From NCBI GenBank assembly GCA_029264955.1, contig JARHYC010000006.1:1-64000 (forward strand): a DNA stretch of 64,000 bases, written 5' to 3'. The translations under genes and the position numbers were made by a program. The notes beneath the pieces are model-generated. The model was not told the origin of the DNA. It was given only the letters and a program-made list of their open reading frames with translations, and did no database searches. This document shows positions 1 to 64,000 of this stretch, one piece after another. This DNA is from Faecalibacterium sp. (GTDB taxonomy: Bacteria > Bacillota > Clostridia > Oscillospirales > Ruminococcaceae). Position 1 is the stretch's first letter. Every line of letters begins with the position of its first letter.

Positions 1-62
1 TTTTTTGGAATTGTTTTACGTGTTTTTCCAACACGAAAATGGTTCCTGTCAAGCTTTCGATA

Positions 63-81
63 TTGTTCAATTTTCAAGGTC
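63..81 (-). promoter_or_regulatory. rRNA operon leader box
   Basis: Read on the minus strand this is GACCTTGAAAATTGAACAA. Firmicute rRNA operons carry very similar 'CTTGAAAANTGAA' boxes just ahead of 16S or 23S rRNA, where they take part in processing stems. It lies 35 bases downstream of the P2 -10 box and points off the left edge, so an rRNA gene should start just outside the window. The rRNA itself is not visible. Confidence 0.7.
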
Positions 82-115
82 CTGTGTGTCCGCTTGTCTC
101 GTGGACAGCTCGTTT

Positions 116-144
116 ATTATAACTCAGCGTGCTTCGTTTGTCAA
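116..144 (-). promoter_or_regulatory. rRNA promoter P2
   Basis: Perfect SigA promoter on the minus strand: TTGACA at 139-144 and TATAAT at 116-121 with a 17-base spacer. It is the downstream member of a tandem pair and is followed by the leader box at 63-81, which identifies it as an rrn promoter. Confidence 0.85.
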
Positions 145-219
145 GCATTTTTTTGAATTATTTTTTGAAGCCGTCCGCTTTTCAGCGGGCCGTCGGCCGT
201 GTCCGGCTGACGTGATATT

Positions 220-247
220 ATTATACTCGTTTTCTCCCAGATGTCAA
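220..247 (-). promoter_or_regulatory. rRNA promoter P1
   Basis: TTGACA at 242-247 and TATAAT at 220-225, spacer 16 bases, minus strand. The sequence upstream of the -35 box (248-300) is very A/T-rich with phased A-tracts and could serve as an UP element. Tandem consensus promoters about 100 bases apart are typical of Firmicute rRNA operons. Confidence 0.8.
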
Positions 248-309
248 CACTTTTTTCGAACTTTTTTCAATAAATTGCATTTTTCTTTATAAGGCAACCA
301 TTATTATCG

Positions 310-1041
310 TCACATCGATATTTTGCTCTCATTCATTTTTCGTTTCTTTTTCTCTTTGTGCCCTACATCCTCACCTAATAGGCTAACTCTCATTTGTGCC
401 AGCAGTTTTCGTTCTCTTCTAGAAATCTGCACCTGTGTTGTATTTAGTTGTTTTGCTGTTTCCGTTTGTGTTAGTTCCTGGAAGAACCGCAGCCTTAACA
501 GCAATTGATCTTCTTGTGGCAGTTGTGCTATTACGGTTTCCAATCCAATTCGATCTGCCAAGGCTTCCTCTGGCGAATCCACCGGGATGTCCCATTGTCT
601 CCCTTCATCCTCATCATCCTCCGGAGTAAGACTGATTGCCGGCATAGATGCCTGAATGGCAAGTGCCACAGTATCCGGATCACTATCCAACTGTTCCGCC
701 AGCCATTCTACACCTGGCTCTGCACCCGTCTGTTTCATTGTACGCTCCCGCAGAGCATTGATTTTCAGCCCCAGTTCTTTCAGAGAGCGGCTTACCTTTA
801 CACTTCCGCCATCTCGAAACAGCTTTTTGATTTCACCTAATATAACAGGAACCGCATAGGTAGAAAAGCATACACCGCGCTCGGTATCAAACCCATCGCA
901 GGCCTTGATCAACCCTACGCAGCCAGCGCCATACAAATCATCATACTCAATCCCTCTGCCACGAAACCGTCCCGCGCAAGCATGCACCAGTCCCAGATTA
1001 TTCTGTATGAATGTGTCCCGATCTTCTTTTGCTGCTGTCAT
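310..1041 (-). CDS. sigF: RNA polymerase sigma-F factor (sporulation)
   Basis: A 243-residue sigma-70-family protein, the normal size for SigF (SpoIIAC). It has region 2 (FRGRGIEYDDLYGAGCVGLI, about residues 26-45), a short region 3 and a C-terminal helix-turn-helix region 4 (about 195-225). SigF directs the first forespore-specific transcription after asymmetric division and is held inactive by SpoIIAB. It is the last gene of spoIIAA-spoIIAB-sigF, 32 bases after spoIIAB, with a good site (AGGAGA) before the ATG at 1041. The C-terminus ends in a Lys-rich tail. I see no terminator between its stop and the rrn promoters. The operon context makes SigF rather than SigG the likely identity. Confidence 0.9.
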   Translation of the reverse strand: MTAAKEDRDTFIQNNLGLVHACAGRFRGRGIEYDDLYGAGCVGLIKACDGFDTERGVCFSTYAVPVILGEIKKLFRDGGSVKVSRSLKELGLKINALRERTMKQTGAEPGVEWLAEQLDSDPDTVALAIQASMPAISLTPEDDEDEGRQWDIPVDSPEEALADRIGLETVIAQLPQEDQLLLRLRFFQELTQTETAKQLNTTQVQISRRERKLLAQMRVSLLGEDVGHKEKKKRKMNESKISM

Positions 1042-1073
1042 AGTATCTTCTCCTTATATAAGATATGTAGGCA

Positions 1074-1508
1074 TCAGCTTCGTTCTGTCAGAACCTTGGT
1101 CATAACTACACGAGTTCCTCGTCCCGACCGGGAACTCACCTTCACAGTATCCATAAAACTCTGCATTACCGCAAAGCCCAATCCGGATCGTTCCTCCGGG
1201 TTTCCTGTTGTATATAAAGGTTCCATTGCTTTCGCCACATCAGAAATACCAATTCCCTGATCTGCAATCACAATCCGCAGCTTTCGGCCTGGATACATGG
1301 AAAGTATCATTGTGACTTGCCCCATGGTTTCCGGATAGGCATGTACAATGCAATTGGTTACAGCTTCTGACACTGCCGTTTTGATATCTGCCAACTGCGG
1401 TACGGTGGGATCATACCGTGCCAAAAAAGCCGCTGTCGCACCACGTGCAAATGCTTCGTTTGCACTATGTGATGGGAATGTGATTTTCGTTTTGTTTTCC
1501 GCTTTCAT
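1074..1508 (-). CDS. spoIIAB: Anti-sigma F factor and protein kinase SpoIIAB
   Basis: A 144-residue GHKL-family ATPase/serine kinase. The N-box (EAVTNCIVHAYPE, about residues 47-59), G1 box (DQGIGISD) and G2 box (RSGLGFAVM) are intact. In the family it binds SigF with ATP and phosphorylates SpoIIAA on serine, so it controls when SigF is freed in the forespore. Its start overlaps the spoIIAA stop by four bases (ATGA), indicating translational coupling, and sigF follows 32 bases later. Length and motifs match functional homologues. Confidence 0.92.
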   Translation of the reverse strand: MKAENKTKITFPSHSANEAFARGATAAFLARYDPTVPQLADIKTAVSEAVTNCIVHAYPETMGQVTMILSMYPGRKLRIVIADQGIGISDVAKAMEPLYTTGNPEERSGLGFAVMQSFMDTVKVSSRSGRGTRVVMTKVLTERS

Positions 1509-1813
1509 CGTCCAACCTCCTGATATGCAATATGTGCCAACCGCAAAATTTTCTGAATTTGTACCGGCGGTGCATCCACGCGCAAAGTTCCACCGTTAGC
1601 CTGCATCTGTCTTTGCCTTCCTAAAATCAGCCCCACGCCGGATGAATCCATAAAACAAATACCTGCCATATCAATTACCAACAATGTAGGCATACATTGA
1701 TCTACACGCTGTTCGATTTGTTGACGCAAACTCTGCGCACTATCATGATCAATCTCTCCCGCTAGGTAGGCATACAATGTTTCCCCGGCAGATTGAAACC
1801 GAACTTTCGCCAT
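1505..1813 (-). CDS. spoIIAA: Anti-anti-sigma F factor SpoIIAA
   Basis: A 102-residue STAS-domain protein. The conserved phosphorylatable serine is present in the motif MDSSGVGLILGR (about residues 55-66). Unphosphorylated SpoIIAA displaces SigF from SpoIIAB; SpoIIAB phosphorylates it and SpoIIE (not in this window) reverses this. It is the first gene of the spoIIA operon; the start at 1813 has AAAGGAGAA a few bases upstream. A SigH-like promoter and a strong hairpin lie ahead of it. Confidence 0.92.
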   Translation of the reverse strand: MAKVRFQSAGETLYAYLAGEIDHDSAQSLRQQIEQRVDQCMPTLLVIDMAGICFMDSSGVGLILGRQRQMQANGGTLRVDAPPVQIQKILRLAHIAYQEVGR

Positions 1814-1840
1814 TTGTGTATTCTCCTTTCTTTTTCACAT

Positions 1841-1873
1841 AGAAAACCCGTACACTTCCATTAGTGTACGGGT
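1841..1873 (-). terminator. Terminator-like hairpin in the spoIIA leader
   Basis: An 11-base-pair perfect stem (1846-1856 with 1863-1873, loop of 6) followed on the minus strand by TTTTCT. It lies between the putative SigH promoter and spoIIAA. It could be a second terminator for the folC-like gene or an attenuator in the spoIIA mRNA. Confidence 0.6.
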
Positions 1874-1894
1874 CTTTTCATGCATAATTTAGAA

Positions 1895-1923
1895 CAATTC
1901 GTCGCCTGTATAAAATTTCCAAT
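1895..1923 (-). promoter_or_regulatory. Putative SigH promoter of spoIIA
   Basis: On the minus strand ATTGGAAAT (1915-1923), a 12-base spacer and ACGAATTG (1895-1902) resemble the SigH consensus RNAGGAWWW-N11/12-RNGAATWW with one or two mismatches. spoIIA is SigH- and Spo0A-dependent in Bacillus and Clostridium, so the position is right. No Spo0A box was assigned. Confidence 0.45.
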
Positions 1924-1940
1924 TTTCTGTATGCATAGAA

Positions 1941-1987
1941 AATAAAAAACGCCCACAGCACAGGATTTCACTCCTTCCACCGTAGGC
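1941..1987 (-). terminator. Terminator after the folC-like gene
   Basis: Imperfect stem with arms 1951-1956 and 1982-1987 plus an inner AAGGA/TCCT stem, followed on the minus strand by GTTTTTTATT. It lies 40 bases beyond the stop codon at 2027. Confidence 0.7.
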
Positions 1988-2026
1988 ATTTTATTCAAGC
2001 AGTATTCTATTCTTATTTCAGAAGTA

Positions 2027-3301
2027 TCACTTCATCAGCTTTGCTGCTGCACGACAAATTGGTTCGCCGCCCAATACCAGCATTACCTCTGCACAATCTG
2101 CTTTTGCTTTCTCCATTGCGTCTGCCAAAGTTTGACAAATTTCCGTATCAAAGTGGAAGCGAGCTTCCACTTCCGCTTCTTCCGCCGGGACGGCGTTCTC
2201 ATCGTCAGGAGTAACCAAATACACCTTATCAATGGGGTTATCGCTCATACCAGCCATCTTGGTCTTTTCATCCTGATTTTCTTCCGGAATAAAACCAGTT
2301 TCCAGTGCCGTAAAGAACGCTTCTGGGTCCATGCAGTCGCTCAGACCTGCTACCACAGAAATACGGTCCACCTTGGATGCCAGCAGCAGTTTCGCCAGCA
2401 TCACTGCCTGTACCGGCTTGTGGCACGGTGCTGCTACAATTTTGGGGCGCTGGCGCAGGAAATGAACACCACATTCGCCGCTGATCTGGGGCAAGCCCTC
2501 CAAAATCGCTTCGTCGGGAATATCGTACCCCTTACGCCACAATGCCAGTGCAACTTCTACTGCAATGGCAGCATTCTCTGCTGCGGCTGCACCAATGTGC
2601 GGCAGCAGGAATGTATATCCACCGTAATCAATAGTACGCAGTAGCCGTCTACCACCGCCCAGCTCCAGATCTTCCATTTCCGGCACTTTCAGCTCGCACT
2701 CTGCCTTCGCAGCACATACTACCAGCTCACTGATGGCTTTTTTCTCCTGCGCTGGGGTCGTAACCACAGTGCAGCCCTTGCGCATCATTGCCGCTGCGGA
2801 ATGTGCCAGACGCTCTATCGAAAATCCAGAGCCATCGTCACCAATCTGCGTCACTGCACACACCGGCATTTCAGCAAAGAACTCTGCCAACATGGCATCG
2901 CTCAGTTCCACGACAGCAAATTTGCAGCCTTCTTTTTCAAAGCAGTCACAAGCTGCTGCGAGTTCTGCAATGGTACGAGCCGGTTTCTCCGTCAGCTTTT
3001 CCAGCTTTGCCGTAGTAGACCCCAGTCGTTTCGCAGTCACTGCCTTGCCGTTGATTTGAATACGTTGCTGTAAAGGCAGCGTCCCCACTGTATAAGCACC
3101 ACAGGAAAAGCCAGCTTCTTTGAGGATACCGGCAATCATCTGGGTTACACCAGTTTTGCCCGTTGTACCTGCAACACCAATATACTGCACTTTACTGGAT
3201 GCACTGCCTACCAAATCAAAAGCTGGTTGTGCTTCGGTTCGCCCATAAGGTACACCCGCCGGGCAGGAAAAGAAATATTCATTCACTTGTGTCAGATTCA
3301 T
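2027..3301 (-). CDS. FolC-like Mur ligase family protein
   Basis: A 424-residue Mur-ligase-superfamily protein. The ATP-binding loop GVAGTTGKTG is at residues 42-51 and the central domain shows the usual EN-AIAVE-ALAL helix. The valS-folC gene order, common in Firmicutes, favours folylpolyglutamate/dihydrofolate synthase as the ancestor. However, the family motif around DGAHNP reads AAPCHKP here and the P-loop is GTTGKT rather than GTNGKG, so folate activity is uncertain. The ATG at 3301 was chosen over an upstream in-frame start because it has AAGAGGT nearby and overlaps the upstream stop as ATGA. It could also be an unassigned amide ligase. Confidence 0.65.
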   Translation of the reverse strand: MNLTQVNEYFFSCPAGVPYGRTEAQPAFDLVGSASSKVQYIGVAGTTGKTGVTQMIAGILKEAGFSCGAYTVGTLPLQQRIQINGKAVTAKRLGSTTAKLEKLTEKPARTIAELAAACDCFEKEGCKFAVVELSDAMLAEFFAEMPVCAVTQIGDDGSGFSIERLAHSAAAMMRKGCTVVTTPAQEKKAISELVVCAAKAECELKVPEMEDLELGGGRRLLRTIDYGGYTFLLPHIGAAAAENAAIAVEVALALWRKGYDIPDEAILEGLPQISGECGVHFLRQRPKIVAAPCHKPVQAVMLAKLLLASKVDRISVVAGLSDCMDPEAFFTALETGFIPEENQDEKTKMAGMSDNPIDKVYLVTPDDENAVPAEEAEVEARFHFDTEICQTLADAMEKAKADCAEVMLVLGGEPICRAAAKLMK

Positions 3302-3795
3302 ACAGTACCTCTTGTATCCCTGCGCCGATGCGCAAAATATCTTTCCAGAATCAGAAGAATGCCTCCCATCACCAGCAGCCCTGTACACACACCAGAGCTA
3401 TCCAGCCACACATCACTGATTTGCCCACTACGTCCTGCAACAAACAGCTGAATGGTTTCATCTGTTAATGCAATCAGTACACCGCCCAGAATTGGTTTCG
3501 TTATATTTGCCCAGAGCCGCACTGTGCAGCTGCGCAAACACAGCATCAAAACCATACCCACTAGGGTATACTCCGCAAAGTGCCCCAGCTTGCGTAAAAT
3601 GTGTTCTGTAAACCAACCTTGAAGAAATGGCAGTCTGTTCAACAGCAGTGTGAGCAGAGAGCCGCTTTTTTGGGATGATTCTGTCGCAATTTCCAACGAA
3701 TTGGAAAACACGAATGCAACGATCAGCACCAGAAAGGTAAAGCTGACCGCTTTTGCCCAGTGGGGCCAGGGATTTCGTATTATTTTTTGTTGCAC
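3298..3795 (-). CDS. VanZ-family membrane protein
   Basis: A 165-residue protein with four to five hydrophobic segments (about 15-33, 71-88, 98-112, 135-150). The VanZ-family pattern is present: HFAEYTLVG (about residue 72) and DETIQLFVAGRSGQISD. VanZ proteins are associated with teicoplanin resistance in enterococci, but most clostridial members have no known role. The GTG start at 3795 has AAAGGAGC seven bases upstream. It is followed by the folC-like gene with a four-base overlap, so the two are co-translated. Confidence 0.75.
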   Translation of the reverse strand: MQQKIIRNPWPHWAKAVSFTFLVLIVAFVFSNSLEIATESSQKSGSLLTLLLNRLPFLQGWFTEHILRKLGHFAEYTLVGMVLMLCLRSCTVRLWANITKPILGGVLIALTDETIQLFVAGRSGQISDVWLDSSGVCTGLLVMGGILLILERYFAHRRRDTRGTV

Positions 3796-3810
3796 CCAAA
3801 GCTCCTTTCA

Positions 3811-3855
3811 AAACAGAAAACAGACGAGCGGCGGGATGATACCTCGCCGCCCGCC
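3811..3855 (-). terminator. Terminator after valS
   Basis: G/C-rich stem with arms at about 3823-3835 and 3845-3855, then TGTTTTCTGTTTTG on the minus strand. It sits between the valS stop and the VanZ start, so the two downstream genes probably depend on read-through or a weak internal promoter. Confidence 0.65.
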
Positions 3856-3874
3856 TGCAACTTACCATGATCGA

Positions 3875-6580
3875 TTAGCCCAAAGCGCGGATGCTTTCTT
3901 CGATATTGTTCAGCTTGTCACGGCTGCGTGCTTCCTTTGCACGCACTTCATCAACCAGGGCAGCCGGTGCGCGCTCAACGAACTTGGGGTTATTCAGCTG
4001 ATTCTGGAACATAGCCAGCTCCTTTTCAGCCTTTGCCTTTTCTTTGTTCAGGCGAGCCAGCTCCTTATCCCGGTCGATCAGTTCCATCATGGGGATAAAG
4101 CCGCGTGCTGCGTTGGTGGAAACCTGCACCATACCGTCGGTGCTGCCCTCATACTTTTCCGTAAAGGTCACATCGGTAGCAAATGCAAATTTTGCCAGGT
4201 AGACATTACTCTTTTCAAAGGGAGCAGCGTCTGCGGTTTCAATGATCATGCTGGTCTTCTTTGCGGGATGGACATTCATGTCAGTACGCACAGCACGCAC
4301 AGCCTTGATGTAGTCCATAACTTTGTTGAAGTCCTCTTCCTCAGTGGGCCAGTTATGTGCTTCATCCACCACGGGCCATTCCTGCGTCATGATGGTTTCG
4401 CCGCTGCCGGGCAGAGCCTGATACAGCTCCTCGGTAATGAACGGCATAAAGGGATGCAGCAGTTTCAGTGCCTTATCCAGCACATAGACCAGCACCTTGC
4501 GTGCTGCGTCAGCCTGTGCTTCGTCACCACTGTTCAGGCGGCTCTTGGTAATTTCAATATACCAGTCGCAGTACACTTCCCAGATAAAGCTGTTGATCTT
4601 TGCCGCAGCCAGACCCATCTCGTAGTGCTCCAGGTTCTCGGTCACAGCGGCAGCAACCTGGTTCAGCTTGGTCAGAATCCACTTGTCGCTCATATCCAGC
4701 AGTTCTTCTGCGGGCAGACCCGGCTCGAAGTCCTCGGGCAGGTTCATCAGAACGTAGCGGGTTGCATTCCACAGCTTGTTTGCAAAGTTGCGGGCAGCCT
4801 TGACCTTATCCTCAGAGTAACGCATATCGTTGCCCGGGGTAGAGCCGTCCACCAGCATAAAGCGCAGTGCGTCAGCACCGTACTCTGCAATAACTTCCAA
4901 CGGATCAATGCCATTGCCCAAGCTCTTGGACATCTTGCGGCCCTGGCTGTCACGGACGATACCGTGGATGCAGACCGTGTTAAAGGGTGCCTTACCCGTA
5001 TAAGCCAGACCGGAGAAAATCATACGGCTTACCCAGAAGCCAATGATGTCGTAACCAGTAACCAGCGTATTGGTGGGATAGAAGTACTTCAAATCCTCAC
5101 TGTCCTCATTGGGCCAGCCCAGCGTGCTAAACGGCCACAGTGCGCTGGAGAACCAAGTATCCAACGTATCCGGGTCCTGGGTCAGATTCTGGCTGCCACA
5201 CTTGGGACAAACATGAGGTGCATCCTTTGCAACGATGGTCTCGCCACAGTCTGCGCAGTACCATGCAGGAATCTGGTGCCCCCACCACAGCTGACGGCTG
5301 ACACACCAGTCACGGGTGTTCTTCATCCAGTTCATGTAATTCTTGGTGAAGCGCTCAGGAACAAACTTGATTTCGCCCTTCTCGACACTCTCGATAGCAG
5401 GCTTTGCCATTTCTTCCATCTTGACAAACCACTGCTTGGAAATCATGGGCTCGATGGTGTGGTGGCAACGATAGCAAGTACCTACTTCGTGCTTCAGCGG
5501 CTCAATTTCCTTCAGGAAACCGCCTGCTTCCAAATCAGCCACAATTGCCTTACGGGCTTCCATAGTAGTCATGCCGGCATACTTGCCGCAATCCAGCACT
5601 TCCGGCTCGCCGACAGTTGCGCGGCCACTTGCAAACAGTTCATCTGCAGTAGCCTTGTCTGCAGCGCCGGTCATGTGACCGTCGTAAGTGAATACACGCA
5701 CAACAGGCAGATTATGGCGCTGACCAACTTCGAAGTCGTTGGGATCGTGGGCAGGGGTAATCTTAACAACGCCAGTGCCCTTGGTCATGTCAGCATGTTC
5801 GTCGCAGACAATAGGAATCACCTTATTCAGCAGTGGCAGCACAACATGGCAGCCGTGCAGGTGTGCATAGCGGGGATCTTCGCTATTGATTGCAACTGCG
5901 GTATCACCCAACATCGTTTCGGGACGAGTGGTAGCCAGCTCCAGCATTTCGCCGGTTTCCTGAACCGGGTACAGCAGATGCCAAAAGTTGCCATCCTGCT
6001 CCTCATGCTCGACTTCCGCATCAGAGATCGAGGTATTGCAGTGAGGGCACCAGTTGACCAGACGATTGCCGCGGTAAATCTTTCCCTCTTTGTACAGGCG
6101 GACAAAAACTTCCTTAACAGCGTCAGAGCAGCCCTCGTCCATGGTAAAGCGCTCACGCTCCCAGTCGCAGCTGGAGCCCAGCTTCTTCAGCTGATTGACA
6201 ATACGGTTGCCATAGGTATTCTTCCAATCCCATGCACGTTCCAGAAAACCGTCACGACCCAGCATATCCTTGGTCAGACCTTCCTTTGCCATTGCCTCGA
6301 CAACCTTGGCCTCGGTTGCAATCGAAGCATGGTCGGTGCCGGGCACCCACAGTGCTGCATACCCCTGCATACGCTTGGAGCGAATCAGGATATCCTGCAT
6401 TGTGTTGTCCACAGCGTGACCCATATGCAGCTGTCCGGTAACGTTCGGCGGCGGCATCACGATGGTATAGGGCTTCTTCTTGGAGTCTGCCTGTGTGTGG
6501 AAATAGCCGCCATCCAGCCAGAACTGATAGATTCTGTCTTCTACCTGGCTCGGATCGTACTGTTTTGCCAGTTCTTTCAT
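3875..6580 (-). CDS. valS: Valyl-tRNA synthetase
   Basis: A 901-residue class I aminoacyl-tRNA synthetase that charges tRNA-Val. Visible signatures are PPPNVTGQLHMGHA (HIGH motif, about residues 43-56), the editing (CP1) domain with GTGVVKITPAHDPND, and KMSKSLGNGIDP (KMSKS loop, about residues 552-563). The C-terminal coiled coil (about 840-900) is typical of ValRS. The start at 6580 is preceded by AGGGAGG. Expression is controlled by the T-box leader directly upstream. Length and domains are complete. Confidence 0.98.
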   Translation of the reverse strand: MKELAKQYDPSQVEDRIYQFWLDGGYFHTQADSKKKPYTIVMPPPNVTGQLHMGHAVDNTMQDILIRSKRMQGYAALWVPGTDHASIATEAKVVEAMAKEGLTKDMLGRDGFLERAWDWKNTYGNRIVNQLKKLGSSCDWERERFTMDEGCSDAVKEVFVRLYKEGKIYRGNRLVNWCPHCNTSISDAEVEHEEQDGNFWHLLYPVQETGEMLELATTRPETMLGDTAVAINSEDPRYAHLHGCHVVLPLLNKVIPIVCDEHADMTKGTGVVKITPAHDPNDFEVGQRHNLPVVRVFTYDGHMTGAADKATADELFASGRATVGEPEVLDCGKYAGMTTMEARKAIVADLEAGGFLKEIEPLKHEVGTCYRCHHTIEPMISKQWFVKMEEMAKPAIESVEKGEIKFVPERFTKNYMNWMKNTRDWCVSRQLWWGHQIPAWYCADCGETIVAKDAPHVCPKCGSQNLTQDPDTLDTWFSSALWPFSTLGWPNEDSEDLKYFYPTNTLVTGYDIIGFWVSRMIFSGLAYTGKAPFNTVCIHGIVRDSQGRKMSKSLGNGIDPLEVIAEYGADALRFMLVDGSTPGNDMRYSEDKVKAARNFANKLWNATRYVLMNLPEDFEPGLPAEELLDMSDKWILTKLNQVAAAVTENLEHYEMGLAAAKINSFIWEVYCDWYIEITKSRLNSGDEAQADAARKVLVYVLDKALKLLHPFMPFITEELYQALPGSGETIMTQEWPVVDEAHNWPTEEEDFNKVMDYIKAVRAVRTDMNVHPAKKTSMIIETADAAPFEKSNVYLAKFAFATDVTFTEKYEGSTDGMVQVSTNAARGFIPMMELIDRDKELARLNKEKAKAEKELAMFQNQLNNPKFVERAPAALVDEVRAKEARSRDKLNNIEESIRALG

Positions 6581-6611
6581 ATTGATAATCCTCCCTGATT
6601 TTGCGGGGCAA

Positions 6612-6850
6612 CAAAAAAAGCCGCCCCACGGACATACATTCCATGGGACGGCTCGTAAAAAACCGCGGTACCACCCAAATTGCAGCCAAACGACTGCCCC
6701 TTGACTGCCCCAATAACGTAGGGCAAACCCGAAAGCGGCTACTTATTTCACCACTCCTGCTCAAAAGTGACAGTGCAAAGTTCGCTTTACCGACTTTCAC
6801 CTGCCGTCGGCTCTCTGAAAAGCTGTATCTTTGCACACTCTTTCTCAGCG
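6612..6850 (-). promoter_or_regulatory. T-box riboswitch (tRNA-Val) ahead of valS
   Basis: Minus-strand leader with the T-box core GGGTGGTACCGCGGT (6662-6676) and the Stem I distal-loop signature AGAGAG...GGCAGGTGAAAGTC. Aligning the Stem I 3' side with known leaders (specifier then AC.CTTTTGAG) gives GTC at 6769-6771, a valine codon. A 13-bp terminator stem (6619-6631 with 6641-6653) ends in TTTTTTT. Uncharged tRNA-Val is expected to favour the antiterminator and raise valS transcription. Confidence 0.95.
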
Positions 6851-6865
6851 CATTTATACCAGAAC

Positions 6866-6894
6866 ATTTTAATGTTTTTTCCGCGTATTGTCAA
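6866..6894 (-). promoter_or_regulatory. Promoter of the valS T-box leader
   Basis: TTGACA at 6889-6894 and TAAAAT at 6866-6871 on the minus strand, 17-base spacer, just upstream of the T-box leader. Confidence 0.8.
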
Positions 6895-6940
6895 TAGATG
6901 TGCCGGATTCTCCCGCCGAGGGGATACTTACCACATCTTG

Positions 6941-7126
6941 TTATAATTCCATATTTTTCAGTACGACATTTTCTTCCCAGCTCACCTGCTCGGCATTTGC
7001 TGGTGTCATTGGGCTGGCGGACGGCTGCGGCGTTTCCTCGCTCTGATCATAGCAGCCACCCATACTCAACAGAATTGCAGCCGTAATCAATCCAATCAAC
7101 CAGCCTTTTTTCATATGATGTGACAT
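6941..7126 (-). CDS. Small putative lipoprotein
   Basis: A 61-residue product with a positively charged start, a hydrophobic segment (about residues 8-21) and a lipobox-like LLSMGGC, then a short Ser/Pro/Glu/Thr-rich tail. This suggests a membrane-anchored lipoprotein whose mature part is only about 36 residues. A GGGGGG tract precedes the ATG at 7126; an internal ATG (codon 5) is an alternative start. I do not recognise a family. It is isolated from its neighbours by the valS T-box promoter on one side and a terminator on the other. Confidence 0.5.
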   Translation of the reverse strand: MSHHMKKGWLIGLITAAILLSMGGCYDQSEETPQPSASPMTPANAEQVSWEENVVLKNMEL

Positions 7127-7280
7127 ATAAAGTCCCCCCTACTTTCTTCTGCTTTTCAGTTTACCCGCCTTTCCAATAAAACATACATCTCCGCATCCAA
7201 TTCGATATTTTCCAGCAAACGAAAAGAGCCATACCAAATATTGACACCATATGAGGAATCAATTGAGCAAACGGCGAAAT

Positions 7281-7318
7281 CAAAAACGGAGTGTATCGAA
7301 ATCCGACACACTCCGTTT
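7281..7318 (-). terminator. Terminator after the AIM24 gene region
   Basis: 11-bp perfect stem (7284-7294 with 7308-7318) followed on the minus strand by TTTTTGATTTC. Confidence 0.75.
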
Positions 7319-7349
7319 CTTGTTATATAACCGCCCAATAAAATGGACC

Positions 7350-7439
7350 TTATTTTTTGCGCATAAGCGAACCACTGATTGCCAGAAATAACCCTAGCAA
7401 AATCTATGGAAACGTCGCGCCCACAAAATCACCAATCAT
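7350..7439 (-). pseudogene. Possible 29-residue membrane micro-ORF with in-frame amber codon
   Basis: The minus strand starts ATG at 7437-7439 with AGGAAAG upstream, reads MIGDFVGATFP, meets TAG at 7404-7406, and continues in frame as ILLGLFLAISGSLMRKK to TAA at 7350-7352. With one sense codon at the TAG (for instance Trp) this would be a 29-residue single-helix membrane peptide. The site sits between the AIM24 gene and its terminator. The reading is by eye; without homologues it remains tentative. The rest of 7127-7522 contains only the terminator and no other gene that I can support. Confidence 0.35.
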
Positions 7440-7522
7440 ATTTCTTTCCTCGTGCTATCGGGGAAACGCTTCCTGATCTGGCGTGTACAAATTCAGTTTC
7501 GTTCTTTGTTTGCTTTTTTACT

Positions 7523-8293
7523 TTACACTCTGCCTTCCGTGATTGGTGCCAGCAACACTTTGCCCGTACCACGATATACATTGACCAGACCTTCACCGGA
7601 TGCCGCCGAACCAATCAGACTTTTGCCCGAACGCTCCACGGTAAAGTTCAGGCTGCCGCTCCATGCAATCGCCATATTGCCGTCAATCTTCAGTACATCA
7701 TTTTCCAATTCGATCTCAATGAGTTCTTCCTTTGGGCAAAGCGATTCCAGACACAGCACGCCGCTGCCCTGAATGCCCATATTGAAAAGCCCCTCATTGC
7801 CTGCTACCGCCGAAGAGAAATTAGAACGTGCAACCAGCTTATGCTTCAAACTGGACTCGCAAGCCAAGAACAAACCATCATCCAATACGATAGAACCATT
7901 CCAGTCTGCAACATCCACCAGTAGGATATGTTTGTAGGTAGGTTCCAGCACCAGCGTGCCATCACCGGTATATTCTGGTTTGATGGCAGATTCACCAGTC
8001 ACACTGCCGCGCAGTGCTTTGCCAAACAAATCTCCTACACCTTTTACGCCAGTGGTTGCGTTTACATTACCCGCCATCCACTGCATTGCACCAGCCTGCG
8101 TGGTGATGTTTGCCTTCTTCAAATCGCAGAGGACCTGACGCTTACGCACATTCATTTCATTGCAGTAGTAAGCCAACTGTGCATCTCCCGGCATAACGCT
8201 CAAATCGCGCTGGTATTCCACCACGGTAAATGCTCCCAGCGAATCCAATACCTTCACATCGTCGTTATCTGCGAAATTACGAATCTGATACAT
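7523..8293 (-). CDS. AIM24 (DUF124) family protein
   Basis: A 256-residue beta-rich protein matching the AIM24/TIGR00266 family, recognisable from GDLFGKALRGS, a Gly-rich central part (GEGLFNMGIQGSG-like pattern at about 155-172) and a C-terminal GLVNVYRGTGKVLLAP. Bacterial members have no established function; they are soluble with a double beta-helix fold. The ATG at 8293 is preferred over the upstream in-frame ATG at 8314 because AGGAGG lies nine bases before it. It is a single-gene unit between two terminators. Confidence 0.8.
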   Translation of the reverse strand: MYQIRNFADNDDVKVLDSLGAFTVVEYQRDLSVMPGDAQLAYYCNEMNVRKRQVLCDLKKANITTQAGAMQWMAGNVNATTGVKGVGDLFGKALRGSVTGESAIKPEYTGDGTLVLEPTYKHILLVDVADWNGSIVLDDGLFLACESSLKHKLVARSNFSSAVAGNEGLFNMGIQGSGVLCLESLCPKEELIEIELENDVLKIDGNMAIAWSGSLNFTVERSGKSLIGSAASGEGLVNVYRGTGKVLLAPITEGRV

Positions 8294-8385
8294 ACAAAAA
8301 TCCTCCTGTTCCATACTTTTCTTTGATAGCGATATTATATCATTCCGCCATTTTCCACAGCAAGCAAAAACTTTGTGAAGAACAC

Positions 8386-8418
8386 AACAGCCCAGCGAAA
8401 TAATTTCGCCAGGCTGTT
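8386..8418 (-). terminator. Terminator of the iron-regulated operon
   Basis: Stem of AACAGCC/GGCTGTT plus GCGAAA/TTTCGC (8386-8418) just after the DUF454 stop at 8429, minus strand. The T-tract is short (GTGTTCTTC), so efficiency is uncertain. Confidence 0.6.
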
Positions 8419-8428
8419 TGTTATGCTT

Positions 8429-8806
8429 TTAGTCTTCAGGTTTTGTCTTAATGCCAAAGATAAAGTACACCATATGGAATACCCATACACACCCCAGTAC
8501 GATTCGTCCAATCGGTACGGCGTGCATCATAATAAAGCCCACCGACATCAGCAATGTGACCATAACCATAATGCGAATCTTTACCCGGCGAGTCATCCCC
8601 TGACCCGCCACATAGCTTTCCAGATTCTCCTTGTACAGACGCGTGCCGATAAACCAGTTATGCAGTTTTTCCGAGCTGCGGGCAAAGCAATATGCTGCCA
8701 GCATCAAAAAGGGGAAGGAAGGCAGAATCGGCAATACCGCACCCAGCGCACCCAGGCCAAGACCAAGGCAGCCTACTGCCACATAGATCAGCTTTTTGAT
8801 GTTCAT
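8429..8806 (-). CDS. DUF454 (YbaN-like) inner-membrane protein
   Basis: A 125-residue protein of the DUF454/YbaN family. The N-terminal signature LGALGAVLPILPSFPFLMLAAYCFARSS is split over two membrane segments (about 7-28 and 33-42) and two more follow (about 78-94 and 100-117). The family has no proven biochemical role; YbaN-like genes often sit near iron or haem genes. It is the last gene of the operon and its ATG overlaps the preceding stop (ATGA), so it is translationally coupled to the YgbA-like gene. Confidence 0.8.
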   Translation of the reverse strand: MNIKKLIYVAVGCLGLGLGALGAVLPILPSFPFLMLAAYCFARSSEKLHNWFIGTRLYKENLESYVAGQGMTRRVKIRIMVMVTLLMSVGFIMMHAVPIGRIVLGCVWVFHMVYFIFGIKTKPED

Positions 8807-9138
8807 GTATCTTTCTCCAATCGCTTCTTTTCTTTTTGAGATTCTACAACATGGCGAATTGCCATCACAGGGTGATGGAACAGCATCCGAGGACCGGAAA
8901 AGCGCATCACTTCCCGAATTTTTTCTCTCATTTCGGGTTTATAGCAATGTACTTTGCAATTTGAGCAAAACGTCTTCGTTTCCATAAAAGGACACTTATC
9001 GCTGCGCATGCGTGCATAGGCATCCAGTTCTGCACACTCCGGGCACAGCTCTTTACAGCCATGCTTTTTGCGACAGTATAGTGCAATCATAAAAGATACA
9101 GTTTCTTTTTCCCGCTGACGTTTGCTCTCTACATTCAT
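8803..9138 (-). CDS. YgbA/NosP-like cysteine-rich protein
   Basis: A 111-residue protein of the 'nitrous oxide-stimulated promoter' (YgbA-like) family. It has seven cysteines in a clear pattern: CRKKHGCKELCPEC near residue 20, then CPF, CSNCKVHC near residue 50. A C-terminal HHPVMAIRH follows. The cysteines suggest metal or Fe-S binding, which is my inference. In enterobacteria ygbA is reported to respond to nitric oxide and iron status. The ATG at 9138 forms TAATG with the stop of the ABC gene. The ending overlaps the DUF454 start by four bases. Confidence 0.75.
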   Translation of the reverse strand: MNVESKRQREKETVSFMIALYCRKKHGCKELCPECAELDAYARMRSDKCPFMETKTFCSNCKVHCYKPEMREKIREVMRFSGPRMLFHHPVMAIRHVVESQKEKKRLEKDT

Positions 9139-10778
9139 TAGCTGTTTCTCCCCTGTTCTACCGTGCAAACAATGTCTGCAATACCCATGGTGGAGCGTCG
9201 GTGCGATACCAGCACCACCGTCTTATCCTTGCAGGACTGATGCAAAGACTTCAAAATCACTGCTTCATTCAAGCTGTCCAGATTGCTGGTAGGTTCATCC
9301 AACAGCATAAACGGCGCGTCATGCAGGAAGGCTCTTGCCAGACCCAGACGCTGACGTTCGCCACCGGAAAGTGAATCGCCCAGTTCATCTACCTGTGTAT
9401 CATAACCGTTAGGCAGCTTGCAGATGAAATCATGTACCGACGCTTTCTTGCAGGCCGCAACCAATTCTTCGTCTGTCGCATCCCACTTGGCAACACGCAG
9501 GTTATTACGAATCGTATCGTGGAACAAATAGGTTTCCTGAGTAACAAAGCTTTCCATGTCGCGCAGGTTTGTGGTATTGATTTGGTCCACACTGCGGCCG
9601 GATACCTGTACTTCGCCCTGCTGTACCTGCCAGAAACGCATCAGCAGTTTCAACAGCGTAGATTTACCGCTGCCGCTCTTGCCAACGATACCAACGATTT
9701 TATTCTTGGGAATATCCAGAGAGAAGTCCGTCAGGATGTTCTCCCCATCGTAAGCAAAGCTCACATGGTCCGCCTTTGCACCTTCAAAAGAAACCGCTTC
9801 CTTACCAGTAACTTCTTCGACCACCGGGCTTTCATCCAGAATGTCCAGCACACGGTTACCTGCTGCAAAAGTGTTCTGCAGCGTTGCGCCCAGTGCTGCC
9901 AGCGCAACTACAGGACCAAAGGAACTCATCAGTGCCAGAGTGGGAACCAGAGTGCCGGCAAAACCGCACAGCTTGGCAGAAACGAACAGCATAGCTAAAT
10001 CGAACAGCAGGATTGCCAGATTAGTGACAGCCGTATTCCAGCTTGCGGTGCGCTTCATGCGCTGCTCTCGCTGAGACAACTGTTCGGTCATTGCATTCAT
10101 ACGCTGCACACGATCTTCACCCTGACCATACTGGATGATTTCCGGCAGTCCTCGCAGGCTGTCCAGCACAAAGCCAGCCAGTGCGCCGGAGCTCTTGCGG
10201 AACTTCAAACCGTCTTCGCCACCAATCTTGGAGGTAACAACGGGAATCAGCACGCCAACAGTCAGATAAGCCACCAAAGCCAGCAGACCTAAAGCCCAAT
10301 GATAGGAGCCAATAAACAACACCATCACCACCGTGAACAGCGTTGCAATGCAGACGGGTGAAATGGTATGTGCATAGAAAACTTCCAGCAGCTCAATATC
10401 TGCCGTAATCAGGCTGATCAAATCGCCCTTGTCACGACCGTCCAGCTTTGCCGGGGTCAGACGGCGCAGTGCGGTAAACACACGGTCACGCAGCAGTGCC
10501 AGCAGCTTAAACGCGATAAAGTGGTTGCAGGCCTGTTCCGCATAGCGCAAGAATCCTCGTACCAGTGCGAACACAATCAGGCAGCCAAACAAGACTGCCA
10601 AACTCAAACCTGCATACAAACCCAGCACATTCAGAACAGCCATACCACCAAAGATGGTAATAAAACTTGCGCAAAGATTTCCCACCAAGCCCATTAGGAT
10701 TGCCAGGATCATATATCCGGTCAGCGGTTTTACCAGACCGCTCAGCCGCATCACGATTTGCGGATTACTTCTTTTCAT
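9138..10778 (-). CDS. ABC transporter, exporter fold, CydC-like subunit
   Basis: A 546-residue fused permease-ATPase. Six membrane helices fill about residues 15-310. The ATPase domain shows Walker A GKSGSGKST, Q-loop, signature LSGGERQRLGLARAF, Walker B FMLLDEPTS and the H-loop VSHRRS. It pairs with the preceding half-transporter, with ATGA overlap. The pair resembles CydDC by sequence style, but no cytochrome bd genes are present. The block is headed by a DtxR-type operator, so transport of an iron-chelate, haem or thiol is plausible; this is inference. The start at 10778 was chosen for the overlap. Confidence 0.85.
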   Translation of the reverse strand: MKRSNPQIVMRLSGLVKPLTGYMILAILMGLVGNLCASFITIFGGMAVLNVLGLYAGLSLAVLFGCLIVFALVRGFLRYAEQACNHFIAFKLLALLRDRVFTALRRLTPAKLDGRDKGDLISLITADIELLEVFYAHTISPVCIATLFTVVMVLFIGSYHWALGLLALVAYLTVGVLIPVVTSKIGGEDGLKFRKSSGALAGFVLDSLRGLPEIIQYGQGEDRVQRMNAMTEQLSQREQRMKRTASWNTAVTNLAILLFDLAMLFVSAKLCGFAGTLVPTLALMSSFGPVVALAALGATLQNTFAAGNRVLDILDESPVVEEVTGKEAVSFEGAKADHVSFAYDGENILTDFSLDIPKNKIVGIVGKSGSGKSTLLKLLMRFWQVQQGEVQVSGRSVDQINTTNLRDMESFVTQETYLFHDTIRNNLRVAKWDATDEELVAACKKASVHDFICKLPNGYDTQVDELGDSLSGGERQRLGLARAFLHDAPFMLLDEPTSNLDSLNEAVILKSLHQSCKDKTVVLVSHRRSTMGIADIVCTVEQGRNS

Positions 10779-12511
10779 TTTGCGGCTCCTTTCGTGTATT
10801 CTTCCAGCTCGTGCTGGGTATTCCACAGCGTTGCATAAGCGCCATTCTTTGCCAACAGGCTTTCATGCGTGCCAGATTCGGTCACATTGCCGTGATCCAT
10901 CACATAAATATTGTCCGCGTCTTCCACATTTGCCAGACGGTGGGAAATCAGAATCACCGTCTTGGTCTTTGCCAGCCGACGAATCTCACGCATCATGTCG
11001 TTTTCGCTTTCCACATCAATGTTGGAGGTTGCTTCGTCGAAAATATATACCGGGCTATCGTGTAGCAAAGCGCGTGCCAAAGCCAAACGCTGGCACTGTC
11101 CGCCAGACAAATTGCTTGCCTTCGCCAGCAGCACCGTATCCAACCCCTGCTCACTGCGCAGAAAATCTGCCAAATTTACCTTTTCCAGCGCACCCCATAG
11201 CTGTGCATCGGTTGCATCCGGGCAAGCCATCAGCAAATTTTCACGAACCGTACCGCTGAACAGATAACTCTGGTGGCTTACATAAGTAAAGGAACGCATC
11301 AGGCTTTCTTCTGCGATGTCTGCCAGCGGCACACCGCCTACCGTCACAGTACCGGTATAACCACGATTGCGCCCCATCAGAATCGCAGCCAGTGTAGATT
11401 TTCCACAGCCGCTTTCGCCTACAACTGCACTGAAACTGCCCTGTGGGAAAGTCACATCTACGCCATGCAGAATTTCACGCTCGCCATCGTAGGAGAAACG
11501 CAGATCCTTGCATTCCACAGTATGATTTTCCGGAACTGCTTTGGTGCGGTTTTCCGGTTCCGGCATATCCAGCAGGTTAAAGATTTTATCCGATGCCGCC
11601 ATGCCGTTCATTGCAATGTGGAAGAAAGAACCCAGCATACGCATGGGCAGAAAGAAATCTGCTGCCAAAAGCAAAATCAATAGGCACTCTGCCAAATTCA
11701 CATGGCCCGCACGGAACTGCGTGACAGCCAAAATTGCGCCCAGTGCTGCACCGCCGTATGCGATCAAGTCCATAATGGTGATGGAGTTCAACTGCATAGT
11801 CAGAACTTTCATGGTAATCTTACGGAACTTCTCTGCCTGGTCGTTCATGTCATCCTGCTTGTAACCATCCGTCTGATAGATTTTCAGGGTAGTCAACCCC
11901 TGCAGGTTTTCCAGGAAGGTATCGCCCATAGCAGTGTACTGACTCCAGTACTTACCCAGCAGCTTTTTTGCCCATGTCTGGATGGCTGCAATGGTAACCG
12001 GAATCAGTGGCACACACAGCAGCAATACCACTGCCGAAGGCAAATTCACAAAAGCTAGTACAGAAAACAGTGTCAGCGGTGCCAACATGGCGTAAAAGAA
12101 CTGGGGCAGATAGGCACCAAAATAGGTTTCCAGCTGTTCCACGCCCTCGGTAGTCATCTGAACCACGGCACTGGTCTGCACCTGTTCCCGATATGAATTG
12201 CCCAGCCGCAGCAGTTTACGATAAATCAGTTCACGCAGACGCTGTTTTACCGTGCGAGAGGACAGATATGCCATCCGCCCCGACGCAGTGGTACACACAA
12301 AACGCAGCAGAACCATTACAGCGACAATCAGTGCTGTACGCCCAAAGGCGGCGCCGTCCGCTGTTCCCTGATAAATTTGCTGTAAGAACAGCGCAATCGC
12401 TGCCATCATACTGATGTTTGCCAGCAAGGCCACCCACTGGAATGCCACATTTGCTGCAACATATTTTTTACTTTCTTCGACTGTGTGAATCAGTCGTTTG
12501 TTTATCATCAT
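10775..12511 (-). CDS. ABC transporter, exporter fold, CydD-like subunit
   Basis: A 578-residue half-transporter with six membrane helices (about 25-300) and an ATPase domain with Walker A GESGCGKST, signature LSGGQCQRLALARALL, Walker B VYIFDEATS and H-loop ISHRLA. It is the upstream partner of the CydC-like subunit. The ATG at 12511 overlaps the dtxR-like stop as ATGA and has GGGGGAG upstream; an earlier GTG at 12523 lies too close to that site. Exporter-fold heterodimers of this kind include CydDC (thiol/haem) and the IdeR/Fur-controlled siderophore importers IrtAB and YbtPQ. Substrate unknown. Confidence 0.85.
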   Translation of the reverse strand: MMINKRLIHTVEESKKYVAANVAFQWVALLANISMMAAIALFLQQIYQGTADGAAFGRTALIVAVMVLLRFVCTTASGRMAYLSSRTVKQRLRELIYRKLLRLGNSYREQVQTSAVVQMTTEGVEQLETYFGAYLPQFFYAMLAPLTLFSVLAFVNLPSAVVLLLCVPLIPVTIAAIQTWAKKLLGKYWSQYTAMGDTFLENLQGLTTLKIYQTDGYKQDDMNDQAEKFRKITMKVLTMQLNSITIMDLIAYGGAALGAILAVTQFRAGHVNLAECLLILLLAADFFLPMRMLGSFFHIAMNGMAASDKIFNLLDMPEPENRTKAVPENHTVECKDLRFSYDGEREILHGVDVTFPQGSFSAVVGESGCGKSTLAAILMGRNRGYTGTVTVGGVPLADIAEESLMRSFTYVSHQSYLFSGTVRENLLMACPDATDAQLWGALEKVNLADFLRSEQGLDTVLLAKASNLSGGQCQRLALARALLHDSPVYIFDEATSNIDVESENDMMREIRRLAKTKTVILISHRLANVEDADNIYVMDHGNVTESGTHESLLAKNGAYATLWNTQHELEEYTKGAAK

Positions 12512-12903
12512 ACTTGATACCACTCCCCCATTTTGGTTTCATTTTGACTACGCATAAACTGTTTCAGCGCCGCGTAGCTTTCGCTGCTTAAATCATGCTC
12601 CATTTTGCAGGCATCCTGTGTAGCATTGACTTCTTCCACACCCAGCCGCATCAGAAATGATTTCAGCAACTGATATTTATCACAAGTCCGTTGTGCAACT
12701 TGTAATCCCTGTTCTGTCAAGCATATGACATTTTCTTTATCAACCCGTACATATCCTTCATCCGCAAGCCGTTTCAGCGCTACACTCACAGTTGCGCGGG
12801 AAAGATCCATGCTTTTGCCGATCTGGCAGGCGTGTACCTCCTGCGACTGCGACAAAATATAGATGGTTTTCAGATAATCCTCTGTTGACCTACGGTCTTT
12901 CAT
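12508..12903 (-). CDS. DtxR-family metal-dependent repressor
   Basis: A 131-residue protein with the DtxR/MntR architecture: N-terminal winged helix (STEDYLKTIY, recognition helix around SRATVSVALKRL) and a dimerisation/metal domain containing C99-x-x-E102-H103 (ACKMEHDLSSES). A cysteine at this position is typical of iron-responsive DtxR rather than manganese MntR. No SH3-like third domain is present. The family's first-site histidine region (usually RHRLLE) reads CDKYQLL here. It is encoded inside the operon that it probably represses; the likely operators are at 13848-13863 and 13875-13890. Confidence 0.85.
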   Translation of the reverse strand: MKDRRSTEDYLKTIYILSQSQEVHACQIGKSMDLSRATVSVALKRLADEGYVRVDKENVICLTEQGLQVAQRTCDKYQLLKSFLMRLGVEEVNATQDACKMEHDLSSESYAALKQFMRSQNETKMGEWYQV

Positions 12904-12932
12904 GCTATATCCCCCTTTATGCCGACTGTGCC

Positions 12933-13484
12933 TCAGCCCGCTTTGGTCAAATGTTCGATGCTCTCACCATTTTTCCACTGCTGGCAGTAACGCTCTGTGC
13001 ATTCCTCGTATTGGGCAAAGGTCTGCTTGGCTTTTTCTTCGTCACCGTAAACCTTCCAACATCCAACACATTTTTGATTGCAAGCTTTATTTTCAATAAA
13101 TGCACAAACATCAGCCGGTGGGTATCCTAAAAACAATCCCACCTCATGTGGGAACTCCTGTGCGGATTTCAGCCGCTGAATCAGATGAAAAATGCACTGG
13201 TTGGTTTCTTCCGGTTGATAACCAAGACTTTCCAGCAACTGCTGTGCCTGCGCATCACTAAAGTCCTTTGCCAGCCCGCTAAGCCGGCAAACATAAATCA
13301 GCGCGCGACCATTCCAAACGCGAAGCGGCAAAATCCGTAATCCTTTCGGAACCAGTTTTTTGTTCAAATCACGGATTTGCAACGTTAACTCCGGTTTAGA
13401 TGTGCAACGGCAGGAAAATAAACTTCCGGCTTTCAACCCTGCCAGTGTGGGAGAACAATGACGAACAATCAACTCTTCAGACAT
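12933..13484 (-). CDS. DUF3793 family protein
   Basis: A 183-residue protein matching the clostridial DUF3793 family: N-terminal HCSPTLAGLKAGSLF, a central RLKSAQEFPHEVGLFLGYPP-type motif and a C-terminal NKACNQKCVGCWKVYGDEEKA-like cysteine cluster. The family is usually encoded beside feoA/feoB and flavodoxin genes and is thought to be tied to iron, but no activity is known. The start at 13484 has AAAGGAGAAAG upstream. It precedes the dtxR-like gene by 29 bases and follows a hairpin after feoA. Confidence 0.8.
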   Translation of the reverse strand: MSEELIVRHCSPTLAGLKAGSLFSCRCTSKPELTLQIRDLNKKLVPKGLRILPLRVWNGRALIYVCRLSGLAKDFSDAQAQQLLESLGYQPEETNQCIFHLIQRLKSAQEFPHEVGLFLGYPPADVCAFIENKACNQKCVGCWKVYGDEEKAKQTFAQYEECTERYCQQWKNGESIEHLTKAG

Positions 13485-13532
13485 ATGCTTTCTCCTTTCT
13501 GATTCCTCGGGATTCTATCCAACATCCCAAAA

Positions 13533-13567
13533 CCAAAAAACTGACCGCTTTTTCAGATGCAGCGGTC
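13533..13567 (-). terminator. Terminator or attenuator between feoA and DUF3793
   Basis: Stem AGCGGTC/GACCGCT (13543-13549 with 13561-13567) followed on the minus strand by AGTTTTTTGG. No convincing promoter is seen in the 50 bases between it and DUF3793, so it may be a partial terminator that lowers expression of the distal genes. Confidence 0.6.
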
Positions 13568-13581
13568 GGCACAAGTACTAT

Positions 13582-13803
13582 TTAGGCCGAAATCAAAATA
13601 CCATCCGTCAACTGACGCTCGATATTAAAGCTGTTGCCTTGTACCGAAATCACACTACTGTCACCCCAATGCGATTCCACTACAATTGTCTCACCGTTTC
13701 GGCAGCCCAGCAGAAAAAGCAGACCATCCAAGTCTGCATTTTCAGTCTGGATCGCTTGAATCCTGTACATTTTTCCTGCGGATGCATCCGTTAATTTCAT
13801 CAT
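13582..13803 (-). CDS. FeoA-like SH3-domain protein
   Basis: A 73-residue protein with the FeoA core fold pattern: MMKLTDASAGKMYRIQAI at the start, a middle GLLFLLGCRNGETIVVE and a C-terminal NSFNIERQLTDGILISA. FeoA supports ferrous-iron uptake through FeoB in the membrane; here no feoB is adjacent. The ATG at 13803 is preferred because it has AGGAAA upstream and gives the family length; an upstream TTG at 13845 has no ribosome site and would place the start inside the operator region. It is first in the iron-regulated transcript. Confidence 0.8.
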   Translation of the reverse strand: MMKLTDASAGKMYRIQAIQTENADLDGLLFLLGCRNGETIVVESHWGDSSVISVQGNSFNIERQLTDGILISA

Positions 13804-13847
13804 AATCGAATTTCCTATATTAAAATCAGATTGAATCTTTTTCAACA

Positions 13848-13863
13848 GTTAGCCCGAACTAAC
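13848..13863 (-). promoter_or_regulatory. DtxR-type operator, downstream copy
   Basis: Minus-strand GTTAGTTCGGGCTAAC, an inverted repeat (GTTAG...CTAAC). It matches the upstream copy at 13875-13890 in 11 of 16 positions, mostly in the arms, and lies just after the expected transcription start, where binding would block elongation or initiation. Confidence 0.65.
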
Positions 13864-13872
13864 CCGGATAGT

Positions 13873-13901
13873 ATATTAGCCTATGCTAACACATTTGTCA
13901 A
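13873..13901 (-). promoter_or_regulatory. Iron-regulated promoter with overlapping DtxR operator
   Basis: TTGACA at 13896-13901, 17-base spacer, TAATAT at 13873-13878 on the minus strand. A second operator-like sequence, GTTAGCATAGGCTAAT (13875-13890), covers the spacer and -10 box. The arrangement (operator over the -10, a second one after the start) is the classical layout for iron-dependent repression by a DtxR-family protein. Confidence 0.8.
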
Positions 13902-14049
13902 GTTTCTTTTTTATTTATTCAAATTTTGTTCAGATTTTATTGCCGCCCAATTTTTTGAATGTTGTAATGCAGACAAAATCCTGTGTCTGTCTTTGATCCA
14001 ACACACATTTTCGTCCATCATATATTGGAATTATGAGGAGGGCTTTTCT

Positions 14050-14481
14050 ATGTATGTATCAGAATTTGCATGGCTGTTTTTTCTGGTATTGTCCGCTATC
14101 CTATATGGCATCTACCGTTTTATGCAAAAGGTCCTACAAGACACAAAAGATATTGAGCTGCTAAAAGGTGAAGGCATCCTTTCCCACTACGCTTCAGATC
14201 CCCGCTACACATATTTTTATATTCAGTTCCAGCACAATGGTCAGACATATGAAGACAAATGTCCTTGCCACTATCCTAAATCATACCATTACTCCCTGAA
14301 TGACTGTGTCCCCATTTTGTATCACATTCATGACAACGGCTGTGTAACCGTCTACATTGATAACGAAAAAACCACAGAATATCTCAACCAGAAAATGGGG
14401 CCTACTTTGCTGTATATTTCGCTGGGCGTTCTTGCTTTAGCCGGTATCTGTTTTATCTACTCCTGTGTGCATTATTGGTAA
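14050..14481 (+). CDS. Small two-helix membrane protein, DUF3592-like
   Basis: A 143-residue protein with one membrane helix at each end (about 8-24 and 113-135) and a soluble beta-rich middle (about 30-110) containing GEGILSHYASDPRYTYF and YSLNDCVPILYH-type segments. This resembles DUF3592 proteins, which have no known function. The ATG at 14050 has GAGGAGGG upstream; the open frame extends further 5' but without a ribosome site. It is divergent from the iron operon and ends in its own terminator. Confidence 0.65.
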   Translation: MYVSEFAWLFFLVLSAILYGIYRFMQKVLQDTKDIELLKGEGILSHYASDPRYTYFYIQFQHNGQTYEDKCPCHYPKSYHYSLNDCVPILYHIHDNGCVTVYIDNEKTTEYLNQKMGPTLLYISLGVLALAGICFIYSCVHYW

Positions 14482-14521
14482 TGCGCGCTTTATTTTCCAC
14501 CATTTTTTACTTTGCTGTGCA

Positions 14522-14564
14522 AAAAATCCCTGCTTGGATGCATTCCCAAGCAGGGATTTTCTTT
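14522..14564 (+). terminator. Terminator after the DUF3592-like gene
   Basis: 14-bp stem (14524-14537 with 14546-14559) followed by TTCTTTATT on the plus strand. Confidence 0.85.
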
Positions 14565-14587
14565 ATTATGATTCCACTGGTTTCTTA

Positions 14588-15012
14588 TCACCACTTCTGG
14601 AAATCCAAATCGCACGAAAACTGAATAACCTGATAAGCTGGATTGCCCGACAAAAAGTCCTCATAGGGAATCAGCGCCAAGCTGGGGCGATATACATCGT
14701 CCACGACCGTTCCAACTTCATACACTTTCTCTGCCTTTTTCAGTTCCGTTTCTTCTTCCCTTACGGCTTAATCTCAGCCAAGTAAAACTAGATCGCACGC
14801 ATCGTCAGCACCACTTTAGGACTGTTTGTCAAATACTGTAAATATGCGATGTCACGAATTTCTTTCCAAATTCCAATCCTCTGAAACTTTTTTTCAAAAT
14901 GGTTATATAGTATATGATCTCCGCCTAGGCGGATCGCAGACCCCCATGACCAAAAAACTTTCAACCCCATTTTCTTTCTGTACTTTTTTGCGGTCCTGCG
15001 GCGGATTGTCAT
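14588..15012 (-). pseudogene. Decayed gene of unknown family
   Basis: The minus strand encodes 74 residues from 15012 that end at a TAG (14788-14790); the same frame continues as FYLAEIKP to a TAA. A second frame then reads open to a TGA at 14588-14590, with a protein-like stretch EEETELKKAEKVYEVGTVVD and ending CDLDFQKW. Two stops plus a frameshift inside otherwise protein-like sequence indicate a pseudogene of about 135 codons. The pattern around DIAYLQYLTNSPKVVLTMR looks like a bacterial PH-type domain, but this is a guess. It fills most of the gene-free stretch 14482-15128. Confidence 0.5.
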
Positions 15013-15128
15013 AAATTCGTATCTGGATTTACATTCAACAATACAGTATACTGATAATCAGTGAAATTTTTGCTTTTTTGATAGAGAATTCTCTCTGTCC
15101 GCAATTATTGTAAAAGGAGATTCACATT

Positions 15129-16907
15129 ATGGTAGATTTGAGAGCAAAGCCCTACTGCCTGTCTGATGAAGACATCGCGTGGGTACAGCAGACCATCGCC
15201 AGCATGACTGATGAAGAAAAGGTCGGCCAGTTATTCTTCGACCACGGTGCAAAGGCTGAGGACGACGCACTGAAGTCCCAGCTGGAGAAATTCCACATCG
15301 GCGGTTACCGCTACAACGGTATCCCCTGCGCACAGGTTCAGCATCAGGTCAATGTCCTGCAGGAAAATGCTAAGATTCCCCTGTTCATCGCTTGCAACAC
15401 CGAGGCCGGCGGCAACGGTACCGGCGTAGACGGTACCTATATTGCCAAGGGCATCAAGGTTGCTGCAACCAACGATGCAAAGTATGCTTACGAAATGGCT
15501 CGTCTGGGCAATGAAGAAGCTGCTTCCATGGGCAACAACATGGCTTTTGCCCCCGTCTGCGACATTCATTACAACTGGCAGAACACCGAAGTTGTTCAGC
15601 GCTGCTTCGGCAGTGATGTGGACCGTGTCGCTGAGATGAGTAAGGCTTATATGGACGGTGTCCACTCGCTGCCCGGTTTTGCCAGCGTGGCAAAGCACTT
15701 CCCCGGCAACGGTCAGGACTTCCGCGATGCACACCTGAGCAACAACATCAATAACTTCGGTAAGAAGCAATGGATGGAAACTTACGGCAAGGTCTACAAG
15801 ACTCTGATTGACGGTGGTCTGGATGGCATCATGGGTGGTCATATCATGATGCCCGCTTATATGCAGGAGATTAATCCCGGCATCACCTATGATGAAATGA
15901 TGCCCGCTACCTTGTGCCCTGAAATCATGACTGGTCTGCTGCGTGATGAGCTGGGCTTTAACGGCATGGTTGTCACCGATGCATCTCATATGGTTGGCAT
16001 GACCGACCGTATGCCGCACGAGGAAATGGTGGTTGCAGCAATCAATGCAGGCTGCGATATGTATCTGTTCTTCAACGATCCCACCGAGGACTTCAACATC
16101 ATGCTGAATGCTTACCGCACCGGCAAGATTACCGAAGCCCGCATGGCTGAAGCTCTGACCCGTATCCTGGGCCTGAAGGCAAAGCTGGGTCTGAACAAGA
16201 AGACCCGTGAAGAGCTGGTTCTGCCTGCGGAAACTGTAAAAGAAACCGTAGGCAAGCAGGCATACAAGGATATGACTGCTGAAATCGCAGACAAAGCTAT
16301 CACCTTGGTCAAGTACAAAGATGAAAACGTTCTTCCCGTCACCCCGGAAAAGTACAAGAAGATCATGATTGTGTACGTCAAGGGTGCCGACGGCCCCATG
16401 GAAAAGCTGATGGAGCTGGCTGCCAAGGGAATGCCTGCTAAACCTACCCCTGCCCAGAATCTGTGCGATGCGCTGTGCGCTAAGGGCTTCGATGCCTTTG
16501 TTTACGAAGGACCTCTGGATCGCGTAAAACGTCTGACCGCTGAAGGCAAGCCCGTTGGTGCAAATGATATGTACCACGCAGGTAAAGTTGCTATGGCCGA
16601 CTTTAAGGCTCAGCAGGATTTGGTCATCACTTTGTTCGATGTCAGCAACGGTCGCCCTGCATTTGGCATGACCAAGGGCGGCGGCGAAATTCCCTGGTAC
16701 GTCCACGATGTACCCACTATCGGCATCAGCGTGAATGCACCCACCATGCTGGCTGATGTGCCCATGCTGCGCACCTATATCAATGCATACGATTCCAACG
16801 CCGCAACTTTGACCGCTCTGGTGGAAAAGCTGCTGTCTGGTAAGGAAGCATTCACTGGTATTGATCCCATCGACAGCTTCTGCGGTCTGTGGGATACCCG
16901 CATCTAA
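15129..16907 (+). CDS. GH3-family glycosidase, probable beta-N-acetylhexosaminidase
   Basis: A 592-residue GH3 enzyme without a signal peptide, so probably cytoplasmic. The catalytic loop KHFPGNGQDFRDAH (about residues 196-209) supplies the Asp-His pair typical of NagZ-like enzymes, and the nucleophile is the Asp in VVTDASHM (about 283). A C-terminal GH3 domain (about 385-590) follows; many NagZ proteins lack it, so other beta-glycosidase specificities remain possible. AAAAGGAGA precedes the ATG. Codon use is strongly biased, suggesting high expression. A role in recycling wall fragments or host glycans is inferred. Confidence 0.85.
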   Translation: MVDLRAKPYCLSDEDIAWVQQTIASMTDEEKVGQLFFDHGAKAEDDALKSQLEKFHIGGYRYNGIPCAQVQHQVNVLQENAKIPLFIACNTEAGGNGTGVDGTYIAKGIKVAATNDAKYAYEMARLGNEEAASMGNNMAFAPVCDIHYNWQNTEVVQRCFGSDVDRVAEMSKAYMDGVHSLPGFASVAKHFPGNGQDFRDAHLSNNINNFGKKQWMETYGKVYKTLIDGGLDGIMGGHIMMPAYMQEINPGITYDEMMPATLCPEIMTGLLRDELGFNGMVVTDASHMVGMTDRMPHEEMVVAAINAGCDMYLFFNDPTEDFNIMLNAYRTGKITEARMAEALTRILGLKAKLGLNKKTREELVLPAETVKETVGKQAYKDMTAEIADKAITLVKYKDENVLPVTPEKYKKIMIVYVKGADGPMEKLMELAAKGMPAKPTPAQNLCDALCAKGFDAFVYEGPLDRVKRLTAEGKPVGANDMYHAGKVAMADFKAQQDLVITLFDVSNGRPAFGMTKGGGEIPWYVHDVPTIGISVNAPTMLADVPMLRTYINAYDSNAATLTALVEKLLSGKEAFTGIDPIDSFCGLWDTRI

Positions 16908-16930
16908 CCTAACAATCGTTCCAACTAAAC

Positions 16931-16973
16931 AAAAGAACTGCCCCGCAGAATTACTCTGCGGGGCAGTTCTTTT
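16931..16973. terminator. Bidirectional terminator between convergent genes
   Basis: Near-perfect stem (16931-16948 with 16955-16972) with TTCTTTTG on both strands. It serves the GH3 gene (plus) and the TlpA-like gene (minus). Confidence 0.9.
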
Positions 16974-16989
16974 GTTCATGGTTTGTAGT

Positions 16990-17580
16990 TTATTCAGCCG
17001 GAGTGTAAATCATATCAATGCCTCTCTGCAATGTCTCGGCATCGATTGCACCTTGTGCGTTTGCAATCACATAGCCATCTGCATCGATAAAGAAGCTCGT
17101 TGGCAGTGCATACGCACCATAGGTATAAGCAGCATCCATGCTGGTATCAAAGAATACCGGCAAATCGTAACCATTCTTTTTGATAAATGCCTGTGCGGTT
17201 TCTACGGTTTCACGATTGCCATCGGTCATATTGATCATCAGAAACTGAACTTCGCCGTTCAAATCTTTATTTGCCTGATCGAATGCCGGCATTTCACTCT
17301 TACAGGGACCGCACCAACTTGCCCAGAAGTTCAATACAATCGGCTTGCCGAAATAATCTGATAGATGTACTTCGCTGCCATCTGCATCATACACCGTAAA
17401 ATCCAGCGCCTGGATTTTCTCTGGCTCTTCCCCCTGACCGTCCGGCGGGGCAGTAGGGCGCGCCGCAAGCTGATTTCCACCGGAAAAATTTGCGCCCAGT
17501 TTTTTATATGCGACACCTGCTACCAGCAGAAGGATAAGCAGACCAACTGCCAGAAAAGTTAATTTCTTCTTGTTCTCCAT
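16990..17580 (-). CDS. TlpA/ResA-type membrane-anchored thioredoxin
   Basis: A 196-residue protein with an N-terminal signal anchor (about 7-24), a Pro-rich linker and a thioredoxin fold with the active site WASWCGPCKSEMP (about residues 91-103) and cis-Pro loop ALPTSFFID. It should act outside the membrane, reducing disulfides with electrons supplied by CcdA. It follows ccdA nine bases later, so they form one unit. The start at 17580 has AAGGAGGC upstream. Confidence 0.9.
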   Translation of the reverse strand: MENKKKLTFLAVGLLILLLVAGVAYKKLGANFSGGNQLAARPTAPPDGQGEEPEKIQALDFTVYDADGSEVHLSDYFGKPIVLNFWASWCGPCKSEMPAFDQANKDLNGEVQFLMINMTDGNRETVETAQAFIKKNGYDLPVFFDTSMDAAYTYGAYALPTSFFIDADGYVIANAQGAIDAETLQRGIDMIYTPAE

Positions 17581-17589
17581 AAAGCCTCC

Positions 17590-18258
17590 TTAGGTCAAGC
17601 TCAACCATGCCATCAGCCGCCCCATCGTACCGGTAGCCATCATGATACCCACCAGAATTAAAAAGCTGCCGCTGATTCGATTGATGATTGTGTAATGCTG
17701 TTTGATCCAGTCAAAGGTATTTTTCAGCTGATCGATCAATACTGCACTGAGTAGGAAAGGAACACCCAGGCCCATTGAGTAAACTAGCAGCATCAGCATA
17801 CCGCTCAAAACCTGTCCCTGCTGAGATGCCATCATGAGTGCAGAGCCTAAGAAAGCACCTACACAAGGTGTCCAACCCAGCGAAAAAATCACACCAAACA
17901 GCACCGCAGAGAAAAATCTCAGGTTACTGGTATCCATCGTGCGATTGCTGCCGCGGAAAAAGTCCAGTTCAAACAATCCCAGAAAGTGCAGACCAAACAA
18001 AATGACTACACCGCCCGACACCAGATTCACTGCGGTCTGATGCATTTTCAAAAAGCTGCCCAGCGTACCCGCCAGCGCCCCCAGCGCAACAAAAACCGTA
18101 GTAAAACCCAGCACAAAGCCACAGGCAGTTGTCAAGGTTCGTTTCGTAGTGCGGGATTCTCCGCCTGCAAAGTAGGATACATAAATCGGTAGCATCGGCA
18201 AAAGACAGGGCGAAACAAATGTAATGATGCCCTCCAGAAATGCGATAAAATACTGCAT
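17590..18258 (-). CDS. CcdA-type thiol-disulfide electron transporter
   Basis: A 222-residue membrane protein with six helices. The two family cysteines sit in SPCLLPMLP (helix 1) and GWTPCVGAFLG (helix 4). CcdA passes electrons from cytoplasmic thioredoxin across the membrane to extracytoplasmic thioredoxin-like proteins, here the TlpA-like protein encoded nine bases downstream. The ATG at 18258 has AGGAGTG upstream; a longer in-frame extension to 18387 lacks a ribosome site and is not homologous. Confidence 0.9.
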   Translation of the reverse strand: MQYFIAFLEGIITFVSPCLLPMLPIYVSYFAGGESRTTKRTLTTACGFVLGFTTVFVALGALAGTLGSFLKMHQTAVNLVSGGVVILFGLHFLGLFELDFFRGSNRTMDTSNLRFFSAVLFGVIFSLGWTPCVGAFLGSALMMASQQGQVLSGMLMLLVYSMGLGVPFLLSAVLIDQLKNTFDWIKQHYTIINRISGSFLILVGIMMATGTMGRLMAWLSLT

Positions 18259-18356
18259 AGACACTCCTATTACAATAAATTGGCAGAGTCTCCCCTGCCT
18301 TCGATATTCCCAGTATGCCACTAGGAATACACCTTTTTCAGTGACAAAATCACAGA

Positions 18357-18400
18357 AAAACAAAAATCCGGGTATGCTTTTTATCATACCCGGATTCTTT
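18357..18400 (-). terminator. Terminator after ferritin
   Basis: 12-bp stem (18365-18376 with 18385-18396) followed on the minus strand by TTTTGTTTTTC. Confidence 0.85.
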
Positions 18401-18405
18401 ATGCT

Positions 18406-18918
18406 TTACAATACCAGCGAAGGTGCTGTGTAGACACGGTTTGCCAGCTCGCTGTCTAGCAGATACAAGCTGCGCGGATCCTCACCGAACAAAGAATACT
18501 TTTTGATCAGGTTCTCTGCGTTGGTTTCTTCCTCACCCTGCTCCTTCACAAACCAATCCAAGAACTGCATCGTTCGGAAATCCTTGCAGCTGTATGCGGC
18601 ATCATAGACTGTATGAATCAGGCTCGTAACATAGTTCTCATGTCGTAAACCTTCTTCCAGAACAATCTTAGGGCTGGTCATTTCCACATTGGGCTTTTCG
18701 ATTGCCTCCAGCACCACACGTTCACCATTATTTTGCAGATACTGCATGAACAGCATTGCATGATCACGTTCTTCCTGTGCCTGCACTTTGTACCAATTCC
18801 CGAATCCATCCAGCCCCTGGTCATAATAGTAATTGGAAAAGTCCAGATACAAGTAAGCGGAATAGAATTCCTTATTTACCTGCTGGTTGAGTAACGCTGC
18901 TACATTTCGATCCAACAT
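18406..18918 (-). CDS. Ferritin (FtnA type)
   Basis: A 170-residue non-haem ferritin that stores iron as a mineral inside a 24-mer shell. Ferroxidase residues are visible: Glu in NKEFYSAYLYLD (about residue 17), EERDHA (Glu and His about 50-54), and Glu residues in VKEQGEEETNA (about 127-135). Full length. It sits between rubrerythrin and ccdA on the same strand and has its own terminator; the 89-base gap upstream contains a G/C-rich stem but no clear promoter, so it may be partly co-transcribed with rubrerythrin. Confidence 0.93.
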   Translation of the reverse strand: MLDRNVAALLNQQVNKEFYSAYLYLDFSNYYYDQGLDGFGNWYKVQAQEERDHAMLFMQYLQNNGERVVLEAIEKPNVEMTSPKIVLEEGLRHENYVTSLIHTVYDAAYSCKDFRTMQFLDWFVKEQGEEETNAENLIKKYSLFGEDPRSLYLLDSELANRVYTAPSLVL

Positions 18919-19007
18919 ATTGCAGAACCTCTCTTCTTTTCAGCCGTTCCGGTTAAACCCCTTTAACCCCAGCAGCAAAGTGCGGCCGGGGTGGGGTACA
19001 TTTTATA

Positions 19008-19667
19008 TTAGTAATTCTCGTTATGCACTTCGAAGTAAGCCTGCGGATGATTGCAAACGGGGCACACATCCGGAGCCTTTGTGCCGACTACGATATGGCC
19101 GCAGTTACGGCACTCCCAAATGGTAACGCCGCTCTTTTCAAATACAGCCTTGGTCTCCACGTTCTTCAGCAGAGCACGGTAGCGCTCCTCGTGGGTCTTT
19201 TCAATTGCGCCCACACCGCGGAAACGCTCAGCCAGCTCATGGAAACCTTCTTCATCCGCTTCTTTTGCCATACGGTCGTACATATCGGTCCACTCAGCAT
19301 TTTCACCTTCTGCTGCGTGCAGCAGATTTTCAGCGGTATCCCCCAGCTCGCCCAGAGCCTTGAACCACAGCTTTGCGTGTTCTTTCTCGTTGTTAGCCGT
19401 CTGCAAGAACAGTGCTGCAATCTGCTCGTAACCAGCCTTCTTTGCAACGGATGCAAAGTAAGTATACTTGTTGCGTGCCATAGACTCACCTGCGAAAGCC
19501 TCCCACAGGTTCTTCTCCGTCTTAGTGCCAGCGTAAGGATTTTTCTTTCCTGCCTCTTCCACCTTTACAAAGACGCTTGCGGGCTGCTTGCACTTGGGGC
19601 AAACAAAATCTGCCGGCAGGGAACCTTCATGAATATAACCGCAAACAGTGCATTTCCATTTTTCCAT
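19008..19667 (-). CDS. Rubrerythrin with rubredoxin domains at both ends
   Basis: A 219-residue peroxide-reducing protein. An N-terminal rubredoxin-like knuckle pair ([10 protein letters not shown] and CPKCKQP, residues about 6-27) precedes the ferritin-like di-iron domain (about 50-170, with [23 protein letters not shown] and EKTHEERY), and a second rubredoxin module ends the protein ([10 protein letters not shown] and [11 protein letters not shown]). Classical rubrerythrin has only the C-terminal rubredoxin. It protects anaerobes from H2O2 using NAD(P)H-derived electrons. The upstream region carries a promoter and a perfect palindrome. Confidence 0.93.
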
Positions 19668-19765
19668 AATTACTTTCTCCTTTATCTGTTTTGCATTATA
19701 TTAGGCTTCGAGAGCACTCTATTCAATTTCGAGATAGATGGTATCGCCGCTCTAAATAGGAATAC

Positions 19766-19795
19766 TTATTACTTGCTAACATTATACCGTGTCAA
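19766..19795 (-). promoter_or_regulatory. Putative rubrerythrin promoter
   Basis: TTGACA at 19790-19795 with TAATAA at 19766-19771 (18-base spacer) on the minus strand. A TATAAT only three bases after the TTGACA cannot pair with it, so the -10 assignment is not certain. Confidence 0.5.
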
Positions 19796-19807
19796 CTTAG
19801 ATTTGAA

Positions 19808-19822
19808 TGTGACTTTGTCACA
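19808..19822. repeat. Perfect palindrome upstream of rubrerythrin
   Basis: TGTGACAAAGTCACA, a 15-base inverted repeat with 6-base arms. It lies 12 bases upstream of the -35 box and resembles CRP/FNR-type half-sites (TGTGA/TCACA) but with a 5-base rather than 6-base centre. A binding site for an oxygen or redox regulator is possible. Confidence 0.5.
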
Positions 19823-19828
19823 CAAGAA

Positions 19829-20191
19829 TTAGTGATTGCCGCACTCGTCTGCGTGCTCGTGTGCATGGCAGACAGAACCGGTGCTGACCAGCTCACCCTT
19901 CAGGTAAGCTTCAACAGCCTGACGTGCATCACCGGTTGCACCAACAATCACTTCCACGCCGCGTTCATTGAAGATATCCACAGCACCGCCGCCCATACCA
20001 CCGGCAATGATGACCTTTGCGTCACGGTCTGCCAGAAAGTTGGGCAGGAAACCAGGACGGTGACCGGGGTTGGGTACACTTTCCACGTTCAGGATCTTAC
20101 CTTCTTCGGTTTCGAAGAAGATAAAGTTCTCACAGTGACCAAAATGCTGTGCTACCTGCTCGCCCATTGCTGCTACTACGATTTTCATCAT
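19829..20191 (-). CDS. NifX/dinitrogenase cofactor-domain protein
   Basis: A 120-residue protein of the NifB/NifX C-terminal family (PF02579): MMKIVVAAMGEQVAQHFGHC at the start, IIAGGMGGGAVDIFNERGVEV in the middle and a His/Cys-rich tail (CHAHEHADECGNH). Stand-alone members such as MTH1175 are common in anaerobes without nitrogenase and are presumed to bind metal clusters. It closes the DUF134-MinD-MinD-NifX gene set, 69 bases after the second ATPase gene. AAAGGAG precedes the ATG. Confidence 0.85.
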   Translation of the reverse strand: MMKIVVAAMGEQVAQHFGHCENFIFFETEEGKILNVESVPNPGHRPGFLPNFLADRDAKVIIAGGMGGGAVDIFNERGVEVIVGATGDARQAVEAYLKGELVSTGSVCHAHEHADECGNH

Positions 20192-20260
20192 TATATTCTC
20201 CTTTTTTGTGTGTTTATTCCGCGGCAGAACTCCCTGCCGTTTGTCAATATCAGAGAGCGC

Positions 20261-21142
20261 TCATACTCGCTCTTTCGCCGGGATTTCCAGCAGTTCCATT
20301 GTACGGCAATATACCTGATACAGCGCATCACTTGCTTCACAAGGATATTCTGCAAGGCTGTGCCTTGCGTTAATCGCCTTGGATGCGGTCTTGTCGTATG
20401 GGATTTTCCCCACAAAGGGAATGTTATGCTCTGCGCAATACGCTTCAATTTCGCTGGTATGCGTCGGACTGACATCCCACTTGTTTACGCATACTGCCAG
20501 CTTTGTCTGAAAGGTTGCAGCCGTTTCCATCAACCGCTGTAAGTCGCTGATTCCAGACTTCGAGGCCTCTGCCACCACCAGCACCATATCCATACCGCTG
20601 ACCGATGCAATTACCGGACAGCCAATACCCGGCGAACCATCCACGATGGCAAGGTCACAATCCGGTGCATTTTTCAGCAGCGCCAGTTTTACTTCCGTTA
20701 CCAGCTTACCGGAATTACCGCGTCCCATTTTCAGCCGAGCAGTAGAAAATATATTCTCCCCTCGATACAGCTGTTTTGTACCTGCCAAATCCGGCTTCAA
20801 AGTTATCGCTTTCACTGGGCAAACATAGGCACAGACGCCGCAGCCTTCACAGGCATACGAGTCTACTGAGCAAACAATGCCTTCCCGGCGGATTGCACCA
20901 AAGCGGCAAAACTGAGAACACATTCCACAGCCCATACAGACTTCCGGATCGATTTCAGCTTTTTCTGCTCCGATAAAATCAGAGATTTCCGGCTCGGTAT
21001 TCAAATCCGTCACCAGATGCAGATTCGGTGCATCCACATCGCAGTCTGCTAACGCTTTTGCGCCGGAAAAATGCGCAAATGCCGCTGCTGTAGTGGTTTT
21101 TCCTGTACCACCTTTACCGCTCAAAATCAACAATTGTTTCAC
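20261..21142 (-). CDS. MinD/ParA-family ATPase with ferredoxin domain (second copy)
   Basis: A 293-residue P-loop ATPase (GKGGTGKTT, residues about 9-17; VDGSPGIGCPV switch) with an inserted double [4Fe-4S] ferredoxin: CMGCGMCSQFC (about 69-79) and CEGCGVCAYVC (about 98-108). This MinD-ferredoxin type occurs in tandem pairs in many anaerobes and is related to the Mrp/NBP35 Fe-S carriers. Its function is unknown; delivery of Fe-S or other metal clusters is the usual proposal. It starts inside the stop of its paralogue (ATGA overlap). Confidence 0.88.
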   Translation of the reverse strand: MKQLLILSGKGGTGKTTTAAAFAHFSGAKALADCDVDAPNLHLVTDLNTEPEISDFIGAEKAEIDPEVCMGCGMCSQFCRFGAIRREGIVCSVDSYACEGCGVCAYVCPVKAITLKPDLAGTKQLYRGENIFSTARLKMGRGNSGKLVTEVKLALLKNAPDCDLAIVDGSPGIGCPVIASVSGMDMVLVVAEASKSGISDLQRLMETAATFQTKLAVCVNKWDVSPTHTSEIEAYCAEHNIPFVGKIPYDKTASKAINARHSLAEYPCEASDALYQVYCRTMELLEIPAKERV

Positions 21143-21975
21143 TGAACGGTCCCCCCTATCTGATCCAGAATCTGGCGGAACAGCTCCATGGTATCGGCAT
21201 CTTGGAGTGCCAAAATTTCTCCATCCGCTACACTGGCTGCCACCTTGGGATCATACGGAATTCGTGCCAAAATCCGCAAATTCTGTTCTTTACAGAAATC
21301 TTCCAGCGGCGGATACGGCGCATCCATCTTATTGATGACCACACCACAGGGCTTGCCCAACAGGCGAACCAGTTCATATACCATACAGAAATTATCAAAA
21401 CCAAATGCGGTTGGTTCTGCCACCAGTACACAGCGGTCTGCCTTGGAAACGCTTTCCACAACGGGACAGGCGCTGCCCGGCGGGCAGTCCACAATCACAG
21501 TTTGCCCCAGCTTTTTACCCTGTTCCAATGCCGCAGAAATAACCGGTACACCGCTGGCTTCACCTGGGTTCAAAACACCTGTTACCACAGATACTTCGCC
21601 ACGCTTACCGATTTCCAAGTGTCCTACTTCTTTGTCCTGTTCGGTAACCGCACCGGCTGGACACACCAAATCGCAACCACCGCAGCTATGGCAAACCTCT
21701 GGGAACAACATCGGCTTATTTTTCAAAAAAACCAGCGCATGGAATCGACAGAAGTTCACACATTTTCGGCAGCCAATGCACTTTTCGCTGTCAAAGCTGG
21801 GCAACTTTGTATTTACCGCAGTGCAGCTGACCTCTTCTGGTTGCCAGAACAACCGCCCGTTCGGCTCCTCCACATCGCAGTCCACATATACGGCAGGACC
21901 CGCTGCCGCTGCCAGATTCGCCGCCACAAAGGTTTTGCCTGCGCCGCCTTTTCCGCTTAGTACTGCAATCTTCAT
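21139..21975 (-). CDS. MinD/ParA-family ATPase with ferredoxin domain (first copy)
   Basis: A 278-residue paralogue of the next gene. Walker A reads GKGGAGKTF and the ferredoxin insert CIGCRKCVNFC plus CHSCGGCDLVC; the switch reads VDCPPGSACPV. The ATG at 21975 overlaps the stop of the DUF134-NifX gene (ATGA) and replaces an unsupported longer frame to 22035. Two different ATPases that overlap by four bases probably act as a heterodimer. Walker A ends in Phe rather than the usual Thr/Ser after GKT. Confidence 0.88.
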   Translation of the reverse strand: MKIAVLSGKGGAGKTFVAANLAAAAGPAVYVDCDVEEPNGRLFWQPEEVSCTAVNTKLPSFDSEKCIGCRKCVNFCRFHALVFLKNKPMLFPEVCHSCGGCDLVCPAGAVTEQDKEVGHLEIGKRGEVSVVTGVLNPGEASGVPVISAALEQGKKLGQTVIVDCPPGSACPVVESVSKADRCVLVAEPTAFGFDNFCMVYELVRLLGKPCGVVINKMDAPYPPLEDFCKEQNLRILARIPYDPKVAASVADGEILALQDADTMELFRQILDQIGGTVQ

Positions 21976-22694
21976 CGGATACCGTGATAGCCGGCATGGA
22001 AGTGGGTCAGTTCCGCCAGCATATCCTCCAGACAAGCTGCCAAATTTGCATTTGCATCCTTGGCACGATCTGCTTCATAAATTTTAATTTCTGCTGCTTT
22101 GAAAATATCTGCCGCATTCTGACCGCAGCGCATGGTTACTACAGCGGTTGCTGCCTGATCTACCACGAACTGTGCAGCCTGCAAACCTGCACCACCCTGT
22201 GCACCGGCAGCAGGATTTTCCAAAACTTCTGCGCCGCTTTCGTCACCGCATAAAAAATACGGTGCGCGTGCAAAAGCGGGGCAAACGCTCTTTTTATCTT
22301 CATCGAGCGGAATCATAATCTTCATTTTGCGTTCCTCCTGTTGTTTTTGTGCGTTCTGTATATACTTCCGCCAGCAATTTTTGCAGCAGCAAGGCTTTTC
22401 ATCCCCATCGCACAAGCGATAATTGCCGCCATCAATATGCAGCGGTCGTCCTTCCACCAGTGCATCCGCAACTTTTTTACGAGCACTCTGGTAAATTTGC
22501 TGCACGGTAGCCCGCGCAATATCCATGTAACCACCGCACTCTTCTTGGGAAAGCCCTTCTCGGTCAATTAGGCGCAGCGTCTCGTATTCATCCACGTTCA
22601 GCACGACTGCCGTTTCTGCACCAACCGTTTCCGGTACAAAACCACGATTCTCTGGCAATCCGCATACACGTCTGCATTTTCTGGGTCTCGGCAA
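21972..22694 (-). CDS. DUF134 DNA-binding protein fused to a NifX-like domain
   Basis: A 240-residue two-domain protein. Residues 1-95 are a classical DUF134/UPF0251 helix-turn-helix domain (MPRPRKCRRVCGLPE at the start, then YETLRLIDREGLSQEECG and ARATVQQIYQSARKKVADAL). A Cys-rich joint (CCCKNC) leads to a NifX-like domain from about residue 124 (MKIMIPLDEDK, then a degenerate GGAGLQAAQFVVD pattern). A metal-cluster-sensing regulator is a reasonable inference. The start is TTG at 22694 with GGGGGA upstream. It heads the MinD-ferredoxin operon. Confidence 0.85.
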   Translation of the reverse strand: MPRPRKCRRVCGLPENRGFVPETVGAETAVVLNVDEYETLRLIDREGLSQEECGGYMDIARATVQQIYQSARKKVADALVEGRPLHIDGGNYRLCDGDEKPCCCKNCWRKYIQNAQKQQEERKMKIMIPLDEDKKSVCPAFARAPYFLCGDESGAEVLENPAAGAQGGAGLQAAQFVVDQAATAVVTMRCGQNAADIFKAAEIKIYEADRAKDANANLAACLEDMLAELTHFHAGYHGIR

Positions 22695-22710
22695 TCTGCA
22701 TCCCCCTTTA

Positions 22711-22730
22711 TTTATGGCATATGCTATTTA
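22711..22730. promoter_or_regulatory. Near-palindrome at the DUF134-NifX transcription start
   Basis: AAATAGCATATGCCATAAA (minus) contains the palindrome GCATATGC with partly symmetric flanks. It lies just downstream of the -10 box, a good position for autoregulation by the DUF134 protein. This role is inferred. Confidence 0.35.
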
Positions 22731-22737
22731 TAATTTG

Positions 22738-22766
22738 ATTATACTCCTGCAAAAGGAAAGGGTCAA
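22738..22766 (-). promoter_or_regulatory. Promoter of the DUF134-MinD-NifX operon
   Basis: TTGACC at 22761-22766 and TATAAT at 22738-22743 with a 17-base spacer, minus strand. Confidence 0.75.
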
Positions 22767-22792
22767 CCCCGGCAAAAATTTTATTTTACACG

Positions 22793-22829
22793 AAAAAATC
22801 CCAGCAGAACTATGTCTGCCGGGATTTTT
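22793..22829 (-). terminator. Terminator after glyS
   Basis: Stem AATCCC.GCAGA/TCTGC.GGGATT (22797-22826) followed on the minus strand by TTTTTTCG. Confidence 0.85.
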
Positions 22830-22849
22830 ACTTTACTGTATAAACCAGA

Positions 22850-24271
22850 TTAGAACTGAATCTGCTCTTCGATGTAGTTTTTCAGCTCGCTGATGGGCAT
22901 ACGAACCTGCTCCATGGTATCACGGTTACGGACGGTAACGCAGTTGTCCGCCTCAATACCCTTAGCTTCATCACCCACGGTATCGAAGTCGACAGTGATG
23001 CAGAACGGAGTACCGATTTCGTCCTCACGGCGATAACGCTTGCCGATAGAACCAGCGTCGTCATAGTCAACCATGAAATACTTGCTCAGCTCGTTGCGGA
23101 TCTCCATAGCCTTGCCGCCCAGCTTCTTGCTCAGAGGCAGAACAGCGCACTTGAAGGGAGCCAAAGCCGGATGCAGGTGCATAACAACACGCACATCTTC
23201 CTTACCTTTTGCGTCCACCATGTGCTCCTCATCATATGCCTCGCACAGGAATGCCAGAGCAACACGGTCACAGCCCAGAGAAGGCTCGATGACGTAAGGA
23301 ATATAGTGCTCATTGGTTTCGGGGTCAAAATACTCCAGGCTCTTGCCGGAAGCTTCCTGATGGCGGGTCAGGTCGTAATTGGTACGGTCAGCCACACCCC
23401 AAAGCTCGCCCCACTCAGTGAACGGGAAGGCATACTCAATGTCAGTAGTCGCACGGGAGTAGAAAGCCAACTCTGCGGGCTCGTGGTCACGCAGACGCAG
23501 GTGTTCTTCCTTGATGCCCAGACTCTTCAGCCAGTTGAAGCAATAATCCTTCCAGTATGCGAACCACTCCAGATCGGTACCGGGTTTGCAGAAGAACTCG
23601 CACTCCATCTGCTCAAACTCACGGGTACGGAAAGTAAAGTTACCCGGGGTGATTTCGTTACGGAATGCCTTACCAACCTGACACACGCCGAAGGGCAGCT
23701 TGCGGCGGGTCGTGCGCTGAATGTTGGCAAAGTTGACAAAAATGCCCTGTGCGGTTTCGGGGCGCAGGTAGCAAGTAGAGCTGCTGTCCTCAGTAACGCC
23801 GATTGCCGTCTTGAACATCAGATTAAACTTACGGATGGGGGTAAAGTCGTGCTTGCCGCAGATGGGGCAGACAACGTCTTCATGCTCTGCGATAAAAGCG
23901 TCCATCTCGTCAAAGCTCATCGCATCCACATTCACGTCAGGGTGTACGTCGCCGATCAGCTTGTCGGCACGGTGACGGCTCTTGCAGGCTTTGCAGTCCA
24001 GCAGAGGATCACTAAAGCTAGCCACATGACCGGTGGTTTTCCAGGTTTCCGGGTTCATCAGAATAGCTGCATCCAGACCCACGTTGTAGGGGCTTTCCTG
24101 TACAAATTTCTTCAGCCATGCTTTCTTCACGTTGTTTTTGAATTCAACGCCCAGGGGGCCGTAGTCCCAGCTGTTGGCCAGACCGCCGTAAATCTCAGAA
24201 CCAGGGAATACATAGCCGCGGTTCTTGCACAGATTGACGATCATATCGAGGGTCTTTTCACGATGTTCCAT
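22850..24271 (-). CDS. glyS: Glycyl-tRNA synthetase, alpha2 type
   Basis: A 473-residue class II synthetase of the dimeric (archaeal/eukaryotic-like) type, in contrast to the alpha2beta2 GlyQ/GlyS enzyme. Motif 1, motif 2 ([24 protein letters not shown], seen at about 210-233) and motif 3 (EPSLGCDRV) are present. A CxxC zinc-type insertion (CKACKS and CPICGKH) occurs near residues 85-170. The ATG at 24271 has AAAGGAG upstream; a 69-codon in-frame extension is rejected because it crosses the promoter and leader. Complete. Confidence 0.95.
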
Positions 24272-24310
24272 AATAATGCTTTCTCCTTTTTTCGTGCGCG
24301 GCTGGCTGCC

Positions 24311-24347
24311 GCACCGTGTTGAAAACTGTCGGATTTTCACCCGGCAC
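24311..24347 (-). promoter_or_regulatory. Hairpin in the glyS mRNA leader
   Basis: Arms 24311-24325 and 24334-24347 form an imperfect stem with an 8-base loop in the roughly 110-base leader. There is no T-box core, and I could not match a known glycine riboswitch. Confidence 0.4.
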
Positions 24348-24389
24348 AATCTGCCCCTTACATATATGATAAAACAAAGGCATACGAAA

Positions 24390-24418
24390 AGTTTAGCCCA
24401 CTGGGGTGCTTTTGTCAA
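24390..24418 (-). promoter_or_regulatory. glyS promoter
   Basis: TTGACA at 24413-24418 and TAAACT at 24390-24395, 17-base spacer, minus strand. Confidence 0.75.
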
Positions 24419-24480
24419 CGATTCCGGTATAATCCACAGGATTTTCCCGGTGTACCTTTCGTCACTTTGCTTGTGCAAAA

Positions 24481-24512
24481 CAAAAAAGGCATCGATCTTT
24501 CGATCGATGCCT
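24481..24512 (-). terminator. Terminator after tRNA-Leu
   Basis: 11-bp perfect stem (24487-24497 with 24502-24512) and TTTTTTG on the minus strand, beginning two bases after the tRNA CCA end. Confidence 0.9.
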
Positions 24513-24513
24513 T

Positions 24514-24600
24514 TGGTGCGGATGAGAGGACTTGAACCTCCACAACCTCGCGGCCATTAGAACCTGAATCTAACGCGTCTGCCAATTCCGCCACATCCGC
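24514..24600 (-). tRNA. tRNA-Leu(CAG)
   Basis: An 87-nt class II tRNA on the minus strand. Acceptor GCGGATG/CATCCGC, D-arm GCGGAATTGGCAGACGC, anticodon stem TTAGA/TCTAA with loop TTCAGGT (anticodon CAG, reads CUG), a long variable arm, T-arm GGAGG-TTCAAGT-CCTCT, and an encoded CCA end. It has its own consensus promoter and terminator. Confidence 0.97.
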
Positions 24601-24638
24601 TTATTCACTTTGCCACCACTCTTGCGGCGACGATGTTT

Positions 24639-24667
24639 ATTATACTCACATACTCAGCTTTTGTCAA
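24639..24667 (-). promoter_or_regulatory. tRNA-Leu promoter
   Basis: TTGACA at 24662-24667 and TATAAT at 24639-24644 with a 17-base spacer, minus strand; a perfect SigA promoter. The gene-free stretch 24601-24916 holds only this and the divergent mrp promoter. Confidence 0.88.
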
Positions 24668-24823
24668 CCATTTTTTTATTTTTTCTGATTTCCTTTTTTC
24701 ATCTCCTTACTTTTATTCGCACATACGTCAAATAGACAATCTCTTCATGTGCACCTCCTTCGCTTTCTTGCTCCAATTTCAGCCTGTCCACTTTTCTCTT
24801 CAGTTCCTTTTCTCTTGGTCCAT

Positions 24824-24852
24824 TTGTCAACCGTCCGTAAACGTGCTATACT
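24824..24852 (+). promoter_or_regulatory. mrp promoter
   Basis: TTGTCA at 24824-24829 and TATACT at 24847-24852, 17-base spacer, with TGC before the -10. Confidence 0.7.
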
Positions 24853-24916
24853 ATGCTAGGTTTATCCCTGTCAGGCTTGCCCTGCAGTTTATTCTATTAG
24901 AAAGGAACAATTTACT

Positions 24917-25741
24917 ATGAGCGAATGCAATCATGACTGCAGTAGCTGCAGTCAGAGCTGCTCTGAGCGTAAGCAGAGCCTGCGCAAGGCAGCAAACCCC
25001 AACAGCAGCATCAAAAAAGTAATCGGCGTCGTTTCCGGTAAAGGCGGTGTCGGCAAGAGCATGACCAGCGTTATGATGGCTGTGGAAATGCGTCGTCGCG
25101 GCTACAATACCGGTGTGCTGGATGCTGATATCACCGGCCCGTCCGTCCCCAAACTGCTGGGCGTACACGGCCGTGCTACCGCCGATGACAAAGGCTGCTG
25201 GCCTTTGAAGAGCCGCTCCGGCATTGATGTCATGAGCATCAACCTGCTGGTCGAAAACGAGGAGGATCCCGTTGTATGGCGTGGTCCCGTGATTGCCGGT
25301 GCCGTTGAGCAGTTCTGGACCGACGTTGTCTGGAAGGACGTAGACTTCTTGTTTGTGGATATGCCTCCGGGAACTGGTGATGTGCCCCTGACCGTATTCC
25401 AGAGCCTACCCGTTGATGGCATTATTGTGGTCACCAGCCCTCAGGAACTGGTTAGCATGATCGTAGCCAAGGCTGTGAACATGGCTAAGATGATGAACAT
25501 CCCCATGCTAGGCATCGTCGAGAACATGAGCTATGTTGTCTGCCCGGATTGTGGTAAGCACATCAATATCTTTGGCGAGAGCCACATCGATGAAGTTGCT
25601 GCCAAGCACGATTTGTCCGTGCTGGCAAAGATGCCCATCGATCCCAAGCTGGCTGAACTGGCTGACGCCGGTATGGTCGAGACTTATGCAGCGTCTCCTC
25701 TGGCTGGCGCTGCTGATGCAGTCGAAAAGCTGCTGAAGTAA
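24917..25741 (+). CDS. Mrp/NBP35-family Fe-S carrier ATPase
   Basis: A 274-residue ApbC/Mrp-type protein that carries [4Fe-4S] clusters to apoproteins. It has the deviant Walker A GKGGVGKSM (about residues 41-49), the switch VDMPPGTGDVPLT and the C-terminal CPDC cluster site. An N-terminal four-cysteine motif (Cys4, 8, 11, 15) recalls Nbp35, where an extra cluster binds. It ends with its own terminator and is thus monocistronic. AAAGGAAC lies before the ATG. It fits with the nearby MinD-ferredoxin ATPases, which belong to the same superfamily. Confidence 0.92.
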   Translation: MSECNHDCSSCSQSCSERKQSLRKAANPNSSIKKVIGVVSGKGGVGKSMTSVMMAVEMRRRGYNTGVLDADITGPSVPKLLGVHGRATADDKGCWPLKSRSGIDVMSINLLVENEEDPVVWRGPVIAGAVEQFWTDVVWKDVDFLFVDMPPGTGDVPLTVFQSLPVDGIIVVTSPQELVSMIVAKAVNMAKMMNIPMLGIVENMSYVVCPDCGKHINIFGESHIDEVAAKHDLSVLAKMPIDPKLAELADAGMVETYAASPLAGAADAVEKLLK

Positions 25742-25747
25742 TCTTTT

Positions 25748-25781
25748 GTCCTGTCCCGATTTTCGGGGCAGGACTTTTTTA
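25748..25781 (+). terminator. Terminator after mrp
   Basis: 12-bp stem (25748-25759 with 25763-25774) followed by TTTTTTATT. Confidence 0.9.
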
Positions 25782-25820
25782 TTGCTTTTGGCAATGATAA
25801 CTAGATTTTTTACTTTCCTA

Positions 25821-25849
25821 TTGTAAGCCGGCAGAAAGAAACGTATAAT
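25821..25849 (+). promoter_or_regulatory. gdhA promoter
   Basis: TTGTAA at 25821-25826 and TATAAT at 25844-25849 with a 17-base spacer, about 65 bases before the start codon. Confidence 0.75.
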
Positions 25850-25910
25850 ATTTTTAATCGCTTAGCCGCTATATCGGCGGTCAGCATTCCAACACAGGAA
25901 GGGAAGGTAA

Positions 25911-27269
<1,359 letters not shown>

Positions 27270-27280
27270 TCTGCCACAAA

Positions 27281-27320
27281 TAAAAAAGAGTGTGTCCGAA
27301 TGGACACACTCTTTTTATTT
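27281..27320. terminator. Bidirectional terminator between gdhA and the PASTA protein gene
   Basis: 15-bp stem (27282-27296 with 27301-27315), T-rich on both strands. Confidence 0.9.
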
Positions 27321-27346
27321 TCTGTACTGTTCTCAACAACAGTTTT

Positions 27347-28981
27347 TTACTGTTGTGCTTCTGGGGTTGGCTGCGGTGTGGCTTGCATCATTGCAATTTG
27401 CTCTTCATTCTTCACATCCTGATGCGGTTCCGCTGCGATATAAACAATTACTTCGCTACCCGGTGCAACTTCTTCACTGGCAGCAGGGTCCGTCTTGATA
27501 ACACAACCTGTAACGTAACTGCCGTCATTCGCCTGCATCACACAGCGCGCCGTCAAACCTTGTTTTTGCAGTTCCGCAACAGCACTTTCCTGTGTAAAGC
27601 CCACCACATTATGCAGCACCACATTCTCCGGACCCTTGCTGACGTAAAGCGTAATCATACGGGCACTATTTTCCGTGATTGTAGTATTGGCTTCCGGGTT
27701 TTGGCGAATAATTGTGCCGGCAGGCACATCTTCGCTGTATTCTTCCTGCAAAGAGAACCGGAAATGTCCTGTATACTGCCCGCTGGACTGAATCTGCGAC
27801 CAAGTCATACCCACAAAATCCGGCACATATTCTTTCTTTGCCGGGGTCGCCGTCGGTTCTGGTGTTGCGGTCGGAGCAGGTTCTGCTCCACCGATTTTTG
27901 TCCAGCCCCAAAAAACGAGCACTGCCAAAAAGCAGCTGAAAATGAGCACACCACTTAAGATGCCCATAAACTGATACTTATGGCGTTCCTTCTTTTTATT
28001 ATCTTTCTGCACAGCTTGTGCAGCGGTAGGACTAGTCAAACTGCTCATCAGCGTGTTGACTGTCTGGATACGATTTTTCGGATTCAGCGCCAGCGCCTGT
28101 TCCAAAATCTGAGACAACCATGCCGGCAGGTTCGGGTCTAAATTTCGTGCAAGCGGATTGGTATCTGCTACACGACGCTGCACCGCAGGCAGCGGTGCCT
28201 GACCTGTCACCATGCGATAAAAGACGGCTGCCAGCGCATACGAGTCTGTATAACGCCCCTCAAACTCCGCCTTATCATACTGTTCTGGTGCCGAGTATCC
28301 CTCATACAAATGTGCATGCAGCGGGCTCCCCAATGTGCGCAAACCTAAAGTTGCGTAACCGGAAAGACGCGCTTTTCCGTTTTCCTGTACCCGAATCGTG
28401 TTGGGACTGATTCCTCGATGCAGCAATCCTGCCTGATGCATTGCCGAAACACCTTCAAATACTGGCAACAGCATACTGCGCGCTTCTGCCGGTGGAATAT
28501 GTGTTCCCTTCATTTGCAGGTATTCGTTCAGCGGCATTCCCCCCGGATTTTCCAAAATCGCATAGGCAGTATTATTGGTTTCCACTACGTTCAAAACCGT
28601 TTCCAAACCGGTGCTTGGTGTGATTTTCATCAACTCTTTATACAAGTCAACAAAATCCATCCGCGTTGTTTTGTAAAGCACTTCACAGCCCGGCTTGGAG
28701 TGCAGAGCGCCGGTTTCATCGCGGTCTTCGGCTAATGTAACAGGCAAGTATTCTTTAATTGTTACACGCACCGGACCCTGCTGATCCACAGCTTGGTACA
28801 GCACACCCTCGCCGTCATTCGAAATAAACTCGCCAATGGTATAGCGATCCATCAATACCGTGCCGTATGGCAGTGTACCGTTGGGATTTTGATTGATCAT
28901 TCGTCTGCCGCAGAACGGACAAATCACCGATGCGACGGGCATCGACGAAAGACATTGGGGGCAAAATTTCATTTGGGGCAT
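27347..28981 (-). CDS. PASTA-domain membrane protein with a pseudokinase domain
   Basis: A 544-residue protein: zinc ribbon (Cys7, 10, 21, 24), an Hanks-type kinase fold (about 47-310), one membrane helix (about 347-370), a Thr/Pro/Glu linker and two PASTA repeats (about 395-525). The ATP-site lysine (VTIKEYLP, Lys76) and an APEQY motif remain, but HRD reads HRG (188-190) and DFG reads SGY (207-209). Catalytic Asp and metal-binding Asp are thus lost. PASTA kinases (PrkC) sense muropeptides; this one probably signals by binding only. The ATG at 28981 has AAAGGAG upstream. Confidence 0.85.
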   Translation of the reverse strand: MPQMKFCPQCLSSMPVASVICPFCGRRMINQNPNGTLPYGTVLMDRYTIGEFISNDGEGVLYQAVDQQGPVRVTIKEYLPVTLAEDRDETGALHSKPGCEVLYKTTRMDFVDLYKELMKITPSTGLETVLNVVETNNTAYAILENPGGMPLNEYLQMKGTHIPPAEARSMLLPVFEGVSAMHQAGLLHRGISPNTIRVQENGKARLSGYATLGLRTLGSPLHAHLYEGYSAPEQYDKAEFEGRYTDSYALAAVFYRMVTGQAPLPAVQRRVADTNPLARNLDPNLPAWLSQILEQALALNPKNRIQTVNTLMSSLTSPTAAQAVQKDNKKKERHKYQFMGILSGVLIFSCFLAVLVFWGWTKIGGAEPAPTATPEPTATPAKKEYVPDFVGMTWSQIQSSGQYTGHFRFSLQEEYSEDVPAGTIIRQNPEANTTITENSARMITLYVSKGPENVVLHNVVGFTQESAVAELQKQGLTARCVMQANDGSYVTGCVIKTDPAASEEVAPGSEVIVYIAAEPHQDVKNEEQIAMMQATPQPTPEAQQ

Positions 28982-29136
28982 TACGGGTTCTCCTTTATTT
29001 ACAGGACTTACCGGCAAAATAATTATACCGGTATTGGGGGCTCATCCGTATCATTTCGAGTCTATTTTGTGTCATCAGATGCTTACATCATCCTTTTCCA
29101 CACAAATCAGTATTCTCTTTTTTCACAAAAGGCAAA

Positions 29137-29158
29137 CTCCCCCGCGGTGGCGGAGGAG
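29137..29158 (-). terminator. Weak terminator after the nucleoside permease genes
   Basis: Stem CTCCtCCGC/GCGGgGGAG followed on the minus strand by TTTGCCTTTTG, 16 bases after the stop at 29174. Confidence 0.5.
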
Positions 29159-29173
29159 CTTGTTTTCTTTGTT

Positions 29174-30118
29174 TTAGCGGGAGCCCTTATCGTATGGTAC
29201 ACCCTCCGCCTTGGGTGCACGAGACTTACGAGAAGTAAATGCCAGCACCACCAGCGAGATGATGTACGGCAGCATATTGTATACTACGCTGGGCATATTC
29301 AGTGCTACCAGTAGATCGAAGCCGGAATACACATTACCCAAAGCGCGGAAGAAGCCAAACAGCAATGCTGCCAGCGCAATCTTACCCGGCTGCCATGCAC
29401 CGAAAATCATAACAGCCAGTGCCAGGAAACCAAAGCCTGCCACGCCGTTTTCAAATTTCCAGGCGTTGACGCCTGCGGTGATATACACGATACCACCCAG
29501 ACCACCCAGTGCACCGGAAATCAGTACACCTGCATAGCGCATCTTGTAAACATTGATACCAACAGAATCCGCAGCCTGGGGATGCTCACCGCAAGCCATC
29601 AGGCGCAGACCAAAGCGGGTCTTGTACAACACGACCCAGGAAATCACCAGTGCGGCAACAGCCACAATCATAAACCAGTTCAGGGTGAAATCACCAATAC
29701 GAATCATGAACATCTCACGAGCTGCAGTATAAGCGATTTCAGAGGAAACATCATTACCGCCGGACATTGCTGTGTTCATAGCCTTTACTGCAACGGTAGC
29801 TGCTGCGGTAGCCAGCATATTCATAGCCGTACCAGTGATTGTCTGATCCGCCTTGAAGTTGATAGCAGCCACGGCAAGCAGCAAGCTAAAAATCATACCG
29901 AATGCTGCACTCACCAGCAGGGTCGTAAGGATGATAATCGGAGCCCCCAGCGACACGGGCATAAATTTCATGCACAAAGCACCGCCCAGCGCACCAATGA
30001 CCATGATACCTTCCAGACCAATGTTAATGATACCACTGCGCTCCGAGAAGCAGCCGCCCAAAGCAACCAACAGCAGAACCGAGGCGAACAAAAGGGTATA
30101 TTGTATCAGAAGTGTCAT
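29174..30118 (-). CDS. Nucleoside ABC transporter permease (YufQ-like)
   Basis: A 314-residue permease of the BPD_transp_2 family with about eight to nine helices. It begins MTLLIQYTLLFASVLLLVAL and has ERSGIINIGLEGIMVIGA, the family signature in helix 2. In the BmpA/PnrA-type system it forms the channel with the second permease. Its start overlaps the stop of that gene (ATGA). Context with the BMP lipoprotein, cdd and deoD indicates nucleoside import. Confidence 0.92.
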   Translation of the reverse strand: MTLLIQYTLLFASVLLLVALGGCFSERSGIINIGLEGIMVIGALGGALCMKFMPVSLGAPIIILTTLLVSAAFGMIFSLLLAVAAINFKADQTITGTAMNMLATAAATVAVKAMNTAMSGGNDVSSEIAYTAAREMFMIRIGDFTLNWFMIVAVAALVISWVVLYKTRFGLRLMACGEHPQAADSVGINVYKMRYAGVLISGALGGLGGIVYITAGVNAWKFENGVAGFGFLALAVMIFGAWQPGKIALAALLFGFFRALGNVYSGFDLLVALNMPSVVYNMLPYIISLVVLAFTSRKSRAPKAEGVPYDKGSR

Positions 30119-31266
30119 TCCTTGCCGCCTCCTTCCTTAGCAGCTGCTGCCTGCGCCGCAGACAGCTTCTCATCATGCTTGCGGATCTTCTCCTGCATAA
30201 AGAACTTGAAGAAGGCCACAAATGCGCACATAAAGATAATCAGGCTGGCAATCAGGCTGGAAATCTGAGAACAGTAATACTGCAGATCCACATTGCCGCC
30301 GCCAGAAGTAATGTGCTGGATAAAGAATGCGGACAGAATCGAACCGATGGGGCTCAAGCCACCCAGGAATGCAACGGCAATACCGTTAAAGCCCATCAGC
30401 GGCACAGAAGAAATGGTGGTTTCCCACTCTTCGATACCGGTCAGGTACAGCATTGCAGCGCCCATGCCTGCCAGCGCACCGGAAATCATCATCGTCAGAA
30501 TAATATTCCGATTTTCACGCATACCACAATATTTTGCTGCGTTATAGTTCAGACCGGTAGCCTTCAGCTCATAACCAAACTTGGTTTTGTTTAGAACGAC
30601 CCAAACCACCAGCGCCATAACAATAGCCAGCGGGATTGCGATAGTCACGCTCTTTTCATTGCTGAACAGCTTTTCCAGGCCCATGCTGGGCAGCAGTGCG
30701 GAGGGGTTGCTGCCACGTACCTGCTTGGTGTATGGGCTGGTAGGATTCTTGACTTGCAGCAGGATCAAATTCGTCATATACAATGCGATCCAGTTCAGCA
30801 TGATGCCGGAAATAACCACGTTCACATTGCAAGCCGTCTTTAATAAGCCAGACAGACCGCCCAGCAGTGCGCCTGCCGCCATAGCAATCAGGACACACAG
30901 ATACCAGGGCAGATTCCATTTCAGTGCTGCATACAGGCAAGCGCAAGCACCCGCCACATACTGACCGGCTGCGCCGATATTAAACATACCGACCTTGTAA
31001 GCAAACAGTACCGAAAGCGCACACATCAGCAGCGGTGCTGTACGTACCAGAGTCTGTCCCAAATATTTCATCTGCAATTTCTGGTTAGGATACCGCCAGA
31101 AATTTTGTACCACAGCTTTGATCGCTTCCGCTGCACCACTGGGTTCGATCATCAGCAAAACCAAATAGCCGATAAACAAGCCGCCCAGAATGCAGAGCAG
31201 CGATGCCAGCAGTGTCTGAAAACCATCCTTACGGAGCAGCTTCAGCGTTTGTTTTTCTTTGTTCAC
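30115..31266 (-). CDS. Nucleoside ABC transporter permease (YufP-like)
   Basis: A 383-residue permease of the same family, with about ten helices and the signature KVGMFNIGAAGQYVAGA. It has a longer N-terminal first helix and a charged C-terminal tail (KHDEKLSAAQ). It overlaps the ATPase gene upstream and the YufQ-like gene downstream by four bases each, so all three are made together. Confidence 0.92.
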   Translation of the reverse strand: MNKEKQTLKLLRKDGFQTLLASLLCILGGLFIGYLVLLMIEPSGAAEAIKAVVQNFWRYPNQKLQMKYLGQTLVRTAPLLMCALSVLFAYKVGMFNIGAAGQYVAGACACLYAALKWNLPWYLCVLIAMAAGALLGGLSGLLKTACNVNVVISGIMLNWIALYMTNLILLQVKNPTSPYTKQVRGSNPSALLPSMGLEKLFSNEKSVTIAIPLAIVMALVVWVVLNKTKFGYELKATGLNYNAAKYCGMRENRNIILTMMISGALAGMGAAMLYLTGIEEWETTISSVPLMGFNGIAVAFLGGLSPIGSILSAFFIQHITSGGGNVDLQYYCSQISSLIASLIIFMCAFVAFFKFFMQEKIRKHDEKLSAAQAAAAKEGGGKE

Positions 31267-32795
31267 TGCTGTGCCTCCTTTCTCTTTGCGCCTGCCATAT
31301 ACAGACCCAACTCTTCTACCGTAGTCGTCTTGGGATCCAGTTCGCCTACGATCTCGCCTTCGTACATAACTAAGATACGGTCAGCCAGACTCATCACTTC
31401 ATCCAGCTCCAAACTCACCAGCAGAACCGCTTTGCCAGCGTCACGCTCTGCCACGATCTGTCGATGAATATACTCGATTGCACCTACGTCCAGACCACGG
31501 GTCGGCTGCACAGCAATCAGCAGCTTCGGATCACGGTCAATTTCGCGTGCGATAATCGCCTTCTGCTGGTTACCACCAGACATACTGCGTGCCATAGTAA
31601 CCGGGCCCTGACCGCTGCGCACATCATACTGCTCGATCAAACGCTGTGCATAAGCACGGATATTGTTTCGACGCAGGAACCCGAACTTGGTAAAGCGCGG
31701 TTCAAAATAATTTTGCAGAATCAGGTTATCTTCCAGCGAATAATCCAGCACCATACCGTGCTTATGACGATCCTCCGGAATATGGCTCATACCCATAATA
31801 GAACGCTGACGAATCGGCGTGTGGGTAACATCCTTACCGCACAGGGAAACCGTACCAGAAACCGGCTTTTCCAGGCCGGAAATGCCATAAACCAGCTCGG
31901 TCTGTCCGTTGCCGTCGATACCGGCAATACATACAATTTCACCGGCACGCACCTGGAAGCTGACATTCTTGACCGCATTGTTCTTATGCACCTTAGATGC
32001 AACCGTCAGCTTATCGACCTCCAGAACAGGCATTTCCGGCTTTGCGTCTTCTTTATGCACCACGAAATCAACATCACGACCAACCATCATGCGGCTCAGT
32101 TCCGCAGGAGTGGTATCTGCAATATTTACCGTTCCGATATACTTACCCTTGCGCAAAACCGAGCAGCGATCTGCAACCTGCATGATTTCATTCAGCTTAT
32201 GAGAAATGAACAGGATCGATTTGCCCTCAGCTGCCAGATTTTTCATAATCTGCAGCAGTTCCTGAATTTCCTGTGGAGTCAGCACAGCAGTTGGTTCGTC
32301 AAAAATCAGGATTTCATTGTCGCGATACAGCATCTTCAAAATTTCTGTACGTTGCTGCATACCCACAGAGATATCCTCGATCAATGCATCCGGATTGACA
32401 CTCAGGCCATACTTCTCCGAAAGTTCCATGACCTTTTTACGAGCCTGATCTTTTTTCAGAAAACCGTTTTTGCAAGGCTCCACACCCAAAATGATGTTTT
32501 CCAGAACTGAAAAACATTCCACCAGCTTAAAGTGCTGATGCACCATACCGATCCCCAATGCATTTGCATCATTGGGGTCCCTGATTACAACTTTCTCGCC
32601 ATCTTTTCGGATTTCGCCTTCTTCCGGCGTATACAGACCGAACAGGACACTCATCAGCGTGGATTTTCCGGCACCATTCTCCCCCAGCAGCGCGTGGATC
32701 TCGCCTTTTTTCAGTTGGATCGTGATGTCATCGTTTGCCACAATACCCGGAAAACGCTTGGTGATGTGCAGCATCTCCACTGCGTAATTTTCCAA
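31263..32795 (-). CDS. Nucleoside ABC transporter ATPase (YufO-like)
   Basis: A 510-residue protein with two fused ATPase domains, as in sugar and nucleoside importers. Domain 1 has GENGAGKST (about 38-46) and signature SVGMQQRTEIL with LIFDEPTA; domain 2 has GIDGNGQTE in place of a canonical Walker A and signature MSGGNQQKAIIARE with an AVQPTRGLD Walker-B region. The degenerate second site is normal for this family. First gene of the three-gene operon, with AAAGGAGG near its start. Confidence 0.93.
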   Translation of the reverse strand: MENYAVEMLHITKRFPGIVANDDITIQLKKGEIHALLGENGAGKSTLMSVLFGLYTPEEGEIRKDGEKVVIRDPNDANALGIGMVHQHFKLVECFSVLENIILGVEPCKNGFLKKDQARKKVMELSEKYGLSVNPDALIEDISVGMQQRTEILKMLYRDNEILIFDEPTAVLTPQEIQELLQIMKNLAAEGKSILFISHKLNEIMQVADRCSVLRKGKYIGTVNIADTTPAELSRMMVGRDVDFVVHKEDAKPEMPVLEVDKLTVASKVHKNNAVKNVSFQVRAGEIVCIAGIDGNGQTELVYGISGLEKPVSGTVSLCGKDVTHTPIRQRSIMGMSHIPEDRHKHGMVLDYSLEDNLILQNYFEPRFTKFGFLRRNNIRAYAQRLIEQYDVRSGQGPVTMARSMSGGNQQKAIIAREIDRDPKLLIAVQPTRGLDVGAIEYIHRQIVAERDAGKAVLLVSLELDEVMSLADRILVMYEGEIVGELDPKTTTVEELGLYMAGAKRKEAQQ

Positions 32796-32890
32796 AATAC
32801 GTACCTCCTTTTTTCACGCCCGGAGCAAAGCCGCCAGTGCCGTTGGGAGGCCTAACCGCACCGCCCTGCCGGGACATTTCAATTAGTTTT

Positions 32891-32919
32891 AGTATATCAC
32901 AAACTGCGTATGTTTTCAA
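32891..32919 (-). promoter_or_regulatory. Promoter of the nucleoside ABC operon
   Basis: TTGAAA at 32914-32919 and TATACT at 32891-32896, 17-base spacer, minus strand. The transcript has a 90-base G/C-rich leader (32796-32884) without a riboswitch that I recognise. Confidence 0.7.
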
Positions 32920-32962
32920 AAGAAACATGCCGCTTTTTCGGCAGTTGTCTACAATTTCCACA

Positions 32963-32995
32963 CAAAAAAGGGAGCACGCATCCTGCGTGCCCCCT
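32963..32995 (-). terminator. Terminator after the BMP lipoprotein gene
   Basis: Stem GGGAGCACGCA/TGCGTGCCCCC (32970-32993) followed on the minus strand by TTTTTTGTG. Confidence 0.88.
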
Positions 32996-33018
32996 TATAT
33001 CCTTTGGAGATAATCTAA

Positions 33019-34269
33019 TTACTTGATGTTGCCTTCGTAATCAACCTTAACTGCAGTAACTGTGGGCTCCGTAGTAACGTCGTTGGAAACCTTAACTTCG
33101 CCGTCAAACATCTTCTTGACCAGTGCCTTGTAGTCCTCAGCAGTGAACTTGCCGTCCTCATACTGAGTGCTGTCAGCCAGCTGGACATAGTTTGCAGCCG
33201 GATCATCGCCATTGACCAGACCCAGGTTAGCAATCTTGCCAACGTACTTGTCCCAGTTGCCGTTGATGATAACGTCAACCAGCGTATCGATAGTAGTGGG
33301 AGCCAGACCCTTCATAGCAGAAGTAACGGTCATATCTGCCCACTTTGCAGCGTCGCCATCCTCACCGGCTGCGTAGTTAGCGATAACAGCAGCCTGGTCA
33401 ACGTCAACACCGATCAGCTTTGCACCTGCAACTTCCTTAGCTGCGTCAACAGCAGAAGTGTAGATACCGCCGCCGCAAGCGAAGACAACTTCGGTACCTG
33501 CATTGTACCAGGTGCTCATACGAGCGGTGATGTCAGCATCGCCGTGGAACTGATTGCCGTAAACGAACTTGATTTCAGGCGCATTGCCCAGCTCAACAGC
33601 TGCAGCATCAGCGCCCTGCACAAAGCCGTAGCCGTAACGCTGAACAGCAGGCACAGGCATGCCACCCAGGAAGCCCAGCTTGGTGTAGCCCAACTTAACA
33701 GCTGCATAGCCAGCCATATAGCCGCACAGCTCTTCCTGATAGATTGCGCAGTAGACATTGTCCATGCTGACGTAATCTTCCAGCTTCCAGTTATCCGGGT
33801 TGAAGTCATATTCCTGGCCAGCGGCTGCAACACCCTCGCTCAGCAGATCACCCAGGCCCACGTCCAGAGCGATGAACTTAACTTCAGGGTACTCAGAAGC
33901 AACCGTAACGATAGTGCCTGCGAATGCATAGCCGGGCATAACAATTACGTTGTAGCCTTCAGCGATAGCCAGCTCGACCTGCTGTGCGCGGCCAGCGGTA
34001 TCGTTGGTAGTGGGCTTGTAGTACTTAACATCAACGTTATTTTCCTTACCGAACTTGATGCAAGCTTCCCAAGTGGTCTGGTTGAAGGACTGGTCAGTGA
34101 TATCGCCGTAGTCGGTAACCATTGCAACCTTGTAATCGCCGGTGTTTTCACCATTGGATGCGCCAGACTGGCCATTGTTGCTGTCATCACCACCGCAAGC
34201 GGTCAGTGCAGCAGCCAGGGTCATAGTGCCGGTAGCCAGCAGGAAGGAACGACGAGAAATCTTCTTCAT
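33019..34269 (-). CDS. BMP-family nucleoside-binding lipoprotein
   Basis: A 416-residue substrate-binding lipoprotein (BmpA/PnrA/Med family). A signal peptide (MKKISRRSFLLATGTM-type twin-Arg-like start) ends at lipobox LTAC (Cys25), followed by a Gly/Ser/Asn linker and the binding domain from about residue 45 (YKVAMVTDYGDITDQSFNQ, with the family Asp/Asn sites). It captures nucleosides for the adjacent ABC importer. It has its own promoter and a terminator, so it can be made in excess over the transporter. AAAAGGAG precedes the ATG. Confidence 0.93.
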   Translation of the reverse strand: MKKISRRSFLLATGTMTLAAALTACGGDDSNNGQSGASNGENTGDYKVAMVTDYGDITDQSFNQTTWEACIKFGKENNVDVKYYKPTTNDTAGRAQQVELAIAEGYNVIVMPGYAFAGTIVTVASEYPEVKFIALDVGLGDLLSEGVAAAGQEYDFNPDNWKLEDYVSMDNVYCAIYQEELCGYMAGYAAVKLGYTKLGFLGGMPVPAVQRYGYGFVQGADAAAVELGNAPEIKFVYGNQFHGDADITARMSTWYNAGTEVVFACGGGIYTSAVDAAKEVAGAKLIGVDVDQAAVIANYAAGEDGDAAKWADMTVTSAMKGLAPTTIDTLVDVIINGNWDKYVGKIANLGLVNGDDPAANYVQLADSTQYEDGKFTAEDYKALVKKMFDGEVKVSNDVTTEPTVTAVKVDYEGNIK

Positions 34270-34372
34270 AATCGATAACTCCTTTTATCTATTATTTTTA
34301 TTTACGGGTCGGATCTCAAATAATTCGACCAAAGGCTTTCTGAAATACGCAGTTTGCGTTTTGCCCGCTGAC

Positions 34373-34401
34373 AGTATATCGCACGGGCAATCGTTGCGCA
34401 A
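34373..34401 (-). promoter_or_regulatory. Promoter of the BMP lipoprotein gene
   Basis: TTGCGC at 34396-34401 and TATACT at 34373-34378 with a 17-base spacer, minus strand. Confidence 0.6.
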
Positions 34402-34435
34402 GCCGATAGGCGGCTACAAATAGTTACAGATTTTC

Positions 34436-34864
34436 TTACAGGATGTTTGCGCCGCCAAAGCCATACGGCAAAAGCTCGCCCAAAGACATCTCGATATAAT
34501 CATTTTCGTTCTTTGCCATAATGACATTCAAATCCGGGCCGCAGAACTCATACAGTGCCTGACGACACACACCGCAAGGTGCTGTAACCAAAGTATTCAC
34601 CTCGCCCTGTTTTGCACCAACAAGAGCAATATCTGTGAATTTGGTTACACCTTCACTGACTGCTTTGAACAATGCCGTACGCTCTGCGCAGTTGGTCGGC
34701 GTATATGCGGCATTTTCAATATTACATCCCGTATATACGACACCATTTTCTCCTAAAAGAGCAGCTCCAACCATAAAATGGCTGTACGGCGCCACTGCGT
34801 TTTCCCGTGCGGCAAATGCCTGTCGAATCAAATCCAATTTTTGCTCCGGTGTCAGGTGCGTCAT
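34436..34864 (-). CDS. cdd: Cytidine deaminase
   Basis: A 142-residue homotetrameric-type cytidine deaminase. Zinc ligands and catalytic Glu are in CAERTA (about residues 57-62) and PCGVCRQ (about 96-102). It converts cytidine and deoxycytidine to the uridine forms. It starts two bases after deoD with GGAGG upstream; the pair lies directly upstream of the nucleoside-binding lipoprotein and so links import to salvage. Confidence 0.95.
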   Translation of the reverse strand: MTHLTPEQKLDLIRQAFAARENAVAPYSHFMVGAALLGENGVVYTGCNIENAAYTPTNCAERTALFKAVSEGVTKFTDIALVGAKQGEVNTLVTAPCGVCRQALYEFCGPDLNVIMAKNENDYIEMSLGELLPYGFGGANIL

Positions 34865-34866
34865 GA

Positions 34867-35592
34867 TTATTCCTCCACAGAACCTAGTGCTACCTTCATC
34901 ATCTGGGTAAAGCTGGTCTGGCGCTGTTCCGGGGTGGTGATTTCCGTCGTGACAAAACTATCCGAAATTGTCACCAGGCAGGCTGCATTCTTGCCCAGCA
35001 CAGCTGCATTGGCAAACAGCGCAAAACTTTCCATCTCTACTGCTACGCAGCCCTGCTCATCACGCAGCTTCTCCCAGTAATTGGGGTGCTGGTTGCCATC
35101 ATCCTGGCGATAGAACACATCGGAAGAATGGATATTTCCTTCGATCAGTTCAATGCCCTGACGCTGTGCAGAAGCGCGCAGACGTGCATTCAGTTCCGTA
35201 CTGGGCATGGTGATATGCTCGGCATAGCCGGACTGCACCGCCGCATAGTTAGACTCGGAAACCGCACCGGCAGCCAGAACTACATCAAACAGCTTTGCCT
35301 TTTCAGTATAGCTGCCAGCAGAGCCGATGCGAATGATATTTTCTACATCGTAGAACTTGTACAGCTCATAGGAGTAAATACCAATGGAGGGCATACCCAT
35401 GCCACTGCCCATCACGCTCACCGGCTTACCATGGTATGTGCCAGTATAGCCCAGCATACCGCGTACGTCCGTTACCAGACGAGCGTCCTCCAAAAAAGTT
35501 TCAGCAATAAACTTTGCGCGTAGTGGATCACCTGGCATCAAAACGGTCTTTGCAAAATCGCCCTGTGCGGCGCAGATATGAGGGGTAGACAT
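34867..35592 (-). CDS. deoD: Purine nucleoside phosphorylase (DeoD type)
   Basis: A 241-residue hexameric PNP. Typical DeoD features are MPGDPLRAKFIAE, RIGSAGSY (phosphate site) and VEMESFALF (base/ribose site), with SDSFVT near the C-terminus. It phosphorolyses purine nucleosides to base and ribose-1-phosphate. First gene of deoD-cdd, with AAAGGAGAG upstream of the ATG. The freed bases could feed the same pools as the NCS2 permease at the right end of the window. Confidence 0.95.
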   Translation of the reverse strand: MSTPHICAAQGDFAKTVLMPGDPLRAKFIAETFLEDARLVTDVRGMLGYTGTYHGKPVSVMGSGMGMPSIGIYSYELYKFYDVENIIRIGSAGSYTEKAKLFDVVLAAGAVSESNYAAVQSGYAEHITMPSTELNARLRASAQRQGIELIEGNIHSSDVFYRQDDGNQHPNYWEKLRDEQGCVAVEMESFALFANAAVLGKNAACLVTISDSFVTTEITTPEQRQTSFTQMMKVALGSVEE

Positions 35593-35664
35593 AAAACATC
35601 TCTCCTTTATTGTGATATAATTTGTTCCTATAGTAAGTTAGTAGGACTTTTCTGTTTTTATTGT

Positions 35665-35700
35665 AATACAAAATCCCCTGCACGACAAGGTGCAGGGGAT
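35665..35700 (-). terminator. Terminator after the M23 peptidase gene
   Basis: Stem ATCCCCTGCAC/GTGCAGGGGAT (35672-35700) followed on the minus strand by TTTTGTATT; it also separates this gene from deoD-cdd. Confidence 0.85.
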
Positions 35701-35711
35701 GAATTGACATT

Positions 35712-37556
35712 TTATTTACCGTGGAACACATTCTGCGGAGGAATAATTCCGCTGCTGTTTCGAATTTCAAAATGCAGATGCGGTCCTGTTGTGCGTCCCG
35801 TCATACCGATATTGGCAATATGCTGTCCCTGGCTGACCGACTGACCAGCGCTTACATACAAAGCACTACAGTGTGCATAGACCGTCTTCATGCCATTACC
35901 ATGATCAATAATTATAGACAGGCCATAGCTGTTACCTGCGCCTGCACGGTTCATACCAGCCTTAACAACCACACCGGAATCTGCCGCATAAATAGGCGTA
36001 CCTACAGGTCCGTTGATATCAACACCGCGGTGTCTGCCCGTTGCCCAACGTGCACAATAGCGATAATTCGGCACAGGCCACATCATCGTACCATTGCCTA
36101 CCTTACCAATCGAACCCGACTTCAGGCGTGTGCCCTTGACCACTTCCTTGGTAACGGGTTCGCGCAAAATTTCCGTAGACAGAATTTCCGTATGCAGGAT
36201 GTTACCATTTGCATCATATGTCTGCATTGCAGTGATTTTCTGTTCGCCGTTTTGCCCTTCCACCAAGGTTTTCACGGTACCGAAATCGTAATTTTCTGAG
36301 GTAGACGTAGTGGTTGAGAACGGGATTTCTTCCTTGTAGGAAATCTTCTTATTCACGCGAATTTCCAGCACAGTTTCCTGTTTCTGTACAATCAGCTGAT
36401 CGCCAGGAAACAGCTTGCTATCCTGTTTCAAGCCGGGGTTCAGCTCATACAGCTCTGCCTGTGTCAAACCATTTTTGGATGCAATCAGGCTGATACTATC
36501 GCCGGGTACCAGTGTATATAGCTCCTGCTTGACCTCATCCGAGCTGAGGTAGTTCATTACTTCATTCACGTCCGAAAAACTATCGTTAAAGTAAATACCA
36601 TCTTCCAGCTCTACTTCGTGATTGAAGCTTACGGTCACACCCTCTTCTCCGGTTTCGTATGGAGCTTTCATCTGCTGGATATGATCTTTCAGTGTTGTGC
36701 CGTCCGTGGTAACGCGGCGCAATTCACCATCAATGTACAGCGCTGTGCCTTCCTGGATTTCATCCTCCGAGGTTTGCAGGATCGCATCCGCCATGGCAGT
36801 TTCGTTCAGCAACTCCTGCTGATCATTTACTGCTGCTACGGTATAACTTGGGGTAATATCCCAACTGGTCTGATTGGTTGCCGCATAATTGATTCGCTCA
36901 TTCACCGAATCTTTTGCGGATTCAAAAACTTTTTCGCTGGCTACAAAGCCCACGTCTTGCCCCTTAACCTGAACAGCCAACACATAATCCTGTGCCAGCT
37001 GGTTTTCTACAAATCCCCAGCAAAAAAACGCTACCACTACCGGTATCACATACGCCATGGTGCGCGGCACCAGATTACCATACAGCTTAACGCCGTTGCG
37101 CAGGTTTGCAAAAACCTGCTTGCATGCATGGCGAATGCCGTATGTCTTCGCAACCCAAACGGCGTTGCGTGCAATGCGCCAAATACCGCGCACAAACACC
37201 ACCGGTGCGGACAAGATTTCTTCCCACAGGAAGTACCCCATCCGGCGCAGACCTCTTTTTATTCGGTGTGCCAAATGCGCACTTCCGTGAACCAGTTGGT
37301 GCGCAGCAAATCGAATGCTGCGACCGGTACGAACGACCAAATATTCAGCCTGGAAGCCCATATCGTACAACATATGGCCGATACGATGATAAATTGGTCG
37401 TGCACGCAGCCAGCGAACCGACGCATTTGCGCCAGCCTGGCGTTTCTTATGAAGTTTATGTTTTCCTATAACCAGGTGACGCTGCATCGCTACTTTCAGC
37501 TCATGCAGTCTGTCGCGCCAGGTGGGCTTTTTCAGAGGTGTCATATTTTCCGACAA
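35712..37556 (-). CDS. LysM-G5-M23 peptidoglycan endopeptidase with a basic cytoplasmic domain
   Basis: A 614-residue membrane-anchored wall hydrolase. Residues 1-166 are unusually rich in Arg, Lys and His and precede the only clear membrane helix (about 167-183), so they should be cytoplasmic. Outside lie a linker, a LysM domain (about 343-388), a G5-like domain (about 395-475) and a C-terminal M23 domain with GRHRGVDINGPVG, then the HLHFEIR metal motif near the end. The layout resembles SpoIIQ-like and envelope M23 proteins. The start is TTG at 37556 with AGGAGG ten bases upstream. Confidence 0.85.
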   Translation of the reverse strand: MSENMTPLKKPTWRDRLHELKVAMQRHLVIGKHKLHKKRQAGANASVRWLRARPIYHRIGHMLYDMGFQAEYLVVRTGRSIRFAAHQLVHGSAHLAHRIKRGLRRMGYFLWEEILSAPVVFVRGIWRIARNAVWVAKTYGIRHACKQVFANLRNGVKLYGNLVPRTMAYVIPVVVAFFCWGFVENQLAQDYVLAVQVKGQDVGFVASEKVFESAKDSVNERINYAATNQTSWDITPSYTVAAVNDQQELLNETAMADAILQTSEDEIQEGTALYIDGELRRVTTDGTTLKDHIQQMKAPYETGEEGVTVSFNHEVELEDGIYFNDSFSDVNEVMNYLSSDEVKQELYTLVPGDSISLIASKNGLTQAELYELNPGLKQDSKLFPGDQLIVQKQETVLEIRVNKKISYKEEIPFSTTTSTSENYDFGTVKTLVEGQNGEQKITAMQTYDANGNILHTEILSTEILREPVTKEVVKGTRLKSGSIGKVGNGTMMWPVPNYRYCARWATGRHRGVDINGPVGTPIYAADSGVVVKAGMNRAGAGNSYGLSIIIDHGNGMKTVYAHCSALYVSAGQSVSQGQHIANIGMTGRTTGPHLHFEIRNSSGIIPPQNVFHGK

Positions 37557-37662
37557 ATCCGATCTGCCTCCTTTCCGTTTCTCCTGTTATGCGAATCAAT
37601 CGCGCGTTTTTAATCGTTTCACCGTGTGCAGATTTCACAAGAATCCAGCGCACTATTTTCAT

Positions 37663-37690
37663 ATTATACTATAATCCCTACATCGGGCAA
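37663..37690 (-). promoter_or_regulatory. Promoter of the M23 peptidase gene
   Basis: TTGCCC at 37685-37690 and TATAAT at 37663-37668, spacer 16, minus strand, giving a leader of about 100 bases. Confidence 0.55.
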
Positions 37691-37711
37691 GTAAATTGCC
37701 ACACATTTCCG

Positions 37712-38626
37712 CTAATTTTCACACCTGCAAATATTACACATATCCGGCGGAAGTGGACTTTCTACCACGATATTCTCCCATTGCAGTGGAATGGCAATGC
37801 GCACAGTATCTTCACACAAGGTGTGTTTTGGTACCATGCACTCCATTTTTCCACAATGGAGTGCATGGCGGTGAATTCTTTCTGTGCTTCCGCCATACAA
37901 ATCATCTCCTGCCAACGGATGCCCCGCATGGGCAAAGTGGACCCGAATCTGGTGCGTCCTGCCTGTAATTGGGTGACACTCCGCCAGGCTGATGCCATTT
38001 TTCACCTCTACAACAGAATACTCGGTACGGCTGGGTTTCCCCGTCAGAGTAACACATCGGGTCACGATACTGCCTTCCGCGCGACCGATCGGACCATCAA
38101 ACACCCCCGCACCCAAAGGCATCTCCCCTTCTGCCAGCGCAAAATATGTCTTCTGCACATGACCGGCCAAAAGGCTTGCCGCATACATATTTCGCGCCGC
38201 CAACAGCAATCCGCTGGTATTTTTATCCAAACGGTTTATCGGACGAAACACGCCGCTTTCACCATGACTTTGTGCCCATGCAGCATATGCATTGGCCAGT
38301 GTGTCCTCCGCATAATTCAGTGTGGGATGTACCGGAATGCCTGCCGGCTTTTCAATCACCAACGCAAATGCATCCTGATATACCACATTCAGTGGGATTT
38401 CCGGCTGCGGTTCAACTGCGGGCTTTTCCTCCGGCGGAAGCGCAAAGCGTACAATCTGTCCGGCTGCCAATCGCACATTGGTAAAAGAGGATCGTCCATC
38501 CACAAAAAAGCCATCTCCACGGTATTTCACCGCACGCGCTAAATCTGTGGAAACGGCGCACTGGTATAAAAACTTACGCAGTTCTATTCCATCGCACTGC
38601 GGCGGCACCGGAAATTCCAGCCACAT
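37712..38626 (-). CDS. RluA-family pseudouridine synthase
   Basis: A 304-residue rRNA/tRNA uridine isomerase. An N-terminal S4-like region (about 1-65) precedes the catalytic domain with RPINRLDKNTSGLLL, where Asp in RLD is the nucleophile, and HPITGRTHQIRVHFAHAGHPLAGD. The substrate site (RluC-, RluD- or YlyB-like) cannot be told from sequence. A perfect 14-bp inverted repeat lies inside the coding sequence near the C-terminus (37834-37868). It is divergent from rnpB. Confidence 0.92.
   Translation of the reverse strand: MWLEFPVPPQCDGIELRKFLYQCAVSTDLARAVKYRGDGFFVDGRSSFTNVRLAAGQIVRFALPPEEKPAVEPQPEIPLNVVYQDAFALVIEKPAGIPVHPTLNYAEDTLANAYAAWAQSHGESGVFRPINRLDKNTSGLLLAARNMYAASLLAGHVQKTYFALAEGEMPLGAGVFDGPIGRAEGSIVTRCVTLTGKPSRTEYSVVEVKNGISLAECHPITGRTHQIRVHFAHAGHPLAGDDLYGGSTERIHRHALHCGKMECMVPKHTLCEDTVRIAIPLQWENIVVESPLPPDMCNICRCEN
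37834..37868. repeat. Perfect 14-bp inverted repeat inside the RluA-like gene
   Basis: CCATGCACTCCATT (37834-37847) and its exact complement AATGGAGTGCATGG (37855-37868) flank a 7-base loop. It lies within codons for HALHCGKMECMVP, giving a strong hairpin in the mRNA. Confidence 0.85.
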
Positions 38627-38682
38627 ACCAGACCCACCTTTTTGAAAGAAATCCGTAATATTATATCAAAAATTCCTGTATC

Positions 38683-38711
38683 TTGCAAATTCACATGGGG
38701 CATGTTATACT
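38683..38711 (+). promoter_or_regulatory. rnpB promoter
   Basis: TTGCAA at 38683-38688 and TATACT at 38706-38711 with a 17-base spacer, just before the RNA. Confidence 0.8.
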
Positions 38712-38714
38712 TGT

Positions 38715-39064
38715 GAGAGGAAACGAGTGGAACATTCGGCGGCGGGGCGGCTTTGACCGCTCTGAGGAAAGTCCGGGCTTCACAGGGCAACGGTAACTGC
38801 TAACGGCAGCCGAGGGTGACCTTAGGGAAAGTGCAACAGAAAACAAACCGCCGCGTTTACGCGGTAAGGCTGAAACGGCGAGGTAAGAGCTCACCAGCGG
38901 GCAGGAGACTGCTCGGCTTTGTAAACCCTACCGGAAGCAACACCTATATGGGGCACAAAGCGCGGCCCGCGCGCCTCGAAGGTGGCTAAAGCCTGCCAGC
39001 AATGGTATGGCGTAGATAGATCGTCGATCAATACAGAACCCGGCTTATGGTCCATCTCGTTTTC
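38715..39064 (+). ncRNA. rnpB: RNase P RNA (type A)
   Basis: Conserved segments are present in order: GAGGAAAGTCCGGGCT near the 5' side, the ACAGAAA and AAACCGCC regions, GGTAAGAGCTCACCAG, and ACAGAACCCGGCTTA near the 3' end. The outer P1 helix pairs AAACGAG at the start with CTCGTTT at the end. It forms the catalytic core of RNase P with RnpA. Exact ends are estimated from P1. It has its own promoter and terminator. Confidence 0.95.
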
Positions 39065-39078
39065 TTTTCTTGGATTTT

Positions 39079-39107
39079 GCATCTGCTATTTGGCAGATGC
39101 TTTTTTG
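39079..39107 (+). terminator. rnpB terminator
   Basis: Stem GCATCTGC/GCAGATGC (39079-39100) followed by TTTTTTG. Confidence 0.88.
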
Positions 39108-39118
39108 TTGTGATAACG

Positions 39119-39162
39119 CAAAAAGCCTGTCGGATTGTAGACTCAATCCGACAGGCTTTTTA
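39119..39162. terminator. Terminator at the end of the dcw cluster
   Basis: 18-bp perfect stem (39120-39137 with 39144-39161), A/T-rich flanks on both sides. It ends murE transcription on the minus strand and can back up rnpB on the plus strand. Confidence 0.9.
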
Positions 39163-39167
39163 TATGC

Positions 39168-40649
39168 TTATTTCAGACCGATTTGTTCAGCGTATTCCAG
39201 CAGAAGCTCTCGCTCGCAGAAAGGTGTTTTCACCCCCATGCGGTCACGGTAAGTTTCGTGTCCCTTACCAATCACAGCGATCAAATCGCCTTCCTGGGCA
39301 TGATCCAATGCGTAATGCAGTGCATCCAGACGATCCGGAATTTCCACATATTCCGCATTCGGGTTACCCTTGTGTATGCCTTGACGTATATCTGCTATGA
39401 TATCTTCCACCGCTTCGAAACGGTTATTGTCTTCCGTCACAATCGAGAAATCTGCCATCTTGGCACAAATTTCACCCATACCATAGCGACGCAGCTTACT
39501 GCGGTTACCACCGCAGCCAAACAGTACGACCAAACGGTGCGGCTGATAACTGCGCAGGGTTTTCAGAAGGCTCTCAGTAGACACCTCATTATGTGCGTAA
39601 TCCAGTAAAACGGTAAACTTTTTGCTTACCGGCACCAACTCCACACGCCCCTGAACCGAGCACTTTGCCAGCCCCGCACAGATTGCTTCATCCGGCAGAT
39701 GCAGCACTTTTCCTACACCCCATGCAGCCAGTGCATTATATACACTGAACTCACCCGGCATATTCACATCCAACTGCACGGTTTCACCTTCACCCGTTAC
39801 CGGGAACGTGACGCCCAGGAAATCGCTGGAACGCATCAACCGATACGCTTCTGCCTTCCAATCCGCCGGGTTCTTGCAACCATAGGTTACCAACTTGCAG
39901 GTATGACCTTCCAACAGCGCAGGTGTGTTCTCGTCATCCACATTGACTACGCCTACATCGCAGCGACGGAACAGCTGTGCTTTCCAGCTGCGGTACTCCT
40001 CAAAGCTTGCGTGCTCGCCGGGGCCAATATGGTCGGGGGACAGATTTGTGAATACGCCTACATCGTAGTGAATTCCTGCCACGCGATCCATCATCACCCC
40101 CTGACTGGACACCTCCATTAAAGCCGTATCGCAGCCCGCATCCACAAATTCACGGAATAGCTTTTGCAGCTCATAGCTTTCGGGGGTCGTATTTGCAGTC
40201 GGACGATGCTTGCCCATATAGTATACGCCGTTGGTCCCAATCATGCCGACCTTGCGGCCCGCAGCTTCCAGCACACCCTTCAGCATATGCGTAGTCGTAG
40301 TTTTACCTTTGGTACCGGTTATACCGATCATCGTCAGCTGGCGCGCTGGCTGACCGAACAGGTTCGCACTCATCACAGCCATTGCATAGCGGCTGTTTTC
40401 CACTTTCAGCACCGTTACATCCGGCATGTCCGTCAAATCAATATCATGCTGAATCACCAGTGCGCTGACACCCTTTGCAGCGCAGTCTGCTGCATAGTCA
40501 TGGCTGTCCCGCTGGGTGCCAACGATACAAACAAACAACTGCCCTGGGGCCGCTTTCCGGCTGTCATAAATAATATCGTTGATTTCCACATCTGTGCTGC
40601 CCTGTACAGTAGTGCAGGAGACGCCCTGTATCAGCTGAGAAAGTTTCAT
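39168..40649 (-). CDS. murE: UDP-MurNAc-tripeptide synthetase
   Basis: A 493-residue Mur ligase that adds the third stem-peptide residue to UDP-MurNAc-L-Ala-D-Glu. ATP loop GITGTKGKTTT (about residues 109-119), the HIGPGEHASFEEY region and DYAHNEVSTE are visible. The third-residue specificity motif reads DNNR (in TEDNNRFE) instead of the DNPR of meso-diaminopimelate enzymes; the arginine is kept, so mDAP remains the best guess. It is the last gene of the dcw cluster, 62 bases after ftsQ, an unusual place for murE. Confidence 0.95.
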   Translation of the reverse strand: MKLSQLIQGVSCTTVQGSTDVEINDIIYDSRKAAPGQLFVCIVGTQRDSHDYAADCAAKGVSALVIQHDIDLTDMPDVTVLKVENSRYAMAVMSANLFGQPARQLTMIGITGTKGKTTTTHMLKGVLEAAGRKVGMIGTNGVYYMGKHRPTANTTPESYELQKLFREFVDAGCDTALMEVSSQGVMMDRVAGIHYDVGVFTNLSPDHIGPGEHASFEEYRSWKAQLFRRCDVGVVNVDDENTPALLEGHTCKLVTYGCKNPADWKAEAYRLMRSSDFLGVTFPVTGEGETVQLDVNMPGEFSVYNALAAWGVGKVLHLPDEAICAGLAKCSVQGRVELVPVSKKFTVLLDYAHNEVSTESLLKTLRSYQPHRLVVLFGCGGNRSKLRRYGMGEICAKMADFSIVTEDNNRFEAVEDIIADIRQGIHKGNPNAEYVEIPDRLDALHYALDHAQEGDLIAVIGKGHETYRDRMGVKTPFCERELLLEYAEQIGLK

Positions 40650-40711
40650 ATTGCGTACACTCCATTCCGGCTGCGGGTTTCGTCGATCCTCGCAGCAGCT
40701 TCTGTGATTTT

Positions 40712-41980
40712 TTATTCAGGCTTGGCTGCATCCTGTGCCGACGGCTCAGCCTGCGGTTCCGGGGTTGGTTCATCTGCCGATGTATCGTCCACATTTTTAT
40801 CAGGTACATCACCGGATTGTCCGTCTGTCTGTGTATCCGAAGCCGCATCGTCTGTTCCATCTGTATTTTCCGCCACGCGGTCGGTCAGCTCTGGATCACT
40901 CTGCTTAAAGGTCGGTCGAATGGAACCGTCGCTGCGAATAATACTCATATCCAAAACGCCTCGGTCCGTTTCCGTCAGGCCGTTGCCTTTTTCATTTTGC
41001 AGCAAATGCACTGCAAATTTCAACTTGTAATCCAGTTGGTTCAGCGTGCCCAGCGTCACGCGGATTCGGTCCTGATATCCGAAATAGACCTGTTCTGGGT
41101 CTGTCACATCCAAATGGGTTACCTGATCCAGAATACCGTGCTGCTCCAAAGCAGCCAGCATTTGAACCAGTGCAGTTTGTTCCGGCGGCACTACGGTCGA
41201 AAGCGCAGATTCCTCAGGCGTTTCCGCTGTATCCTGCACTTCCGGCGTGCCCAGCGACAGCGTTTGACCAACCTGCGGCACTGTCTGGACCGGGCCAATC
41301 AGCAGCGGAAGTGCAGGCTGCGTCCCCGACATTGCCATCACCTTGCATTGTCGGGACAATATGAGCCAACCCGTAGACGTCTGAATACAGAAGCTCTCCT
41401 GTGCAGGCTGTACACGCAGTACTACTGTACCTGGCATACGGCGCCGGATCTCCACATTTTCTAACAGCGGGAAATGGACGTTCAATAATTCTTCCTGCTG
41501 ATTCGTTGCAAATGAGAACAAGTTATCTCCTTGCTTGACCTCCAGCGTTTGCAGGATTTCTTCTTTGGTGTATTCACCGATATCAGTTGTTACTGTACCG
41601 GAAGGGTCCTGAAACTCAAAAGCACTAACGCGGAACAGCAATGTCACCGACAGCAAAATGCCTGCCGTTACTGCCAATAACAGCAAAATCACTGCCAGTA
41701 TTCGTCGACGCAAACGACGACGGCGCATCTCCGCCTGAGTAATCCGAACATGTTCTTTTTTGCGGCGAACACGCTTCTTTTTTGCGACACCTTGCGCATC
41801 GTTTGCTGCGCTTTGCCCAGCATCCTGGTCATACGCCGGTGCGTGCCCCGGTCGGCTTGCAAGGGGCGGTCTTGCTGCAGGATACCGCTGCCGCCCGGCT
41901 GCTTGCTGCGGAGCACTTCGTCGCTGTGCGGTGCGCTGCGCCTGTTTCTTTTTCATTGCTTTCTTTTTGCGTGTCGTCAT
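40712..41980 (-). CDS. ftsQ: Cell division protein FtsQ/DivIB
   Basis: A 422-residue bitopic protein. A long basic cytoplasmic tail (1-93, Lys/Arg/Gln-rich), one helix (about 94-115), a POTRA domain (about 116-190, starting VSAFEFQ) and the FtsQ beta domain lead to an acidic, Thr/Pro/Glu-rich C-terminus (about 370-422). It belongs to the FtsQLB divisome scaffold. The poorly conserved tails are normal for clostridial DivIB. It is 36 bases after murG. Confidence 0.85.
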   Translation of the reverse strand: MTTRKKKAMKKKQAQRTAQRRSAPQQAAGRQRYPAARPPLASRPGHAPAYDQDAGQSAANDAQGVAKKKRVRRKKEHVRITQAEMRRRRLRRRILAVILLLLAVTAGILLSVTLLFRVSAFEFQDPSGTVTTDIGEYTKEEILQTLEVKQGDNLFSFATNQQEELLNVHFPLLENVEIRRRMPGTVVLRVQPAQESFCIQTSTGWLILSRQCKVMAMSGTQPALPLLIGPVQTVPQVGQTLSLGTPEVQDTAETPEESALSTVVPPEQTALVQMLAALEQHGILDQVTHLDVTDPEQVYFGYQDRIRVTLGTLNQLDYKLKFAVHLLQNEKGNGLTETDRGVLDMSIIRSDGSIRPTFKQSDPELTDRVAENTDGTDDAASDTQTDGQSGDVPDKNVDDTSADEPTPEPQAEPSAQDAAKPE

Positions 41981-42016
41981 AGCTCCGCCTCCTCTCTCTT
42001 TATCATCCGAACCGTA

Positions 42017-43144
42017 TTACGGTTCCTGCACCAACTTCAGCAAACGCTGGGTAATGCGCTCCAAGCTGTCGTCCACTGCCTGTGTGCGGGCATTGTGGCC
42101 CATTTCCACCAGCTTATCCGGATTCTCCAGCAGCTTCTGCACGGTTTCAATCAGACGTGCATCCGTCAGATTTTTTTCCTCAATGACGACAGCGGCGCCT
42201 GCCTTTTCCAGCTCCAGTGCATTAAAGTACTGGTGATTCTCTGCTACGTTCGGACTGGGAATCAAGATTGCAGCACGACCTGCTGCTGCCAACTCTGCCA
42301 GCGTCAATGCACCGGCTCGACTGATAATCAAATCGGCTGCGCTAAGCAAATCCGGCATATTATCAATGTACTCCTTCACAATCAGCTTTTCGCCGACAGC
42401 GAAATTCATCTGAGTCGCCAAGCCATCGAACAGATTTACACCGTAGCGACCGGTTGCATGAATGTGCAGCACATTCTGATTCGTGTGCTGCTCCCATGCG
42501 CACAAAGCTGCTACACTTTCATTGATGCGGCGTGCGCCCAAACTGCCGCCAAAGGACAAAATCACAGGGCGGTTGCCTGCGCCCAGTTTTGCGCGGTTTT
42601 CCATACGATTTGCCGCTGCTGCCAGCACCGCAGGACGTACCGGGTTACCGACTACCATCGTTTTTTCAGGTGCTTTCAGCTTATCCACTGCACCTTCCAC
42701 CGCAGCAAACACCACATCCACATCCGGAGCCAACAGCTTGTTGGTCACACCTGGGAATGCATTCTGCTCATGAATTGCCGTCTTAATGCCCATCTTTGCG
42801 GCACAGCGCACTACCGGGCCAGACACATAACCACCACAGCCAATCACCAAATCCGGCTTGATTTCCTTCATCATCTTCTTAGCCTTGGGGGCAGACTGAA
42901 TCAAATTCCACATCGTGATGGCATTACGGCGAATATTCTGCAAACTGAGCTGACGCTGAAAACCAGTAATTTCAATGGAGTGGAACGGATAGCCAGCTTT
43001 GGTAACCAGCTTATTTTCCATACCACACTCACGCCCCGCAAAATGGATTTCTGCAGTCGGGTCAGCCTCTTTCAGTGCGCCAGCAATCGCCAGTGCAGGA
43101 TTGATATGTCCGGCAGTGCCGCCGGCAGCAATCAGTACACGCAT
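42017..43144 (-). CDS. murG: UDP-GlcNAc transferase MurG
   Basis: A 375-residue GT28 enzyme that makes lipid II from lipid I at the inner membrane face. The glycine-rich AAGGTAGHINPALA loop is at the N-terminus, and LSFGGSLGARRIN and SRAGALTLAELAAAGR in the C-domain bind UDP-GlcNAc. The ATG at 43144 has AAAGGAG upstream and lies one base after the ftsW stop; the in-frame extension into ftsW is discarded. Complete and typical, which contrasts with the degenerate MraY-like protein of the same cluster. Confidence 0.97.
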   Translation of the reverse strand: MRVLIAAGGTAGHINPALAIAGALKEADPTAEIHFAGRECGMENKLVTKAGYPFHSIEITGFQRQLSLQNIRRNAITMWNLIQSAPKAKKMMKEIKPDLVIGCGGYVSGPVVRCAAKMGIKTAIHEQNAFPGVTNKLLAPDVDVVFAAVEGAVDKLKAPEKTMVVGNPVRPAVLAAAANRMENRAKLGAGNRPVILSFGGSLGARRINESVAALCAWEQHTNQNVLHIHATGRYGVNLFDGLATQMNFAVGEKLIVKEYIDNMPDLLSAADLIISRAGALTLAELAAAGRAAILIPSPNVAENHQYFNALELEKAGAAVVIEEKNLTDARLIETVQKLLENPDKLVEMGHNARTQAVDDSLERITQRLLKLVQEP

Positions 43145-43145
43145 C

Positions 43146-44354
43146 TCAATTCTCCTTTGTTTCTTTTTGCTGTGCAGCTTCCTTGGCAGCTTTTCGCTGC
43201 AGCTGCGCGCGCTTGCCCTGACGGGCAATATTTATCATAACACCCATCTCTGCCAAAAGCAGCACCAAACTGGTACCGCCGGAAGAGAAAAATGGCAGAC
43301 TGATTCCCGTGTTGGGCACCGTATTGGTTACAACTGCGATATTAAAGAACACCTGCCAAGTAATCTGTGCCGTAATACCCAGCGCAAGCAGTGTACCATA
43401 CAAATCGGATGCATTGTATGCAATGTACAGTCCCTGGAAAATCAGACCCACAAATAACAGGATTACAACCATTGCACCCAGAAAGCCCAACTCCTCGCAC
43501 AGAACACTGAAGATAAAGTCATTGGTGCATTCCGGCAGCCACAACTGCTTCTCCATGCTGTTGCCGATTCCCAGACCCGTCATACCACCGCTGCCAATAG
43601 CAAGCAAACTTTGCTGGGTTTGCCAAAGCATATCTTCAAATACCGATGTCCATCCTGCAATGCGATCCCCAGCATAGGCGGTAAGGTTATGAAACTTGTC
43701 TGGAAATAGAAGTACAAAAGTCAGCCCCGCAACGCCGAACCCTGCAATCCATAGAATTGCATTGCCTCCCAGCAGCATCATGGAACCAACAATCATAATC
43801 ATCAGAACCATACCGGACAGGTGCGGTTCCAAGTACAGCAGTGCCAGTACCGGAATCAGCGGCAGCATCGGCATTACCAGACCATACCAGAAGGTATTGC
43901 GGCGCTTCCGGTAACGAATAATGATCCATGCTGCAGTCAGAATGATGACAAACTTTACAATTTCCGATACCTGAATGCTAGGCAAATAACGTAATGGCTT
44001 CTGTCTCCAGTGCAACCAACGGCGGCAACCACTGATGGGCTCGCAGGTCAACACGATACACAATAGGATCAAACTTGCAGCATACCCCCACCAAGCCCAG
44101 CGATCATACTTATGATAGTCAAACTGCGCCATGACCAGCATGATTCCAAGACCCAGTACTGCAAAAATCAGCTGACTGCGGATAAAGTGATAGCTATCGC
44201 CAAAACGTAGATATCCTGTGGTATAGCTGGCTGAAAACAGCATTAAAAGGCCAAACGCCACAATAATTAGCAGATTGACAATAAAGCCCACCGGGTAGTA
44301 TTGTTTTAGCCCCAGCGGCGGAAGACTCGATTGCTTTGTGTTTCGGTATGCCAT
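43146..44354 (-). CDS. ftsW: Lipid II glycosyltransferase FtsW (SEDS family)
   Basis: A 402-residue SEDS protein with about ten helices. The conserved PSIQVSEIVKF, the essential-Asp-bearing region and the C-terminal NTGISLPFFSSGGTSLVLLL are present. FtsW polymerises lipid II at the septum together with the class B PBP encoded in the same operon. The C-terminal tail is Lys/Gln/Glu-rich. Lies 35 bases after the MraY-like gene. Confidence 0.95.
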   Translation of the reverse strand: MAYRNTKQSSLPPLGLKQYYPVGFIVNLLIIVAFGLLMLFSASYTTGYLRFGDSYHFIRSQLIFAVLGLGIMLVMAQFDYHKYDRWAWWGYAASLILLCIVLTCEPISGCRRWLHWRQKPLRYLPSIQVSEIVKFVIILTAAWIIIRYRKRRNTFWYGLVMPMLPLIPVLALLYLEPHLSGMVLMIMIVGSMMLLGGNAILWIAGFGVAGLTFVLLFPDKFHNLTAYAGDRIAGWTSVFEDMLWQTQQSLLAIGSGGMTGLGIGNSMEKQLWLPECTNDFIFSVLCEELGFLGAMVVILLFVGLIFQGLYIAYNASDLYGTLLALGITAQITWQVFFNIAVVTNTVPNTGISLPFFSSGGTSLVLLLAEMGVMINIARQGKRAQLQRKAAKEAAQQKETKEN

Positions 44355-44389
44355 GTATTTTTCCTTTACTTAAACAGTTTGCACCTTTT

Positions 44390-45391
44390 TCATGCGGTAG
44401 CAGACAACACTTGCAACAGTGCCAGCACCGCAAATGTAAATGCAGCCAAACCCATCGTTCCTATAATACGAACCTGCTCCCAACCTGCCTCAGCCATTGC
44501 AGCCTGAATCGGCAGAATCTTAAACAGCGGACGTTTGCGCAGGCGGTAGCTTAGTCCCTGTAAAACATAGGCAATGCCTTCCAGCCAGTAAACCCCGCCC
44601 AGTAAGAGCAGCAAACCGCCCCAGCCCATAGAAACGGAAATCGCACCAATACTCGCTGCAATAAAGGTGCTTCCACTGCGACCCAAAAGCAGCTTTGCCG
44701 GCGGAAATCCCCACAATAAGTATGCCAGCAATGCGCCACTAAGCGCAGTTGCATACAGCGACATCTGCAAATGATTTTGCAGCGCAGCAACCGCACTGCA
44801 AACCAGACACGCAAAAAAGCCGTTCATGCTGCATACACCCACTTCACCGGCAGACATATGCGCTGTTTCCACTAGCGCTACCAACGCAAACCCCGTCAGC
44901 GGGATATACCAGCCTCCAAAATCCACATAACCAACAAACGGAACAACTGTACCGGTAGGCAACGCATCAATCAAGTGCAAAACGCCCAAAAATCCCAGTG
45001 CCAGAAATGCTTCCAGCGCAATACGCCACAGCCATGGCAGCGGGCGGTGATCCTTGCGCAGATAGCCGCGCATATCATCCCAGATGCCTACCAGTGCAAA
45101 CGCAAACCCCGTCAGCACACTGGTAACCAAAACCTGACGCTGATATCCATCCATCAGCCGGGGTTCCATCACTGATAAACCCAGCCAGGCTACCGTTACA
45201 GCTGCAATCGTGCCAAAAACCACAGCAAATCCACCCATTGTAGGCGTTTCCGGCTGATTGCGGCGCAGAATCGGCTGTGCCGTCATTCGTCGCATCTGCC
45301 ATTGCCGCAACATGGGCAGCATGATGTTTTCTACGGCAGCCGTTACCAAAAATCCCAACAGTGCAGCCACCATCAAAGCGTATCGTGCCAT
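44390..45391 (-). CDS. MraY-like protein lacking most catalytic motifs
   Basis: A 333-residue, ten-helix protein at the mraY position between murF and ftsW. TPTMGG (49-54) and the Asp pair WDDMRG (105-106) are kept. Canonical KxGTPTMGG has lost its Lys; the NxxNxxDGxDGL motif is ETAHMSAGEVGVC (175-187); GDxGS reads GRSGS (237-241); PIHHH reads PIQAA (294-298). The Asp of GDxGS and the His of HHH are essential in studied MraY. It is thus likely inactive as a phospho-MurNAc-pentapeptide transferase, or uses altered chemistry. It has no stops or frameshifts. Confidence 0.85.
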   Translation of the reverse strand: MARYALMVAALLGFLVTAAVENIMLPMLRQWQMRRMTAQPILRRNQPETPTMGGFAVVFGTIAAVTVAWLGLSVMEPRLMDGYQRQVLVTSVLTGFAFALVGIWDDMRGYLRKDHRPLPWLWRIALEAFLALGFLGVLHLIDALPTGTVVPFVGYVDFGGWYIPLTGFALVALVETAHMSAGEVGVCSMNGFFACLVCSAVAALQNHLQMSLYATALSGALLAYLLWGFPPAKLLLGRSGSTFIAASIGAISVSMGWGGLLLLLGGVYWLEGIAYVLQGLSYRLRKRPLFKILPIQAAMAEAGWEQVRIIGTMGLAAFTFAVLALLQVLSATA

Positions 45392-45418
45392 TCTATTTCC
45401 TTTCCATAAAAAGTGTGC

Positions 45419-46801
45419 TTATCGCTGCGGCCATTCCGCATAAAACAGCGCAAGCGCCTTTTCCAATGCCATACCACGGCTACCCTTAACTAGAATAGCA
45501 TCACCTGGCTTTACATTTTCCAATAAAAGGTCCGCAATCTCACGGTAACTGGCAGTATGTACCGCCCGCAAACCAACCGCCTTTGCGGCATCCACCGTAG
45601 CTTTGCAGGCATCGCCGTAAGCAATCAGGAAATCCACCTTATTTTCTGCAGCTTGCTTGCCCAGCGTGGTGTGCGCGCTTTCGCTGATGGTTCCCAGTTC
45701 CAACATATCACCAAGCAGTGCAAATCGGCGCTTGCAGGTGTACGTCGCAAACATTTCCAGTGCAGCCTTCATGCTGTCCGGATTTGCGTTATAGCAATCT
45801 TCGATTACCGTTACCCCATCGCACTCTACCATGTGCTGACGCATACCCGTCTGGCGGAAATCGGCCAGCGCATCCGCAGCAGTTGCGGCGTCCAGGCCCA
45901 GGCGCGTAGCCACACAGTATGCAGCCAATGCATTTGCAATATTATGCTTGCCAATGGTAGGAATCCGAACAGCAAACGTACCATTTTCCGTGTCATTCAG
46001 GATAAAGAAAGTATCATTGCCTTGCTGGCGAATCTCCGATACAGTTACCTCGGCCGCTCCTTCATTCAAGCTGAACCAGACCGGCTTTACATGGACAGGC
46101 AGCTGTGCGCTGCGCAGATAAGGATCATCTCCATTCAGAACCAGTGGCGCACCGTCTGTCAAACCATCGCAGATTTCCAGTTTGGCTGCCAGAATATTCT
46201 CCCGACTGCCCAGATTTTCCATATGGGATACACCGATGCAAGTGATAATGCCCGCATCCGGTCGAGCAGCACGACTCAAACGGCTGATTTCGCCTCGATT
46301 GCTCATGCCCATTTCCACAGCGGCAAACTGCGTACTGTCTTCCACACGCAGCAGTGTATTGGGCATACCCAATTCATTATTCTGGTTCCCCTCCGTCTTA
46401 ATAGTATTGCCAAAAGCGGACAACACCGCATAGCAAAACTCCTTCGTTGTGGTCTTACCCACACTACCGGTAATTCCCACTAGTTTGGGGGAAAACTGGC
46501 TGCGATAATTTGCTCCGATCGTCATCATTGCGCGGTAGCTATCTGGACAGAGAATCATTTTTTCCGCTGCCAAACCATCCACCGGATGATTGACAACCAC
46601 ATAGGCTGCACCCTGTTCCACTGCCCGACAGGCAAAGTCGTGTCCGTCAAACTTTGCGCCAGGGAATGCAACAAACACACATCCTGGCTGAATCTGTCGG
46701 CTATCCGTGGTAACTAGGTTAATTTTTGTATCAGACAACCAGCTTTCGGGCGCAAGGCCTGCCAGCAGAATTTTTGCAGAAATCGGCTGCATTTGCTCCA
46801 T
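45419..46801 (-). CDS. murF: UDP-MurNAc-pentapeptide synthetase (D-Ala-D-Ala adding)
   Basis: A 460-residue Mur ligase. ATP loop GITGSVGKTTTKE (about residues 107-119), the EMGMSNRGEI motif, HNIANALAA and DCYNANPDSM (the MurF form of the C-terminal motif) are all present. It adds D-Ala-D-Ala to the tripeptide. The start is ambiguous: ATG at 46801 has AAAGGA very close, while ATG at 46792 has it 11 bases away. It follows the PBP gene by 18 bases. Confidence 0.96.
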   Translation of the reverse strand: MEQMQPISAKILLAGLAPESWLSDTKINLVTTDSRQIQPGCVFVAFPGAKFDGHDFACRAVEQGAAYVVVNHPVDGLAAEKMILCPDSYRAMMTIGANYRSQFSPKLVGITGSVGKTTTKEFCYAVLSAFGNTIKTEGNQNNELGMPNTLLRVEDSTQFAAVEMGMSNRGEISRLSRAARPDAGIITCIGVSHMENLGSRENILAAKLEICDGLTDGAPLVLNGDDPYLRSAQLPVHVKPVWFSLNEGAAEVTVSEIRQQGNDTFFILNDTENGTFAVRIPTIGKHNIANALAAYCVATRLGLDAATAADALADFRQTGMRQHMVECDGVTVIEDCYNANPDSMKAALEMFATYTCKRRFALLGDMLELGTISESAHTTLGKQAAENKVDFLIAYGDACKATVDAAKAVGLRAVHTASYREIADLLLENVKPGDAILVKGSRGMALEKALALFYAEWPQR

Positions 46802-46819
46802 CTTCCTTTCTGGATTGCA

Positions 46820-49333
46820 TTATTGTGAAGGTGCTTGTGAACTATCCGTAGAATCTGGTGTGTCCGGCGGTGCAGCCGCACCACCTTGTATCGTCACAAC
46901 TGTACCCATTTCCACGGTTGTCCCGGCAGATACGCTTTGCTCTGTTACCACGCCGGCGGTATCGCCTTGCATCAGGTAATTCAAACCTGCGGCAGACAGC
47001 ATCTGCTGGGCAAATTCTACGGAACGTCCCTTTACATCCGGCACGGTTACGCTTGCAGGCTGCGTTCCTGCAACATACAGATAAACCGTTGTACCACCGG
47101 AAACTTCTGTTTTTGCTGCCGGGTATTGATAAGTGACAAGCGCCGCCGTAGCGTCATTTTCACCTGTTACCAGACGATGTTTCAGACCTGCACGGTTCAG
47201 CTCAACCTGCGCATTGCCCCATTCCTGACCGACTAGGTTCGGCACCTTGACGGTCTTGCTCTTCAAATCGTCGCCACTGGTGGGGACACCCAGATACGGT
47301 GCGATTTCGCTGATAATATTACCCACAACCGGCGCAGCCAGAACAGAAGAATAGTCTGAACTTGCATTGTTGGGGTCATCCAGCATGATGTAAACCATGT
47401 ATTCCGGATCGTCGCTGGGGAAGGTCGCACAGAAGGAAGCAACCTTTTTGTAGTCACCGTCCGAGATGCGCTTATCCATATCCAGCTGTTCACTGGTACC
47501 GGACTTGCCGCCAACGCGATATCCTGCAACGAATGCACGATGACCGCCGCCGGCATTATCGGCATCGCCGACTTCGTATTCCAGAATACTGCTCAATTTC
47601 TTACTGACACTTTCGCTCAGCACCTGACGCTTCACATGAGCATCTGTCTTCTGGATGGTATTGCCCGACATATCCGTGATTTCACTGACCATGTAAGGCT
47701 GTACCAGATAACCGCCATTGACGCAGGCAGCCATCGCCACACACATCTGCAGCGGAGTAATCTTCATAGACTGACCAAATGCAGAAGAAGCCAGCTCGAC
47801 AGGACCCAACTGTTCCTTTTTGTAGTACTGCATATAGGAGGTTTCGTAGGGCAGATCGATGCCAGTGTTCTCGGTAAAACCAAATGCCTTAAAATAGTCG
47901 AAGAATTGATCTGCACTCAGTCGCTCCGCGGCCTGAATGAAGTACAGGTTACAGCTGTGCCGTAGGGCATCCCACAAATTCAGCGTACCGTGCGCTTTTC
48001 GGCTTGCACAGTGGTAAGTGCGGTCTGCGACGGTATATGCGCCCTTACAGGTAAAGCTGGTCTGGTCGGTGATTGCGCCGGAATCCAAGCCGGCAGCCGC
48101 AACAATAGTTTTGAAAACACTTCCCGGGTAGTAAAGCTCGGTAATTGCTTTATTTTTGCGCTGCATTTCACGGTAAGTACCGGTATAGTCAAAATCTTCA
48201 TCCGGAATTTTATTTCCTTGGGCATCCAGCACATACTTACCGTTTTCGTCCTTTTCCCATGCCTGATAGAGCTCGGGTTCCGCTTTTACCATAGCCGCCA
48301 TATACTCCGGATCATATATCATATTCGGGTCATTGGGGTCAAAATCTGGTTTTGTCGCCATAGCAAGAATTGCACCGGTATTCACATTCATGACCAAAGC
48401 CGCACCGCGGTTGGACACACTGTTTGCCTTAACTGCTTCGTTCAGGTAGCGTTCCACCACTTCCTGAACGTTGCTGTCCAGCGTGGATATTACATTATAT
48501 CCATGCTGCGGTTCATATTCCACTGCCTTATCCGTGTCAATGACATTTCCGTTTGCATCCTTGACTGCTAAGCTACGACCATCCACACCCGCCAGTGCAG
48601 CATCGTAGGATTTCTCCAAACCATATGCACCGGAACCGTCTGCATTGCAAAAGCCAATGGTTGCCGCAGCAAAAGCACCATAAGGGTAATTTCGCTTATA
48701 GGTTTTTGTGATACCGATTACAATACTGATGCCTTCCTTTTTATGGGCCTCATTATAGCTCTTTACAAAGGTACGCACAGCGTCACTTACCGGCAAATCC
48801 ACCTTGGATGCCAGAATACGATACTGTGTATCGATACGGGAAAACGCACCGTATACTTTTTCGTACACCTTGAGGTATTCTTCGCTGGCGGTATCCACCG
48901 CAGCACCATCCGAGCCGTCATTGGCAACCAGAATTTTAGAAATTCCCGTACTTACCTCTGTGCAGACACTTTCCACCAATACAAACTCACCCGTATCCTC
49001 GCCGGTTTCCTTGGAAAGCCCCTTACTGTTTTTGGGGTCACAGGAGATATCCCATACAATGCTGCTGGAAGCTAGCACCTTACCGGTAGCGTCATAAATC
49101 ATGCCGCGTTCTGCTTCAATAGTACTGTCTTTCATCTGTTGTGCACTCGCCATCTGACGATAGTAATCGCCATTGACAATCTGAATCTGAAACAAACGAT
49201 AGCTTAAGTAGGAAAATCCGCCTACAATCGCAAGGGAAGCAAGCAGCCACCCGATGTTGCGCAGCTTGGGATTGATTCTGCCATACGCATCGTTCTTTAT
49301 TTTTCTCTTTTTCACTCGTTTTAGCTGGGGCAT
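46820..49333 (-). CDS. Class B penicillin-binding protein with two PASTA domains
   Basis: An 837-residue transpeptidase of the FtsI/SpoVD/PBP2X type. A cytoplasmic basic tail and helix (about 28-48) lead to the dimerisation domain and the transpeptidase domain with SVFK (in YPGSVFKT), SCN and GGKSGTSEQ. Two PASTA repeats (about 695-815) end the protein, as in SpoVD. In a spore-former this gene might serve division, sporulation or both. The ATG at 49333 has AGAGGA upstream; a 28-codon extension is rejected. Partner of FtsW in the operon. Confidence 0.94.
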   Translation of the reverse strand: MPQLKRVKKRKIKNDAYGRINPKLRNIGWLLASLAIVGGFSYLSYRLFQIQIVNGDYYRQMASAQQMKDSTIEAERGMIYDATGKVLASSSIVWDISCDPKNSKGLSKETGEDTGEFVLVESVCTEVSTGISKILVANDGSDGAAVDTASEEYLKVYEKVYGAFSRIDTQYRILASKVDLPVSDAVRTFVKSYNEAHKKEGISIVIGITKTYKRNYPYGAFAAATIGFCNADGSGAYGLEKSYDAALAGVDGRSLAVKDANGNVIDTDKAVEYEPQHGYNVISTLDSNVQEVVERYLNEAVKANSVSNRGAALVMNVNTGAILAMATKPDFDPNDPNMIYDPEYMAAMVKAEPELYQAWEKDENGKYVLDAQGNKIPDEDFDYTGTYREMQRKNKAITELYYPGSVFKTIVAAAGLDSGAITDQTSFTCKGAYTVADRTYHCASRKAHGTLNLWDALRHSCNLYFIQAAERLSADQFFDYFKAFGFTENTGIDLPYETSYMQYYKKEQLGPVELASSAFGQSMKITPLQMCVAMAACVNGGYLVQPYMVSEITDMSGNTIQKTDAHVKRQVLSESVSKKLSSILEYEVGDADNAGGGHRAFVAGYRVGGKSGTSEQLDMDKRISDGDYKKVASFCATFPSDDPEYMVYIMLDDPNNASSDYSSVLAAPVVGNIISEIAPYLGVPTSGDDLKSKTVKVPNLVGQEWGNAQVELNRAGLKHRLVTGENDATAALVTYQYPAAKTEVSGGTTVYLYVAGTQPASVTVPDVKGRSVEFAQQMLSAAGLNYLMQGDTAGVVTEQSVSAGTTVEMGTVVTIQGGAAAPPDTPDSTDSSQAPSQ

Positions 49334-49449
49334 TACAATGTCCTCTCTTCTCCGTAGGGTCCGGAAATCGAAAAAGCGTGCCGCAGCACGCTTTTCGAAA
49401 ATTTTTTTGTGGCGCACATAGCCTGCGATGATTTTGAGTCGGGCGCAAC

Positions 49450-49941
49450 TTAGGGGTCAAGCGTTTCCATAACACTCAAAAGTCCCGATTGAAATAACTC
49501 TGCCAAGCGGCCTACCTGATTTTCCCCGCCTGTGATCACGCTGTCTTCTTCCAGACGCACATATGTGATCTGGCTGTCATTTACCTTCATCAATCCGAGC
49601 TGCTTTGCAATATCTTCGATACGAGACATCTCGGTACGCTTGCCCAACTCGCTGTTCAGGTAATTATATTGGCTCTTTGCATCGGTGATCTCTCGCTGTA
49701 CCTGGCGGACCTGAGTATTCAGCTCTGTCAGCGTCGCCTTACTCTGCACCAGTAAAATCGTCAGAGAAATCAGAACGGCAGCCATCATCACAATCCATAC
49801 GTTCATTACATTTTTTTTCATTTTACTCGGCTTTGTTTTGCCGCCTTTCTCCGCACGGAGATTCGGAACTTGGTTTTGCTGCATCGTGCCCGCCGCAGAG
49901 CGGTCTTCGAACAGTGCAAAATCATATGCATCCTGCTGCAT
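49450..49941 (-). CDS. ftsL: Cell division protein FtsL
   Basis: A 163-residue bitopic protein: cytoplasmic 1-47, one helix (about 48-65) and a leucine-zipper-like coiled coil (about 68-110), then a divergent tail. Size, topology and position between rsmH and the PBP gene identify FtsL although sequence conservation is low, as usual. FtsL, DivIC and FtsQ form the divisome activation complex. Confidence 0.8.
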   Translation of the reverse strand: MQQDAYDFALFEDRSAAGTMQQNQVPNLRAEKGGKTKPSKMKKNVMNVWIVMMAAVLISLTILLVQSKATLTELNTQVRQVQREITDAKSQYNYLNSELGKRTEMSRIEDIAKQLGLMKVNDSQITYVRLEEDSVITGGENQVGRLAELFQSGLLSVMETLDP

Positions 49942-49971
49942 GGTGCATCATTCTCCTTTCTCAAGTTATTT

Positions 49972-50937
49972 TTAAATTTTTTCCAAAACACGCAGTTTTG
50001 CGCTGCGACTGCGGCGATTCTCGGTCAGCTCATCTGCTTTTGCCTCAATGGGCTTACGGGTAATCAGCTTTGCTTTTGCCTTTCCGCCACAAATGCACAC
50101 AGGCAGTTCCGGCGGGCAGGTGCAAGCCGTTGCCCAACGACGGAACTTGTTTTTCACCAGCCGATCTTCCAAACTGTGGAAGGTAATGACGCAAAGGCGC
50201 CCGCCAGGGTTCAGACAATCGAAAATACCATCTAAGCCTTCATCCAAGGCGTCCAGTTCATGGTTTACGGCAATACGCAACGCCTGAAAGGTTCTGCGGC
50301 TGGGATTCTTGTTTTTACGGCGTTCTGCCGGGGGGACTGCACTGGAGATGATATCTGCCAGCTGCATGGTGGTTATGACGGGGGTTTCTTCACGGACTTT
50401 CACGATTTTACCGGCAATCTGCCAAGCATACGGTTCCTCACCGTAATCCCGCAGGATGCGGGCAAGCTCTTCTCTGCTTTCTAAATTACACAGATCAGCA
50501 GCAGTCATACCCTCCTGGCTCATACGCATATCCAGCGGTGCATCTGCCCGGTAGGAAAAACCACGGGCAGCATCATCCAGCTGGTGGCTGGAAACGCCCA
50601 AATCCAGCAAAGCACCATCAATGCCGGGAATACCTAGCTCCTGCAATTTCTGTTTTGCATAGCGGAAATTGGTAGCAACCACCTGTGCGGGCAGACCTGC
50701 CAGCCGTGCCGTAGCCGTCTGGATTGCGTCTGGGTCCTGATCCATCGAAATCAGACGGCCTTTTTCTGGGTCCAGACGCAGCGCAATCTGCTTTGAATGT
50801 CCTGCGCCACCAGCCGTGCCGTCCATATAAATACCTTCCGGCTTGATTGCCAAGCCCGCTAGGCACTCTTCCAGCAATACGGGGACGTGCTCAAAATCTG
50901 CCGGGTCAAAGCCGGTCTGCATCTGTTTATCTTCCAT
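49972..50937 (-). CDS. rsmH: 16S rRNA m4C1402 methyltransferase
   Basis: A 321-residue MraW-family SAM enzyme that methylates N4 of C1402 in 16S rRNA. Signatures are HVPVLLEECLAGL at the start, DGTAGGAGHSKQIALR (SAM loop), DLGVSSHQLDDAARGFSY and the C-terminal FHSLEDRLVKNKFR. Second gene in the dcw cluster, 26 bases after mraZ. Complete. Confidence 0.97.
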   Translation of the reverse strand: MEDKQMQTGFDPADFEHVPVLLEECLAGLAIKPEGIYMDGTAGGAGHSKQIALRLDPEKGRLISMDQDPDAIQTATARLAGLPAQVVATNFRYAKQKLQELGIPGIDGALLDLGVSSHQLDDAARGFSYRADAPLDMRMSQEGMTAADLCNLESREELARILRDYGEEPYAWQIAGKIVKVREETPVITTMQLADIISSAVPPAERRKNKNPSRRTFQALRIAVNHELDALDEGLDGIFDCLNPGGRLCVITFHSLEDRLVKNKFRRWATACTCPPELPVCICGGKAKAKLITRKPIEAKADELTENRRSRSAKLRVLEKI

Positions 50938-50963
50938 AGGAAACGTCCCCTCTCATTCCTTGC

Positions 50964-51386
50964 TTAAATATGGAGCTCCCGCATTTTACGAATTCGCTCC
51001 TCATTGGTCACAGTGCTGTGCCGTTCGTTCCATGTATCGGTATCCCAAATCTCTGCATGATTGCGATTTCCGATAATGGTAACGCTTTTGGTCAGTCTCG
51101 CATATCTGCGCAGGCTTTCCGGCAACAGGATCCGCCCCTGCTTATCAGGCTCCACCTCAAAAGCGGTACTGAATAAATCGCCCGTAGCCTCCCAACTGTC
51201 CATCAGCTCATTGCCGCCCAGCCGTTCAGCCAATTTATCTACTTCTTCAAATGGGAGTGCAAACAAGCAGTGATCTACCCACTCCATGACAACAAAACTG
51301 CCGCCGCCCATATTTTCACGAAATTTTGCAGGAAAGTTCAATCTGCCTTTGGTGTCCATGACGAAATCATATCGGCCAAAGAACAT
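50964..51386 (-). CDS. mraZ: Transcriptional regulator MraZ
   Basis: A 140-residue protein with two AbrB-like MraZ domains: MFFGRYDFVMDTKGRLNFPAKFRE (split across residues 1-24) and the second DKQGRILLPESLRRYARL. It binds decameric repeats upstream of its own gene and represses the dcw operon in other bacteria. The ATG at 51386 has AAGGAG eight bases upstream; the ATG six bases earlier is too close to it. Candidate operator repeats lie at 51420-51459. Confidence 0.95.
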   Translation of the reverse strand: MFFGRYDFVMDTKGRLNFPAKFRENMGGGSFVVMEWVDHCLFALPFEEVDKLAERLGGNELMDSWEATGDLFSTAFEVEPDKQGRILLPESLRRYARLTKSVTIIGNRNHAEIWDTDTWNERHSTVTNEERIRKMRELHI

Positions 51387-51419
51387 GACCATCGCTCCTT
51401 TTTCGCAGATTTGTGTGGC

Positions 51420-51459
51420 ACTTTCCCCTCTACGCACCACTTTGATACACTTTTACCCA
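51420..51459 (-). promoter_or_regulatory. MraZ operator: four decameric repeats
   Basis: On the minus strand four 10-base units follow in register: TGGGTAAAAG, TGTATCAAAG, TGGTGCGTAG, AGGGGAAAGT. The G-rich start of each unit repeats every helical turn, as in known MraZ sites (TGGGN-N5). They lie between the promoter and mraZ. Confidence 0.7.
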
Positions 51460-51472
51460 CCACATTGTTTTT

Positions 51473-51501
51473 ATGATACCAAAATAGACTCTCAAATTCA
51501 A
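51473..51501 (-). promoter_or_regulatory. dcw operon promoter
   Basis: TTGAAT at 51496-51501 and TATCAT at 51473-51478 with a 17-base spacer, minus strand, immediately upstream of the MraZ repeats. Confidence 0.65.
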
Positions 51502-51558
51502 TAGGAACAGGCAGGAAAACCATGAAAGAACGTACAGCTTTCACACATTTTCCGCAAG

Positions 51559-51594
51559 CAAAAAAAGCGCACCGTCAAAAGACGACACGCTTTT
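51559..51594 (-). terminator. Terminator after the coiled-coil protein gene
   Basis: Stem AAGCGTGTCGTC/GACGGTGCGCTT with G-T pairs (51565-51592), then TTTTTTTGC on the minus strand. It separates rsmD and its partner from the dcw promoter. Confidence 0.75.
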
Positions 51595-51629
51595 CATTTT
51601 TTCTATAAAGTTTACAGATTGCCTCAGCC

Positions 51630-52097
51630 TCAGCCATTCACTGCAGCCTTTGCATTCTGACGCAGATTGGTGCGCACCGTTTTGATTTGACCCGCATTGG
51701 CCAACATGGTTTCCTCGGTGGTCTTTAGCATATTTTCACAGTAATCCGTAACGGTCTGGCGCATACTGCGTGCCTCAGACTGTGCATTTGCCATAACCTC
51801 GGCTGCGCGCTGCTCGGCACGCTTTAGTACTTCCTGATCGCTGACCAGAACCGCCGCACGCTCTTCTGCCTTCTTTACGATGATGTCAGCTTCCTTCTTG
51901 GCATCTTCCAGAATCTGACCACGATCGTTTACAATATTCTTCGCCTGACGGATCTCACCAGGCAGATTCAAACGGATATCATCCAAATAGTCACGGATCT
52001 TATCCACGTCCACCACACGCTTGCCGCCGGACAGCGGGATGCTGGCCCCCTCTTCCAGAGCGTCTTCGATCGTATCCAACAATTCGTTTACATTCAT
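51630..52097 (-). CDS. Coiled-coil ATP-synthase-B/DivIVA-like protein
   Basis: A 155-residue soluble protein with predicted long helices (about 35-140) rich in Ala, Glu, Lys and Arg. It begins MNVNELLDTIEDALEEGASI and contains AEERAAVLVSDQEVLKRAEQ. Clostridial proteins of this type, often annotated as ATPase or DivIVA-like, are encoded next to rsmD/coaD; their function is unknown. The ATG at 52097 overlaps the rsmD stop (ATGA). A role in division or RNA metabolism cannot be told. Confidence 0.65.
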   Translation of the reverse strand: MNVNELLDTIEDALEEGASIPLSGGKRVVDVDKIRDYLDDIRLNLPGEIRQAKNIVNDRGQILEDAKKEADIIVKKAEERAAVLVSDQEVLKRAEQRAAEVMANAQSEARSMRQTVTDYCENMLKTTEETMLANAGQIKTVRTNLRQNAKAAVNG

Positions 52098-52642
52098 TCT
52101 GCTCTCTCCTTCATGTAGCGCCATACGGCGATGGTTCCATACTGGTATCTTTTTTCCAGAGTCAGGCTGCCTACTGCGCCAGGCATATCAGCTTCCCGCT
52201 CAGTTTCACAAATTACAACGCCGCCGGGTGCCAGCACTTTTTCTGCCAGTGGCAACATTGCTGCACAGGTATCGTGGTGATAGGGCGGGTCCATCAAAAT
52301 CAAATCAAACTGTTCTCGGCAAGAACCCAAATACAATCTGGCATCACCCAAACTCACACGACACCGATCGAAAACACCGCAATTCTTGCAGTTTTTCATC
52401 ACGACCTGAATCGCTTCGCGGCTCTCATCCAAAAAGACACAACGGGCTGCACCGCGGCTCATTGCTTCCAGCCCCAGTTGACCGCTGCCGGCAAAGAGGT
52501 CTAACACTCGTGCGCCCGGAAGCAGAAAATGGATGCTGCTGAACATCCCCTCTTTAACACGCTCTGTAGTGGGGCGGGTCACATCTTCTCCGGGCAGGGT
52601 TTCCAACCGTTTACCGCGGAAGTCTCCTGCAATTACACGCAT
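52094..52642 (-). CDS. rsmD: 16S rRNA m2G966 methyltransferase
   Basis: A 182-residue SAM-dependent enzyme that methylates N2 of G966. Start MRVIAGDFRGKRLETLPG, substrate-binding RPTTERVKEGMFSSI, SAM loop VLDLFAGSGQLGLEAMSRGA and catalytic DPPYHH are visible. The ATG at 52642 is chosen for correct spacing to AAAGGAGG; the ATG six bases earlier abuts it. coaD often follows rsmD in Firmicutes but is not here. Confidence 0.95.
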   Translation of the reverse strand: MRVIAGDFRGKRLETLPGEDVTRPTTERVKEGMFSSIHFLLPGARVLDLFAGSGQLGLEAMSRGAARCVFLDESREAIQVVMKNCKNCGVFDRCRVSLGDARLYLGSCREQFDLILMDPPYHHDTCAAMLPLAEKVLAPGGVVICETEREADMPGAVGSLTLEKRYQYGTIAVWRYMKERAE

Positions 52643-52683
52643 GGTCATTCCTCCTTTTTCCATTTACTGTCCATAATGTATAA

Positions 52684-52712
52684 ATTAAAGCAACCTTCAT
52701 TTGATTTGTCAA
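52684..52712 (-). promoter_or_regulatory. rsmD promoter
   Basis: TTGACA at 52707-52712 and TTTAAT at 52684-52689, 17-base spacer, minus strand. Confidence 0.7.
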
Positions 52713-52778
52713 CCCCGACGATTCATTTTTATCACGTCATCGTACTTTTTACAAAATCACAACAGAAGCAACGTTTTT

Positions 52779-54629
52779 TCACTGCTCCGGGTGAAAATGT
52801 GCAAAAATCATATGTGCCATTTTTGCCCCCACACCCGGCGTCTTTTGCAAAGTTTCCACATCTGCCTCTCGCACTGCTGTGACTGTACCAAAAGTGCGCA
52901 TCAAAACTTTTGCCGTTGCCGGACCCACACCAGGAATCTCTGTCAGTGCAGATGTGTAGCTTTTCTTTTTCATCTGCTGCTTACGGTAGGCATTGGCGAA
53001 ACGGTGCGCTTCATCCTGAATGCTGCTGACAAAAGCATAGGTGCTTCGGTTCATATTCAGGCTGATTTCCCGTCCTGTATCATCAATGATACCACGTGTA
53101 CGGTGGTGATCGTCTTTTACCATACCGTACAAAGGCACATCCTCCATTGCACGACCTTTCAAAACTTCCCGCACTGCACCGACCTGACCTCGACCGCCGT
53201 CCAGCAAAATCAGATCCGGCTTCTGGGCAAACCAGTTTTCACTGGTTACACCCGCTACCGCGAACTTTTCGTATTCGTTGCAGCGACGATCTAATGTTTC
53301 TGCCATGCTGGCGTAGTCGTCCGTACCGAACACCGTCTGCATCTTAAAGCGGCGGTAACCTGCTTTATAGGGTTTTCCATCCCGAAAGGTGACCATGCCA
53401 CATACGCTGGTCCCATCTCCCCAGTTTGAAATATCATAACTTTCAATATTTCTTGGTGCTTTTGACAATCCCAGCAACTGTGCCAACTCATCCAAAGTCT
53501 TTTGTTCCCGCGCATAGCGGCCACTTTCCCGTGCTAAACGCTCGACCGCGTTGGTATGTGCCATTTCCACCAGATGCGCCGCATCACCGCGCTGGGGCAC
53601 ATACAACTGTACGCGTGTACCACGGCGCTGTTCCAACAATCGATGCAGAGATGCTGCATCTTCCGGCAACGCATCCACTGCCACTACACGAGGCAATTTT
53701 TCATCCTCATGGTCCAGATAATACCGTGCTAAAAATTCGTTTCGTGTCTGCGCAATATCTGCTGTATCGTGGAACAGAAATTCCCGTTTATCGGTCAATC
53801 GTCCTTGACGGAATCGCAATACCGCTGCACACACGCTGTTTGGTGTACCCGCCAGTGCGCACACGTCCATTTCCACATCTGGGTCAACCACAACTTTCTG
53901 CCCAGCACTAACCTTTTCAATCGCACGAATTTGGTCTCGCAGCAAAGCGGCGTTTTCAAAATCCAACTTTTCCGATGCCGCTTCCATACGTTGGGTCAAC
54001 GAACGCAAAATATCTTTCTTGCCATATTTGATCAGGTGGATTGCGCCCTGTATGGCTTCGTTATAAGCCTGCTGGCTGATTTTTCCAGTACAAACACCCA
54101 TGCACTTCCCGATGTGCGCATTCAGACAAGGTCGACTTTTGCCGAAATCTTCCGGGAAATGCCGGCTGCATCGGGGTAGCAAAAAAGCATCCATTGCACT
54201 TTCCGCCATTTCCCGTGCGGCAAAAGACGAGGTATAGGGTCCGATATACTCCGCACCGTCATCCTCTTTTTGCAAAACAAAGGAAAGTCTGGGCCATGCC
54301 TCTTTTGAAATGCGGATATAGCTATATCCTTTATCGTCTTTCAGCAGGATGTTGTATTTGGGGGTATGTGCCTTGATCTGGCTTGCTTCCAACACAAGTG
54401 CTTCAAATTCGCTCTGACAGATAATGACATCGAACGTATAGGCATGACGAATCATCTGCGTGACCTTGTTGTCGTGGGGCACGCCTTCTCGAAAATACTG
54501 GCTGACACGGTTGCGCAGCCGCTTTGCTTTACCGATATAAATAATCGTATCTGCCCTATCCCGAATGATATAAACACCCGGCAGCATTGGCAGCATACAG
54601 GCTTTTTGATACAGCTCCGCTTTGGTCAT
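52779..54629 (-). CDS. uvrC: Excinuclease ABC subunit C
   Basis: A 616-residue nuclease of nucleotide excision repair. N-terminal GIY-YIG domain (PGVYIIRDRADTIIYIGKAK, about 17-36), a UVR motif (LDFENAALLRDQIRAIEKV, about 210), the RNase H-like C-terminal nuclease domain (ESYDISNWGDG and DLILLDGGRGQV) and the final tandem helix-hairpin-helix (ALTEIPGVGPATAKVL) are all there. It makes the 3' and 5' cuts with UvrB. Monocistronic, start ATG at 54629. Confidence 0.97.
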   Translation of the reverse strand: MTKAELYQKACMLPMLPGVYIIRDRADTIIYIGKAKRLRNRVSQYFREGVPHDNKVTQMIRHAYTFDVIICQSEFEALVLEASQIKAHTPKYNILLKDDKGYSYIRISKEAWPRLSFVLQKEDDGAEYIGPYTSSFAAREMAESAMDAFLLPRCSRHFPEDFGKSRPCLNAHIGKCMGVCTGKISQQAYNEAIQGAIHLIKYGKKDILRSLTQRMEAASEKLDFENAALLRDQIRAIEKVSAGQKVVVDPDVEMDVCALAGTPNSVCAAVLRFRQGRLTDKREFLFHDTADIAQTRNEFLARYYLDHEDEKLPRVVAVDALPEDAASLHRLLEQRRGTRVQLYVPQRGDAAHLVEMAHTNAVERLARESGRYAREQKTLDELAQLLGLSKAPRNIESYDISNWGDGTSVCGMVTFRDGKPYKAGYRRFKMQTVFGTDDYASMAETLDRRCNEYEKFAVAGVTSENWFAQKPDLILLDGGRGQVGAVREVLKGRAMEDVPLYGMVKDDHHRTRGIIDDTGREISLNMNRSTYAFVSSIQDEAHRFANAYRKQQMKKKSYTSALTEIPGVGPATAKVLMRTFGTVTAVREADVETLQKTPGVGAKMAHMIFAHFHPEQ

Positions 54630-54724
54630 GGCGCACCCTCCCGCCTTTTATGGTTCCAGCGGGCTCGACCGCTGATTGCTTCCCTCAACAGCCTGCCCCA
54701 AGATCTGACAGGCTATTCTCGGTA

Positions 54725-54763
54725 TAAAAAAACCGCTACTCCGGCCAATGCTGGAATAGCGGT
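54725..54763 (-). terminator. Terminator after ptsH
   Basis: Imperfect stem ACCGCTA...TAGCGGT (54732-54763) followed on the minus strand by TTTTTTTAT. Confidence 0.85.
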
Positions 54764-54786
54764 AGAAATCCATTGAAAACAGTTGA

Positions 54787-55050
54787 TTAGCCAGCAAAGC
54801 CAGATTCAACCAGCTTGACCAGACCTTCAACAGCAGCCTGCTCGTCAGTGCCGTCCGCAATAATGCGGATGCTGGTGCCACCTACAATGCCCAGGGACAG
54901 AACGCCCAGAAGGCTCTTAGCGTTGACACGGCGCTCTTCCTTCTCAACCCAAATGCTGGACTTAAACTCATTTGCCTTCTGGATAAAGAAGGTAGCAGGA
55001 CGGGCGTGCAGACCCACCTGATTTTCAACAGTAACTTCCTTCACGTACAT
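54787..55050 (-). CDS. ptsH: Phosphocarrier protein HPr
   Basis: An 87-residue HPr. The active-site His15 lies in GLHARPA and the regulatory Ser46 in KSLLGVLSLG. HPr relays phosphate from enzyme I to sugar PTS components; Ser46 phosphorylation by HprK drives CcpA-type catabolite control in Firmicutes. ptsI is not adjacent. The gene has its own terminator; a leader of about 30 bases with TTATAC is upstream, but no strong -35 was found. Confidence 0.95.
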   Translation of the reverse strand: MYVKEVTVENQVGLHARPATFFIQKANEFKSSIWVEKEERRVNAKSLLGVLSLGIVGGTSIRIIADGTDEQAAVEGLVKLVESGFAG

Positions 55051-55228
55051 AGCTCAGTCGCTCCTATCTGTATAATCGTGATGCGATCAACTCGAAAATC
55101 GGGGCCTAACAGCTCCCTTGCGTCTATTTTATCTCATTGGACAGCAGTTGTACAGCGTAAAATCGTTTTTTTGTCGCTTTCTCCAATCCGTCTATGAACG
55201 CCGCCAGCGCTTTGTGCATTTTTTCTAG

Positions 55229-56041
55229 TTATTTTTCATCTGATTGTGCGCTAACACAAAAGTTTTCCACAATCTCGTTTTTGGGGGTGGAGCGCTTACG
55301 GCCCTTGCGCTTCTTTTCCGGTATCGGAGGATGTGCTTTTTCGTATGCTTCCCACAGATCCGGTCGACGCTCTTTGGTGCGCCGTTTGCTTTGTTCCATG
55401 CGCCAGGCATCTACCTTTCCGTGATCACCGCTGAGCAGGATCGGCGGTACTGCACGGCCTTCCCAGACTTCCGGGCGGGTATACTGGGGATATTCCAACA
55501 AGCCATCCCAGAAGCTCTCATCCTCATAGCCCTTCTGTTCCGCCAAAACGCCCGGCTGCAAACGCAGCACGCTGTCCGCTACTGCTAAGGCAGCCAGCTC
55601 ACCGCCGGTCAGTACAAAATCGCCCAGGCTCAACTGTTCATCCGCAAATGCATCAATGACACGTTCATCAATGCCTTCGTAATGACCACAGACAAAGGTC
55701 AGGTTGTCATACTGTGCCAGACGCTTGGCGTGTTCTTCATCAAACTTTGCACCGCCCGGCGTCATAAATATGACGTGCGGCTTGGGACGTCCCTGCTCGG
55801 TTACCTGACGCGCAATATCACGCAGGCAATCCGCAATCGGTTGGGCATACATGACCATGCCGCAACCGCCACCATAAGGATAATCGTCCGTTTGCTTTTG
55901 TTTATTCAACGTATAGTCCCGAATTTGATGGCTGTGCGTTTCAATATGGCCCCTTTTTGCTGCACGGCCAAGGATACTTTCATCCAGAACACGCTGGCAC
56001 ATCTCAGGGAACAAGGTGGCGATATCCACTCGCATACCCAT
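55229..56041 (-). CDS. trmD: tRNA (m1G37) methyltransferase
   Basis: A 270-residue knotted (SPOUT) enzyme that methylates G37 of tRNAs reading CNN codons and prevents frameshifting. Conserved GGGCGMVMYAQPI, CGHYEGIDERV and LGDFVLTGGELAAL loops form the SAM knot. A Lys/Arg-rich C-terminal extension (about 235-270) is longer than in Escherichia coli TrmD. The start ATG at 56041 has GGGAGG upstream, one base after the rimM stop. rplS, the usual next gene, is missing. Confidence 0.96.
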   Translation of the reverse strand: MGMRVDIATLFPEMCQRVLDESILGRAAKRGHIETHSHQIRDYTLNKQKQTDDYPYGGGCGMVMYAQPIADCLRDIARQVTEQGRPKPHVIFMTPGGAKFDEEHAKRLAQYDNLTFVCGHYEGIDERVIDAFADEQLSLGDFVLTGGELAALAVADSVLRLQPGVLAEQKGYEDESFWDGLLEYPQYTRPEVWEGRAVPPILLSGDHGKVDAWRMEQSKRRTKERRPDLWEAYEKAHPPIPEKKRKGRKRSTPKNEIVENFCVSAQSDEK

Positions 56042-56042
56042 A

Positions 56043-56597
56043 TTATGCTTCCTCCCCTGCTTGTGGTGCATCCAGAATCACATCATCATCAAACATACCC
56101 GGAATCGGGCGAATCAGAATACGGCCTTCTTCCGGCTGCTTATCCACCAGAAATGCCGGCACACCTGGGAACATACGTTCCTCCCCGGAAGGTGTAGTTA
56201 CAGTGTAAATATCCTGCGGACCAGGATGGGTCACACTTTTAACGGTGCCGTATACACGACCCGTATCTGCATCCTGCACCTCACAGCCCAATAGGTCGGA
56301 AATAAAGCATACGCCTTTTCCAAGCCGCACATCCTTTCGGTCAAAGTACAGCATACTGCCCACCAGACGACGGGCTGCATCCATGTCTTCCACCCCCTCC
56401 AGCTTGATAATCGCCATATTGTTTGGCAGCTGACGCAGGGACTGCACCCCAACCGGCTTGTCGCCTTCGGCAGTGCCATACAGGGTCTTTGCGCGCTTGA
56501 GCAGCGCAGCTTCGCCGCACCACAGCTCCATTTTCAGTTCGCCGCGCACACCGTGGGTGGTGACCAGCTTACCGGCTTCCAGATAAGCACGAATCAT
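56043..56597 (-). CDS. rimM: Ribosome maturation factor RimM
   Basis: A 184-residue 30S assembly factor. N-terminal RimM domain with LEAGKLVTTHGVRGELKM and C-terminal PRC-barrel domain with LLGCEVQDADTGRVYGTV and ERMFPGVPAFLVD. It binds S19 and helps mature the 16S 3' domain. The ATG at 56597 has GTGAGG upstream; a longer frame to 56648 lacks a ribosome site. It precedes trmD by one base. Confidence 0.95.
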   Translation of the reverse strand: MIRAYLEAGKLVTTHGVRGELKMELWCGEAALLKRAKTLYGTAEGDKPVGVQSLRQLPNNMAIIKLEGVEDMDAARRLVGSMLYFDRKDVRLGKGVCFISDLLGCEVQDADTGRVYGTVKSVTHPGPQDIYTVTTPSGEERMFPGVPAFLVDKQPEEGRILIRPIPGMFDDDVILDAPQAGEEA

Positions 56598-56669
56598 AAG
56601 GGGTACCTCACTTTTTTCTAATACAAAAATAAAAGACGCCCTTTGCACAGGGCAAAGGGCGTCTTGCTG

Positions 56670-56903
56670 TCAGTCGATCTCGACCAGGACCTTTTCTCCG
56701 ACGCGCACGGATGCAGCACGCATGACCACGCGAATAGCCTTTGCGATGCGTCCCTGTTTGCCAATGACTCGGCCCATATCGTTCTCCGTCACCTTCAGGT
56801 GATAGACGATCGTACCGTCCTCGCGAGGAGCGTCCACCGTTACGGAAACAGCGTCCTTATCTTCCACGAGGCCCTTGGCCACAGCCAACAACAGTTCCTG
56901 CAT
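56670..56903 (-). CDS. khpA: KH-domain RNA-binding protein KhpA
   Basis: A 77-residue single KH-domain protein with the GxxG loop in VIGKQGRIAKAIRVVMRAA. KhpA pairs with KhpB/Jag and binds many RNAs in Gram-positive bacteria, with effects on division and small RNA function. The position between rpsP and rimM is the standard one (ylqC). The ATG at 56903 has GGAGG eight bases upstream. Confidence 0.93.
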   Translation of the reverse strand: MQELLLAVAKGLVEDKDAVSVTVDAPREDGTIVYHLKVTENDMGRVIGKQGRIAKAIRVVMRAASVRVGEKVLVEID

Positions 56904-56922
56904 GGATCTAACCTCCATTCAA

Positions 56923-57165
56923 TTACAGAATGTTGGACTTCTTCAGCAGAACACGGACAGTGTCGGTGGGCTGAGCGCCGTTAGCGATCCACTGCTTTGC
57001 CTTGTCAGCGTCGATGTTCACAACAGAAGGCTCACGAGTGGGATCGTAGGTGCCGATCTCTTCGATGAAACGGCCATCGCGGGGGAAGCGGCTGTCAGCG
57101 ACAACAACACGGTAGAAGGGAGCCTTCTTTGCGCCCATGCGGCGCAGTCTGATCTTAACTGCCAT
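56923..57165 (-). CDS. rpsP: 30S ribosomal protein S16
   Basis: An 80-residue S16 starting [20 protein letters not shown] and containing [19 protein letters not shown]. Component of the 30S body. GGAGG precedes the ATG. Downstream of ffh by about 115 bases with small G/C-rich hairpins between; upstream of khpA by 19 bases. Confidence 0.97.
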
Positions 57166-57280
57166 AATGAAATACCTCCAAAATAAATAGAAAAAATGTG
57201 TGGCCCCGTGGGGCTTTTTTATTGTAAAACCCTGGGGCCTCCTGGCTTTTGGGTTATTACCGAAACGAAACGGAAAGGCA

Positions 57281-58627
57281 TTAGAACATACCCTTCATGC
57301 CGCCGAATTTACTCATGCGGCGGGCAAAGCCCTTGGGGCTCTTCTTCATCTGCTTCATCAGCTTCTGCATCATTTCAAACTGCTTCAGCAGCTGATTAAC
57401 ATCCTGCACGCGCGTGCCGCTGCCGGCAGCAATGCGGCGCTTGCGCTTGGGATTGATGATGGAAGGATTCTCACGCTCTGCCGGGGTCATACTCAGGATA
57501 ATAGCCTCAACGCGGTCCATCATCTTTTCGTCCACCTGGCTGGGGTCAATATTTGCACCGCCGGGCATCATGTTCAGCATAGCGGATGCGCCGCCCATCT
57601 TTTTGATCTGAGCGAACTGGTCCAACATATCATTCATGTCGAACTTGTTTTCCATCATACGCTGTGCGGTCTTTTCCGCAGCAGCCATATCGGCGCTGTC
57701 CTGTGCCTTTTCAATCAGGCTCAAGACGTCGCCCATACCCAGAATGCGGCTTGCCATGCGTGCCGGATGGAATGCCTCCAAGTCGTCCAGCTTTTCGCCT
57801 ACACCCTGGAACAGAATCGGCTTGCCGGTAACAGCCAAAACACTCAGTGCTGCACCACCGCGGGTATCGCCGTCGGTCTTGGTAAGGATGACACCGTCCA
57901 CGCCGACCATTTCGTTAAAGGTCTTTGCTACGCCGACTGCGTCCTGACCCGCCATTGCGTCCACGACCAACAGCGTGCTGTCAACGTGTACGGCTTCTTT
58001 CAGGTCAACCAGTTCCTGCATCAGCACCTCATCGATCTGCAGGCGGCCGGCGGTATCCAGAATCACCAGATCATTGCCATAGTCGCGAGCGTGTGCCAGC
58101 GCCTTCTGGGCAATCACTGCGGGCTTTTCATTGGTACCCATGCTGAACACGGGTACTTCTACCTGCTTACCGACGACTTCCAGCTGATCGATTGCAGCGG
58201 GGCGGTAAATGTCGCAGGCGACCAACAGCGGACGACGGCCCTGCTTGCGGTAGTACTTTGCCAGCTTTGCTGCATGGGTGGTTTTACCATTACCTTGCAG
58301 ACCGCAAAGCATCACAACAGTCTGCCCCTTATTCTTGATATGCAGCTGAACCTCTTCGGTGCCGCCCATCAAATTGGTTAGCTCTTCGTTGACAATCTTG
58401 ATGACCTGCTGTGCAGGGGTCAGGCTCTCCATGACCTCCTGACCCATAGCGCGCTCGGATACCTTGGCACAGAAGTCCTTGGCGACTTTGAAGTTAACGT
58501 CGGCTTCCAAAAGAGCCATACGGACTTCACGCATGGCAGCCTTAACGTCCGCCTCGCTGAGCTTGCCGTGGTTTTTCAGTTTTTTGAATACACCGGCTAA
58601 CCGGTCGGAAAGAGATTCGAATGCCAT
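57281..58627 (-). CDS. ffh: Signal recognition particle protein Ffh
   Basis: A 448-residue SRP54 GTPase that binds signal sequences and 4.5S RNA. N and G domains contain [15 protein letters not shown] (G1, with Asn in place of the usual Ser), DTAGRLQ (G3) and [13 protein letters not shown] (G4); the Met-rich M domain (about 310-448) ends KFGGMKGMF. The ATG at 58627 has AAAGGAG; the long 5' extension in frame overlaps ylxM and is rejected. It lies 13 bases after ylxM. Confidence 0.97.
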
Positions 58628-58640
58628 TTGGTCTCCTTTC

Positions 58641-59021
58641 TCAGTCCTCAGCTTCTTCGATGGAACGAACAATGGAAAGCAGCTGATCCAGCGTTCGGTC
58701 GAAATCGCCGGAATTGTAGCCGCCGTATTTACCAGAAATATCAAACTTCGCCTTGCGGATAATCTGTTCCATATCAATGAGCTTATCCTGTACCAGACGA
58801 TAGCGGGCAGCAAAACCGACCTTTTCTTCCAGCTCCAGCAAACTGCTTTCACCGTGCTTGATGGCATCCCGAACGCCTTGGCGGGTGATACCAAAGTTTT
58901 CGCCGATTTCACTCAGCGAAAGGTCGTCGTTATAATACTGCACCATCATTTCCTGCTGTTTTTTCGTCAGTGCATTGCCATAAAAGTCCAGAAGATAACT
59001 CATTTCCAGATTTTTGGCCAT
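58641..59021 (-). CDS. ylxM: YlxM/p13-like SRP-associated DNA-binding protein
   Basis: A 126-residue helix-turn-helix protein of the YlxM/UPF0122 family, starting MAKNLEMSYLLDFYGNALTKKQQ with the HTH around DDLSLSEIGENFGITRQGVRDAIKH (broken by gaps in the family). YlxM proteins bind SRP components in streptococci and regulate GTPase activity. Standard position upstream of ffh. First gene of the operon. Confidence 0.92.
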   Translation of the reverse strand: MAKNLEMSYLLDFYGNALTKKQQEMMVQYYNDDLSLSEIGENFGITRQGVRDAIKHGESSLLELEEKVGFAARYRLVQDKLIDMEQIIRKAKFDISGKYGGYNSGDFDRTLDQLLSIVRSIEEAED

Positions 59022-59092
59022 TTCTCCGCACCTCTAACAGAAAACTCAGAAAATATCTTACACCGTAAAGCCATAGTGCTTTACCGTAACGC

Positions 59093-59121
59093 AGTATAAC
59101 ATTGCACTTGTGAAAAGTCAA
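59093..59121 (-). promoter_or_regulatory. Promoter of the ylxM-ffh operon
   Basis: TTGACT at 59116-59121 and TATACT at 59093-59098, 17-base spacer, minus strand. The leader holds an inverted repeat GTAAAGC...GCTTTAC (about 59065-59086). Confidence 0.82.
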
Positions 59122-59194
59122 TATACTTTACAAAATATTTCACATCAGGTAGTGCTTTCTTCCTGAAAATCAAAATTTCGCCGCACTTTTCGCA

Positions 59195-59240
59195 CAAAGA
59201 GCAGCTCCGTTTTGGTTATACAAAGCAGAGCTGCTCTTTG
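59195..59240 (-). repeat. Long-stem inverted repeat after the SLT gene
   Basis: CAAAGAGCAGCTC (59195-59207) pairs perfectly with GAGCTGCTCTTTG (59228-59240). It follows the SLT gene stop at 59254 but lacks a T-tract, so terminator function is uncertain. Confidence 0.55.
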
Positions 59241-59253
59241 CCACATCTTTTTC

Positions 59254-60432
59254 TTACACACCCGCTGTAATCAACTGGTCACGCCAGCCAATCGTCTTGG
59301 TATGCACCAAAGGAACTTTTCCTATTTCCTTATATGCCTGATAATTGCCTGCACCAACCTGATAGCGCAGCAACGCGTCTTCCTCATTATCCACATAGCG
59401 GCGATGATAGCCCAAAATGGCACAGCCCGCCTGAATGGATTTATACGGGTCCAGCAGTTCTTCCATGGATTGAATGCCCAGCTGTCGGCGCAACAAATCA
59501 AAGCAAACATCGTTCACCTGCATCAGCCCCCAGTCTGTGGTACCGTTGCTGTTTACATGGGTCAAACCCGGCACAAAGCGACTTTCATTATAGATAATCG
59601 CCAGCACCAGTTCATAACTCACATTGTAATGCTTTGCCATCTGCCAAGTGTACTGCTTCAAGCCCGCATCCCAATCGTTATAGCGGCGAATCAAATCCGA
59701 ATCGCCAATGCCCTGCATGACCGGACCATCCGTCGGCGGTGTTTCTACCGGGACTGCAGTGGGTTCCACCGTAGGCTCCGGGGTTGTGTCCGGGGTAGGC
59801 GTAGGTTCCGGGGTTGGTTCTGCTGTTGGAATTCCCCCCTCTTCATCCGGTGTAGGTTCCGGCGTAATTTCCGGTTCCGGAGTTGGCCCCAGTGTGGGAG
59901 TCGGTGTAGGTGTAGGTTCTGGCGTAGACTCCTGGGTCGGCTCTGGCGTTACTAGCGGGGGCGGCGGGGGCGGATCAAAATCAAAATCTAACTTTGCATC
60001 CTCTTCACCGAAGTAGTCTTTAGCGGTGTCATAGGTTATATCCTTAGTATCTACCTCGATACTTTCATTCAAAATATTCAGCTTTTCCTGTGTGATGCCC
60101 AGTTCCAGCAAAAGCGCTTGAATCTCCTCATCCGACAACGGCTTCAGCGTTGCACTTGGCTCCTGGGAGGATTCCGATTCCTCCGGTGTTGCTGTTGGCT
60201 TGGAGATTACTGGTTTATAAGTTGCCGTAGGGCAGGGTGTCGCTGCCGCAAAAGCACTGTATGTGGGGCGATGATTCCATGCAGTGCCAATGCCAATTAT
60301 GACGACACCAACTGCCAGCACTGCCGATACAATTTGAAGCAGACGCATCCACAGGCTTACCTTGGGCGGTCTTACATCCCATACAGGCCCTGTTTTTCGT
60401 TCTACATTATTTTCTTTTTCGTTCGGGTCCAT
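59254..60432 (-). CDS. SLT-type lytic transglycosylase with Pro/Glu/Thr-rich stalk
   Basis: A 392-residue membrane-anchored enzyme. One helix (about 29-50), a Ser/Thr/Pro linker, a small charged region, a low-complexity stalk (about 155-250: runs of Pro and repeated PEPTPTP), then a C-terminal transglycosylase SLT domain with the catalytic Glu in [12 protein letters not shown], plus GLMQVN and GYHRRY motifs. It should cleave the glycan strands of peptidoglycan from outside the membrane. The ATG at 60432 has AGGAAA six bases upstream; an ATG at 60447 is less well placed. Confidence 0.88.
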
Positions 60433-60670
60433 ATCCGGTTTCCTCATCCTGCGTTGCGCCTTATGCTTTCATCTCTGGATTGTATCAGAATTTAGTTTTG
60501 TTTTCCACATCTCATCCATAAACTGTGCAAAACTTTTTCATCAAAGAATCAATCAATCCTTTTAGCGAAAGTACTCACAACAGCACAATTTCTCTTCCCA
60601 GTACGGCCCGCTGACTTTACTCCTGCTTCGGATGCACTGCATATTCCATGGCGATTTGCCTTTCTGTACA

Positions 60671-60703
60671 AAAGAAAAAAGGCACCGAAAGGGTGCCTTT
60701 TTT
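60671..60703 (-). terminator. Terminator after tRNA-Gln
   Basis: Stem AAAGGCACC/GGTGCCTTT (60678-60700) with TTTTTTCTTTTG on the minus strand. The stretch 60433-60670 has no gene that I can support. Confidence 0.9.
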
Positions 60704-60711
60704 GTAAGAAG

Positions 60712-60782
60712 TTGCCCAGGCAGGAGTTGAACCTACGATGGGGGAGTCAAAGTCCCCTGCCTTACCGCTTGGCTACTGGGCA
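60712..60782 (-). tRNA. tRNA-Gln(TTG)
   Basis: A 71-nt tRNA on the minus strand: acceptor TGCCCAG/CTGGGCA, D-arm GCCAAGCGGTAAGGC, anticodon stem GGGGA/TCCCC with loop CTTTGAC (anticodon TTG), T-arm GTAGG-TTCAACT-CCTGC, discriminator A. The CCA end is not encoded (CTT follows), unlike the tRNA-Leu of this window. Confidence 0.96.
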
Positions 60783-60809
60783 TCATATTCATTTTTATGA
60801 TTCTTATGA

Positions 60810-60838
60810 AGTATACTCTATTTTCACTGTTCCGTCAA
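60810..60838 (-). promoter_or_regulatory. tRNA-Gln promoter
   Basis: TTGACG at 60833-60838 and TATACT at 60810-60815 with a 17-base spacer, minus strand. Confidence 0.82.
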
Positions 60839-60896
60839 GTGGGACCGAACCATAAAATATACATTTGCCCTATAAGCGCACCATTTTTGTTTGAGT

Positions 60897-61580
60897 TCAA
60901 AAAATTCCCATCAAAATGCATCCGACAGTATTGATTGCTGCATTTGCGCAAAAGTGCAGCATCCAGGATGCCCAGATGCTTTCGCTGCGCCAGTCCAGCG
61001 CATTAAATAGACATCCGCCCACAAATAAGCCCAACAAAGCCAGTGCAAACAAAACCGGACTAAACCAGCCCACCGTCATACCCACATGGTATAGTGCAAA
61101 GGCAAGTGCACTGATACAGCATGCCACACCGGTTTTCAGATAACGCCGCAATGTCAAAAATGCAAATCCACGAAAGAACAATTCTTCCAGCAGCGAATTG
61201 ACAATCGCGATATATGTACCCACATACAAAAAATTTCCGGCATGGACACCCTCACCCGCAGCAAGCTGTGTTGTAATGGTGGAAAAATCATAAAAAGGCC
61301 GCAGTACAAAATACGCGCCCACAATCAAAACATATACGCCCACACCTAACAGCATTGCCTGAAACCATGCACGCTTACCGGAGCGAAAAATCAAGCACAA
61401 TTCATCTGGTGCAAAACGATAGTAGCCCACCAACGGAACCAGTAAAAACAGTACCAGTTTGATGGCCGCTTTCACGGGATAAACAGGATTTAGGATCCCA
61501 TCTACCAAACTCATCACCAGCGCACAAAAACAAACGATGCACAAAATACAGTTTCTACGCATTGATTTTTCCATTTCCAT
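60897..61580 (-). CDS. CPBP-family intramembrane metalloprotease
   Basis: A 227-residue protein with about seven helices and the CPBP (Abi/Rce1-like) motifs: EELFFRG (about residues 132-138), FALYHVG (about 161-167) and a C-terminal HFCANAA. These supply the Glu and His of an intramembrane metal site. Bacterial members include bacteriocin immunity and processing proteins, but most are unassigned. AAAGGGGGGC precedes the ATG at 61580. Monocistronic by layout. Confidence 0.85.
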   Translation of the reverse strand: MEMEKSMRRNCILCIVCFCALVMSLVDGILNPVYPVKAAIKLVLFLLVPLVGYYRFAPDELCLIFRSGKRAWFQAMLLGVGVYVLIVGAYFVLRPFYDFSTITTQLAAGEGVHAGNFLYVGTYIAIVNSLLEELFFRGFAFLTLRRYLKTGVACCISALAFALYHVGMTVGWFSPVLFALALLGLFVGGCLFNALDWRSESIWASWMLHFCANAAINTVGCILMGIF

Positions 61581-61603
61581 GTGCCCCCCTTTCCTTCATT
61601 TTC

Positions 61604-61632
61604 ATTGTAACCGGCGGCATTTTTCCTGTCAA
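61604..61632 (-). promoter_or_regulatory. Promoter of the CPBP gene
   Basis: TTGACA at 61627-61632 and TACAAT at 61604-61609 with a 17-base spacer, minus strand. Confidence 0.8.
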
Positions 61633-61689
61633 CTTTCTCTCTTTCGCATTAAACCATCATTAAGGTATAAGTTATCAGAAAATCCGCAT

Positions 61690-62166
61690 TTAGATTTCTT
61701 TCTTCTGTCTCCAACACAGCAAACACGCCCACACAGTTACCCCGCCCAACAGCAGCAAACCCAGCGGTGTTTGCATACACAACGCAATCCGCCCCATGCA
61801 CGGCAAATGGAATTCCACCCGTCCCACTACCTGCCCAAAAGAAACCACTGCATCCGCGATTGTGTTGGCATCTCCTTTGGTAATCAATGTCTGGTTTTCC
61901 ATATCCGTTCCAATCACACGGTGTGTCACCAACACATCGCTGTCTGCTAACCGATAGGTACACACATCCCCAAGGCAAAGGTTCTCCGGCTTTATATCTC
62001 TGACATATACCATACTGCCTGTCGGAATTTCCGGTGCCATACTGCCACTGATGACTGCCAGTTCCCGCAAACCAAACAGCTTTGGTAAAAATAGCATTCC
62101 GGCTGCCGCCAGCAAAATTCCTGTCAATATCACGGTTACGATCTGTCTGTTTTTTTCTGTACACAT
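61690..62166 (-). CDS. SipW-like signal peptidase I
   Basis: A 158-residue membrane peptidase of the ER/SipW type. Helix 1 (about 12-31) is followed by the nucleophile motif ISGSMAPEI; the general base is His in LVTHRVIG rather than the Lys of ordinary bacterial SipS, and ITKGDANTIAD follows. A second helix (about 130-150) ends the protein. SipW processes TasA and camelysin-type spore or matrix proteins; none is encoded nearby in this window. The ATG at 62166 with AGAGGA is preferred over a GTG at 62250 that lacks a ribosome site. Confidence 0.87.
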   Translation of the reverse strand: MCTEKNRQIVTVILTGILLAAAGMLFLPKLFGLRELAVISGSMAPEIPTGSMVYVRDIKPENLCLGDVCTYRLADSDVLVTHRVIGTDMENQTLITKGDANTIADAVVSFGQVVGRVEFHLPCMGRIALCMQTPLGLLLLGGVTVWACLLCWRQKKEI

Positions 62167-62449
62167 ATGCGTCCTCTTTTCTCCCCACACTTTTTCCGAA
62201 AAGGATTTTATAGCTCCTTTTTCCTTTTGCCAATCTCTATGTTTTTCCACTTATTTTTAGACTCACTTTGTTTAAGATCTATCCTCTGTCATCCTTAACA
62301 AGTTGTTCCACAAATTTCGGCAATTTCCCGATTCTTCGCTATAAAAGTATGACTTTACGGTAATGAATTCTCCGAATTTTCACAATTTCTTTGTTTATTC
62401 TTAACGATTTCATCCTGTACCCTTTTCTCCTTTTCATAAACTTTTGTCA

Positions 62450-62478
62450 TTGTGGGCTGTCCACTTTTCCGATAGAAT
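62450..62478 (+). promoter_or_regulatory. Promoter of the NCS2 permease gene
   Basis: TTGTGG at 62450-62455 and TAGAAT at 62473-62478 with a 17-base spacer. The 386-base divergent intergenic stretch 62167-62552 holds this and presumably the SipW-like promoter; no purine riboswitch core was found. Confidence 0.55.
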
Positions 62479-62552
62479 ATAAATGGCCGGTCAATCCGGT
62501 TGTTTTTGTTTTCGGAAATTCGAAAAGAAGAAAGAGAAAGGAATCAAAAAAC

Positions 62553-63947
62553 ATGGAGAAACTTTTCAAACTCAAGGAGCACGGCACCGACGTAAGAACT
62601 GAAATTTCTGCCGGCATTACCACCTTTATGACCATGGCTTACATCCTGGTCGTCAACGCTGGTATGCTGTCCGAAACTGGCAGTGTCAGCTATGGTGCAA
62701 TGTACATTTCCACCGCACTTTCCGCTGTCGTTGGCACTCTGCTAATGGCTTTCCTGGCAAACCTGCCTTTGGGTCTTGCTTCCGGCATGGGCCTGAATGC
62801 ATTCTTTGTCTACACGGTCTGCTTCACCTACGGCTTCACCTATGCAAACGCACTGGTGTTTGTCCTGATGGACGGCATTATCTTCATCGTTCTGTCCGTT
62901 ACCGGCCTGCGCAAGGCTATTTTCGAGGCAATTCCTGACTGTGTCCGTAAAGCAATCCCCGCTGGTATCGGTCTGTTCATTGCTTTCATCGGTATGCAGA
63001 ACTCCGGTCTGGTCATTCCCAGCCCCGCTACCGGCGTTACCATGGCAAGCATGAACCTGCTGGGTGACGCAACCTGGGCATCTATCATGCCTCTGTTCGT
63101 TTTCCTGTGCGGCGTAATGCTGATTGCTATCATGAGCAAGCGCAATGTGAAGGGTGCTATTATCTGGGGTATCCTGGGCAGCACTGTTCTGTACTATGTG
63201 TTTGGTTTGACCATTCCCGGCTTCTACGATGGCTTCTTCAGCTCCATGAGCCTGAACCCCATTGCTGCTTTCGGTGAGTTCTTCGACCAAGCTTTCCTGA
63301 CCGTTTTCCGTGAGGGCTTTGACTTCAGCACTTACCTGGCATCTCACAGCTCCGCAAGCCTGGTTCTGAACTTCTGCACCACCGCTTTGGCTTTCTGCCT
63401 GGTTGATATGTTCGACACCATGGGCACCCTGTACGGAGCTTGCGCTCGCGGCGATATGCTGACCGAGAAGGGTGAAGTTCCCAACATGAATCAGGCTATG
63501 CTGGCTGACGCTATTGCAACCTGCACTGGTGCTGTCTGCGGCACTTCGACCGTTACCACCTTCGTTGAATCCAGCGCAGGCGTTGGCGAAGGCGGTCGTA
63601 CCGGTATGACCAGTCTAGTTGTTGCTGGCTGCTTTGCAATCGCTCTGTTCCTGAGCCCTGTTGCTATGCTGGTTCCCGGCTGCGCAGCAGCTGCTGCTCT
63701 GGTTTACGTGGGTATCCTGATGATTTCCTGCGTGCGTGAAATCAACTGGACCGACCCCGCCGTATCTGTTCCTGCTTTCATGACCATGGGCATGATGGTT
63801 TACACCTACTCCATCAGCTACGGTATTGCTTTCGGTGTTCTGAGCAGCCTGCTGATCAACCTGTTCACCGGCAAGGCTAAGGATATCAAGATCGGTACTT
63901 GGGTAATCGGTGTGTTGTTCCTTGCAATGTTCCTGCTGACCCACTAA
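62553..63947 (+). CDS. NCS2-family purine (adenine/guanine/hypoxanthine) permease
   Basis: A 464-residue transporter of the AzgA/GhxP branch with about 13 helices. Hallmarks are GITTFMTMAYILVVNAGML near the N-terminus, PLGLASGMGLNAFFVYTV, FVDMFDTMGT-like LVDMFDTMGTL (about residues 283-293) and VCGTSTVTTFVESSAGVGEGGRTG (read in two parts). It should import nucleobases by proton symport. The ATG at 62553 has AAAGGAA; an in-frame extension to 62391 crosses the promoter. Strong codon bias. Confidence 0.93.
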   Translation: MEKLFKLKEHGTDVRTEISAGITTFMTMAYILVVNAGMLSETGSVSYGAMYISTALSAVVGTLLMAFLANLPLGLASGMGLNAFFVYTVCFTYGFTYANALVFVLMDGIIFIVLSVTGLRKAIFEAIPDCVRKAIPAGIGLFIAFIGMQNSGLVIPSPATGVTMASMNLLGDATWASIMPLFVFLCGVMLIAIMSKRNVKGAIIWGILGSTVLYYVFGLTIPGFYDGFFSSMSLNPIAAFGEFFDQAFLTVFREGFDFSTYLASHSSASLVLNFCTTALAFCLVDMFDTMGTLYGACARGDMLTEKGEVPNMNQAMLADAIATCTGAVCGTSTVTTFVESSAGVGEGGRTGMTSLVVAGCFAIALFLSPVAMLVPGCAAAAALVYVGILMISCVREINWTDPAVSVPAFMTMGMMVYTYSISYGIAFGVLSSLLINLFTGKAKDIKIGTWVIGVLFLAMFLLTH

Positions 63948-63968
63948 TCTTCTCTTTTCGAATGATAG

Positions 63969-63997
63969 GCTCCCGCCTTTGGGCGGGGGCTTTTTTA
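63969..63997 (+). terminator. Terminator after the purine permease gene
   Basis: Stem GCTCCCGCC/GGCGGGGGC (63969-63990) followed by TTTTTTATG. Confidence 0.9.
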
Positions 63998-64000
63998 TGT

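Follow-up and report, generated by a model that had tools for sequence, protein, structure and literature searches.

MraY is regarded as an essential, near-universal enzyme of cell wall synthesis and as an antibiotic target. Why, then, does a bacterium of the genus Faecalibacterium carry, at the place of mraY in its dcw cluster, a gene that looks intact but encodes a protein lacking most of the residues of the MraY active site? The locus lies in a 64,000-nucleotide stretch of DNA (positions 1 to 64,000 of contig JARHYC010000006.1, assembly GCA_029264955.1), referred to here as the window. A first reading, made from the sequence alone, had proposed that such a gene would not stay open by chance, and that its product may have a new structural role, act on a different substrate, or exist beside a second, active MraY encoded elsewhere.

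The open reading frame occupies positions 44390-45391, as the sequence-only reading had placed it, and lies on the minus strand, which that reading had omitted; it begins with an ATG at 45391 and encodes 333 amino acids, and the plus-strand frame is interrupted by stops. A Shine-Dalgarno-like AAAGGA (45398-45403, minus strand) is found 6 bases 5' of the ATG. The gene follows the 3' end of murF by 27 bases, and the start of ftsW is 35 bases further downstream, all on the minus strand. Its upstream neighbor is murF (45419-46801; TIGR01143, 405 bits, cut-off 288.6) and its downstream neighbor is ftsW (43146-44354; TIGR02614, 278.7 bits, the top model yet under its cut-off of 337.5); murG, encoding the user of lipid I, is located two genes downstream (42017-43228, minus strand; TIGR01133, 265.5 bits, cut-off 250.25). 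The open frame and the model matches of the neighboring genes bear out the proposal of an intact gene in the mraY slot between murF and ftsW, and we refer to it as the slot gene.

The slot protein matches PF00953 at 65.6 bits (cut-off 27), which indicates homology to the MraY fold family over most of its length, and matches the mraY equivalog model TIGR00445 at 99.5 bits, under the cut-off of 192. Six solved sequences match it at an E-value of 0.01 or lower, the top five of which are all MraY, and a profile of the slot proteins of the genus matches 4J72 over 7-336 at 1.5e-31. A structure model built from the single sequence was unusable (pLDDT 52) and yielded no PDB match at an E-value of 0.001 or better. 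In dcw position, family and closest solved matches, the slot protein therefore resembles canonical MraY (TIGR00445, PF00953; 4J72, 5JNQ, 8G01); it differs in the catalytic and substrate-contacting sites. In A. aeolicus MraY, whose numbering we use throughout, D117, D118 and D265 are described as critical, with Mg2+ bound by D265; the uracil pocket is lined by K70, G194, L195, D196 and F262, an adjacent pocket by T75, N190, D193 and G264, and inhibitors are touched by H325 (PMC6606608). We scored nine sites: K70, D117, D118, N190, D193, D196, D265, H324 and H325. Two remain in the slot protein of the window, D117 and D118 (Asp105-Asp106; codons at 45074-45079, minus strand, these and the following coordinates being derived from the start of the frame). 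K70 is replaced by Gln, N190 by His (His178; 44858-44860, minus strand), D193 by Ala, D196 by Val, the Mg2+-binding D265 by Arg (Arg238; 44678-44680, minus strand), and H324, H325 and H326 by Gln, Ala and Ala. The alignment thus agrees with the first reading both in what is kept, the TPTMGG motif and one Asp pair, and in what is gone: the Lys, the N..DGLDGL motif, the Asp of GDxGS and the HHH motif. The residues required of an MraY enzyme are absent, and the sequence strongly suggests that the slot protein is catalytically inactive and synthesizes no lipid I.

This state is shared across the genus. The slot protein was read in 21 of 31 Faecalibacterium genomes; none retains all nine sites, the number ranging from one to six, with six in the least degenerate protein (G020), and the frame is open in all 21. 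Because no copy is intact and every frame is open, chance or sequencing error is ruled out. The argument that chance decay would not leave an open frame accordingly holds within the genus; it fails in two other genera, where the gene has been deleted. The loop that formerly bore K70 contains at least 26% Pro and Glu in 18 of the 21 proteins, and 14% in that of the window. Exactly two members of the PF00953 family were found in 28 of the 31 genomes, the exceptions being two genomes with one member (G010, 80% complete; G026, 89%) and one with three (G019, 79%), no fewer than two of which are partial. All eight of the genomes assembled as a single contig carry exactly two members, which rules out that a canonical MraY was lost to incomplete assembly.

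In the genome to which the window belongs (G000; 1.88 Mb, 99.59% complete, 39 contigs), the sole other PF00953/Glycos_transf_4 protein is encoded on the minus strand at G000:C2:39152-39622, outside the dcw cluster and on a different contig. We have coined the name MraY2 for this protein. Its motifs are NVVNCTDGVDGL, GDAGSRA and TPLHDHARK, and seven of the nine sites are kept, the DDD motif included. A search of this genome for another MraY therefore returned one further family member. Of the options first put forward, the one with the best support is that of another MraY encoded elsewhere; the gene is there, and it is probably active. Among 44 aligned MraY2 rows, D117, D118, N187, N190, D193, D196, D265 and H324 are present in all and H326 in 42. 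K70 and H325, two residues expected of an MraY enzyme, occur in none: K70 is replaced by Ser, Thr or Ala and H325 by Asp, and further replacements affect T75 (Arg in 42), F262 (Leu, Met or Ile) and E328 (Arg or Lys). MraY2 is thus like canonical MraY in family, in the DDD motif and in N190, D193, D196 and H324, and unlike it in lying outside dcw, in the replacement of K70 and H325 and in scoring under the mraY cut-off. An AlphaFold model from 19 rows reached a pLDDT of 86.8 and a pTM of 0.88.

We propose, with a probability of roughly 0.7, that MraY2 makes lipid I and that the dcw MraY, freed and dead, has been retained as a pseudoenzyme with a probable non-catalytic role. According to this proposal, a divergent paralogue, probably acquired laterally, would supply lipid I in present Faecalibacterium; its presence would free the dcw MraY from catalysis, the active site would be lost, and a dead membrane protein of the MraY fold would persist in the operon. 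What the sequences themselves show is that another family gene exists, that catalytic residues have been lost, and lost again in separate lineages, that dN/dS lies below 1 and that some Gly and Pro residues are selectively retained. The slot protein combines the features by which a pseudoenzyme is recognized, namely lost catalytic residues, a sequence under selection and a retained fold, the last assigned by homology alone. It may act as a non-catalytic partner or scaffold for MraY2, MurF, MurG or FtsW, or as a lipid-binding regulator; we consider the chances about even that it holds a selected partner or scaffold role. Such a role fits what has been published on MraY dimers and Mur contacts. 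A review describes MraY as dimeric, and MraY and MurG as recognized by Mur enzymes, and suggests that loop A, which joins helices 1 and 2, may require a cytoplasmic partner (PMC4929429), and native mass spectrometry is reported to find C55-P where the two subunits of the MraY dimer meet (PMC9046198); another account doubts that the dimer is functional for all MraY and treats dimerization in vivo as unsettled across species (PMC5039524). In our data, the evolutionary rate of the slot protein did not covary significantly with that of MraY2 (partial r 0.33, p 0.115) or ftsW (0.38, p 0.124), and covariation with murF and murG was absent.

Selection on the slot gene was assessed by pairwise dN/dS (Nei-Gojobori). 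Within the genus the median was 0.48 and the maximum 0.74 (194 pairs with dS<2), and the ratio was 0.07-0.25 in the eight pairs with a slot dS <0.5 among the 26 pairs, of 210, that are most alike in murG. The genus medians of the other genes were 0.19 for MraY2, 0.27 for murF and 0.15 for murG, so that of the five proteins the slot protein evolves fastest; ftsW was observed to be the second-fastest in the genus (median 0.34, identity 66%). In other lineages, at dS values near saturation (1.7-2.6), four pairs of dead copies gave 0.24-0.33, three canonical pairs 0.09-0.40, and the pair G061/G140, whose G140 member is an intact slot, 0.19. In an alignment of the slot proteins of 20 species, 52 of the 306 columns show no change, and lnL improves by 111 once rates are allowed to differ between sites. 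We also compared 24 dead copies with 30 canonical MraY; the dead set takes in six of the 21 genus rows, G061 (Asn at D265) and G020 (D265 kept) having been set aside. Seventy columns do not vary among the canonical proteins, and at ten of them, seven Gly, two Pro and one Asp (D118), the canonical residue persists in at least 88% of the dead copies. None of the 24 has N190, D265 or H325, and retention is partial at D196 (58%), D117 (42%), H324 (42%) and D193 (38%). To call the kept Gly and Pro structural is our own label, and G264 is also described as lining a substrate pocket (PMC6606608). It looks as though the fold has been kept and the chemistry abandoned, under a constraint weaker than that on the surrounding enzymes. 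The new structural role first suggested for the protein agrees with the residues kept and with dN/dS below 1; the role itself is something we infer.

The main rival to this proposal, a real but lesser possibility in our judgment, holds that the dead gene has no job at all. Its frame would stay open since stops or frameshifts are polar on ftsW and murG, or since a misfolded protein is toxic, and selection would act solely for a harmless, translatable membrane protein until a clean deletion happens. The clean deletions in two genera, the high rate of the slot protein and the finding that all of the degenerate slot proteins read lie inside the operon are in keeping with such passive retention. 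The low dN/dS of close pairs, the 52 invariant columns and the retention of the same Gly, Pro and Asp across separately degenerated lineages, with the active-site residues gone, argue that more than hydrophobicity is constrained. We prefer a retained, selected pseudoenzyme, any role of which would be dispensable in the two genera (four genomes) that have deleted the gene.

The relation between slot state and MraY2 was followed in a family set of 148 genomes, each at least 90% complete. MraY2 is present in 25 of them, at 342-589 bits, with all other matches below 79. The slot in these 25 is intact in four (G080, G140, G044, G129), carries D265N in one, is degenerate in 16 and is deleted in four (G084, G156, G074 and G148, of two genera), where murF abuts ftsW. 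Four genomes, G183, G184, G186 and G197, were assigned to the family from their place in the dcw tree, from which G184 is itself absent. The D265N case (L214:5581-6600, in G061) is a dcw MraY that keeps the other eight of the nine sites alongside MraY2, and looks like an early step of loss. MraY2 is absent from 123 family genomes; a strong PF00953 match (best E-value 1.1e-31 or lower) is present in 121 of them, and in the 23 of these in which motifs were read, all nine sites are kept. An exception to a strict rule linking MraY2 to a dead slot is G076 (L161, G076:C3:31000-38300), where the slot is degenerate with four of nine sites (K70D, D117E, N190T, D265E, H325E) and MraY2 was not found, even by a lenient search. 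In G101 (1.9 Mb, 95% complete), PF00953, the slot, MraY2 and, at 1e-60, murF were not found; this organism is possibly wall-less, or the assembly has gaps. PF00953 was the best Pfam match of all eight diverse slot proteins compared, above the cut-off in five. In three genomes (G052, G136, G183; L209, L173, L201) the dcw murF itself scores under the murF cut-off, and a second, partial murF-like match is found elsewhere.

On dcw trees built from the murF, ftsW and murG genes of 68 genomes, the degenerate slots do not group together, and at least eight changes are needed for the slot state and 11 for MraY2. The slot is dead or deleted in 42 of 46 genomes with MraY2 versus 1 of 22 without it. A test of independent pairs gave four to five concordant and no discordant pairs (p 0.06-0.125), and so is underpowered. 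In the tree of MraY2 itself, rows of the family are intermixed with Lachnospiraceae rows, and a single family clade is rejected (p-AU 0.008; 30 versus 17 rows) in a test that omitted 13 of the 60 tree rows (eight canonical, G119, G184, two of family f40 and one G197 duplicate) and that was run after the first MraY2 tree had been inspected. From these trees MraY2 probably spread laterally, more than once. It is an unlikely alternative history, though one with which the change counts on the tree are equally compatible, gain and loss being indistinguishable from them, that MraY2 is ancestral, was lost many times without any lateral spread, and that the slot died where MraY2 stayed; the mixing with Lachnospiraceae and the rejected clade speak against it, as does rarity, MraY2 being detected at 1e-60 in 19 of 393 class genomes and 3 of 398 phylum genomes. 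MraY2 is a restricted subfamily.

The surroundings of MraY2 were compared at 38 loci. The commonest group was MraY2 itself (34 loci) and the next most shared was present in eight; an antibiotic or resistance cluster is ruled out, no neighbor group being common to more than 8 of the 38. A plasmid origin was likewise rejected, 14 plasmid records all showing less than 60% identity, the best 25%. Two unannotated fecal contigs labeled 'Bacteriophage sp.' (MT836336.1, MT839863.1) carry a relative of MraY2 at 51-52% identity, and are perhaps chromosomal DNA. In Lachnospiraceae with MraY2 alone, neither ftsW nor murG was near murF in the loci fetched, and a dcw slot was not found.

That MraY2 makes lipid I is very probable because in other genomes nothing else matches the mraY model. 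This is so in all 11 genomes of genus g148 and the one of g307 (family f40), and likewise in G551 and G320. Of the 24 genomes behind named loci, six contain a match that exceeds the mraY cut-off, and in 14 just one match is seen, including Butyrivibrio WCD3002, Butyrivibrio NC2002, L. phytofermentans and [C.] fimetarium; a degenerate slot protein may escape the threshold of the model, as in G183 and G197, but a canonical MraY should be detected if its sequence was assembled. The MraY2 of family f40, genus g148 (L215, L216, L217), was observed to be more divergent, at 207-254 bits with the A2 profile. It seems improbable to us that MraY2 is instead a WecA/TagO-like initiator of some other polymer, with lipid I coming from the slot protein or from some unknown enzyme. 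MraY2 does lack K70 and H325, carries Arg in place of E328 and, in most rows, of T75, is separated from canonical MraY by a very long branch and does not reach the mraY cut-off of 192. Against such an initiator stand its being the sole mraY-model match in many genomes, its scores (92.3 bits for mraY versus 43 for wecA) and the preference of its profile for MraY structures (6e-23 to 9e-17) over eukaryotic GPT (about 0.005).

Least probable of all is that the slot protein has remained an enzyme, of altered chemistry or acting, as had been suggested, on a different substrate: D118 persists in 24 of 26 copies and D196 in 16 of 26, G020 keeps six of nine sites and G076 has Glu at D117 and D265, but the Mg2+ binder D265 (PMC6606608) is missing in 24 of 24 degenerate copies, which makes another substrate unlikely, as are N190 and H325, and many different residues take the place of D265 (S, R, Q, E, K, N, M, C, H).

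Parallels exist for parts of this arrangement. Planctopirus limnophila also has two mraY genes in one genome; it differs in being a planctomycete in which single deletions of mraY1 or mraY2 are viable, and the excerpted report contains no mention of lost catalytic residues in the pair (PMC10632474). MglA, an alternative lipid II synthase that can replace MurG, is likewise a distant homologue able to take over a step of the dcw pathway, but at the MurG step and in actinobacteria, with no retained dead dcw copy mentioned in the excerpted account (PMC8092295). The MraY-like proteins of archaeal pseudomurein synthesis (NF053644; PMC11915815) form, as described there, a divergent MraY-like family whose model MraY2 matches at 48.8 bits; they are archaeal, the cut-off is 450 bits, and MraY2 scores higher with bacterial mraY. 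Among the titles and abstracts listed by searches of open-licence PMC papers, neither a dead dcw MraY nor such an MraY2 was reported. The finding combines two known kinds of event, a pseudoenzyme and the replacement of a core dcw enzyme by a paralogue.

A broader form of the proposal, which we put forward tentatively, is that in gut Clostridia the making of lipid I has passed to MraY2 repeatedly, probably through lateral spread, and that the dcw MraY there is mostly a dead, conserved scaffold or regulator subunit, possibly a hetero-dimer partner of MraY2. If true, MraY would be shown to have a function apart from its chemistry. The altered uridine/HHH pocket of MraY2 (K70S, F262L, H325D) may also make it less sensitive to nucleoside antibiotics, a property that, if real, would explain its spread. 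In a major human gut genus, the gene in the mraY place looks dead and lipid I is probably made by a paralogue that has gone unnoticed and whose drug pocket is altered; annotations or inferred targets that rely on the dcw gene would therefore be misleading. Relatives keep, inactivate or delete the slot gene, a natural experiment repeated in several lineages, and should the dead copy prove to have a job, that experiment would have parted what MraY contributes structurally to the wall-synthesis complex from its catalysis.
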